From the IMG/VR virus record IMGVR_UViG_3300046000_001734, positions 1-33,865 of that record: a stretch of 33,865 nt of DNA. One strand, written 5' to 3'. This DNA comes from a virus. Position numbers and translations under genes: made by a program. Below, in pieces: positions 1 through 33,865 of the stretch (its first letter is position 1; each line of letters starts with the position of its first letter). The notes beneath the pieces are model-generated. The model did not search any database. It saw nothing but the letters and a program-made list of their open reading frames with translations, and had not been told where the DNA came from.

Positions 1-1329
1 GAGGGGCAGCGGTGATGTCGGAGCGACCTTCACCTCAAGACCGTTGACTCGCAGTGGCAAGTCAATTGCCCCGCGCTCGTCCATGACCTCCAGGATCTTC
101 GACACAACAGGAATCATTGTCTCGTTGATCAAGCGGCCAAATGCTGAGCCAAGGTTTTGCGAGAGCTCTTTCATGCGCTCGACAATCTCAGTAGCTGAAC
201 GTGCACTCATATTCTCTGGTGGCAGTGACTCATCCAGCAAAATTCGCTTGACGTTGCTGCGCAGATCGTTGATCACCAGCTGCGACACGTTAAAGTCGCC
301 GGAGCGTGGCAGGGCCATCAATGACGGGCCTTGTGGGCCACCATTGCGCGCCACTGGAATGATGCCACCAGGCACGATCTTGACTGTGTTTGGATTAAGC
401 ACACCGTCGTCGGCAGCCGTGTACACGCCAGACACAGCAAGTGATGCATTTTTCAGCAGCAGCTCAATTGTTTTGTTCAGCGTCTTGATGTCAGGCAATG
501 CCGTCATCAATGGGCCACGGCCATAGATCTCACCGGCCACCTTCATGTAGCGCGAGATCACCCATGGGCTGATCTTGCGGCGACGGTAGACCAGCTCGGA
601 CTTGCTCACTTTGTCAATGACGTGGTAGCAATAGTCGCCACGGTTTGCGTCATAGATTGTGGCCTCAAGCAGCTCGATGTCGTCTGTTGGTTTGTCAGAG
701 ATACGGCGCTGCATTTCGGGTGGAATCTCAGCATCAGGCCATTGGCGTTGAATGCTTTCACCTTTTAAGCGCATGCGGCGGTAGACGTTGTCAACCTGGC
801 CATTCGCGCCCTCTTCGTAGCTGACCAGGAACAAAGGCACGGGGATAAAGTTGATCGGGCTCACATCATCACCAGGCTGCACCATCATGCAAGCAGTGCC
901 AACCGCCAGGTCGAGCAAAAACTCACCCATGGCAATGTCGAAGTTGGACTGGCGCAGAATGGCAAACATCTTCTCGCCATACAGATCGAGGATGGCCTGA
1001 GCCTGTGGCTTGCGATCAAATGGAATGTCCATGCCAGCCTCAAGCCTGCACCATTTGCGCTGAGGCGGGAACACTACAGACTGCAAACGGTTGGCAAAGC
1101 GCTGAGTGCTGTTGATTGCTGTCGAATCAAAAACGCGCTGCATCTTTTTGGAGCCGGTGCTGCCACCTTCCCAAATGCCGTACAGCTGGCGCTGTGGCAA
1201 AGCAAATTCGTAGGCGTCTTGGTACAGCTGCTGGAACTCATCCTTCTTTGTTTGTGCAACAGACTGGCGTTTGATGATCTCATCGGGAGTCAAGCGCATG
1301 CCGCCCTTGGGGTTTTTTGTGTATTCCAT
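1..1329 (-). CDS. Portal (head-tail connector) protein, N-terminal part, runs off the left edge
   Basis: The frame is open from ATG at 1329 to base 1 with no stop. The residues include an N-terminal stretch beginning MEYTKNPKGGMRLTPDE and a segment QLYQDAYEFALPQR. This resembles the T7 gp8 / Head-tail_con portal family, which forms the dodecameric ring at the packaging vertex. Continuing into the right-hand copy at the matching base (7 with 33264) gives 536 codons before the stop, the length of T7 gp8. An in-frame stop near 1390 rules out a much longer N-terminus. The start lies just after the stop of the 58-aa gene (TGACATG), so translation is probably coupled. Family assignment is by pattern recognition only. 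Confidence 0.9.
   Translation of the reverse strand, partial: MEYTKNPKGGMRLTPDEIIKRQSVAQTKKDEFQQLYQDAYEFALPQRQLYGIWEGGSTGSKKMQRVFDSTAINSTQRFANRLQSVVFPPQRKWCRLEAGMDIPFDRKPQAQAILDLYGEKMFAILRQSNFDIAMGEFLLDLAVGTACMMVQPGDDVSPINFIPVPLFLVSYEEGANGQVDNVYRRMRLKGESIQRQWPDAEIPPEMQRRISDKPTDDIELLEATIYDANRGDYCYHVIDKVSKSELVYRRRKISPWVISRYMKVAGEIYGRGPLMTALPDIKTLNKTIELLLKNASLAVSGVYTAADDGVLNPNTVKIVPGGIIPVARNGGPQGPSLMALPRSGDFNVSQLVINDLRSNVKRILLDESLPPENMSARSATEIVERMKELSQNLGSAFGRLINETMIPVVSKILEVMDERGAIDLPLRVNGLEVKVAPTSPLPL
7..608. repeat. Left copy of the divergent terminal overlap
   Basis: This segment aligns without gaps to 33264-33865 (offset 33257), with 21 mismatches in 602 bases. Nineteen of them are at third codon positions of the portal frame and all nineteen are silent. 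The other two, at 600 and 608, lie at the extreme end; 600 changes Ser to Ala. The first six bases of the window do not match. I read this as the overlap of a circular or circularly permuted genome whose two ends were assembled from two related strains. A true direct terminal repeat would be expected to be identical. Confidence 0.9.
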
Positions 1330-1330
1330 G

Positions 1331-1507
1331 TCAGTCGTCCATTTCTTCTTTGAGCAAGGCGTCGGCCAACAGCTTGCGATCTTTTCGGCTTAGCGTTGAA
1401 CCCTTGAGCTTCTTGGCCAAGTCAGCAATTTGCTCAGGCGTCAGCTCTTCGTCTTCCATTTCCTTGCCTTCGCCGCCTTTTTCAATTGAGATTTCAATTT
1501 TCATCAT
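1331..1507 (-). CDS. Small acidic hypothetical protein upstream of portal
   Basis: This 58-aa frame begins with tandem ATGs at 1507 and 1504. The protein starts MMKIEISIEKGGEGKEMEDE and has a highly charged middle (LTPEQIADLAKKLKG) and an acidic end. It has no signal peptide or membrane segment and no domain I recognise. It sits between the DUF6496-like gene (stop at 1510) and the portal start (1329), with only a few bases on each side. That spacing argues that it is a real, co-translated gene of the head module. Its function is unknown. Confidence 0.7.
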   Translation of the reverse strand: MMKIEISIEKGGEGKEMEDEELTPEQIADLAKKLKGSTLSRKDRKLLADALLKEEMDD

Positions 1508-1509
1508 GA

Positions 1510-1695
1510 TCAGTCTTTCAGTGTTGCGTTGGCCATCAGACCACCACGGGGTTTGCGCTTCATGCCAGCCTCTGACATTGCAATGGCAATGGCTTGCTTT
1601 CTGTTTTTGACTACCTTGCCGTCACCACCGCTGTGCAGCGTGCCGGTCTTGTACTCATGCATGACTTTTTCGACTTTGTCTTGTGCTTTCATCAT
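1510..1695 (-). CDS. DUF6496-like small protein
   Basis: About 61 aa. The core reads KVMHEYKTGTLHSG followed by KNRKQAIAIAMSEAG. This matches the small family I know as DUF6496, a helical basic protein of unknown function found in bacteria and phages. The ATG is at 1695 or 1692; AGGAG lies 4 or 7 bases upstream. A TTG at 1698 is possible but less likely. The start overlaps the stop of the upstream coiled-coil gene (TGATG). Its position between virion-type genes suggests a minor head or ejected component, but nothing in the sequence shows this. Confidence 0.8.
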   Translation of the reverse strand: MMKAQDKVEKVMHEYKTGTLHSGGDGKVVKNRKQAIAIAMSEAGMKRKPRGGLMANATLKD

Positions 1696-2435
1696 CAAAC
1701 TCCTAGTGTTCCAGATACGCCAAGGCTGCCGCCACCACCGCCCAGACCGCCAGCGCTGCCAAGAGTTGGAGCACCAACAGTGGCCATGCCGTAACCAGAC
1801 AGCATCGAGCGATCTGCAGCTGTGCGGCCAGCTTTACGGCTACCAGCCAGCTTGGCTGCTGATGTGCGCTGCATCGATTCCATTTCAGACTTTGACTTCG
1901 CGGCCATTTCAGCGGACAAACGCTGAGTTTCAGCCAATTGCTTGGCAATCTCAGCTTGTGCTGCTGCGGCCTCATTGGCGGCCTGCGCTGCCGCAGCTTG
2001 AGACGCAGCTTGCTGTGCGGCAAATGCATCTTTTTGTTTTTGCAAGTTGATCATTTCTGCGTTAACCAAAGCCTGGATGTCGGCCTGGGCTTTTGCGAAT
2101 GCATCAGCATCAGCTTTGGCTTTAGTGTCCAGCTGTGTTTTTGCTGCAGCATCAAACTCAGCTTGTTGCTGCTTGAACGCCTCTTCGTCAGCAATAATTT
2201 TTGCCAATGCCGCATCATTCTCAGCTTTTAACTTGGCATCCGCGGCAGCATCGTCGGCTTTAATCTTGGCTTCGTTTTCGGCTGCAAGCCTTGCAAGCTC
2301 AGACTCAAAATCTACCGTCTGATCACCAGCGCCAGCCGTTGGCGTGACTGGGTTTAAATCTGGCGTGTTCAATGGTGAGACTAACTCTCCATCAATCTCT
2401 TCCAGCGCGACGTTTCTGTTTTGAATGACGGCCAT
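1695..2435 (-). CDS. Ala-rich coiled-coil protein 2 (putative minor virion protein)
   Basis: The protein is 246 aa. Residues ~45-195 are an Ala/Glu/Lys/Gln-rich helix that should form a long coiled coil. The tail is basic (SRKAGRTAADRSMLSG) and then Gly-rich. There is no signal peptide. The next gene upstream (2437-3168) has the same plan and a related basic C-terminal motif, so the two look like diverged tandem paralogues. They lie between the gp13-like gene and the portal, where head-assembly or internal proteins are usual. A structural or scaffold-like role is inferred. Low-complexity composition makes homology hard to judge. Confidence 0.75.
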   Translation of the reverse strand: MAVIQNRNVALEEIDGELVSPLNTPDLNPVTPTAGAGDQTVDFESELARLAAENEAKIKADDAAADAKLKAENDAALAKIIADEEAFKQQQAEFDAAAKTQLDTKAKADADAFAKAQADIQALVNAEMINLQKQKDAFAAQQAASQAAAAQAANEAAAAQAEIAKQLAETQRLSAEMAAKSKSEMESMQRTSAAKLAGSRKAGRTAADRSMLSGYGMATVGAPTLGSAGGLGGGGGSLGVSGTLGV

Positions 2436-2436
2436 G

Positions 2437-3168
2437 TCAGGCTCCGAGCAGGGTCTTCACCTGGTTTTCGTCTGTTGTTGGCGACATCAGTCCAAGCTCA
2501 GGATTCATCCTGGCTGTTGACAATAAAGATCTGCGACCAGCACGGCGACGTGCAGTCATTTGTGATGACTCGCGCTCAGCAATCTTTCGGCGCTCAGCAT
2601 CAAGTGCAGCAGCCTGGTCTTTGGCCTGCTTCTCCATCATGGACTTTTGCTCTTCGTACTGCTTTTGCTGCTGGAACAACTGAGCCTTAGCTGCTTCTGC
2701 CGCAGCGGTTTGTTGAGCAGTGAGCGTTTGCATCATCGCAGCTTGCTGATCTGCTGTGAGCTTTGCTTGAGCTAATGAAGATGCAGCGCCCTCACGCTGG
2801 GCTGCAATCTGAGCTGCAGTCATTTCGCCTTGCTTGACGGCTAAAGCAAGCTGCTGCTCACGGGAGAGCTTTGCTTGCTCGGCGGCACTCAGTCTTGATG
2901 CTTCAGCAGCTGCAGCAGCAGACGCACGGGTCTTTTCTGCCTCACTCATTGCAGCAGCTCTGTTTTTCTCAGCTTCCGCCGCCGCTGCTTCGCGTGCAGC
3001 AGTGGCTTGTGCCGCAGCTTCTTCACGCGCTTTTGTTGCATTTGCAATGGCAGTGGCCGAAGCCTCGGCGGCTTGTTCTCTGGCTTTGCTTGCTGCGCTT
3101 TGAGAACGGTTCACAGCGTAGGCCGTGGCTCCCGCTCCGATCAAAGCTGCGACGATTGGTGCTGGCAT
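2437..3168 (-). CDS. Ala-rich coiled-coil protein 1 (putative minor virion protein)
   Basis: The protein is 243 aa. It starts with a short hydrophobic Ala/Gly stretch (residues 3-18, AALIGAGATAYAV). A charged Ala-rich helix follows over ~25-200, then a basic motif (ARRRAGRRSLLS) and a short tail ending KTLLGA. The N-terminal stretch might insert in a membrane or pack in a bundle. The gene start overlaps the end of the gp13-like gene by 28 bases. It pairs with the following gene of similar architecture. Phage proteins ending in Arg-Arg-Ser-Leu-Leu-type motifs are often found near head genes, which is the basis for the structural guess. Confidence 0.75.
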   Translation of the reverse strand: MPAPIVAALIGAGATAYAVNRSQSAASKAREQAAEASATAIANATKAREEAAAQATAAREAAAAEAEKNRAAAMSEAEKTRASAAAAAEASRLSAAEQAKLSREQQLALAVKQGEMTAAQIAAQREGAASSLAQAKLTADQQAAMMQTLTAQQTAAAEAAKAQLFQQQKQYEEQKSMMEKQAKDQAAALDAERRKIAERESSQMTARRRAGRRSLLSTARMNPELGLMSPTTDENQVKTLLGA

Positions 3169-3647
3169 GGTCTGATCCTCCCATAAAGTGTGTAATCTGA
3201 GCCGTCCATTCCGAATTTTTGCATCACGCCCTCAAGCGTGAAGCCAAGCGCCAGCGGCCAGCTCTGTGAATAATCTGCTGCAGATTCTATTGCCACTTGA
3301 ACCCTTGTCAAACCAAGCGATTGCTGAGCGATATCAAGAGCAGTCCTCACACCCACAATCAGCTGGCGCTTGAACTGCTGCTTCACACTGTCATCGATGA
3401 TCGTCCACACCTCGCCGACACCCTTCCAAAGCACTGCGATGCCAATGATCCCAAGCAATTTTCCGTTGTAGTACAGCGCCCCGCTTGGGCCCCGCTCCAT
3501 GTTGAAGTGAATGGTGTCCATCGCATCAATAGGGAATGGTGATCGCACCCACTGAGACAACCGCTCGATGTGCCAGTCAGTGATTGGCTCAAAGTAAATA
3601 CCGGTGCAAGCCAGCTTTTCATTAACGGTGTCGATCAGGTCTGTCAT
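3141..3647 (-). CDS. T7 gp13-like (DUF2833) GNAT-fold protein
   Basis: The protein is 168 aa. It has a GNAT-like layout: a central GALYYNGKLLGIIGIAVLW strand pair, a WTIIDDS segment, a helix with FKRQLIVGVRTALD, and a late A-LGFTLEGVM strand typical of acetyltransferase folds. T7 gp13 and relatives (DUF2833) have this fold and are needed for virion assembly, probably without catalysis. The start (3647) overlaps the terL stop (3644) as ATGA, so the two are coupled. A role in head or internal-core assembly is inferred from family and place. An active acetyltransferase cannot be excluded. Confidence 0.75.
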   Translation of the reverse strand: MTDLIDTVNEKLACTGIYFEPITDWHIERLSQWVRSPFPIDAMDTIHFNMERGPSGALYYNGKLLGIIGIAVLWKGVGEVWTIIDDSVKQQFKRQLIVGVRTALDIAQQSLGLTRVQVAIESAADYSQSWPLALGFTLEGVMQKFGMDGSDYTLYGRIRPCQHQSSQL

Positions 3648-5197
3648 GAGAAGATGTCGAAGTCGAGTGTTGCTGTTGCCATTGTTGGAGCCCTGCCTCC
3701 AAGCTGTGGCGCCCTGGTCATGCGGTTGTATTCGCCACCACCCAGCATCAAGTAGCCAAATGAGTCACCAATGTGTGAGTGTTCGTTCTTGTTTGGCGCG
3801 TCTTTGAAGCGTTCATGGCCAGCACCGACCGCGACTCGTTTAAAATGGTATCCGCCGCCCAGGGCTTTGCGGAGGAGTTTGCATTCCCGATTGACAAGCA
3901 GTCCAGGCTGACCCATTACCAGGCGCTGCATGGGGGCCGCCGACGCCTCACGACGCACTTTGAAGTCATTGGACGCTGTTGGCTGCGCTTTAAGACCCAG
4001 TGTCCGCAGAAAATCAAAGGCTGTGACCTCATAAATGGCGTCTCTAGCCATACCGGCCGGGTCACCCCAGATCATCACCTGGTGGTTTGGGTATCGAGCA
4101 TTCAATTCGGTCAGCAGCTGCAGGCCAAAACGCTCCAAGCCCATGTCAAATGTGACGATTTCCTGGTGAATTTGCCACTGGCCGTTGGGCATACGCTGGC
4201 CAATGGTGGCAGCCGGTGTCAAACCGAAGTCCAGGCCAATCTGAATTGGCACATTTGGGTGCACTTCAGTGTCGCCGGACATGGTCGCGTCGTTATATTC
4301 TGGCCAGACTGGTCTACCTTCCTGGACATAAACGTATTCACCACCCGCATAGCAGCGGATCCAGTCGAGTGTTTTGCCACCAAGCATCTGCAGGTAGTAA
4401 CCAGGAGGCAAGTTGTTCAGATTCTCGGCTTTGGGGTTGATCTTCCACCACTTATTGGCCGCAAAGATGTGGTCATTGGCCTCTGGCATTTCAGGCAGAT
4501 CTTCAGAGTCGACCGGAACCACGCCACCAGGCTGCTTGTAGAACTTCCAGGCAAACTGGCCGGTGAGCTTTTCTTTCTCAGCCAGCTTGAACCACCAGTG
4601 ATCGTCATCCATCGGGTTGGTGTCCATCCAAATCCCCGACCAGGTAGCACCGCCATCGCGTTTGGTGGGGTAGCGGCCAACACGGTGGGTCAATCCATCG
4701 ATCACGGCCTTTGGCAACTCGCGTGCCTCATTCACCCAGGCCCCAGTCAGCTCAAGCGAGAGCAGCTTGCGCACGTCTTTTGGCTGGTCAAGAGCCAAGA
4801 AGATCACCTCACAGTCAATCCCAGCCGCATCACCACGGCTTGGCAGCTTGATGTGGTGGGTAATTGGCGGCGTCCACAGCATAGGGCCAAACGTAGACTC
4901 AGGAAACAAGTCCAGCCACGTCTTGATCGTTGTGGTCTTCAGCATTGGGTAGCTGTTTCGCACAATCGCAAAGCGGCTGTACCGGATGCCGTCAATGGGT
5001 GAAGGCTTTTGTTTGACAGCACGCATCATGATCTCGGCTGCGCACGCATAGGACTTGCCAGACCCCACTGGCCCCATCATTCCACGCACGAATGCGTTGG
5101 ACTGCAGAAACTGCCAGACAGCAGGCGACTTGCTGAAGTCCAGGTTCAAGCCAGTCGAAGGCATTGCCTTCTCAGATTGCTCTTTAGTTCGGCTCAT
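3644..5197 (-). CDS. terL: Terminase large subunit
   Basis: This is the DNA-packaging motor: an ATPase that pumps DNA into the prohead through the portal, plus a nuclease that cuts the concatemer. The 517-aa protein carries Walker A GPVGSGKS (42-49). Its Walker B/catalytic Glu segment is GAWVNEA (152-158, Glu157). The RNase H-like nuclease has acidic residues at D323 (GLDFG), D379 (WGDPAG) and D478 (HIGDSF). Both domains and all key acids are present and the length is normal. AAGGA lies just upstream of ATG 5197. It overlaps the preceding 51-aa gene by 14 bases and follows terS closely. Confidence 0.95.
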   Translation of the reverse strand: MSRTKEQSEKAMPSTGLNLDFSKSPAVWQFLQSNAFVRGMMGPVGSGKSYACAAEIMMRAVKQKPSPIDGIRYSRFAIVRNSYPMLKTTTIKTWLDLFPESTFGPMLWTPPITHHIKLPSRGDAAGIDCEVIFLALDQPKDVRKLLSLELTGAWVNEARELPKAVIDGLTHRVGRYPTKRDGGATWSGIWMDTNPMDDDHWWFKLAEKEKLTGQFAWKFYKQPGGVVPVDSEDLPEMPEANDHIFAANKWWKINPKAENLNNLPPGYYLQMLGGKTLDWIRCYAGGEYVYVQEGRPVWPEYNDATMSGDTEVHPNVPIQIGLDFGLTPAATIGQRMPNGQWQIHQEIVTFDMGLERFGLQLLTELNARYPNHQVMIWGDPAGMARDAIYEVTAFDFLRTLGLKAQPTASNDFKVRREASAAPMQRLVMGQPGLLVNRECKLLRKALGGGYHFKRVAVGAGHERFKDAPNKNEHSHIGDSFGYLMLGGGEYNRMTRAPQLGGRAPTMATATLDFDIFS

Positions 5198-5339
5198 GTA
5201 ATCCTTTTTTGATTTTGCGAAGGTCGATCAATAACGTCAGCTTTTTGTCAACAATGACTTCCCATTCAGAGTCATCCAGGTCAACCTCAAGCTCCAGGTC
5301 AAGCACGTCAATGATCCGGTCTAACAGCTTCAGATCCAT
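5184..5339 (-). CDS. Small acidic protein between terS and terL
   Basis: This 51-aa frame starts at ATG 5339, directly after the terS stop (TGACATG), with AAAGGTG upstream. It ends inside the start of terL. The N-terminal half is strongly acidic (IDVLDLELEVDLDDSEWE) and the C-terminal half is basic (LRKIKKGLHEPN). It is predicted to be helical, with no membrane segment. The close packing on both sides supports translation. It could be a packaging accessory protein, but I recognise no family. Confidence 0.65.
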   Translation of the reverse strand: MDLKLLDRIIDVLDLELEVDLDDSEWEVIVDKKLTLLIDLRKIKKGLHEPN

Positions 5340-5340
5340 G

Positions 5341-5775
5341 TCAATCACCTTTTAAGTCAACAATATCATTAACCGGGGACTTAATGTTGATCCCGATCAC
5401 CGATGGCTTGTCAGATTCCTCTGGGTTGTCCAGCAATCCAGAAGCCTTGGCCAGAATGCGCAGCACCCCAACCTTGTCATACAGCTCAATCTCAAGCGTT
5501 GAGTTACCGTCCCGGTCAACCTTCTGCTTGATGGACTTGATCGCGGTCAGTGCATGCTCAGGGATCTGGTGTGCAGCCTTCACCGTCACATTGCCAGATT
5601 CATCCCAGGTCATGATGTCAGAGATCTTCGTGTTGGCCATGCACAACAGCGCATAAGCCACAGCCTCCCGATTGCCAGCCAAGGTGGTAGACCGCTCAAG
5701 CCTGCGCTCAATCGATCTCGTACCACCCCAGCCCTGCACACTGGGGATCTGCGTCGGTTGCTTCCTGGTAGCCAT
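5341..5775 (-). CDS. terS: Probable terminase small subunit
   Basis: The protein is 144 aa. The N-terminus is short and basic. A helical segment with ERRLERSTTLAGNREAVAYALL follows, then AIKSIKQKVDRDGNSTLEIE, then DKVGVLRILAKASGLL near the C-terminus. The last pattern is common in small terminase subunits of podophages. TerS forms a ring that recognises the packaging site and loads TerL. Its place just before terL, with only one small gene between, supports the call. The start at 5775 overlaps the upstream stop by one base (TGATG). The assignment rests on motif memory and context, not on a search. Confidence 0.75.
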   Translation of the reverse strand: MATRKQPTQIPSVQGWGGTRSIERRLERSTTLAGNREAVAYALLCMANTKISDIMTWDESGNVTVKAAHQIPEHALTAIKSIKQKVDRDGNSTLEIELYDKVGVLRILAKASGLLDNPEESDKPSVIGINIKSPVNDIVDLKGD

Positions 5776-6050
5776 CAGAATGGGATATCGTCGTCAATGT
5801 CAACCACAAAAGCATTGGCCTTGGCCTGGCTGTGCTCAGACACCGGCGCTGCAGCTTTCGGAGGCTTGGGCTTACCAATCTTCACAGAGAACCAATGCTC
5901 ACCCGCCTGCGTCTTTCCAGGCTTGATGTCCAAAAAGCAAAGCGTGCCATCAGGCAGCATAACCTCACCCTTGTACGGCGCATGCCAGTCCTCAGTTTTA
6001 AATTTATTCACAAAGGCTGAGCCCTGTCCTGGTTTTAGTTCGTATGCCAT
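5775..6050 (-). CDS. Small SSB-like protein with acidic DDDIPF tail
   Basis: From ATG 6050 the protein is 91 aa. GAAAGGA lies upstream of this ATG, and none is upstream of the longer ATG at 6095, so the shorter start is chosen. Residues 1-62 form a compact beta-rich stretch (GEVMLPDG, FLDIKPGKT, WFSVKIGKP). A Pro/Ala linker follows, and the protein ends DIDDDIPF. That tip is the hallmark of single-strand DNA-binding proteins, which use it to recruit host repair and replication proteins. The body is shorter than a standard SSB OB fold. Binding to ssDNA is inferred, not shown. Confidence 0.6.
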   Translation of the reverse strand: MAYELKPGQGSAFVNKFKTEDWHAPYKGEVMLPDGTLCFLDIKPGKTQAGEHWFSVKIGKPKPPKAAAPVSEHSQAKANAFVVDIDDDIPF

Positions 6051-6103
6051 AAATATCCTTTCAGTTGGCAAGTTTACAAATCCCCATAAAAGCATGGGAA
6101 AAA

Positions 6104-6406
6104 TTAAAGTTTGTTTTCATCTAAACGGTGATCACCACACCAATCGGTCATGTAGACCACCGGGTAACCACCCATCGTCGGGGAATGGCGGCGGCAGCGG
6201 CCGACCTCATGTTGGCCAGGGTGAGACAAGTGATTGGTTGGCTCCTTCTTGACGAACCAAATGCAGGTCTTGCAGCGCATGCCACTTGAGCGATGCACCC
6301 AAGGATCAGCAGCCTTGTCAACACTTATGCGACGGCTGGCTTTCTCAGCCTCCATTTCGTCTATGGCCTTCTCGCGGTACAGGCCAGCTTGGTTTTGTTC
6401 AATCAT
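6104..6406 (-). CDS. Conserved phage protein with Cys/His cluster
   Basis: The protein is 100 aa. The N-terminal half is a charged helix. The C-terminal half holds MRCKTCIWFV, GRCRRHSPTM and DWCGDHRLDE, a C-x2-C ... C ... C-x2-H arrangement likely to bind one zinc ion. I recognise this as a recurrent small family in phages of Gram-negative bacteria, with no assigned function. The RBS is GAAAGGA before ATG 6406. The gene overlaps the stop of the upstream 115-aa gene by 8 bases. A nucleic-acid-binding or protein-docking role is plausible. Confidence 0.8.
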   Translation of the reverse strand: MIEQNQAGLYREKAIDEMEAEKASRRISVDKAADPWVHRSSGMRCKTCIWFVKKEPTNHLSHPGQHEVGRCRRHSPTMGGYPVVYMTDWCGDHRLDENKL

Positions 6407-6746
6407 GGGAAAGTCCTTTCAGGGAAAAAAGTTGGGAAAAATTGTGGGTGACCCCCGTATCGCTACGGTAGGGGGGAGGGGGGAAGGCATCGATTTCTAC
6501 GCGCTCGTCAACAGGCGCGTTATCGCAAGCGTAGCGCTGGCGCATATAGGTTGAGGCCGGATTCCCAGGCACACGTCGCAGCATGCCCCTGGCTTGTACA
6601 AAATCCATACGTTCGTTTGAGCTTTGTACAGAACCGATTAAACGGCCTACAAGCGCTTGAAGCATTGAGTGGCTACCCATGTCTAGGTTGGCCTGCGATC
6701 GTGGCGTATGGATCGATTTAGGTGCCTTGGTGATGCCTTCGGTCAT
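6399..6746 (-). CDS. Hypothetical protein downstream of the replication gene
   Basis: The protein is 115 aa. It starts at ATG 6746 overlapping the stop of the replication gene (ATGA), so it is translationally coupled. The middle is charged and helical (MLQALVGRLIGSVQSSNERMDFVQARGMLRR). The C-terminus includes a Pro run (FPPPPYRSD), encoded by two C6 tracts on the sense strand. No domain is recognised. The homopolymer tracts make the last ~25 residues the least certain part; an indel there would change the C-terminus. Confidence 0.65.
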   Translation of the reverse strand: MTEGITKAPKSIHTPRSQANLDMGSHSMLQALVGRLIGSVQSSNERMDFVQARGMLRRVPGNPASTYMRQRYACDNAPVDERVEIDAFPPPPYRSDTGVTHNFSQLFSLKGLSHD

Positions 6747-7717
6747 GTGGCATCCCGCTTCATCTGCATCAGTCCGTCAACCAGGTGCTGAGGCTTGGGT
6801 GTCAGTCCCTCGGCTTTGTAGACCGCCAGCAGCGTTGTCAGACCTTCATCGATCTCAGCTTCGGTCATTCCAAACTCAATCAATTTCACAATCGCTTCGT
6901 TGTTTAGAACACATCTTAGATCTTCTCTTTTATTTAAATCTAAGTTTAATTCTTTCTTAGGTTTAACCTTACTAAGTACTTCTCTATAGTTAATTTCTGA
7001 GTTAAGCACAACCTCCAGGTTGTTATCATCCACAACCTCCAGGTTGTTAATGGAGAGCTCATTTTTGTCATTGTTTACAGAGTTATCCACAGTCTTTTGC
7101 ACAGGTTTTGTTGTTCCTGATGACCGCTTTGACTTGGCTTTTTGGATGTCTTCCTTCATCTTTTTGACCGTCCTGGTCTGTCCTGATGTGGGCATGGTTT
7201 TCTCCTGGTTAAGTGGTTTCTTAAGTGCCTTGCTGATGAGCCTGGCGATCCTGGCCTGGCCCTCTTTGTCGATCTCTTCTGCTTGCCTCCTTTGCTCCTC
7301 GATGATGGCCGGTGGCCTTGTGTCTTCCTTGTTGCTTGTCATGGTGATTGCATCCTCCGCTGTGATATCTGGGTCGAACACTACGCGCAGGGTGTCTGAG
7401 CGCTGTCCTCTGAATCCTCTGCGCACTATCTCCAAGTAGCCGTTGTCCTTGAGCTGCTTGTATTGCTTGGCCACTGCTTGCTGGGTGATGCCCAGGTCTT
7501 GAGCGATCCTGCCTTGGCTGACCCATGTGATGCCGGCACGGTTGCAATACGCGCACAGCGCTGCCAGTGCCTGGAGTGCACCGTGACTGAGCTTCTTGTC
7601 AAACACAGCTCTGAACGGGATCACGCAGACCTTGCGCTGGTCTGGCAGTGGTTCCTGTTCTTTGATCCTGGGCTTCTTTGGCAGCTCAAAGCCGATGGGT
7701 TCAGCCATTGCGTTCAT
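6743..7717 (-). CDS. Replication initiator, winged-helix (lambda O-like)
   Basis: The protein is 324 aa. Residues ~43-116 form a winged helix-turn-helix: a GALQALAALCAYCN helix, a GRIAQDLGITQQAVAKQYKQL recognition region split over 69-90, and a wing ending LRVVFD. The fold is typical of phage replisome organisers such as lambda O, which bind origin iterons. A long hydrophilic, Lys/Asn-rich linker (~125-270) precedes a C-terminal helical domain. The linker DNA holds two tandem palindromic repeats, an AT-rich block and a consensus DnaA box, as in lambda where ori lies inside O. ATG 7708 is an alternative start. No helicase loader is recognised nearby. Confidence 0.75.
   Translation of the reverse strand: MNAMAEPIGFELPKKPRIKEQEPLPDQRKVCVIPFRAVFDKKLSHGALQALAALCAYCNRAGITWVSQGRIAQDLGITQQAVAKQYKQLKDNGYLEIVRRGFRGQRSDTLRVVFDPDITAEDAITMTSNKEDTRPPAIIEEQRRQAEEIDKEGQARIARLISKALKKPLNQEKTMPTSGQTRTVKKMKEDIQKAKSKRSSGTTKPVQKTVDNSVNNDKNELSINNLEVVDDNNLEVVLNSEINYREVLSKVKPKKELNLDLNKREDLRCVLNNEAIVKLIEFGMTEAEIDEGLTTLLAVYKAEGLTPKPQHLVDGLMQMKRDAT
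6905..7006. other. AT-rich tract of the putative origin (DNA-unwinding element)
   Basis: About 100 bases inside the replication gene are much richer in A+T than the surroundings, by eye around 70%. They contain repeated TTTAAATCTAAG / TTAGGTTTAACC-like words. The tract abuts the tandem iterons. In lambda-type origins such a tract next to initiator-bound iterons is where strands first open. The role here is inferred from composition and arrangement. Confidence 0.55.
7007..7050. repeat. Two tandem palindromic iterons (putative initiator sites)
   Basis: The unit ACAACCTCCAGGTTGT occurs at 7008-7023 and 7032-7047, exactly 24 bases apart. The 19 bases starting at 7007 and 7031 are identical. Each unit is a dyad of 7-base arms (ACAACCT/AGGTTGT) around two bases. 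They encode a repeated Asn-Leu-Glu-Val-Val in the protein. Tandem dyads inside an initiator gene, beside an AT-rich tract, fit binding sites for that initiator. Confidence 0.65.
7083..7091 (+). promoter_or_regulatory. Consensus DnaA box
   Basis: The nonamer TTATCCACA is a perfect match to the bacterial DnaA box. It lies 36 bases from the iterons, on their side away from the AT-rich tract. A single nonamer could occur by chance, but its place supports a host DnaA-assisted origin. Confidence 0.55.
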
Positions 7718-7934
7718 TCTGGCGAACCCAGTGCATGTACGTCCTCACCAGCTGCTCTGAGCCAGCCCCGTAAGTCTTCTCTACTGCAGCCAAGTGCCGG
7801 TCGACGTTGGCCTTGTCTTTGGTCAACTCCCAAGTCGTCAGCAGCTCTCTGGCCACTGCCATGAGCAGGGTCGTCCTGTCTGGCTCCAGCGGGCCTTTGT
7901 GGCGGTAGTAGTGGGGTTTCCATGGCCGCTTCAC
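7701..7934 (-). CDS. Small helical protein before the replication gene (GTG start)
   Basis: The frame from GTG 7934 gives 77 aa beginning MKRPWKPHYYRHKGPL and ending VRTYMHWVRQNERNG. GTG is chosen because it overlaps the preceding stop (GTGA) exactly as other genes in this operon do. The frame also stays open far upstream, to 8309, but that part overlaps two well-supported genes. The body is helical and charged, with no zinc or membrane signature. It overlaps the replication gene by 17 bases. Function is unknown; a replication accessory role is only suggested by position. Confidence 0.65.
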   Translation of the reverse strand: MKRPWKPHYYRHKGPLEPDRTTLLMAVARELLTTWELTKDKANVDRHLAAVEKTYGAGSEQLVRTYMHWVRQNERNG

Positions 7935-8050
7935 TTCCTGGCTTTCTGGTAGCAAGCAGCGCAGACCCAGCGACGCATGCCCAGCACGCGCATGAGCTTG
8001 CCGCCGGTCTGTGGATTGACCTGGTTGCAAAGTGGGCATTGCCTTGTCAT
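7931..8050 (-). CDS. 39-aa zinc-ribbon microprotein
   Basis: This small frame runs from ATG 8050 to a stop at 7931-7933. It has two CxxC pairs (QCPLCNQ at 4-10 and VCAACYQ at 29-35), the minimum for one structural zinc. Basic residues lie between and after them. The start overlaps the stop of the 158-aa gene (ATGA) and its stop overlaps the next start (GTGA). That coupling and the Cys spacing argue that it is real. Nucleic-acid binding is plausible. Confidence 0.7.
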   Translation of the reverse strand: MTRQCPLCNQVNPQTGGKLMRVLGMRRWVCAACYQKARK

Positions 8051-8523
8051 GCTGCAGCCTCCACGATTGGCCTGGCACGACGGTGCTTGATGGCCTCATA
8101 CACAAACTTGATAGCCGACTCCAGCTCAGCCACTGTGCAGGCATCGAGCTGGGCATCGTGCACTTCCATGCCAGTGTTGATCGCCTGCAGCTCTGGCCCT
8201 GTAAACAGAAAACGACCTCTGGCCACACCACGCTTGGCCATGGTGTAGATGGCATCCTGGGCTGCCTTGACCTCGGCTGCGTACTGCTTGCCAAGATCCT
8301 GGTTGACAATGTGCAACGCCTCAGCCATGTTCATGGCCGCAATCAGCACGTCAACTTGCTGCTTGTCACCGTCGCCCTGCGTCACGTCTAAGAGCGCCTG
8401 GTGGTTCTTAATCTTCAACCCAATGGCCTCGCTGTGTGAGCTCATGGGCTTGAACCCGTTGATCACCCATGCCACTGGATCGGGCAGCAATGGGCGCGGT
8501 CTGTACTTGCTGCGCTTTCTCAT
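8047..8523 (-). CDS. Conserved phage protein of unknown function (158 aa)
   Basis: The protein starts MRKRSKYRPRPLLPDPVAW and continues as an alpha-helical body. A helix carries DVLIAAMNMAEALHIVN, then GRFLFTGPELQAINTGMEVHD, and the protein ends with a basic Arg/Pro patch and EAAA. I recognise the family from phages and prophages of Burkholderiales and related bacteria, where it is annotated only as hypothetical and lies with RusA and replication genes. It is soluble with no Cys cluster. Start and stop are both ATGA-coupled to neighbours. Confidence 0.8.
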   Translation of the reverse strand: MRKRSKYRPRPLLPDPVAWVINGFKPMSSHSEAIGLKIKNHQALLDVTQGDGDKQQVDVLIAAMNMAEALHIVNQDLGKQYAAEVKAAQDAIYTMAKRGVARGRFLFTGPELQAINTGMEVHDAQLDACTVAELESAIKFVYEAIKHRRARPIVEAAA

Positions 8524-8693
8524 CGCTTGCCCTTCATCTTGTCAACCCAGCAGACAGCGCAGTACCAACGCTGCGGACTGGTCTGCACTCCGCCCTCTGG
8601 TGGGCGCTTCTCTTCACAGCGGTGGCACAGCTTAAACGGCTGGCCGTTGACTCGGCTGCCGGTCAGGCTAACCTGGTGTTTTGCAAAACTCAC
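8520..8693 (-). CDS. 57-aa zinc-ribbon protein (GTG start)
   Basis: The frame from GTG 8693 overlaps the rusA stop (GTGA) and ends at 8520-8522, overlapping the next ATG. The residues include KLCHRCEEKRPP and, later, WYCAVCWVDKMKGKR, giving two CxxC pairs about 20 residues apart. This is a treble-clef or zinc-ribbon-like fold with a basic tail. No ATG is available in a suitable place, so GTG is the best start. It is probably a small nucleic-acid-binding partner in the recombination/replication operon. Confidence 0.7.
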   Translation of the reverse strand: MSFAKHQVSLTGSRVNGQPFKLCHRCEEKRPPEGGVQTSPQRWYCAVCWVDKMKGKR

Positions 8694-9118
8694 TTCAATA
8701 CCTCATGAACGTAAACCTCAATGCGAGGTTCAAAAGAATAGCTTTTTTCAATGACAAGCCTGATCACTTGCTTGTCGTCCTCATAAACCACGCCATTGAG
8801 CGCGTCCAGGACGGCCTTGGCCACGTTGTCCAGGTCTGGCTTGCCTGGTATCAGATCACCACTGAGCGCCAGCTGCTGCTTGCGCTTTGACCATGACACC
8901 GGGATGTTGTACAGCGCCACAATGCGCATGCTGATCGGGGTGTAGAGCATTTCAGCCAGGTTGCCCATGGCATACGTTGCCTGCTTGGCAATAAGCTGCT
9001 CATACGACAGCGTCTTGGCGTCGGTGTACATGCGCACAAACCCACCACGGCTGCTTGCTCTTGGCCTGCCCTTGCCTACCGGCTGACCAGGCACAACAAA
9101 GAAGATGGCCGCGCTCAT
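8690..9118 (-). CDS. rusA: RusA-type Holliday junction resolvase
   Basis: The protein is 142 aa, a normal RusA length. The N-terminus has the Gly-Gln-Pro / Lys-Gly-Arg-Pro-Arg segment (11-20). The catalytic region is KPDLDNVAKAVLDALNG (93-109), with acids at D95, D97 and D105, followed by VYEDDKQV (111-118). RusA cuts four-way junctions and so can resolve recombination or replication intermediates before packaging. It overlaps its upstream neighbour by ATGA. The YqaJ-type exonuclease and RecT on the other strand form the matching recombination set. Confidence 0.92.
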   Translation of the reverse strand: MSAAIFFVVPGQPVGKGRPRASSRGGFVRMYTDAKTLSYEQLIAKQATYAMGNLAEMLYTPISMRIVALYNIPVSWSKRKQQLALSGDLIPGKPDLDNVAKAVLDALNGVVYEDDKQVIRLVIEKSYSFEPRIEVYVHEVLK

Positions 9119-9291
9119 AGCAGGCCAGCCTGGCGCATGTCCTGGACGAATGCCTGGACGTCAGGGCATGGGATGTCGCGCCAGCAGGCAGCATCACCCG
9201 TCATGAATAGCGCCTCTGTCAGCACGTCCTCGGGGATCGGCTGGCCATCCTTGGCCATGTCTAAGATCTTGGTGGCTTCCTGGTGGTTCAT
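9115..9291 (-). CDS. 58-aa hypothetical protein before rusA
   Basis: The frame from ATG 9291 is 58 aa and starts MNHQEATKILDMAKDG. The middle holds LTEALFMTGDAACWRD and the end DVQAFVQDMRQAGLL. It is acidic and helical, with two Cys. It overlaps the stop of the regulator gene (ATGA) and the start of rusA (ATGA), so all three are coupled. Similar small proteins sit next to RusA in other phages, but I cannot name a function. Confidence 0.65.
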   Translation of the reverse strand: MNHQEATKILDMAKDGQPIPEDVLTEALFMTGDAACWRDIPCPDVQAFVQDMRQAGLL

Positions 9292-9479
9292 TGCTTGACT
9301 CCAGATAAGAACCGATCAAGGCGCGGTGTCAGCTGGCCATAGCGGGGCTGCAGCTGGTCACGCACGCACTGGTCGATCAATGATGAAATGCTGCGCCGTT
9401 GATCCTCAGCTGCCTTGTCAAGCAGCATGCGGGTCTCAGGTCGCAACCTGGTGAGAAAGGGTTTTAATGTGTTTTCCAT
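9288..9479 (-). CDS. Ribbon-helix-helix-like small DNA-binding protein
   Basis: The protein is 63 aa. It begins with a beta-strand-like LKPFLTRL, then two helices (PETRMLLDKAAED and ISSLIDQCVRDQL), the layout of Arc/MetJ-type dimeric repressors. These bind DNA with the paired strands. It is the first gene of the leftward operon and borders the divergent control region with three dyads. Autoregulation, or switching between the two operons, is therefore a fair inference. The nearest SD-like GGAG is about 14 bases from ATG 9479, a weak fit. Confidence 0.6.
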   Translation of the reverse strand: MENTLKPFLTRLRPETRMLLDKAAEDQRRSISSLIDQCVRDQLQPRYGQLTPRLDRFLSGVKQ

Positions 9480-9517
9480 GTGTAAAAGTATATCTCCACG
9501 CTATCACCTTGCACAGT

Positions 9518-9542
9518 AGTGTTGCAAATTTATTTGAACACT
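9518..9542. promoter_or_regulatory. Imperfect dyad in the divergent region (possible operator)
   Basis: The arms AGTGTTGCAAA and TTTGAACACT are inverted repeats apart from one extra base. They lie upstream of both divergent genes, nearer the leftward one. Any link to the ribbon-helix-helix protein is inference. Confidence 0.4.
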
Positions 9543-9570
9543 AGGGTAAGTCCCTATGTTTTGGGGATTG

Positions 9571-9598
9571 TTGACCGATATCGGATGTGTGCTAGAAT
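9571..9598 (+). promoter_or_regulatory. Sigma-70-type promoter for the rightward recombination operon
   Basis: There is a -35 TTGACC at 9571-9576, a 16-base spacer and an extended -10 TGCTAGAAT, with the hexamer TAGAAT at 9593-9598. It lies about 44 bases before the first rightward ATG. A perfect 10-base palindrome CCGATATCGG (9575-9584) covers the end of the -35 and the start of the spacer, a position where a bound repressor would block polymerase. TAGGG/CCCTA arms (9542-9556) lie just upstream. Confidence 0.65.
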
Positions 9599-9641
9599 TC
9601 TCACATGTTCAACGCGCAGATAAAGCGCAAAGGAGTTAAAC

Positions 9642-9860
9642 ATGACACCCAAAGCAAAATACTACGCACTTACTGCACAGATTGAAGCAGCCCATGGCTT
9701 TGGCTTCACAGACTCTTGTGTTGATGCTGAGAACTGTGGCCACAAAGACGACAACTCAGAAGAGTTTTGGTTGGCAATGCTCAATGCTCTTAATGATTCT
9801 GCCGGCATGCGTTTGAGCGAAGCTGGCATTGACCCTGCCACTGTTGGCATTCGTTATTGA
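9642..9860 (+). CDS. 72-aa first protein of the rightward operon
   Basis: The RBS AAAGGAG lies 6 bases before ATG 9642. The sequence begins MTPKAKYYALTAQIEAAHGF and includes DSCVDAENCGHKDD (two Cys) and EEFWLAMLNALND. It is small, acidic and soluble, with no family I recognise. As the first gene behind the strongest visible promoter it is likely to be expressed early. Early first-position phage genes are often host-takeover or anti-restriction proteins, but nothing in this sequence shows that. Confidence 0.75.
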   Translation: MTPKAKYYALTAQIEAAHGFGFTDSCVDAENCGHKDDNSEEFWLAMLNALNDSAGMRLSEAGIDPATVGIRY

Positions 9861-9879
9861 TAAGCAGTAGGAGCTAAAC

Positions 9880-10530
9880 ATGACCAAGTTTGTCGCATAC
9901 TTCCGAGTCTCTACAGATCGCCAGGGCCAGTCAGGTCTTGGCCTGGATGCACAGCGCCAGGCTGTTGCGCAGCACGTCGGAGACCAGGAGCTGGTTGCTG
10001 AGTTCACAGAGGTCGAGTCTGGCCGCAAGACAGATCGTGTGCAGCTGGCTCAGGCCATGAGCCTTGCAAAGCGTACAAAGTCTGTCCTGGTGATCGCCAA
10101 ACTTGATCGCCTGGCACGTAATGTCCACTTCATTTCCGGCCTGCTTGAGTCAGGCGTTCCATTCGTTTGCGCTGACATGCCAGAAGCTGATCGCACCTTC
10201 TTGCAAATGTCTGCTGTGTTTGCTGAGTGGGAAGCACGCAAGATCAGCGAGCGCACCAAGGCTGCCCTGGCACAAGCCAAGGCCCGTGGCACACGCTTGG
10301 GCTGCCCTACCCCTGCAGCTGGCAGCGCAGCTGGTGTGGCCAGCATCAAGACCAAGGCAGACGCATACGCTGCACGCATGTTGCCCATGGTGCGCGACAT
10401 CCAGGCACGCATGGCCACTGCCACACTTCGAGACATTGCTGCCGAGCTCACAGCTCGCGGCATTGAGACCGCCAGGGGCGGCACTACCTGGCACGCAAGC
10501 CAGGTTTCCAACTTGCTCGCAAGAGCTTAA
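9880..10530 (+). CDS. Small serine recombinase (resolvase/invertase family)
   Basis: The protein is 216 aa. The catalytic domain starts AYFRVST with nucleophile Ser11. It continues with AKLDRLARN (73-81) and the helix EARKISERTKAAL (118-130), all standard for the family. A C-terminal helix-turn-helix (about 186-214, ATLRDIAAELTARGI) reads DNA. The length matches resolvases and invertases rather than large phage integrases (over 450 aa). It sits before the exo/recT genes, so resolution of genome multimers or a site-specific inversion is possible. No paired inverted recombination sites were seen. Confidence 0.9.
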   Translation: MTKFVAYFRVSTDRQGQSGLGLDAQRQAVAQHVGDQELVAEFTEVESGRKTDRVQLAQAMSLAKRTKSVLVIAKLDRLARNVHFISGLLESGVPFVCADMPEADRTFLQMSAVFAEWEARKISERTKAALAQAKARGTRLGCPTPAAGSAAGVASIKTKADAYAARMLPMVRDIQARMATATLRDIAAELTARGIETARGGTTWHASQVSNLLARA

Positions 10531-10544
10531 CCAAGGAGAAAATC

Positions 10545-10637
10545 ATGACGAAAGAAAAACTGATCGATGCAGCCTATGTGGTTGGCACGTTCCTGGTCTT
10601 CGGTGGCTGGGGTGTATTGCTGGCATGGAGGGGCTGA
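10545..10637 (+). CDS. 30-aa single-pass membrane microprotein
   Basis: The RBS AAGGAG lies 7 bases before ATG 10545. The peptide is MTKEKLIDAAYVV followed by GTFLVFGGWGVLLAWRG, which has one hydrophobic segment over about residues 9-27. It fits between the recombinase stop and the next start (10640). The good SD and the clean membrane helix support translation. An early inner-membrane peptide could affect host membrane functions or superinfection, but this is only a guess. Confidence 0.6.
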   Translation: MTKEKLIDAAYVVGTFLVFGGWGVLLAWRG

Positions 10638-10639
10638 TC

Positions 10640-10798
10640 ATGAACACCAGATTTTTAAAGCACGTTCGCAGCATCTTTGCCACCTACGACGCACCGCCTG
10701 CAACAATCCGCTCGTATCAACGCCAGTGGGTCAAGTCGATCCGCAGGCTTGGCGATAACTGGCTGGTGGCCAAACAGATCCAGAGGATCCAATCATGA
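10640..10798 (+). CDS. 52-aa basic protein
   Basis: The frame from ATG 10640 begins MNTRFLKHVRSIFATYDAPP and ends QIQRIQS. It is rich in Arg and Lys, with one aromatic-basic helix (YQRQWVKSIRRLGDNWLV). It starts two bases after the previous stop and its stop overlaps the next ATG (ATGA). The basic charge suggests nucleic-acid contact. No family is recognised. Confidence 0.6.
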   Translation: MNTRFLKHVRSIFATYDAPPATIRSYQRQWVKSIRRLGDNWLVAKQIQRIQS

Positions 10799-11091
10799 AG
10801 AGCGCCGGCCGCGACATCAAGCAGCGCCAGCTTGACATCTTTGAGCAGCGCGATCACCAGTTCTTGGAGCGCTGCCGTGCTCTGGCTGTAATGCTTTGCA
10901 AACAGAATGGCCAGGTGTCGATCAATGACATCAGGCAATTTATTGAAGTGCCGTCAGGCGTTCACCCTTCGGTGCTCGGGGCCGTATTCCGAACCAAACA
11001 ATTCACGACGGTCGGCTACACAGAAGCCGTCCATCCTCAAGCGCATGCACGGGTTGTGCGTGTGTATTCACTGGCAGCCAATAAGGAGTAA
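10795..11091 (+). CDS. Conserved phage protein, possible winged helix (98 aa)
   Basis: The protein begins MKSAGRDIKQRQLDIFEQRD and continues with a helix FLERCRALAVMLCKQNG, then VSINDIRQFIEVPSGVHPSVLGAVFR, and ends AHARVVRVYSL. The order helix, turn, recognition-like helix, beta hairpin resembles a small winged-helix domain. I recall similar proteins in phages beside exonuclease and RecT genes. The start is ATGA-coupled to the upstream gene. DNA binding is inferred from shape only. Confidence 0.7.
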   Translation: MKSAGRDIKQRQLDIFEQRDHQFLERCRALAVMLCKQNGQVSINDIRQFIEVPSGVHPSVLGAVFRTKQFTTVGYTEAVHPQAHARVVRVYSLAANKE

Positions 11092-11094
11092 ACC

Positions 11095-12051
11095 ATGGCC
11101 GGAAAATTAACAGACGACAAAGCAATGAGCGCCAGCCGCTTGCCAGGACTGATGGGGTTCAGCAAGTACAGCACGCCCAATGATGAGCTGCAGTTCAGCA
11201 TCAATGCCATCGATGGCAAAGAGCGACCAGACATTGGCAACGAAGCCATGGGCTGGGGCAATACCTTGGAGCCGGTGATCCTGGAGCAGGCAGCCAAGCG
11301 CCTGGGCATCGAGAAGTTTGACACCCAGATCGACAAAGCATTCACGCATGAGGTCGTGCCGCTCAGCTGCAGCCTGGATGGCGTTGGCTTTGGCGTTGGC
11401 CAGGAGATCCACAACGATCCCGACAAGGGCATCTATGTGGTTGGCCAGGACAGCATCATCCTGGACGGCCCTGGCGTGCTCGAAGCAAAGCTGACCAAGA
11501 CCATGCCAGAAGACGTGCCTCATTTGGCGCGTGGCCCGATCCAATTGCAGGGTCAAATGCTGGTCACTGGCCACAAGTGGGGCGCTGTGTGCGTGTTGTA
11601 CCAGGGCATCGAGCTGCGCGTGTTCGTATTTGCTCCACACAAAGAGACTCAGGCTGCCATCGCCCGTGCTGTGCATGACTTCCAGGATAAGCTGGACAAG
11701 TACACAAAGACAGCTGAGATCGACTGGTATGCACCGGCCAGCAGCAAAGAGCTCGACCGCATCTACCCGCAAGCTGCCAGCAAGGAAGAGATCGAGCTCG
11801 ATCGGTCTGTGCAAGACCTGGCACAGGCAATCGTAAATAACAAAGCTGCCATCAGGGCTGCAGAAGCTGGCATCGAGGAAGCTGAGAAGCAGATCAAAAA
11901 GAAGCTAGGCCAGGCTGAGCGTGGCCGCGCTGGACATTACGTCATCAGTTGGCCAATGCGTAACTACAAAGCTGCAGCCGAGCGCTTGGTTCCGGCCAAG
12001 CCTGCATACAGCATTCGGCAATCATCACTGACGATCAAGGAGGTCTCTTGA
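11095..12051 (+). CDS. YqaJ / lambda Exo-type exonuclease
   Basis: The protein is 318 aa. The N-terminal half carries the nuclease core: SASRLPGLMGFSKY (12-25), a helix with Glu59 (WGNTLEP), Asp95 in SCSLDGVG, the Glu130-Ala-Lys132 catalytic pair (VLEAKLTK), and a Gln-rich segment IQLQGQM (149-155). These nucleases chew 5' ends to give 3' ssDNA for a RecT/Beta annealase. The C-terminal third is a charged helical region. SD AAGGAG lies upstream of ATG 11095. With RecT two genes on, this forms a complete two-component recombination system. Confidence 0.88.
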   Translation: MAGKLTDDKAMSASRLPGLMGFSKYSTPNDELQFSINAIDGKERPDIGNEAMGWGNTLEPVILEQAAKRLGIEKFDTQIDKAFTHEVVPLSCSLDGVGFGVGQEIHNDPDKGIYVVGQDSIILDGPGVLEAKLTKTMPEDVPHLARGPIQLQGQMLVTGHKWGAVCVLYQGIELRVFVFAPHKETQAAIARAVHDFQDKLDKYTKTAEIDWYAPASSKELDRIYPQAASKEEIELDRSVQDLAQAIVNNKAAIRAAEAGIEEAEKQIKKKLGQAERGRAGHYVISWPMRNYKAAAERLVPAKPAYSIRQSSLTIKEVS

Positions 12052-12230
12052 ATTTACCGAAATATCCAGCCATTTTGCATGCGTATGAGCAGGCCGTCGT
12101 CGCCATGCTAAACGCAACAAACGCAACAGAAGATGAAGCCGAAGCGTTCGTCGACGCCATGGCTAATCTGATTTTTACCACCATGCAAACTTACGTCGAA
12201 GAGGAAAATGATGCAGCTCCAAACCACTAA
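12048..12230 (+). CDS. 60-aa acidic protein between exonuclease and recT (TTG start)
   Basis: A textbook SD, AAGGAGG, lies 4 bases before TTG 12048, and this TTG overlaps the exonuclease stop (TTGA). There is no better ATG, so TTG is taken as the start. The protein is strongly acidic and helical (NATEDEAEAFVDAMANL) and ends EEENDAAPNH. It overlaps recT by 23 bases. A DNA-mimic or linker protein in the Exo/RecT set is conceivable. No family is recognised. Confidence 0.65.
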   Translation: MNLPKYPAILHAYEQAVVAMLNATNATEDEAEAFVDAMANLIFTTMQTYVEEENDAAPNH

Positions 12231-13230
12231 CCAAAGAGGCTTTGCCCCCACAACCATGGGCGAAGCAATGCAGTTCAGCGAAATGCTGGCCAGCTCAAGC
12301 ATGGTTCCCAAAGCCTACCAGGGCAAGCCCAATGATGTCCTGGTCTGTGTGCAGTGGGGCTATGAAATGGGCCTAGCACCCATGCAGGCGCTTCAAAACA
12401 TTGCAGTGATCAATGGCAAGCCCAGCGTGTACGGCGATGCCATGATGGCCCTGGTGCAGTCCAGCCCAGTGTGCGAGGACATCGAGGAATACTTCGAGGG
12501 CGAAGGCACAACCAACCCAGTGGCTGTGTGTGTGGCCAAGCGAAAGGGACGCAAGCCAGTGGTCACAAAGTTCTCTGTCGAAGATGCCAAGCGCGCTGGG
12601 CTGTGGGGCAAGGGTGGCCCGTGGACTGCATACCCCAAGCGCATGCTGCAAATGCGAGCTCGCGGCTTTGCCCTGCGCGACGCATTCCCTGACGTGCTCA
12701 AGGGCATGATCACCGCCGAGGAAGCCCAGGACTATCCAGACGAAGCAAAGCCGCTGCCGGTGGCCAAGCCTGCAAACCCGCTTGATCTGGTGGCCAAGCC
12801 AGTCGAGCTGCCAATGGCCGAGCCAATCGTCATCGAGCCAGAGATTGTCAACGCTGTGGATGAAGTGCTGCAGACGGTCAACGATCAGATCACCGACGCC
12901 GTGACCCAGGTAGAAGCGCCAGCTGCCATCGAGGAAGACGACACTGACGTTGACTTCGGCATCAGTACGGTCGGCTATGCGCTAATGGTTCCAGGCAAAG
13001 ACTTGCCACACAGCGTGCACAACACGCTTGACGAATGGGCTGACGCATACGAAGAGCTGGCCGAGAAGACCGCCAAGGCAGGCAAGCGACCAGCACGCGA
13101 GCGCATGACGATCTTGAAGGAGCTCAAGGAGTGCAACCTGGAAACCATTGGCCGCATTGACACAATGAAACGTGTCAGGCACACGGCCAACTACCAGCGC
13201 CGGATCAATGCGCTGGGCGCTGCTCAGTGA
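12208..13230 (+). CDS. recT: RecT-family single-strand annealing protein
   Basis: The protein is 340 aa. The N-terminal ~165 residues hold the RecT-type core, with MLASSSMVPKAYQGKP (26-41) and QWGYEMGLAPMQALQNIAV (49-67) followed by NGKPSVYGDAM. A region with KGGPWTAYPKRMLQMRARGF follows. Residues ~180-255 are a Pro/Glu/Asp-rich linker, and the C-terminal ~80 residues are a separate helical domain. RecT anneals complementary ssDNA made by its partner exonuclease. GAGGAA precedes ATG 12208, with a second ATG at 12211. Its stop abuts the endolysin stop on the other strand with no space for a terminator. Confidence 0.88.
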   Translation: MMQLQTTNQRGFAPTTMGEAMQFSEMLASSSMVPKAYQGKPNDVLVCVQWGYEMGLAPMQALQNIAVINGKPSVYGDAMMALVQSSPVCEDIEEYFEGEGTTNPVAVCVAKRKGRKPVVTKFSVEDAKRAGLWGKGGPWTAYPKRMLQMRARGFALRDAFPDVLKGMITAEEAQDYPDEAKPLPVAKPANPLDLVAKPVELPMAEPIVIEPEIVNAVDEVLQTVNDQITDAVTQVEAPAAIEEDDTDVDFGISTVGYALMVPGKDLPHSVHNTLDEWADAYEELAEKTAKAGKRPARERMTILKELKECNLETIGRIDTMKRVRHTANYQRRINALGAAQ

Positions 13231-13845
13231 TCAGGACTTCAGAACCCTGATTGCCTTTTCAATGTGGTGGATTCGGTCATCCAGGCCGATGAAGCCACCA
13301 TTGATTTTCTTTGTCAGGGTTTTGTAGTCGCCAGAGTCAGCGTATTGATTGAGCTTATGTGTCTGCCAAAACCAGCCAGCCGTCATGGATGCATACTTAG
13401 GCGTGCGCACCAGCTCAGGCTGCATGACAAAGTCTTCACCGAGCGCTTGGCCAGCGTGGTAGAAGTTGCTGTGACCGGTCAGCTGCAAAAATCCGGATCC
13501 CCGGAACCGCCAGCCATCCCCTGACGCTTCGTCCCTGTTGCCCATGCGGTTCGAGTAGATCCTGTTGGCAATACGCTGTGGCTGCTTCTCATACTCGGCA
13601 GCCGACTCAGGCGTGAAACCCCAAGCGCGCTTTGGATTTAATGGAAACAACTTCAGCAGCGTGGCAGCGCGGTAGTTCAAGTTCTCTTCCATGATCTTAA
13701 AGTTGCCACACTCATGGCCGCACTGGCCGATCCAGCATGCCTGTTGCACAACAGTGACCAGGCCAAAGCGCTCGAAGGTTTCGTTGAATACATCAGCCAG
13801 GTTGGGGTTGATATTCAGGCGATTGAGTTGATCACTGTTGACCAT
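13231..13845 (-). CDS. Endolysin, glycoside hydrolase family 19 type
   Basis: The protein is 204 aa, with no signal peptide. The GH19/lysozyme-like core shows QCGHECGNF (41-49), with Glu45 the likely general acid. It continues with EENLNYRAATLLKLFP (53-68) and GWRFRGSGFLQLTG (111-124), the typical substrate-cleft motif. It would cut peptidoglycan glycan strands at the end of infection. Lacking a signal, it needs a holin to reach the wall. GAGGAG lies 8 bases before ATG 13845. It overlaps the Rz-like gene by 14 bases, giving the usual lysis cluster, in reversed order (spanins before lysin). Confidence 0.9.
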   Translation of the reverse strand: MVNSDQLNRLNINPNLADVFNETFERFGLVTVVQQACWIGQCGHECGNFKIMEENLNYRAATLLKLFPLNPKRAWGFTPESAAEYEKQPQRIANRIYSNRMGNRDEASGDGWRFRGSGFLQLTGHSNFYHAGQALGEDFVMQPELVRTPKYASMTAGWFWQTHKLNQYADSGDYKTLTKKINGGFIGLDDRIHHIEKAIRVLKS

Positions 13846-14302
13846 TGAGTAGGCTCCTCACTTCGTTGTAGGCTGCGACGCAGGCGTTGAGCTTGGTGAT
13901 TGCTTTGTCGCCGTCGGCTGCGATGTCGATAAGAGCTTCAATAGTCTGTCGCTCAAGTTCGCTTGCATCGGTGTTGTTATTTCCTGGGGCAGGGGTGGGA
14001 TCTGCGGAGGCTTGTGGACAACTTGGGGCTGGGAGGCGCAGCCGACCAGTCCGAGCAAGCTCATGCATAGCAGACTGCTTTTTCTTGACTTCATCTTGGG
14101 CCTTTCTGAGTTTGGTTTCCTGGTCTTGCAGCTTGTCTCCAAGCTCTTGCTCTTTTTTGCGAGACTCTTCATTCTTTTTGGCGATGGCCAGCTTCATGTC
14201 ATTGTCGCGCTCGATCCAGCCGTAATGGTGGCCGACTCGGTATGTGCCAAACAGCGACACCAGGACACCGACGATCAGCCATGGCAGTGGTATTGGTAGC
14301 AT
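13832..14302 (-). CDS. Rz-like inner-membrane spanin subunit
   Basis: The protein is 156 aa. One N-terminal membrane helix (about 7-24, WLIVGVLVSLFGTYRVG) is followed by a long charged coiled coil (about 34-85, KKNEESRKKEQELGDKLQ) in the periplasm, then a Pro/Asn linker and a helical C-terminus. This is the i-spanin plan. A lipoprotein gene nested in another frame matches Rz1. Together they would bridge and fuse inner and outer membranes, which implies a Gram-negative host. It overlaps the stop of the two-TM gene by one base and the endolysin start by 14. Confidence 0.82.
   Translation of the reverse strand: MLPIPLPWLIVGVLVSLFGTYRVGHHYGWIERDNDMKLAIAKKNEESRKKEQELGDKLQDQETKLRKAQDEVKKKQSAMHELARTGRLRLPAPSCPQASADPTPAPGNNNTDASELERQTIEALIDIAADGDKAITKLNACVAAYNEVRSLLNGQQ
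13858..14094 (-). CDS. Rz1-like outer-membrane lipoprotein spanin, nested in Rz
   Basis: This frame lies entirely inside the Rz-like gene. From ATG 14094 it gives 78 aa beginning MKSRKSSLLCMSLLGLVGC. That is a lipoprotein signal with lipobox LVGC (16-19) and mature Cys19. It is followed by a Pro-rich stretch (KPPQIPPLPQE), the hallmark of Rz1. AGAAAGG lies 6 bases upstream, so ATG 14094 is preferred over the longer frame from 14172. Nested Rz1 genes are well known (lambda), which makes this call solid despite the full overlap. Confidence 0.85.
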   Translation of the reverse strand: MKSRKSSLLCMSLLGLVGCASQPQVVHKPPQIPPLPQEITTPMQANLSDRLLKLLSTSQPTATKQSPSSTPASQPTTK

Positions 14303-14829
14303 CAGTCAGCCTCCTTGCGCGCAGCTGCGATCTCTTCGCGGTCTTCGTCCGGCTCCATGTGCTCTGGTGGTGTGGTTGGCGGTGGGCCTGGCGTCCAGGA
14401 CTCATCGAGCTCTGGGTTTTTCCAGACCGGCATCGCACCAAACGGCTGGCTTGGCAGGCCATAAGCAGACTGCGGTGGTGCATAGCTTGAGCTGTGCTGC
14501 TGGCCATACTGCATGGGCTGACACATAGGCTGCATTGGTGGCTGCGGTGGCTGCATGCCAAAAGCCTTGGAGGCCGAGCCAACAGCGCGCTTGGTCATCA
14601 CGCCACCGATGCCGCCAACAATCAGCAAAACAATGTCGTTCAGCATCTTGGTGTATGCCTGGTCAATGGGCGCCATTGACTTGATCGGCTGCGTGACAAA
14701 GGTCACAGAGTAGAGCAGGGCAATGACAATGAAGCAAAGGATCAGCGTGACGACGACGACAACGAAGCCCCAGATCCTGACTTCAAACTCGTCAGGGGTT
14801 AGCTTTGGTTTCTGCTGCTGGTTGGACAT
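14302..14829 (-). CDS. Two-TM membrane protein, holin candidate
   Basis: The protein is 175 aa. After a short polar N-terminus (LTPDEFEVRIWG) come a strong membrane helix (about 22-44, FVVVVVTLILCFIVIALLYSV) and a second, weaker one (about 64-80, DIVLLIVGGIGGVMTKR). The C-terminal ~90 residues are Pro/Gln/Met-rich and ordered poorly. I recognise similar proteins in other aquatic podophages near lysis genes. The place directly before the spanins makes it one of several holin candidates here. It overlaps the lipoprotein gene by 38 bases. Confidence 0.75.
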   Translation of the reverse strand: MSNQQQKPKLTPDEFEVRIWGFVVVVVTLILCFIVIALLYSVTFVTQPIKSMAPIDQAYTKMLNDIVLLIVGGIGGVMTKRAVGSASKAFGMQPPQPPMQPMCQPMQYGQQHSSSYAPPQSAYGLPSQPFGAMPVWKNPELDESWTPGPPPTTPPEHMEPDEDREEIAAARKEAD

Positions 14830-15001
14830 CGTTTACCTTCTTTTCAAGTATTGGTGCGACCAGGTATTCTGGGCACTGCTGTGTGAATAAACACTTCGGC
14901 TTCTGACACTCTTCGGCATGGAAGTGATCAGGGTTTTGGCACTTGTATCGGTAGCGATCCTCGCAGCCAGCCAGCAATAAAAGCAAAAGCAAATATTTCA
15001 T
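14792..15001 (-). CDS. Small lipoprotein with Cys-rich tail
   Basis: The protein is 69 aa. It begins MKYLLLLLLLAGCEDRYRY, a signal peptide with lipobox LAGC and mature Cys13. The tail carries five more Cys (KCQNPDHF, CQKPKC, QQCPEY). I know this pattern as a small family in podophages and aquatic phages, of unknown function. It would sit in the inner or outer membrane by its lipid. It is too Cys-rich and too poor in Pro to be Rz1; the nested frame at 13858 fits that role better. The start is ATGA-coupled to the previous gene. Confidence 0.8.
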   Translation of the reverse strand: MKYLLLLLLLAGCEDRYRYKCQNPDHFHAEECQKPKCLFTQQCPEYLVAPILEKKVNDVQPAAETKANP

Positions 15002-15147
15002 AGTCCAATTTTCCCCAGCAGTAGCGCCACTATCTTGTCGGACAAGGAGTCAGGCAGGAAGCGAAGGAAGCCAAGGAACCACCAGGCAGCGCAGCCGTAG
15101 CAGAACACCTTGCAAAACAAATTGAATTGTTTTTGATATTCATTCAT
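14998..15147 (-). CDS. 49-aa membrane protein
   Basis: The frame from ATG 15147 starts MNEYQKQFNLF and has a hydrophobic, aromatic-rich stretch (CKVFCYGCAAWWFLGFLRFL) followed by LPDSLSDKIVALLLGKIGL. That gives one or two short membrane segments. The start overlaps the stop of the 165-aa gene (ATGA) and the stop overlaps the lipoprotein start (ATGA). The perfect coupling on both sides argues for a real gene. It is a holin or antiholin candidate. Confidence 0.65.
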   Translation of the reverse strand: MNEYQKQFNLFCKVFCYGCAAWWFLGFLRFLPDSLSDKIVALLLGKIGL

Positions 15148-15641
15148 CGACCGCAGCGTTTAGTCGTTGCACAGAATTCCATCAACTCATTGACGCCGAT
15201 ACCAACGAGAAGTAGAACGAACGCTATCCCGCCAATTAACATAGCCATTTCCAACTGCTCTTGTTCCTGTTGCTTGAGTTTTTTTTCCTCAGCTTTTAAT
15301 GCTGCCATCTCTTTGGCATCATCCCTGTCCATCTCAGCCTGGCGCGCTTTAATCTTCTGCCACACGTCAATTTTTCCAGTTTGCATGAAAAGCATTTTTA
15401 ACTCCTCTTCAAATGCTCTGGCTTGCTCAAGTGCCATCTCAATCTGAAGGGCGGCCCCCATGTTGGAGCCCTTCTTCTCGCGCTTGGCCTGCAGCATGGC
15501 CTTGGTTGCTTGACTCTTTGCGTCAAACATTTTGCCGATCATTGGAGCCAGGCCGCCTATGTCATTGGCAACCTTGCTGGCCTTCTTGACCATGCTGATG
15601 GCTTTTTGCAATCCATCAAGAGCGCTGATTGGATCGATCAT
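15144..15641 (-). CDS. Conserved MIDPxSA protein: coiled coil plus C-terminal TM
   Basis: The protein is 165 aa and starts MIDPISALDGLQKAISMVKK, an opening I recognise in a widespread phage family of unknown role. The middle is helical (EQARAFEEELKMLFMQTGK, then an Asp/Glu/Lys-rich coiled coil with AEEKKLKQQEQEQLEMA). Residues ~134-150 form one membrane helix (LIGGIAFVLLLVGIGV). A coiled coil tethered near its C-terminus could span the inner membrane or be packed in the virion. It lies after the tail genes and before the spanins. ATGA coupling links it to its neighbours. Confidence 0.75.
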   Translation of the reverse strand: MIDPISALDGLQKAISMVKKASKVANDIGGLAPMIGKMFDAKSQATKAMLQAKREKKGSNMGAALQIEMALEQARAFEEELKMLFMQTGKIDVWQKIKARQAEMDRDDAKEMAALKAEEKKLKQQEQEQLEMAMLIGGIAFVLLLVGIGVNELMEFCATTKRCGR

Positions 15642-15763
15642 TTTCTATCTACCTTTTTCCATTCAATACAGTAGACCTTCCGGTTGTACACATCGCCAAC
15701 CCAGACCCACTTGATACACCTGTATTCAATAGATACAGCCAGCAAAATTATTGAAAGCACCAT
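15638..15763 (-). CDS. 41-aa protein with hydrophobic N-terminus
   Basis: The frame from ATG 15763 gives MVLSIILLAVSIEYRCIKW and then a polar part with VWVGDVYNRKVYCIEWKK. It starts inside the end of the 30-aa gene and its stop overlaps the next ATG (ATGA). A signal anchor followed by a short beta-like tail is the likely form. No clear SD is visible, so it may rely on coupling from the upstream gene. Function is unknown. Confidence 0.5.
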   Translation of the reverse strand: MVLSIILLAVSIEYRCIKWVWVGDVYNRKVYCIEWKKVDRK

Positions 15764-15840
15764 ACCAAAAGATATGTGCATGAAATCACAAAGCAAACGA
15801 CACAGGCTGCAGCAATGAATGCTTCAGCCCAGTCGATCAT
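15748..15840 (-). CDS. 30-aa membrane microprotein
   Basis: ATG 15840 overlaps the stop of the upstream gene (ATGA). The peptide MIDWAEAFIAAACVVCF continues VISCTYLLVWCFQ, essentially one membrane helix with four Cys. It is too short for homology-based naming. Coupling and composition support it. It may be a holin-like or regulatory membrane peptide of the lysis region. Confidence 0.5.
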   Translation of the reverse strand: MIDWAEAFIAAACVVCFVISCTYLLVWCFQ

Positions 15841-16037
15841 AGTCCGAAGATCTTTTTCACAAACTCGGCAGCTACACCAGGGCCAAGCAGCACAGTAAGG
15901 ATCGCGGCATAAAGCAAGTATTCAATCTTGGTCATGCGTCTGTCGCCATCCTTCAGAGAGTTGGCGATTGCGTTGTATCGCTCAGCACAAATTGCTTCAT
16001 GCACAGCAAGCCTTTTGTCAACGTCTGCGTCCATCAT
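15837..16037 (-). CDS. Small membrane protein, XhlA/holin-like layout
   Basis: The protein is 65-66 aa; the start is ATG 16037 or 16034 behind GAGG. The N-terminal half is an amphipathic charged helix (DKRLAVHEAICAERYNAI, then SLKDGDRR). The C-terminal half is one membrane helix (about 41-60, LLYAAILTVLLGPGVAAEFV). This resembles XhlA-type membrane-associated lysis proteins. With its neighbours it forms a run of small membrane proteins ahead of the endolysin, so a holin function is plausible but unproven. Confidence 0.65.
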   Translation of the reverse strand: MMDADVDKRLAVHEAICAERYNAIANSLKDGDRRMTKIEYLLYAAILTVLLGPGVAAEFVKKIFGL

Positions 16038-16042
16038 TCACC

Positions 16043-16549
16043 TCAAGGAGCAACAGGCCAATCAATAGTCCAAGGGAAGCCAGACTGGCCAGTCACATCA
16101 CGCAAAGCCTGGCGATAAGTGGCCCAGGCTGGATCTAATGTTGTTGAAGTCTCAGCAGCCTTGATGACGCGCCAGTCGCACTCGGCCAACTTGCTGTCGC
16201 GTGTGGCACGCACAGACTTGGCTTGCTCGGCATCTTTGGTGGCTTTGTATGAAGCCTCATTCTCGGCAGCAGTCCTGGCTGGCTCTGTCTCAGTGGCAGC
16301 TGTATCTGCGAACACTGGGCCTAAGATGTACTTTGTGTACCACTTACCATTTACTTGCTCAACACCAGAGGCTTGAGAGTATTGGTAAACAGTACCGCCT
16401 GTTGCTTGTGGGCCTTCAAAGACTACGTCAGCACCAAGCTCATTGATGAGAGCCTCTGACAGTTGTTGTGGCATTGAAGTGTTTGGGAATATTGCACGAA
16501 ATTCACCTTCGTACATTACTGCTCCTGTTTCTCTGATTCTGATTTGCAT
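16043..16549 (-). CDS. Putative tail fiber assembly chaperone / tip protein
   Basis: ATG 16549 gives 168 aa. A longer frame from TTG 16579 overlaps the previous gene and is less likely. The N-terminus starts MQIRIRETGAVMYEGEFRA. Residues ~90-125 are Ala/Glu-rich, and the protein ends with a helix and WATYRQALRDVTGQSGFPWTIDWP. The Tyr-Arg-Gln-Ala-Leu-Arg-Asp motif plus Trp-Pro end is typical of phage tail assembly chaperones of the PF16778 kind. It follows the receptor-binding gene directly, as these chaperones usually do. It probably helps fold the protein encoded just upstream. Confidence 0.72.
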   Translation of the reverse strand: MQIRIRETGAVMYEGEFRAIFPNTSMPQQLSEALINELGADVVFEGPQATGGTVYQYSQASGVEQVNGKWYTKYILGPVFADTAATETEPARTAAENEASYKATKDAEQAKSVRATRDSKLAECDWRVIKAAETSTTLDPAWATYRQALRDVTGQSGFPWTIDWPVAP

Positions 16550-16571
16550 GATTATTTTCCCAATGTAATGT

Positions 16572-18560
16572 TCAAGCAATTGCTAAAAAGATGAATGTTC
16601 CACCACTTGCATTGATGGCTGCTGGCGCTGTTGAGCTAATCTCAAACCCTGCGCTGTATGTGTCAATGTAGTCAGTAGATGTTACTTCAGCGGCTGTGCT
16701 GTTCAAGAGCAAGTAAGGGTCATTGCCACTCACAATACCTCGTGCTGAGTCCCATACATATGGGTCACCACCATCGTTTACACCTGTTCGTCTAATTAAA
16801 ACAAATCTTGCACCAGTAGTAAATCCACAGTTAATTTGAAGTGTTGTTCCTGTACCAGTATATGAGCCTACTTTTGAAACGCCAGCGCAAGTAGCAAATA
16901 AATAGGCAACGTAAGTCTGACCAGAGCCATTTACAGCACCTGAACCATCAACACTAAAAACAGTCGTAGTTGGAGAAGTTGAGTTCCAAAACGAAACTTC
17001 ACTTGCTGCTCCATTACCATTTAAATTGACAGAAAATTCGTTCCCCATTGCTGAATGATAAACAGGCCAGTTTGCAACATTTGACCTACTCTTTACAATC
17101 ATCATCTCTGGCGCTACGCCTAAGTTATGCGTCACAGTCCTTGCACTTCCAGTCCCTGTATAGCAAACCTCATCAAAGAAGCTAGGGGCACGTTTGAAGT
17201 TCCAATAAATTGCATCGACATCATTGAAGTTTGCAGGAGTGAAATAGCCTGTGCTTCCCCAATTCCTTGTTCTGTTTGTCGCACTAGCCTCAGCCGCAGT
17301 TGAAACTGAAGTTAAAAATGGCGATGCGTCTGTGACATTGGTTGTGTTTACCCGACGAAGCCTGTCATAGAAGAAAGTATCTTGACCACTTGCTTTGTTT
17401 CTTGCAATCTGTAAATCCACAGGAAAGTTTGTGGTGTTCTGTGTACCTGTTGAGTTGTTAACATTGATAGGACTAAATACACTTGTTCCAGTCGTAGGCA
17501 CTTTCATCGGGCCTCTACGAATGGCTATGTAGATGTAGGGGTCACCGCCTTGTATAACATTATCTTTAATAATAAAACCTGTTGATGTGAAGTCAATAAG
17601 ATTTGCTCCAGCATCTGCTTCAGCAGTTGCAAGGTTTGCAGAAATAATTTTGTCACCTGTGGTTGTTCCTGTTGAAACACCACGCATATTGTCAGCAATA
17701 CGCCAGTTACCAGAACCTCCTGCTTGAGCTTGCTTAAACATTACCCATTGAGGCTCATAGCCAAGATTGACAACAGCATCTACACCACCGCCAACAGCCA
17801 TTGACCCACACGAAATCACATTGTCTGTACCAGTCAGACCAAAGCCTCCTGCGTTGTGGGCAAATAGGTAGGCGACATAGGTGTTGTTATCAATCAACAA
17901 TGATGCGTTAACTGTTACTGATGTGCTTGTTACAGAAAATGAACCAGTAAGAGGGTCTTGTGCGGCTGTAGTGTTAAGCCTTAAAAATGCGTTATTACCA
18001 ACAGAACGATGGTAAACAACCCATCCATCTGCTGATTGAGTGTTCTTCAAAATAATGCAACCAGCCGCAACACCAAGGTTGTGATTAAATGTTGTATCTC
18101 CTGCTGATGAAGAAGTAAAAGTCACAACATCAAAGAACTTTGGTTGCTTGCGGAATGTCCATGAAACATAGTTTTGAAACGCATGGTTAGCAATTCGGTG
18201 CGAAGTATTTCCACCAGCATTTTGAACAGTAAATCCAGTTGTATTAAATGCTGAAATATAGTCAGCATCAGTCCACCCCAAATTTTCTGCGAGGGTTGAA
18301 TTACTTTGAATTGCTTTATTTACAGACCCACTTGTTCCAACACCTCTGGCTGTGTCCCATATTCCATGTTCTCCAATAGGCGAAGTTGAATTATCAGTTT
18401 GTTGTCTTGCTTTAATCCAAACCATTCCACCTTTAGTGGATAAATCAACACCATTGGTAATAGTTTGTGTGCCACTATCTCCTGTGTAGAGGTATGTGCT
18501 GAACACATCCTCGATGTAGTTGGCATCGTTACTTACCTGAGAGTTTTGTGAACTAAACAT
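16572..18560 (-). CDS. Receptor-binding / tail fiber protein with repeated DUF7483-like modules
   Basis: The protein is 662 aa, beta-rich, Gly/Ser/Thr/Asn-rich and without a signal. Modules of the type Asn-Leu-Gly ... Pro ... Lys ... Trp ... (Tyr-His or Asp ... Arg-Gly) recur near 36-74, 159-190, 264-296, 478-512 and 578-610. SWTFRKQPKFFD (132-144) and YWNFKRAPSFFD (452-463) mark a larger internal duplication. I recall such modules (DUF7483) in aquatic phage fibers. The DNA is clearly more AT-rich than the flanks (about 40% GC by eye). Position after the T7-type fiber and before the chaperone supports a host-recognition role. Confidence 0.78.
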   Translation of the reverse strand: MFSSQNSQVSNDANYIEDVFSTYLYTGDSGTQTITNGVDLSTKGGMVWIKARQQTDNSTSPIGEHGIWDTARGVGTSGSVNKAIQSNSTLAENLGWTDADYISAFNTTGFTVQNAGGNTSHRIANHAFQNYVSWTFRKQPKFFDVVTFTSSSAGDTTFNHNLGVAAGCIILKNTQSADGWVVYHRSVGNNAFLRLNTTAAQDPLTGSFSVTSTSVTVNASLLIDNNTYVAYLFAHNAGGFGLTGTDNVISCGSMAVGGGVDAVVNLGYEPQWVMFKQAQAGGSGNWRIADNMRGVSTGTTTGDKIISANLATAEADAGANLIDFTSTGFIIKDNVIQGGDPYIYIAIRRGPMKVPTTGTSVFSPINVNNSTGTQNTTNFPVDLQIARNKASGQDTFFYDRLRRVNTTNVTDASPFLTSVSTAAEASATNRTRNWGSTGYFTPANFNDVDAIYWNFKRAPSFFDEVCYTGTGSARTVTHNLGVAPEMMIVKSRSNVANWPVYHSAMGNEFSVNLNGNGAASEVSFWNSTSPTTTVFSVDGSGAVNGSGQTYVAYLFATCAGVSKVGSYTGTGTTLQINCGFTTGARFVLIRRTGVNDGGDPYVWDSARGIVSGNDPYLLLNSTAAEVTSTDYIDTYSAGFEISSTAPAAINASGGTFIFLAIA

Positions 18561-18570
18561 TAGTTATTCC

Positions 18571-20436
18571 TTACAGGTAGTTTTGACCAGCATTGCTTCC
18601 CCACCAATAAGTGCCATCACCTACAAAGACAAACTTATCACCTTTAGAGGCTGTAGATGTAATTGTAGGAGCTGTGCTTGCAGGCCACTTAACTGAACTA
18701 GGCCATGTAACTGTGCGTGAACCTGTACCATCTTGCTTCAAAAGCATTGTGAAACCCTTACCTGCTGTAGCAGTAGGGAACGTAAAGGTGCAGTTACCAG
18801 TCAATGTCAGAATCTGCAATGAACCATTAGCCAAGTCAACTGTATAAGCTGTAGAAGTGTTAGCAGTTACAGTTTCTTCTGTGTAGCCGTTAGTGAATGT
18901 ACCAGCTTCAACAGTTTTGTTTGTCAGGGTCTGAGTGTCTGTCGTACCAACAACAGTACCTGATGGGGCAGTTTTTGTAGCCCATGTATCAAGGTCAGCG
19001 TCCCATGCTTGTACGTTAGTGCCGATTGCCAAACCTAAGTTAGTCCTGGCTGTTGAAGCGCTGGCCACGTCAGACAGATTATTGGCTGATGCCAGGTAAC
19101 CAGAGCCAGACACATAAGCAGCCACCCAGGCGCTGCCGGTATACAGCTTCATTGCACCGTCAGTGCTGTTGAAATACAAAGCGCCAGCAACCAAAGCATT
19201 GCCGTCATTGTCAACGCTAGGATCGCTTGTCTTTGCTCCCAGGTAGCGGTCATCAAAACTGTCATACGCAGCCAGTGTTGCATCGCGTGCAGCTTCTGCA
19301 GCAGTCTGTGCTGATGCTGCGCTTGTTGCACTACCAGATGCAGCGGTAGCTGAGTTGGATGCATTGGTCGCCTGTGTGGCTGCCGTCGATGCACTTCCAG
19401 AAGCAGCTGTGGCCGAGTTAGATGCATTAGTTGCAGACGTAGCAGCATTGGTTGCAGACGTACTTGCAGCCGAAGCTGAACTGCTGGCATTGCTTGCCGA
19501 TGTGCTGGCAGCGCTGGCGCTGTTGCTTGCGTTTGTTGCGCTTGTCGCAGCTGCTGTTGCGCTGTTGCCTGCATTGGTTGCAGCTGTGCTGGCCGTGCTG
19601 GCTGAGCTCGATGCTGAGCTGGCTGAGTTGGCAGCACTGGTGGCCGATGTCGACGCGTTGCTGGCTGATGTACTTGCAGCGCTTGCTGAGCTGGAGGCCG
19701 CTGATGCTGAGCTGGACGCAGAAGATGCGCTAGACGCTGCAGCCGTTGCAGAATCAGCTGCATCACTTGCAGACTCAGCTGCTGCAGCCGCATCCACCAA
19801 TAAAGTCCATTTTGCCGAGTCAGTGTTTGTGTTGATTGGCTGCGAGCCAGTTGATGTGTGCTGAGTAATACACTGCCAAATGTTGCTATTGGTTGTGTCT
19901 TTGACAATGTCGCGGACATAGTACAGTGTGCCGCTTGCCCAGTTGCCGCGGTTTGTGCCAAGCGTGTCAGCAATGGCAGGGTTGCCGTCAGCATCAAAGC
20001 CAAGCGCTTTGTTGGCACGCAGGCTGGCGCGTGGAAGCGTCATGTTGATTGTGGTTGGATCAGTCTGTGGCGCGCTCAATGCACGCTGCAAACCCTCGGC
20101 ATTTTGCTGCGCGAAGATTGTCTGCTGATCCATTTCATCGTTGACCGTGTTGGCAAAGAAGTCGCCACCAGTCACAAAGTCTGTCGTGCGCTGAATGGTG
20201 CGATTGCCAACAATGGCGATCTGCGTTGCACCAGTTGGCGATGCCACCAGGGTGATCGAGCCAGTGCCGTTTGAGGCAATGGTCACCGAGTAGTCGGTGG
20301 TCAGCGTCAGCAGCGTGTCGTCACGGTAGACGGCAATGTCGGTGTTTGCCAGAATCTCAAAGGTGAACGCATAGGGGCCAGTGCCACTGGCCGCATACAC
20401 GACGCGACGGGTTACGTTGGAAATTGGGACGCCCAT
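18571..20436 (-). CDS. Tail fiber with T7 gp17-like N-terminal anchor
   Basis: The protein is 621 aa. Residues 1-~125 match the T7 fiber anchor that docks to the tail (NVTRRVVYAASGTGPYAF, then TDYSV, GNRTIQRTTDF, LQRALS). Residues ~165-205 form a small beta domain (WASGTLYYVRDIV). Residues ~215-395 are Ala/Ser heptads. The C-terminal ~220 residues are beta-rich and end GTYWWGSNAGQNYL. Heptads would build a trimeric shaft and the end a tip. The adjoining gene may encode the distal receptor-binding part. AGGAAGGA lies 8 bases before ATG 20436. Confidence 0.85.
   Translation of the reverse strand: MGVPISNVTRRVVYAASGTGPYAFTFEILANTDIAVYRDDTLLTLTTDYSVTIASNGTGSITLVASPTGATQIAIVGNRTIQRTTDFVTGGDFFANTVNDEMDQQTIFAQQNAEGLQRALSAPQTDPTTINMTLPRASLRANKALGFDADGNPAIADTLGTNRGNWASGTLYYVRDIVKDTTNSNIWQCITQHTSTGSQPINTNTDSAKWTLLVDAAAAAESASDAADSATAAASSASSASSSASAASSSASAASTSASNASTSATSAANSASSASSSASTASTAATNAGNSATAAATSATNASNSASAASTSASNASSSASAASTSATNAATSATNASNSATAASGSASTAATQATNASNSATAASGSATSAASAQTAAEAARDATLAAYDSFDDRYLGAKTSDPSVDNDGNALVAGALYFNSTDGAMKLYTGSAWVAAYVSGSGYLASANNLSDVASASTARTNLGLAIGTNVQAWDADLDTWATKTAPSGTVVGTTDTQTLTNKTVEAGTFTNGYTEETVTANTSTAYTVDLANGSLQILTLTGNCTFTFPTATAGKGFTMLLKQDGTGSRTVTWPSSVKWPASTAPTITSTASKGDKFVFVGDGTYWWGSNAGQNYL
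19251..19794 (-). repeat. Heptad-repeat (21-bp) tract in the fiber gene
   Basis: The DNA encodes roughly 24 consecutive heptads of the type Ser-Ala-Ser/Thr-x-Ala-Ser/Ala-x, for example SATNASN, SATAASG, SASAAST. The regular spacing gives a 21-base periodicity with strong codon reuse. Such a tract can change length by slippage or recombination, which would lengthen or shorten the fiber shaft. Confidence 0.75.
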
Positions 20437-20472
20437 GATTCGATCCTTCCTGGTGGAAATTGTACGGTTTTC

Positions 20473-23334
20473 TTACGGTTTGTAATAGAGGCCATTGGCC
20501 TTGCGAAGCTCTTGCAGCTCAGCGATCCGAGCCTGCAGCGCAGGGTCTTCTTGCTTGAGCTGGCTTTGTGCTGCCTGCATATATTTACTATGCACAGACT
20601 GCACGGTCTTTTGCTGGTCATCCAGTGACAACAAGGTAAACCCTGGTGACAGCATGACATCCATGATGCCCTGCTTCGATGGCAGCTCCTTGCCGTAGAT
20701 TGTCAGCAAGCGGTTGTACTGCTCAGCTGTCATTTCAACGCCATCGACCTTTTTGTCTGGCATACCGACTGGTGAACCAATGCGCACCAGGGCGTCGTCA
20801 ACCAGGCTGAATTGTGCAGGGCTGACACGGGTTGGCAGCACGAGCTCCATGGGATTGCCACGCGAAGTCAGGACTGGGTCACCCCAAAGATTGAGCGCCT
20901 CTGGCAGATCTGAATTGAAGTAAGGCAGGCGTGACTTGTACTTGTTGAATGCCTCGACAAAGCCGCGCACACCCATGGGCAGCTCGGGGTCTGCGCGTGT
21001 GTCTTTCCTGGTTGGGTCTGACAAGCGAGCAATGCCAGCCACCAATGAGCTGTAAGCGCCAGCTGGTGAGCCGCCGATGGCAAATCCACCAAACTGCTTG
21101 ACCAGGCCGTCGACAATCTTCTTGCCGTCAACAGCGCCCTGCTGGTTTGTGCCAATCAGCTTGGCCACATCAGCCACACCCTGCAAATAGGGCTGCTCTT
21201 TGAGGTACTCATACAGGCCATAGGTAGCGCCCAGGAAAACCTCCTCCACCTTGCTGGCGTCTGGCTCATGCTTGGCATATTCAGCATAGTCGGCAGCAAT
21301 GGCCATCAATGCTGAGACCGGCTCCATGCCGTTGTAGCTGTAGTATGCGTCGCCGACCTTGATTGAGTAAGGCATCCAGCCGTCGCGCATTAAAGCCTCA
21401 CGGTCTGCTTTGCGCTCTGGGCCACGGCCGGTGATGTTGCCCTCGGCTGACAGTGCAGCAAACGTGGCCAGCAAGGCTGAACCCAGGGTGACCTTGGCCA
21501 AAGCCATGTCGCGGTAGATGCCGCCCTTGGCAACCTCTTCACGCCACATCGAGGACAGCGGTGCAAACGGTGTGCGCTCGACCAGCTGAATGCCGATGTT
21601 GGCAGGCGTCTTGAAAAATGGCACGACAACCTTGAGCGCCGGGTGATTGAACACCTCTTGCAAGTTTTTCAATGCTGGTGGCAGCTCAGAAGTAAACGTG
21701 CCTTTTTGGGCATAGGCCATGGCTGCTTCATCCAGGTCGCGGGGTGGCGACTGGAATAGGCTCTCGATTTCAAGCGAAGCCTTGGCCATTGCGTCAGTCT
21801 CTGACAAGCCAGCGTCGACACCTTCACGGTAGACGGTCTTGCCACGGCGAGTGATCAGAGTATTCAGCTCCATGCGGTAGAGCACACCCTTGAAAAACTC
21901 ATCCTCGGTCATTAATGCGCGGCCAGGAATAGTGACGGCCGTGCCGTAGAAGTCTAAAGCCTTGGCCATCCATGTGTCTTGCTCAAGACCAAACGCGCCT
22001 GAGCTGATCGATGGAGTCATGTTGCCACGCTGCATTTCGAGCTTGGTCATCAAGTCGCTGGGAGCGTTGTTCTTCCAGGCAGTGCTGGCCAGCTGCATGC
22101 CTTCGACAATGCCATTGCGCAGCGACTGCACCATGGTCAAAGCCTCATCCATGCCGACCTTCTCAGCCTCAGATCCTGGCACAAGCGACTTCCAGCTGCG
22201 CACGCCGGTTGGCAGCACGTTGCCGTACATGGCCGCGACCATACGCTCTGGGATCTGATACAGGCCAAACAGGCTGTTTGACACCACGTTCTTTGCGTGT
22301 GACACAGGCGAAGACAGCAGGCCGTTGATGTAGGTTGTAAACCAAACATCTTTTACGCCAGACATCATCGACTTCTCGATCATTGCATTCTGAGCAGCGC
22401 GTGACTCCAGGGACAAATAGCTGCGCGCCATGTCCTGCAAAGCAGCATCGCCGCCAAACTCTTCAAGCACCTGGCGAATGACATCAGCGCTGCCGTCGCG
22501 TGGAATGCGGAACACTGCCAGGGCTCGGGCTGTCTCAGTCTGAATACCCTTCACGCCCTTTTGGATCAAGCCATGGAAAGCCACTTGCTGGCGAAGCATG
22601 AGCTTGTCAGCGTCGGTGGCCATGCCAGAGTTGACCAGCTTGAACAACTTGTCGAGCTCGTTGGCACTGGTCTCCAAAACCTCCAGGGCTTTGTAAGTCT
22701 CGACAGCGTTGGCCATCATCCGGCCATCGCTACCGATCAGGCGCGTCAGAAATGACTCACCAATGCCAGACTCAGCGGCCTTGGCTTTAATCTCATCAAA
22801 CGTCACAGCCTTTGTCTTGATGTTCAAGGCGTCGGCCACACCGGCCACAATGCCAGCGGCGTCGTGGTTTTGGTATTGAGACAGATTGAACGGCTCGACT
22901 TTGACACCGGCAGCCAGCTCTTCTGTGGTCGGGCTTGGTTTGCCAACCAAAGCGCCCTGAGCCTGGCGACGGCTCACAGCCTGGCCGACAGTTTCTGTCA
23001 TTGCCGGGCTGGCTTCGGGGATGACTTTAAAGCGGCCAGCTTTTGCCGCATCAGACAGCTCTGTGTCCAGGATCTTGCCAGGCACAAGCTGACGCTCAGC
23101 CTTGGCGGCCTGGCGTGTGATCAGTTGGCGAATGGCTGCATCAGCTGGGCCAGCGACCTGGATGCCTTCAGACATGCTAGGCGTGCCAGGCTGGTCTGTG
23201 ACAGTTTCAGCGACTGGGGCTGCCGCTGCTTCAGCAGGCATTGGCTCAAGTTTGGTTGGATCTGCTGGCGCTGCAGCTGGTGCAGCTGCTGGCAAGATGC
23301 TGTTGAGGCGTTGATCAAGGGGTTGAACGGCCAT
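20473..23334 (-). CDS. Giant internal virion / ejection protein (953 aa)
   Basis: The N-terminal ~65 residues are Pro/Ala-rich. The rest is mainly helical. Notable segments are FTTYINGLLSSPVSHAKNVVSNS (a pattern I recall from large phage virion proteins), ALDFYGTAVTIPGRALMTEDEFFK, PFFKTPANIGIQLVERTPF, a hydrophobic stretch GSALLATFAALSAEGNI and YSYNGMEPVSALMAI. In podophages the gene before the fiber often encodes a very large protein ejected into the cell to build the DNA channel. No lytic transglycosylase motif is visible. The start overlaps the upstream stop by one base. The ejection role is inferred from size, hydrophobic parts and location. Confidence 0.7.
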   Translation of the reverse strand: MAVQPLDQRLNSILPAAAPAAAPADPTKLEPMPAEAAAAPVAETVTDQPGTPSMSEGIQVAGPADAAIRQLITRQAAKAERQLVPGKILDTELSDAAKAGRFKVIPEASPAMTETVGQAVSRRQAQGALVGKPSPTTEELAAGVKVEPFNLSQYQNHDAAGIVAGVADALNIKTKAVTFDEIKAKAAESGIGESFLTRLIGSDGRMMANAVETYKALEVLETSANELDKLFKLVNSGMATDADKLMLRQQVAFHGLIQKGVKGIQTETARALAVFRIPRDGSADVIRQVLEEFGGDAALQDMARSYLSLESRAAQNAMIEKSMMSGVKDVWFTTYINGLLSSPVSHAKNVVSNSLFGLYQIPERMVAAMYGNVLPTGVRSWKSLVPGSEAEKVGMDEALTMVQSLRNGIVEGMQLASTAWKNNAPSDLMTKLEMQRGNMTPSISSGAFGLEQDTWMAKALDFYGTAVTIPGRALMTEDEFFKGVLYRMELNTLITRRGKTVYREGVDAGLSETDAMAKASLEIESLFQSPPRDLDEAAMAYAQKGTFTSELPPALKNLQEVFNHPALKVVVPFFKTPANIGIQLVERTPFAPLSSMWREEVAKGGIYRDMALAKVTLGSALLATFAALSAEGNITGRGPERKADREALMRDGWMPYSIKVGDAYYSYNGMEPVSALMAIAADYAEYAKHEPDASKVEEVFLGATYGLYEYLKEQPYLQGVADVAKLIGTNQQGAVDGKKIVDGLVKQFGGFAIGGSPAGAYSSLVAGIARLSDPTRKDTRADPELPMGVRGFVEAFNKYKSRLPYFNSDLPEALNLWGDPVLTSRGNPMELVLPTRVSPAQFSLVDDALVRIGSPVGMPDKKVDGVEMTAEQYNRLLTIYGKELPSKQGIMDVMLSPGFTLLSLDDQQKTVQSVHSKYMQAAQSQLKQEDPALQARIAELQELRKANGLYYKP

Positions 23335-25220
23335 TATTTCTTCTCCTTGTCCTGCATTGTCGCAGATCCTAATGGAACTGCTGGCATCGTCGCAAACATT
23401 TCCTTGCCAAACTTATCGAACAGACCTTTGCGCTCCTCTGGGGTTGAATATTCGTGGATGTCGGTAATGCCAGCCTTGCTGAGAACTTCACGCGCAGCCT
23501 GTGGCGTGTCTTTGGGAATGATCGCTCCCTTGAACTCTTCAAGTGACACAGCACGCTGCGGCTTCAGCTCAAAGTATTCGGTCGGCAGAGTCTTCAGCTT
23601 CTGAATGAACAGGCCAATGTCTGCCTTGAGCTCGGGTGGTACGTCATACTCACGGTCAAGAGAATTGACGTTTCTTGTCTGCACAACCTCAAGCATCGCA
23701 TCGCCAGCGTCATACTTCGGATTGACCTTGAACAGTCGGTCAAGCAGCGACTCATAGGCTTGGCGCGTCTGGTCTTTGACTGACTCCATTGATTTGCTGT
23801 CAATGATCTGGTCGCGTGAAGCCTTAATCTGGCTGAACGTTTTGAACTTGGGCGTGGCTGATGCGCGAAGGCTTGAAACGCCATAGTTCCAGCCCTCTTC
23901 GTTCGCGCCGCCCTTCATCTCTTTAACCAGGTTGGTCAAGTTGACTTCTGCATAACGGCGATTGCCGCTGTAAGTGTAACCCTTGAAGATTCGCTCCTTG
24001 ACGTTCACGCCCTTGGAAGCAAGCGAGTCGTCAAACTTGGCCAGCCAGTCGGTGAACTCCGAGTTGTTGTCATTCACGCGCTTCTGCACCTCGCTTTCAA
24101 ACTTCCATGACTCATCAAAGTCAGCTCGGTTTGGCAGAGTGCCGCGCTCATTCAGGAACTTGGCCCTCAAGATGTCTGAGTACTTACGGTCATTCCAGTC
24201 GTTCAACAGGCGATCAACTTTGTAGTCGCCGCCAGGAATCTTCTCAGCCACATCACTGAGAAGGCTCTTGAGCGTTTTCTCGCTCTTGCTGTCAATTTGG
24301 TAGTCGATTGTCGGGAAGCGCTTTGTGTATGCGTCAGACGCGAAGACAGGATTCTTGGCAGACGGGGTAGCCATCTCCTTGGATGCAATCAGCGTGATCT
24401 CACCAAAGCCCTCAAGTGGTGTGCCGACCTTTGAGATAGCAAGCGATGGCACGGGTAGACCACCCAGTTTGTCAGCCTTTAGCAAGTTGCTGGCAGTCAG
24501 ATTGTGTTGAACAATAAGCTCATCACCTGGCTTAACTCCAGGCACTCGCTCAACAGCAAGCTGTGGCGCTTGCTCAACAATGCCAAGACCACGCACAGGC
24601 ATGCCGGTTTTTTCCAGCGCGTTGATTGTCATTTCGGCTGCTTTGGGTGCCAGCGCTTTGCCAGCTGCCATGACAGACTTTGCAACCGGTACGGCATTGA
24701 ACGCCACATCCATGGCGGCCAATGATGCGTCTTCAGTCATTTGTCTGGCAAAACCAGTGCCACGGGTCAGCGACTGGCCTGTGCCAGCCTGCTGTAAAGC
24801 CATCGGCGTGCCTTGCCATTGCGCCTCTCCAAGCACGCTGCGCGTTCCTTCTTTGGCTGTGCCCACAAACGGCACAAAATCAGCCAGGCTGATTTTTCCA
24901 AGGACGGGCACATCTACCTGGCCAAGGCTATCAAGAAAGCGACCTGCCTGCTCTAAGCCAATGCCAGCGTTTTGCATGGCTTTTTCAAACGTAGACTGCT
25001 CAATGGCTTTGATCGTGTCTGGATAACGGCCACTGTATGCTTGCTGGGGTAAACCCCTAGAACCAACTTCGGCAACCAGGATGTCGCCAGGTCGTTGACC
25101 AGGAGCCATGGCTTGCTGTGGTTCCGCAGCTGGTGCAGGCGCAGTCTCGACCGGCTCTGTAGGAAACTGGATCGCTGTCAATGCTGACAAGTATTTATTT
25201 TCGACCGGGCTGTAAGCCAT
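23334..25220 (-). CDS. Internal virion protein with polyvalent-protein-like region
   Basis: The protein is 628 aa. After a Pro/Gln-rich N-terminus come FVPFVGTAKEGTRSVLGEA and a helical part. From about residue 235 there is a stretch typical of large polyvalent proteins: QHNLTASNLLKADKLGGLPVPSLA, then EGFGEITLIA and NPVFASDAYTKRFP. Polyvalent proteins are multi-domain proteins injected with phage or plasmid DNA, often carrying anti-defence effectors. The C-terminal half has no recognised motif and may hold such an effector. It is flanked by other ejection-type genes with one-base overlaps, which fits co-ejection. Confidence 0.65.
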   Translation of the reverse strand: MAYSPVENKYLSALTAIQFPTEPVETAPAPAAEPQQAMAPGQRPGDILVAEVGSRGLPQQAYSGRYPDTIKAIEQSTFEKAMQNAGIGLEQAGRFLDSLGQVDVPVLGKISLADFVPFVGTAKEGTRSVLGEAQWQGTPMALQQAGTGQSLTRGTGFARQMTEDASLAAMDVAFNAVPVAKSVMAAGKALAPKAAEMTINALEKTGMPVRGLGIVEQAPQLAVERVPGVKPGDELIVQHNLTASNLLKADKLGGLPVPSLAISKVGTPLEGFGEITLIASKEMATPSAKNPVFASDAYTKRFPTIDYQIDSKSEKTLKSLLSDVAEKIPGGDYKVDRLLNDWNDRKYSDILRAKFLNERGTLPNRADFDESWKFESEVQKRVNDNNSEFTDWLAKFDDSLASKGVNVKERIFKGYTYSGNRRYAEVNLTNLVKEMKGGANEEGWNYGVSSLRASATPKFKTFSQIKASRDQIIDSKSMESVKDQTRQAYESLLDRLFKVNPKYDAGDAMLEVVQTRNVNSLDREYDVPPELKADIGLFIQKLKTLPTEYFELKPQRAVSLEEFKGAIIPKDTPQAAREVLSKAGITDIHEYSTPEERKGLFDKFGKEMFATMPAVPLGSATMQDKEKK

Positions 25221-26953
25221 TATGGATTCCCTTCTGCCTGGTCGAGCAGGCGTTTGACTTGTGTGATCTCAGCAGGCTTGAGCTTCTTGCTGTTTTCCAA
25301 TGCTGGCAATGTGTCACGGGTAATCGGGCCACCGGCCTTTTTCTCCCAGACTGTGGTCAGCGCATTGCGTGCAGCCTTGGCCTGCTCAGTGTTGCGATTC
25401 TCTTCGAGCTTGACCTCAAGCTGCTGCAGCACCATGCGTGGCGTCAGGACTTTACCTTCAGCAGCAGCTGTTGCCTGCACTTGCTGGGCGTCAGAACGTA
25501 GACGCTGCAAGCGTGCAAACTCAGTGCCCTTGGGATCTAGCACAGTCACAGATCCTGGCATGGTAGGAATGCCAGCCAGCTTGGCCAAGCCACGATCAAG
25601 ATCAGCCTGGTCGCGGCGGTCTTCTGAATTCAGCAGCTTCAATGCGCCAACAGCTTGCTTGCCATTGATGCCCTTGCCAACCATGCCCCAGATCTGGTCA
25701 GGTCTGTTGATCGTGCCGTTGTAGATGCCATTGAGCAAATTAAACTCGACAGCTGGGTTGCCTTCTTTGTTGGGCTCAAGCAAGTCCTTGAGTGTGCCAA
25801 TAGGCACAGCACCAGCAGGCAAAGCAATCAGCTCGTTGACCAGCTGGCGGCGCTTGGCGTTGCCCTCTGGCAGCGGGAAGATCTGCTCCAGCAAGTCAAC
25901 AGCCTTTTGCTCGTTGACACGTTTATCGGCTGCAATCTTCTGATTGATCGCTGTATTGCGCGCATTCACGGCCACCATGTAGTTGGCAGACACCTTCTCA
26001 ATTGAGCCGTAGTCTGTCACCAGCATGCCTTTGACCAGGTCGCTCATGCGGCCAACATTGCCAGCCTGGATATTTTTGAGCGTGGCTTCTGGGTCTGCCA
26101 TTGACTTTTCATCAGTCAACAAATACTTGGTCACAGCATTGATCTTGGCTCCCTTGAGCGCCGTTTCAAACTTGTCGCTGTATTGCTTTTGCACCTGGAC
26201 ATCGCCAAGCAACAGGGCGCTGGTGGTAATTGTCTGGCGATACACGTCAGCCAGCTCCTCGATACTGCGCTTTTGCTGGGTAGTTGGGTCAACCCAAAAT
26301 CCTTGCGACACGGCAGCCTCAAGCAAGCGCGTGCTGTTGTCAAAGTCAGCGTCAAACTTGGCCAGGCGCTGGGCCTTCTCGCGCTTCATTTCAAACTCGG
26401 CTGCCTTGGCCAACACGGTGTTGCCCATGGTGGCGCTGGTAGCTCTAAACTTGAGCGATGCCTCTGGATCAACTTGTGCCAGGCTGCGGCTAAAGCCATC
26501 CATCATCGATGTCAGCTTGTTTTGCACTTGCTCTGTGGTTGCCTTGCCAGCCTCGACAGCTGTAAGCATGCCGGTCATTTGGCTGCGAGCCTCCATTTCA
26601 AATGTGCTTGACAGCTCAAACGAACGCGCCTTGCGCACCGCCTGGTCAAACACATTGAGAGCGCCGCCCTGTGTCAGTGACTGGACATTGCCGGTCTTTG
26701 CTGCCTGCAGCTGCTCATCAGTCAACGGGTTGTCGGCAGCGTACTGCAAACCCGCCTCTGTGGCCGCCGTCTTGGCAATGCCAAACAGCTGATTGGTCAG
26801 ACGATCCAAGGTTTGCGCAACATTGCTTTGATATTGAGCGCCAGCCTTCAAGCCGACATAGTCAACTTGCGGAGCGTTTACTGTCGGCAGCACAGCACCA
26901 GGAATGCCTGCTGCCTCGACTCGGCCTGATTGGAGAAGTGGGAGGTCTGCCAT
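25220..26953 (-). CDS. Internal virion protein (577 aa, helical)
   Basis: The protein is almost all alpha-helical. The N-terminus reads PLLQSGRVEAAGIPGAVLP, followed by long amphipathic helices with SNVAQTLDRLTNQLFGIAKTA and repeated Gln/Lys/Glu/Ala segments, and it ends VKRLLDQAEGNP. It has no enzymatic motif. Position three genes after the tail tube and size resemble T7 gp15, the middle ring of the ejected core. Similarity in sequence to gp15 is not evident to me. It is separated from the previous gene by three bases. Confidence 0.68.
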   Translation of the reverse strand: MADLPLLQSGRVEAAGIPGAVLPTVNAPQVDYVGLKAGAQYQSNVAQTLDRLTNQLFGIAKTAATEAGLQYAADNPLTDEQLQAAKTGNVQSLTQGGALNVFDQAVRKARSFELSSTFEMEARSQMTGMLTAVEAGKATTEQVQNKLTSMMDGFSRSLAQVDPEASLKFRATSATMGNTVLAKAAEFEMKREKAQRLAKFDADFDNSTRLLEAAVSQGFWVDPTTQQKRSIEELADVYRQTITTSALLLGDVQVQKQYSDKFETALKGAKINAVTKYLLTDEKSMADPEATLKNIQAGNVGRMSDLVKGMLVTDYGSIEKVSANYMVAVNARNTAINQKIAADKRVNEQKAVDLLEQIFPLPEGNAKRRQLVNELIALPAGAVPIGTLKDLLEPNKEGNPAVEFNLLNGIYNGTINRPDQIWGMVGKGINGKQAVGALKLLNSEDRRDQADLDRGLAKLAGIPTMPGSVTVLDPKGTEFARLQRLRSDAQQVQATAAAEGKVLTPRMVLQQLEVKLEENRNTEQAKAARNALTTVWEKKAGGPITRDTLPALENSKKLKPAEITQVKRLLDQAEGNP

Positions 26954-26956
26954 GTT

Positions 26957-27874
26957 TTAAGGTGTGAATGGGTTGCGAACAGTCTGAGCGAAGTTCAGAC
27001 CACCTTGCAGCAATGTAGCGCCAGACAGCAAGCCGCCACTGTCCACAGCAAATTTGCCAGCCAAACGCAGCTGATTGGCCTGAGCTTCTGCAGCGCCCAT
27101 TGTCAGATCCGCTTGTTCTTTTGCAGCCAAGATCATTGCACCAGCGTCCTCGAATCCCAAGATCCTGGCGGTCAGCGCATTGAGGTCAGACATGCCGACG
27201 TCGCGGTAAACAGCCCCTACGTTGGCAGCCTGGATGCTGGCAGCAGATCCTTCGTTGTACACAATGCCATTGGCCGCAGCACGCGCACGCACAGCAGCGT
27301 TGGTGCGTTCCATGCCTCGCAGCAATGAGTTGCCCTGGATCGTGTAGTTCAGTGCCTGGCGCTCGGCTGACAGCAGCTTGCGGCCAGCCTGGATCGCTGC
27401 ATATTTTTGATCTTGGTCTGTGCGAATCTGTGCCAGGCGCAACGTGTCCAGGGCCTGCACTTCGTACAACCCTTGCTGGTAGATGGCCGCAGTCTTTTGA
27501 GCGCCTGCTTGTGTGATGGCTGTGGCCAATCCCAAGTAAGGGGCTGCAGAATTGATGCCGGTCTGCAATGCGTTAAAGCCAGCGCCTGCATAGTCGCCAG
27601 CTGTTGTCAAGAATTTACTACCAGCGCTAATGATGCTGGCCCAGTCGAAATTGCTCGATGTGTCTAGGCCAGAAAATACGCTGTAGTCAAAGCTGCCAAT
27701 CTTATAGTCATATGGATTGGTAAATGCGTATGCAGAAGCATCAATGCCGGACAGCGAGGCTGTAGAGCCAAAGCCGCTGGCCAGGTCATAAGTCACGTTG
27801 GATGTGCCAATGGTATTGAACCCAGACCCGGTGCTGCCAGAAAAATCAAAACTGTAATCTAAGATGGTCATCAT
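26957..27874 (-). CDS. Internal virion protein (305 aa, gp14-like position)
   Basis: The N-terminal ~90 residues are Ser/Gly/Tyr-rich and beta-like (TILDYSFDFSGSTGSGF). The C-terminal two-thirds are helical, with AAIQAGRKLLSAERQALNY, RTNAAVRARAAANGIVY and a Gly/Ala-rich end. T7 gp14, the ejected outer-membrane pore protein, has the same place and a similar helical Ala-rich make-up. GGAGG lies just before ATG 27874; the second ATG at 27871 has better spacing. The start overlaps the tail-tube gene's stop (ATGA). The role is inferred from gene order. Confidence 0.68.
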   Translation of the reverse strand: MMTILDYSFDFSGSTGSGFNTIGTSNVTYDLASGFGSTASLSGIDASAYAFTNPYDYKIGSFDYSVFSGLDTSSNFDWASIISAGSKFLTTAGDYAGAGFNALQTGINSAAPYLGLATAITQAGAQKTAAIYQQGLYEVQALDTLRLAQIRTDQDQKYAAIQAGRKLLSAERQALNYTIQGNSLLRGMERTNAAVRARAAANGIVYNEGSAASIQAANVGAVYRDVGMSDLNALTARILGFEDAGAMILAAKEQADLTMGAAEAQANQLRLAGKFAVDSGGLLSGATLLQGGLNFAQTVRNPFTP

Positions 27875-29847
27875 GTACCTCCAGTCACCGCGATCTTGTA
27901 TTCAATGCCCAGCAGGGTCATCTTCAGCGGCAAGCTCTGTGAAATCTCTACGCTTGCGTCGCGGCTATATCCAAGCACACCATTGACGCGCTTGCTTCCG
28001 GTGTATGTTGGCTCTGGGTCATCAAGCAGCGGATTGTCAAACGTGCGGAATGGCACAGGGTTCTCATTGATTTCAAGATGCTGCGTATTGTCCACCAATG
28101 CGGTGATCTCGACAATGCGCTTTTTGAAGCCAATGCGTGTGCCAGTCTGCAGCTTAATTTCGACCGGCATTGTCTTGGCATACACAGTGAACGGCAGACC
28201 AACCTCATAGCTGGTTGTTGACTCGCGGTCAAACGTCACAGCGCCACTGCCGTTGACGGTCTCATTGCCCTGCGGCACGCCATCGCAAATGACGTTCAGT
28301 GACTTGCCAATGTGAGGCAGACTTGTCGCACCACTTGCAGATCCACCAACAAACGCGCAGTCAGTGAAGTTGTCAAAGTTAAAGAGCTCGACAAAGTATT
28401 TGTCAACGCTGTTGAATGTACGCTTCACAACCGCATAGATGTCGGTCACATCGATGCTGACATCCTTGAATAAACCGTCAGTGACAAACTCAGACGGCGC
28501 TGTGATCTGCTGTGATCGCATAATGCTGAATGCAGCGATTGTGCCGTCAGTGTCGTTGACCATCAAAAGCAGATCACCCTCATCCGTACTGTTGGCGCGA
28601 CGCAAAGCCATCCTGGTCGGAGCTTTGAGCAAGTGGCCAGACAGCAATGAAATGCGCTGAGTCACATACGTCAGCTGCGTGTCAGAGAATAAGAACTCAT
28701 TGATTGACTTGCCCTGGCGCTGAATGTACACAGTACCAGACTCAAGCGATTGCACGCGAGTGCCAGGCTTTGTGCCATTGCGACTCACGCCCTTGAATGT
28801 AAATGTCAGCGGGGTGATTGGGTCAGTGCCAGACTGAGGCACATAGAACTCAGAGCCGGTCGTGAACACTTGCAAGTCACGGCCAGAGATCATGTCAACG
28901 ATCACATTCAATGAACTGGTGTCCAGCGTCGCTTCTACTGCGTCGTCGTCAAATGACTCGGTTGGCATGAACTCATCAAAGATGCCGATCTTGGAGCCCC
29001 AGATTGTGGAGGGCCGAGACTTTGAGCCGCCAAAATACAGACGGCCCTCATGGAATGTCACAGTGCGTGGCCAGCCCTTACCGCTGCTCCAAACGTCCTC
29101 ATAACCTGATTCAAGCTCCCAACTGCCCTGAGCAATGTTGCTGGTGTCAAAGAATGGATATTCAGTGACAGCCTTCACAGAGTTGTTTGAGACAAACTGA
29201 ATGATCCTGGCACGTCCCTGCGGGTATGCATTGATGTATTGGCCAACGTCTGCAGAAGTAAAGAAGCTGTTTTGCGAGGTCAATGTTACGTTGCCAGACA
29301 CAGCGCTTGGTGTCAGGTGGCCAACAGCTGGTGTTGTTACAGTCAATGTGAACGCATGTTTTGGAATGCTTGAAAAGCTGTAGGTGCTGATTGTCCAGTC
29401 TGCATTTGTAGCGCCACGCACCAACTTCACAGGGGCCAAGTCTGGGTGAACCAAAAACATGGTGTCAGCAGACTGCGTCCAGTTTAGCTGGCCAAGCATC
29501 GCGCTTGTAATGCTGGTCGTCAGGTATGCATTTGCACTGCCATTGATTGCCGTGATCTGCACGCCGTCTTTGAAGACATACATGCGATTATTTGTGAAGC
29601 ACAGCATGTAGCTGTCGTCGACGTTAAATTCAAATGGAACCAGGCGAACGCCATTGGCTGCAGCGCTTGGCAGCTCAGCAATGTGCTTTAGACCAGGACG
29701 ACGACGCATGCCGCCCTGTGGCTGGATCAAGACGTTTGTCGCTTTGGCCAGCGCATTGTTGTACTGAGCCAGGTCAATACGCGCACGCAGCAGTGGGTCA
29801 AGCTCACCAGTGCTGAAGTTTGATTGGATGTCGACAAAGCGTGGCAT
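27871..29847 (-). CDS. Tail tubular protein B-like (nozzle)
   Basis: The protein is 658 aa. The N-terminal signature is FSTGELDPLLRARIDLAQY followed by PQGGMRRRPG (48-57), common to podophage tail tube/nozzle or stabilisation proteins. The rest is beta-rich, with GWPRTVTFHEGRLYFGGS and TFKGVSRNGTKPG, as in beta-propeller-like nozzles such as T7 gp12. It would form the lower tail through which DNA leaves. It overlaps the tail tubular A gene by one base. The assignment to tail is firm; the exact family name is less so. Confidence 0.82.
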   Translation of the reverse strand: MPRFVDIQSNFSTGELDPLLRARIDLAQYNNALAKATNVLIQPQGGMRRRPGLKHIAELPSAAANGVRLVPFEFNVDDSYMLCFTNNRMYVFKDGVQITAINGSANAYLTTSITSAMLGQLNWTQSADTMFLVHPDLAPVKLVRGATNADWTISTYSFSSIPKHAFTLTVTTPAVGHLTPSAVSGNVTLTSQNSFFTSADVGQYINAYPQGRARIIQFVSNNSVKAVTEYPFFDTSNIAQGSWELESGYEDVWSSGKGWPRTVTFHEGRLYFGGSKSRPSTIWGSKIGIFDEFMPTESFDDDAVEATLDTSSLNVIVDMISGRDLQVFTTGSEFYVPQSGTDPITPLTFTFKGVSRNGTKPGTRVQSLESGTVYIQRQGKSINEFLFSDTQLTYVTQRISLLSGHLLKAPTRMALRRANSTDEGDLLLMVNDTDGTIAAFSIMRSQQITAPSEFVTDGLFKDVSIDVTDIYAVVKRTFNSVDKYFVELFNFDNFTDCAFVGGSASGATSLPHIGKSLNVICDGVPQGNETVNGSGAVTFDRESTTSYEVGLPFTVYAKTMPVEIKLQTGTRIGFKKRIVEITALVDNTQHLEINENPVPFRTFDNPLLDDPEPTYTGSKRVNGVLGYSRDASVEISQSLPLKMTLLGIEYKIAVTGGT

Positions 29848-30461
29848 TAGCCCCTCACTGCGATAAGGCTGAAGTCTTCAATCACACGGGTTGGTGTGCC
29901 CTGGCCATCAATGTTCATGGCTGTGCGCATGTAGCCACCACGGCCATTCTCTGATGGGCCGCCAACGGCAACGCTTTGCCAGTATCCGGCGCGGTCGCTT
30001 TGCTCTGTGATCGGCATTGCCAAGTGCCAGGCCATCATGTATTTGAGCAGCTGCACAAAGTATTGTGGCATTGCAAACTCGCCAAGGCTGTACTGGTAGT
30101 CAAGGTAAACAGCTGGCAAGTTTGTCAACAGCTTGTCGCCCTGGATCTCCCAGTCTTTGGTTGGGTATGCGTTTTGTGCTGCGCTTGGATAAGCTGCACG
30201 CACAGTGCCGAGTCGGTCGCCTGGCAGCTGGTATTCGTAGCGCCAGACAGAATTAGGGGTTGTGATCAGCCGCGCAAGCTGAACCTTTTTTGTGTTGAAT
30301 GTCCATGGGTATGTGGTCAACACTGAGTCACGAATGTCAGGGTATAGGCGGTCACAAACACTGGCCGCATCAGTACCGTCATTAAATGACGTGATGGATT
30401 TTGCACCCAGCATCAGCAGGGCATCGGAACAAATTGAAACGCCAGTATCGCCAGCAGCCAT
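29847..30461 (-). CDS. Tail tubular protein A-like (adaptor)
   Basis: ATG 30461 gives 204 aa and has GAGAGG 5 bases upstream. A GTG two codons earlier is possible but closer to the SD. The protein reads GDTGVSICSDALLMLGAKSI, then DRLYPDIRDSVLTTYPWTF, and ends with a short beta strand. The Leu-Gly-Ala ... Asp ... Pro-Trp pattern is typical of gp11-like adaptors that form a ring between portal and nozzle. Gene order (capsid, cement, this, nozzle) is that of T7-like virion modules. Confidence 0.85.
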   Translation of the reverse strand: MAAGDTGVSICSDALLMLGAKSITSFNDGTDAASVCDRLYPDIRDSVLTTYPWTFNTKKVQLARLITTPNSVWRYEYQLPGDRLGTVRAAYPSAAQNAYPTKDWEIQGDKLLTNLPAVYLDYQYSLGEFAMPQYFVQLLKYMMAWHLAMPITEQSDRAGYWQSVAVGGPSENGRGGYMRTAMNIDGQGTPTRVIEDFSLIAVRG

Positions 30462-30482
30462 GATCACCTCTCAATGTGAGAA

Positions 30483-30516
30483 GGGCCAACCTCCGAGAAT
30501 CCCCAGAAGTTGGCCC
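30483..30516 (-). terminator. Hairpin between cement-like gene and tail gene (attenuator candidate)
   Basis: Perfect 8-base arms GGGCCAAC (30483-30490) and GTTGGCCC (30509-30516) enclose an 18-base loop. On the sense (-) strand it is followed by TTCTCACATT, a poor U-tract, so full termination is unlikely. Partial termination or mRNA end protection would favour the capsid and cement genes over tail genes. Confidence 0.5.
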
Positions 30517-30537
30517 ACTTTGCTCAAACCGCGATGT

Positions 30538-30816
30538 TTAATCGCCGTCTGTGTTGGCCAAAGTTGTACCGTCGTTCACGTCAACAACGCCAGAAGCGTT
30601 GGACAGAACGTAGACCAAAGTTGCCACAGCTGTGGTGCCAGTGCTGGTCACACAGTAAATCAAGTCGCCGACTTCCAACATAGAAGACAGTGAGTTGAAA
30701 TAACCTTCAGTATTGACTGTAGCAATGCTGTCGGTTGTTTTGTATGCGTAGATGCCAGGGGCATTGCCACGCTTAGAGGCTGCAATAACAGCCAAGCCAG
30801 TTGCGGAATAAGCCAT
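30538..30816 (-). CDS. Head cement/decoration-like protein
   Basis: The protein is 92 aa, starting MAYSATGLAVIAASKRGNAP. It is beta-rich with IYAYKTTDSIATVN, GYFNSLSSMLEVGDLIYCV and a Val/Asp/Gly-rich end. I recognise this as a small family found directly after capsid genes in many podophages and prophages, in a place like the BPP-1 cement protein. It probably sits on the capsid surface and stabilises it. AAAAGGAG before ATG 30816 is a strong SD, in line with high expression. Confidence 0.78.
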   Translation of the reverse strand: MAYSATGLAVIAASKRGNAPGIYAYKTTDSIATVNTEGYFNSLSSMLEVGDLIYCVTSTGTTAVATLVYVLSNASGVVDVNDGTTLANTDGD

Positions 30817-30836
30817 GATTCAAGCTCCTTTTAAGA

Positions 30837-31679
30837 TCAAGATTCGCGGCAAGTGAGTTGAACGATGCCTTCAGCGTCGATGGCGATGGCGCCAGCGCTG
30901 AACACTTCGTTAACCAACCAGCTGGTCTTCTCGGGGATGTAGTTGATCTCAGTGCGCATGCCGATGCCTTCGCCGTAGCCGATGGCTGCGGAGTGGAAAG
31001 CGTAGCAAGTACGATCTGAAGAGCCGTCGATGGGCAAGCCACCTTCAGTGCGATCACCCAATGTGTGGAATGTGAAGCCCAAGAAGGTGTTGATCTCGCC
31101 TTGAACCAAAGCCTTGACTGTGTTGAAGTCAGAGCTGGTCACGGCTGTCTCGCCCAAGAGGCTGTCCAAACCATTTGCGTGGATGATGATGTGACGGCCG
31201 TCTGCAGGAACGTTGTTCTTGTCGAGCAACTTCTTTGCATTGCGCAGCTTGGCCACGTTCAAGTTGGTATCAGCACCACCGATGTCGTTGCCGACAGTCA
31301 ATGATGTGCCAGAGGCTGCGAGTGCATCCAAGATCAACTGATCTTGACGGCGGCCCATAGCGGCGGCAACTACTTGAACCAACTCTTGACGCTCGTCAAA
31401 GTTGACTTTGGCCTGGCTGAAGATGTCGCTGTATTCAGCGGCGTTCCAGTCAGACAATGTCAAAGTGACAGAGCTGAAGCCCACGTTCAATGGGGTTACA
31501 TCGGTTTGACCAATGCGGGGGGTTGCGACGCCCTTACCGACTTTTGGGAACTTGACGGTTGAGCCTTCGACTCCACGGCGCTGACGTACGGCAGGAACCA
31601 GCATTGCCTTACCTTGGTAGGCTTGCTTGACCTCAGCGTCGAAGAGAGTCACAAAGGCATTGCTTAATGAAATGCTCAT
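30837..31679 (-). CDS. Major capsid protein (HK97-fold type)
   Basis: The protein is 280 aa. It begins MSISLSNAFVTLFDAEVKQAYQ. Characteristic parts are the N-arm/E-loop region with GSTVKFPKVGKGVATPR, the spine helix (ELVQVVAAAMGRRQDQLILDAL) and the P-domain/A-domain with KKLLDKNNVPADGRHIIIHAN, then FLGFTFHTLG, ending AGAIAIDAEGIVQL. This pattern is that of a podophage capsid family with HK97 fold. The scaffold lies upstream and the cement-like gene downstream. It has its own control region: a terminator, a promoter candidate and a ~160-base leader. GAGGAAAA precedes ATG. Confidence 0.88.
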   Translation of the reverse strand: MSISLSNAFVTLFDAEVKQAYQGKAMLVPAVRQRRGVEGSTVKFPKVGKGVATPRIGQTDVTPLNVGFSSVTLTLSDWNAAEYSDIFSQAKVNFDERQELVQVVAAAMGRRQDQLILDALAASGTSLTVGNDIGGADTNLNVAKLRNAKKLLDKNNVPADGRHIIIHANGLDSLLGETAVTSSDFNTVKALVQGEINTFLGFTFHTLGDRTEGGLPIDGSSDRTCYAFHSAAIGYGEGIGMRTEINYIPEKTSWLVNEVFSAGAIAIDAEGIVQLTCRES

Positions 31680-31842
31680 GATATTTTCCTCGGTTGTTGA
31701 AAAAACGGTTTGGTTCTCGCGCCGGTTATCCAGTTACCTGGGCCGAATGCTTGCTGTTTACGTCAGCCAATCGTCAGCATCCGCTGCGGTAAGGGTCGCT
31801 ACGGCCGGGTACTCCCAACCCACGCGATGTGCCTTGGGCGCG
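31680..31842 (-). promoter_or_regulatory. Long structured 5' leader of the capsid gene
   Basis: About 160 bases from the candidate promoter to the capsid ATG hold no gene beyond a 5-codon ATG frame. The sense (-) strand is GC-rich in its first half, has a CCGCAGCGG dyad and GGCCG/CGGCC arms that can close a larger stem, then an A/T-rich part with an SD. It might shape mRNA stability or translation. No known riboswitch or tRNA is recognised. Confidence 0.45.
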
Positions 31843-31870
31843 ATTGTATGAGTATTTGTACAAAATGCAA
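31843..31870 (-). promoter_or_regulatory. Candidate promoter for the capsid gene
   Basis: On the minus strand, -35 TTGCAT (31870-31865), a 16-base spacer and -10 TACAAT (31848-31843) fit a sigma-70 promoter with a moderate -35. It lies just after the terminator. An alternative -35, TTGTCA, lies further upstream with too long a spacer for this -10. Confidence 0.5.
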
Positions 31871-31881
31871 ATGGTGCTTGA

Positions 31882-31913
31882 CAAATAAAAAAAGACCCAG
31901 CCGAAGCTGGGTC
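31882..31913 (-). terminator. Rho-independent terminator after the scaffold gene
   Basis: On the minus strand the stem GACCCAGC / GCTGGGTC (31913-31894) has a stable TTCG tetraloop and is followed by TTTTTTTATTTG. It is the clearest terminator in the window and ends leftward transcripts from the terminase/portal/scaffold genes before the capsid. Confidence 0.85.
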
Positions 31914-31933
31914 AAAATGGCTACCTCAGGAGA

Positions 31934-32722
31934 TCAGGAGATATGCTGCTGGAACATGCGCTCTACCTTTTGACGGTAGGCTGCATCGGTCTTGTACTTG
32001 GGATCATTGACCATTTGATAGAGCTCTTCCTTGCTTGGCGCGCCTTCCATTGGGGCAACGTCAACAGGCACACGCCCCTCATAGGCTGAACGAACCTTCA
32101 TCAAAGCGCTCAAGCCGCGAGCTGTGCCGCCCATGATCTTAAACTCTTCAAAGTCGTCTTTGCTCCACACGCCTTTATTGACCAGGCCGCGAGCCCAGTC
32201 GACCATACCATTGACCACGGCATTGGCGTTGGGGCCAAGTGATTTCATTTCGGCCTGGGTGTCAATGGGTGGGCCAGCCATTTCGGCTGCCATTTGATTG
32301 ACGTTTTGCGCCAGCTCATCAAAGGCCACTTGGCTGATGCCGTACTTCTGGGCCCAGCCAACGTATTGCTTGGCCAACGGGTCAGACTCGATGTCCTTCA
32401 CGCCAAGCGCTGCCGTGTCGTATTTGCCACCCTCGGGTGCTTTATGCTTGCCCTGGCTGACCACTTTGCGCAAATCAGCATAAGACTTGGCCATGGCCTC
32501 CATGTTGGCCTCGCCCTTGTCTTGGTTCCAGAAGTTCTCTGGCAACCATTCTGGGCGCTCTTTGGGCGTGCCAGGGATACCTGGTGCCAGCTCAGTCGCT
32601 GTCGTCGCTTTGTGATCGATTTCAACAGCCTGTGGGTTCTCTGTCTTTGTATCGTCTGCCACCTGTACGCTGTCGAGTAAGCCAGTGGTGGGCTCGACAT
32701 TTGTTTCGGTTTCGGTCGTCAT
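31934..32722 (-). CDS. Capsid assembly scaffolding protein
   Basis: The protein is 262 aa and acidic. The N-terminal ~50 residues are Thr/Glu-rich and disordered. RPEWLPENFW (about 57-66) is typical of T7 gp9-like scaffolds. The rest is helical, with a charged C-terminus (DAAYRQKVERMFQQHIS). Scaffolds guide capsid shell assembly and leave or are packed inside. Position before the capsid gene and after the portal module is standard. The start overlaps the upstream stop (ATGA). Confidence 0.85.
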   Translation of the reverse strand: MTTETETNVEPTTGLLDSVQVADDTKTENPQAVEIDHKATTATELAPGIPGTPKERPEWLPENFWNQDKGEANMEAMAKSYADLRKVVSQGKHKAPEGGKYDTAALGVKDIESDPLAKQYVGWAQKYGISQVAFDELAQNVNQMAAEMAGPPIDTQAEMKSLGPNANAVVNGMVDWARGLVNKGVWSKDDFEEFKIMGGTARGLSALMKVRSAYEGRVPVDVAPMEGAPSKEELYQMVNDPKYKTDAAYRQKVERMFQQHIS

Positions 32723-32979
32723 AGTTTCCTTGCTTGTTTAATCCGTGCCTCGATGTCCCTCACCACGTTTCGCTGCCCTTCGGCAAAGAAAGCATGGGAA
32801 GGGTCTGTGCCCGGCACGGCGATGGGCACATTCACATACATGTCTTGCAACCAGGTTAGCATCTTCTGGCCGTCCTCAGTGCCAAACACGCGCATGGTCA
32901 ACCTGGCCAGATCGTCCCGCTGCTGGTTTGCCTCGCGGATGTCCACCTGGCCAATGGCGTCGAGCTCGTCCCAGCTCAT
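32719..32979 (-). CDS. Bbp19-like small head-module protein
   Basis: The protein is 86 aa: an N-terminal acidic helix, then ARLTMRVFGTEDGQKMLTWL, and a C-terminal QRNVVRDIEARIKQA helix. The Val-Phe-Gly-Thr ... Gly-Gln ... Leu pattern with a final Arg-Asn/Arg-Val-Val-Arg-Asp-Ile helix matches a small family I know as Bbp19-like, named from Bordetella phage BPP-1. It lies between portal and scaffold, as here. Function is unproven. Both ends overlap neighbours as ATGA. Confidence 0.75.
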   Translation of the reverse strand: MSWDELDAIGQVDIREANQQRDDLARLTMRVFGTEDGQKMLTWLQDMYVNVPIAVPGTDPSHAFFAEGQRNVVRDIEARIKQARKL

Positions 32980-33865
32980 GCTGGCGCTCCTTGTGGTGTT
33001 GGCAATCCAGGCGGAGCCATACCCTGCTGCTGCATGGACATTTGAGCTGCCAAGGCTTGGGCCTGCTGGGCTTGCTGTTGCTCAATGGCAAAGGCACGCT
33101 CGGCAGCGCTGTTGCGAAGCGCAGAAGGCACTCCCAGCTTGTCGCCCAGGTAGTCGATCATGTCGCCGAACTTGACGGCAACTTGACCCTCGGCGCCCAT
33201 TTGCTGGGTGAGCTGAGCAAACTGCAGGGCTGCGTTGACTTCGTCCATTGCCTGGGCATTGGCCAGCGGTGATGTCGGAGCGACCTTCACCTCAAGACCG
33301 TTGACTCGCAGTGGCAAGTCAATTGCCCCGCGCTCGTCCATGACCTCCAGGATCTTCGACACAACAGGAATCATTGTCTCGTTGATCAAGCGGCCAAATG
33401 CTGAGCCAAGGTTTTGCGAGAGCTCTTTCATGCGCTCGACAATCTCAGTAGCTGAACGTGCACTCATGTTCTCTGGTGGCAGTGACTCATCCAGCAAAAT
33501 GCGCTTGACGTTGCTGCGCAGATCGTTGATCACCAGCTGCGACACATTGAAGTCGCCAGAGCGTGGCAGGGCCATCAATGACGGGCCTTGTGGGCCACCG
33601 TTGCGCGCCACTGGAATGATGCCGCCAGGCACGATCTTGACTGTGTTTGGATTTAGCACGCCATCGTCGGCCGCCGTATACACGCCAGACACAGCAAGCG
33701 ATGCATTTTTCAGCAGCAGCTCGATTGTCTTGTTTAGCGTCTTGATGTCAGGCAATGCCGTCATCAATGGGCCACGGCCATAGATCTCACCGGCCACCTT
33801 CATGTAGCGCGAGATCACCCAGGGACTGATCTTGCGGCGGCGGTAGACCAGCTCGGCCTTGCTCC
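32976..33865 (-). CDS. Portal protein, C-terminal part, runs off the right edge
   Basis: The frame is open from base 33865 to the stop at 32976-32978. It includes VAGEIYGRGPLMTALPDIKT, a portal segment also present in the left copy, and ends in a Gln/Ala/Met/Pro-rich tail (QQQAQQAQALAAQ). Bases 33264-33865 repeat 7-608 with near-silent changes. It should be joined to 1-1329 to read the full gene; the apparent GTG start at 33818 is internal. Of the two, only this copy has the C-terminus. Confidence 0.9.
   Translation of the reverse strand, partial: SKAELVYRRRKISPWVISRYMKVAGEIYGRGPLMTALPDIKTLNKTIELLLKNASLAVSGVYTAADDGVLNPNTVKIVPGGIIPVARNGGPQGPSLMALPRSGDFNVSQLVINDLRSNVKRILLDESLPPENMSARSATEIVERMKELSQNLGSAFGRLINETMIPVVSKILEVMDERGAIDLPLRVNGLEVKVAPTSPLANAQAMDEVNAALQFAQLTQQMGAEGQVAVKFGDMIDYLGDKLGVPSALRNSAAERAFAIEQQQAQQAQALAAQMSMQQQGMAPPGLPTPQGAPA
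33264..33865. repeat. Right copy of the divergent terminal overlap
   Basis: This is the partner of 7-608. Differences are spread over 211-608 of the left copy and fall on third codon positions, except for the last two. The pattern shows two functional portal alleles, not sequencing noise. Confidence 0.9.

Follow-up and report, generated by a model that had tools for sequence, protein, structure and literature searches.

A putative replication origin inside a phage initiator gene, with dyad iterons that change together with the initiator's recognition helix

Here, we describe an element at positions 6904-7091 of a phage genome, inside the gene for the replication initiator, that very probably constitutes the origin of replication: initiator dimers would occupy two dyad iterons, the neighboring AT-rich tract would open and the replisome of the host would take over. 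The DNA analyzed, hereafter called the window, is the whole of IMG/VR record IMGVR_UViG_3300046000_001734, with a length of 33,865 nucleotides. There is strong evidence, from the comparison of relatives, that the sequence of the dyads is matched to the recognition helix of the very protein that is encoded around them.

Results

Composition of the Element

In the direction of the gene, the element is composed of a DnaA box, iteron 1, iteron 2 and the AT-rich tract. Its positions, together with those of the protein domains and of two genes of the surroundings, are as follows.

6743..7717, minus strand: initiator gene (324 aa, HTH_36 type), with the putative origin inside
7382..7585, minus strand: winged-helix DNA-binding domain, residues 45-112 (AlphaFold2, pLDDT about 90)
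7445..7483, minus strand: recognition helix, residues 79-91 (QQAVAKQYKQLKD; AlphaFold2 and covariation)
7083..7091, plus strand: DnaA box TTATCCACA
7031..7049, no strand: first 19-bp repeat (iteron 1), whose dyad ACAACC-N4-GGTTGT spans 7032-7047
7007..7025, no strand: second 19-bp repeat (iteron 2), whose dyad ACAACC-N4-GGTTGT spans 7008-7023
6904..7003, no strand: AT-rich putative unwinding tract, the least stable DNA of the record
6926..7123, minus strand: disordered linker, residues 199-264 (AlphaFold2, pLDDT under 50)
6749..6928, minus strand: C-terminal domain, small and helical (residues 264-323), retained in all three dyad classes (A, B and C)
8690..9118, minus strand: RusA Holliday-junction resolvase (PF05866, E 1.2e-35), part of the surrounding DNA-metabolism module
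5775..6095, minus strand: probable single-strand DNA-binding protein (SSB) beside terminase (weak PHROG ssb match, E 0.012)

A first-pass annotation had reported an AT-rich tract, two 19-base repeats at 24-base spacing that each form a dyad with 7-base arms, and a DnaA box, and all of these were found as described. The repeat CACAACCTCCAGGTTGTTA occurs exactly at 7007-7025 and at 7031-7049 (spacing 24 nt), with an expectation of 0.00 from dinucleotide shuffles and no further copy elsewhere in the window at up to three mismatches. Each copy contains ACAACCT-CC-AGGTTGT, a dyad with 7-bp arms, of which a core of 6-bp arms around a 4-nt spacer is conserved among relatives. The tract at about 6900-7000 comprises the AT-richest 60 bp (22% GC) and the AT-richest 100 bp (25% GC) of the 33.9-kb record, and nearest-neighbor calculation places the thermodynamic stability minimum of the whole record there. 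When the gene was shuffled synonymously with the protein held fixed, 0.5-0.6% of the shuffles contained two exact dyads and about 5% contained a DnaA box; an equally low AT tract appeared in 0 of 3000. Given these positions and shuffle statistics, the initial observation stands as written, refined by the 6+6 bp core. The GC skew, which had been proposed as a check, lends the origin no support and does not locate it: calculated on the wrapped circular map, GC and AT skew have a range of 206, no different from that of shuffled sequence (mean 169, maximum 300), and are thus uninformative. The ends of the record (1-608 and 33258-33865) overlap by 608 nt at 95.9% identity, and the portal gene is cut at both of them; the contig thus wraps a unit of about 33,257 bp, though with sequence differences, which may stem from a terminal redundancy that has diverged or from two strain variants.

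The Initiator Protein

Judged by its profile matches, the protein is an HTH_36-type phage replication initiator. Pfam family PF13730 (HTH_36) matches it at 27.1 bits, above the gathering score of 25 that serves as the cut-off, and the PHROGs families "replication initiation" and "replication initiation O-like" give weak matches; among the initiator relatives, PHROGs replication-initiation families are matched by 36-45 of 46. Pfam and PHROGs profile searches found no second initiator in the record. The winged helix that the first-pass annotation had supposed is borne out by the AlphaFold2 model, with helices at residues 45-57, 68-75 and 79-91 and strands at 95-99 and 109-112. Its best solved analogues include the N-terminal domains of plasmid initiators (4pql, 4pt7 and 5kbj); the match to 4pql has a Z score of 7.9 over 89 residues and a Foldseek E of 0.002, values with which unrelated winged helices tie, and generic winged helices dominate the fold search with the full model. 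A sequence search of the PDB returned generic winged-helix regulators only, plus repeat-rich TAL-effector matches in the C-terminal part that we judge to be spurious. The C-terminal domain by itself matched no solved structure in the fold search; presumably, it makes contact with the host replication machinery. The part of the gene that holds the iterons and a large portion of the AT tract codes for the disordered linker (residues 199-264) between the two domains, and because of this the protein would tolerate the presence of a DNA element in its gene.

Relatives Keep Paired Dyads beside an AT-Rich Tract

Without recourse to protein information, we scanned 2.9 million viral contigs of IMG/VR for pairs of ACAACCN4GGTTGT separated by 4-34 nt. 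This motif-only scan returned 75 loci, and every pair lies within a relative of the window's initiator gene: for 74 of the loci, BLASTP shows the relationship directly, at identities as low as about 27%, and the sequence of the 75th (L067) continues the same protein as L060. At these loci, the middle four bases of the dyad vary, amino-acid changes included, and the arms are fixed. A search by protein alignment identified 417 initiator relatives in the IMG/VR viral contigs. Among 84,980 prokaryote genomes it identified none, a result suggesting virulent phages; the family apparently belongs to such phages, with uncultured and probably Gram-negative hosts.

The best 80 of the 417 relatives, together with the window, yielded a protein-selected set of 73 distinct genes. 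Whether relatives keep the dyads had been named as a test of the origin, and in all 73 a pair of dyads occupies the same place, with a sequence that falls into one of three classes. Equally without exception, the AT-richest 60 bp of the gene (17-32% GC) come directly after the dyads, within its 3' third, and GC3 is lower in the AT tract than in the rest of the gene (mean 0.23 versus 0.72). The spacing of the dyads among relatives is mostly 24 or 48 nt, with 23, 33, 54, 59, 69, 72 and 81 nt also present, and follows no fixed helical phase; several relatives have an extra half-site or a third dyad between the dyads. Loci that illustrate this variation in spacing and make-up are L093, L113, L115, L121 and L147. 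Two loci at about 27% identity, L060 (2016-2900) and L070 (9338-10372), keep the helix and the ACAACC dyads although their C-terminal halves are unrelated, a combination indicative of a shuffling of the DNA-binding part and the origin between initiators.

For the DnaA box, what stood was its enrichment near the dyads and what did not was its constancy. Of 132 genes, 54 have TTAT[CT]CACA close to the dyads, where synonymous shuffles give 4.8, an enrichment of about 11-fold; the exact box is present in only about 40% of relatives and absent from over half. It lies upstream of the dyads or between them and in both orientations, encoded by PVDN/TVDK-type peptides or, when reversed, by VIHS. Its incomplete occurrence and its variable position and orientation suggest that the box is probably auxiliary; by its enrichment, it is probably functional yet not universal. 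An extended 13-mer DnaA pattern gave no signal (12 matches versus 6.6 expected). Beyond the origin, the record holds three more TTATTCACA boxes (3265-3273, 6004-6012 and 14882-14890), and TTATNCACA occurs four times in the record versus 0.9 expected.

The Dyads Switch Together with the Recognition Helix

About one third of the protein-selected relatives do not have the window's dyad and instead have another one at the same place. Scored from the DNA alone, the 73 genes fall into class A (ACAACC/GGTTGT, 53 genes), class B (GACACT/AGTGTC, 16 genes) and class C (GCAACC/GGTTGC, 4 genes). Scored from the protein alone, the start of the recognition helix reads QQ...K in all genes of class A, RQ...N in all of class B and RQ...K/R in all of class C. 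Helix class and dyad class thus agree in 73 of 73 protein-selected genes, with helix residue 79, which is Q or R, and residue 84, which is K, R or N, co-varying with the dyad sequence. The pairing has no exception among the 131 genes with a readable helix, many of which were found by motif, so that the 73 constitute the unbiased set.

On a maximum-likelihood tree that was built without the winged helix and the linker, dyad class and helix class require 12 changes each and agree in every row, equivalent to about 12 parallel helix-dyad switches; well-supported branches make five of the switches unavoidable, and each of these is concordant. The clearest natural swap is locus L090, in which helix and dyads are both of class B. 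Its AT tract is 90% identical to that of the window and 93% to that of L086, and identity to these two is 57-60% in the helix region and 32-40% in the dyad region. The three motif classes were defined after the sequences had been inspected; the later scans were predictive, as they used dyad variants first seen in single relatives and returned mostly new loci. Scanning for the C-type dyad gave ten loci, all in the initiator family and each with an R helix. With a 6-nt spacer, ACAACC gave 27 loci, 25 of them in the family and QQ wherever the helix is present, and with a 5-nt spacer eight loci, seven of them in the family, all QQ.

Might selection act on a repeated peptide, such as an NLEVV binding motif in the linker, and the DNA dyad be its by-product? 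Within the class A genes of gap 4, HN[LP][EQ]VV indeed hardly varies and is, with few exceptions, encoded in the same frame. The dyads of the other classes, however, sit at the same place and encode the unrelated peptides GHSTVS, TTSEVV, TQPPEVV and RQPPEVA, and the arms stay fixed while the central codons change. Across the groups with 4-, 5- and 6-nt spacers, moreover, the ACAACC arm is translated in each of the three frames (HNLEVV, TTSEVV and TQPPEVV), which argues for selection on the DNA and not on the peptide, and we see next to no chance that the peptide is the cause. By this comparative evidence, the dyads are shown to be DNA elements under selection that are coupled to the AT-rich tract.

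DNA elements under selection could serve purposes other than replication. Conceivably, the protein acts as a transcription factor that has no part in replication initiation and uses the dyads as operators to regulate its own or a downstream gene: its winged helix also resembles the regulators MarR, CodY and LexA, dyads are typical of operators, and autoregulation is common among plasmid initiators. We nevertheless consider such an operator function improbable, because the dyads lie about 670 nt into the reading frame and always beside the AT-rich minimum of the gene, often adjoined by a DnaA box, and because the protein possesses a linker and a conserved C-terminal domain, most relatives match replication-initiation families and no other initiator was found in the record. 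Sites for resolvase recombination, packaging (pac/cos) or partition come to mind as well, since both a serine resolvase (9880-10530) and terminase are encoded within a few kb. That the dyads co-vary with the initiator's own recognition helix in 131 of 131 genes speaks against any such transaction, as does the AT-rich tract beside the paired sites, which is a feature of origins; we regard this possibility as very slight.

Other Genes of the Record

Besides RusA and the probable SSB, Pfam and PHROGs profile searches identified a RecE/YqaJ-like exonuclease, RecT and a serine resolvase. The gene for the resolvase/invertase (9880-10530) is small and on the strand opposite to most genes, in a phage that is apparently virulent, given that its initiator family has no relative among the 84,980 prokaryote genomes. 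The virion genes are T7-like and include internal virion proteins, tail tubular proteins and a head-tail adaptor. A region of low G+C at 16500-18500 (about 42% versus about 54% elsewhere) spans the probable tail-fiber gene (16572-18560), suggesting its recent acquisition.

The statement in the first-pass annotation that the phage has no polymerase of its own is consistent with the PHROGs scans and the DNA_pol_A search. T7-like RNA polymerase had no match in the record either, in a search without a responding positive control. DnaB helicase, DNA polymerase A and a DnaC/IstB-type loader (PF01695) had no match in the record in searches whose positive controls responded. A helicase loader resembling lambda P was not recognized either, and the neighboring ORFs have no PHROG or NCBIfam function. 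A loader of an unrecognized type is possible; a conserved protein encoded at 8047-8523 (phrog_20828, E 4.9e-13), shortly before the initiator in the order of transcription, is a candidate.

Discussion

How might such an origin fire? In the scheme that we favor, dimers of the winged-helix domain would bind the two dyad iterons, and the perfect symmetry of the dyads as well as the covariation with the helix are consistent with binding by a dimer. The recognition helix would read ACAACC in each half-site; from the covariation, residue 79 (Q or R) may pair with the outermost base (A or G), with residue 84 helping to set the remaining bases of the half-site. Binding of the initiator would then destabilize the adjacent AT-rich tract, as suggested by its position and conservation, and host DnaA at the nearby box, the C-terminal domain, or both, might recruit the DnaB helicase and the replisome of the host. 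The recruitment step is suggested by the record, in which no phage-encoded helicase, helicase loader or polymerase is apparent. In this scheme, we infer origin activity, DnaA dependence and helicase recruitment alike.

The first-pass annotation had called the origin lambda-style, which is appropriate for its anatomy only. Like lambda O, the initiator has an N-terminal DNA-binding domain, a linker and a C-terminal domain, and like ori-lambda, the element lies within the gene, with dyad iterons of about 19 bp, which in lambda are bound by initiator dimers, and an AT-rich tract on the same (3') side of them. The lambda iterons are located at 349-433 of O (L169), and two iterons plus the AT tract represent the minimal unwinding unit in lambda (PMC7466680). 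The family differs from lambda in that it usually has two strong dyads, spaced 24-81 nt depending on the relative, instead of four iterons, in that a DnaA box adjoins the iterons in many relatives and in that no lambda P-like loader was recognized. Profile TIGR01610, which matches lambda O at 5.4e-39, matched neither the window nor its relatives, and PF04492 (Phage_rep_O) matched neither the initiator at E 0.1 nor anything else in the record. Direct homology to lambda O was rejected, with an hhalign probability of only 0.3%.

Plasmids of the RepA_N group (pSK41 Rep; the pPR9/pUSA03 hybrids) offer another parallel, with Rep boxes in the center of rep that encode a linker and with a winged-helix N-terminal domain. 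In pSK41 Rep, the linker encoded by the origin is dispensable, and in pPR9, N-terminal domain and origin have been exchanged as a block, the new domain being pfam13730 (HTH_36) (PMC5703833), the same Pfam family (PF13730) to which the initiator here belongs. RepA_N N-terminal domains rank first in the structure search with the initiator, at values tied with those of unrelated winged helices. PF06970 is absent from the initiator's Pfam matches up to E 0.1, and a search of the whole record gave no match to it, with controls that did not respond either. Unlike the RepA_N proteins, the initiator has a C-terminal domain of only about 60 residues without a structural match, and it is carried by apparently virulent phages rather than plasmids. 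The DnaA-assisted iteron plasmids P1, F and RK2 likewise combine initiator sites, an AT-rich tract and a DnaA box (PMC5043065); their iterons, however, are mostly direct repeats that are bound by monomers and lie outside coding sequence, whereas here they are dyads within the gene.

Among phage isolates, only Methylophilales phage MEP301 was found to have a homologue, gp55, which is annotated as hypothetical and is 40% identical over the N-terminal domain. MEP301 shares the module with RusA, SSB and terminase and the T7-like virion; an annotated ssDNA-binding protein directly precedes its terminase small subunit, paralleling the SSB here, and it also has a serine resolvase/invertase gene. Its authors likewise found neither a DNA nor an RNA polymerase (PMC8024684). 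No clear paired dyads were seen in or near gp55.

Given that the arrangement works like that of lambda O/ori-lambda and of RepA_N plasmids, and that type specificity is established, the kind of origin is already known; in lambdoid phages, the type specificity of O and origin was demonstrated genetically (Furth and Yates, 1978, as cited in PMC6022878). What is new is the family, the combination of a DnaA box with no recognized loader, and the many natural co-switches. Initiator and putative origin are hereby assigned at once for a family of 417 IMG/VR relatives; in the published genome of MEP301, neither had been assigned. The natural classes of helix and dyad may be regarded as an evolutionary recognition code for a winged-helix initiator, with Q-A and R-G pairing between residue 79 and the outer base.

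From a broader perspective, we tentatively entertain a wider reading, which we would not yet favor: that this is a widespread aquatic family of T7-like phages with a hybrid origin, in which lambda-like dyad iterons and an unwinding tract inside the initiator gene are combined with host DnaA delivering DnaB, in place of a phage helicase loader, and with a specificity cassette made of helix and iterons. Helix and iterons would then be exchanged together, so that close relatives would fall into at least three origin classes incompatible with one another, and co-infecting phages would consequently not fire each other's origins. The finding raises the questions of how origin specificity evolves by co-switching within one gene and whether phages without a loader of their own borrow the DnaA of their host.
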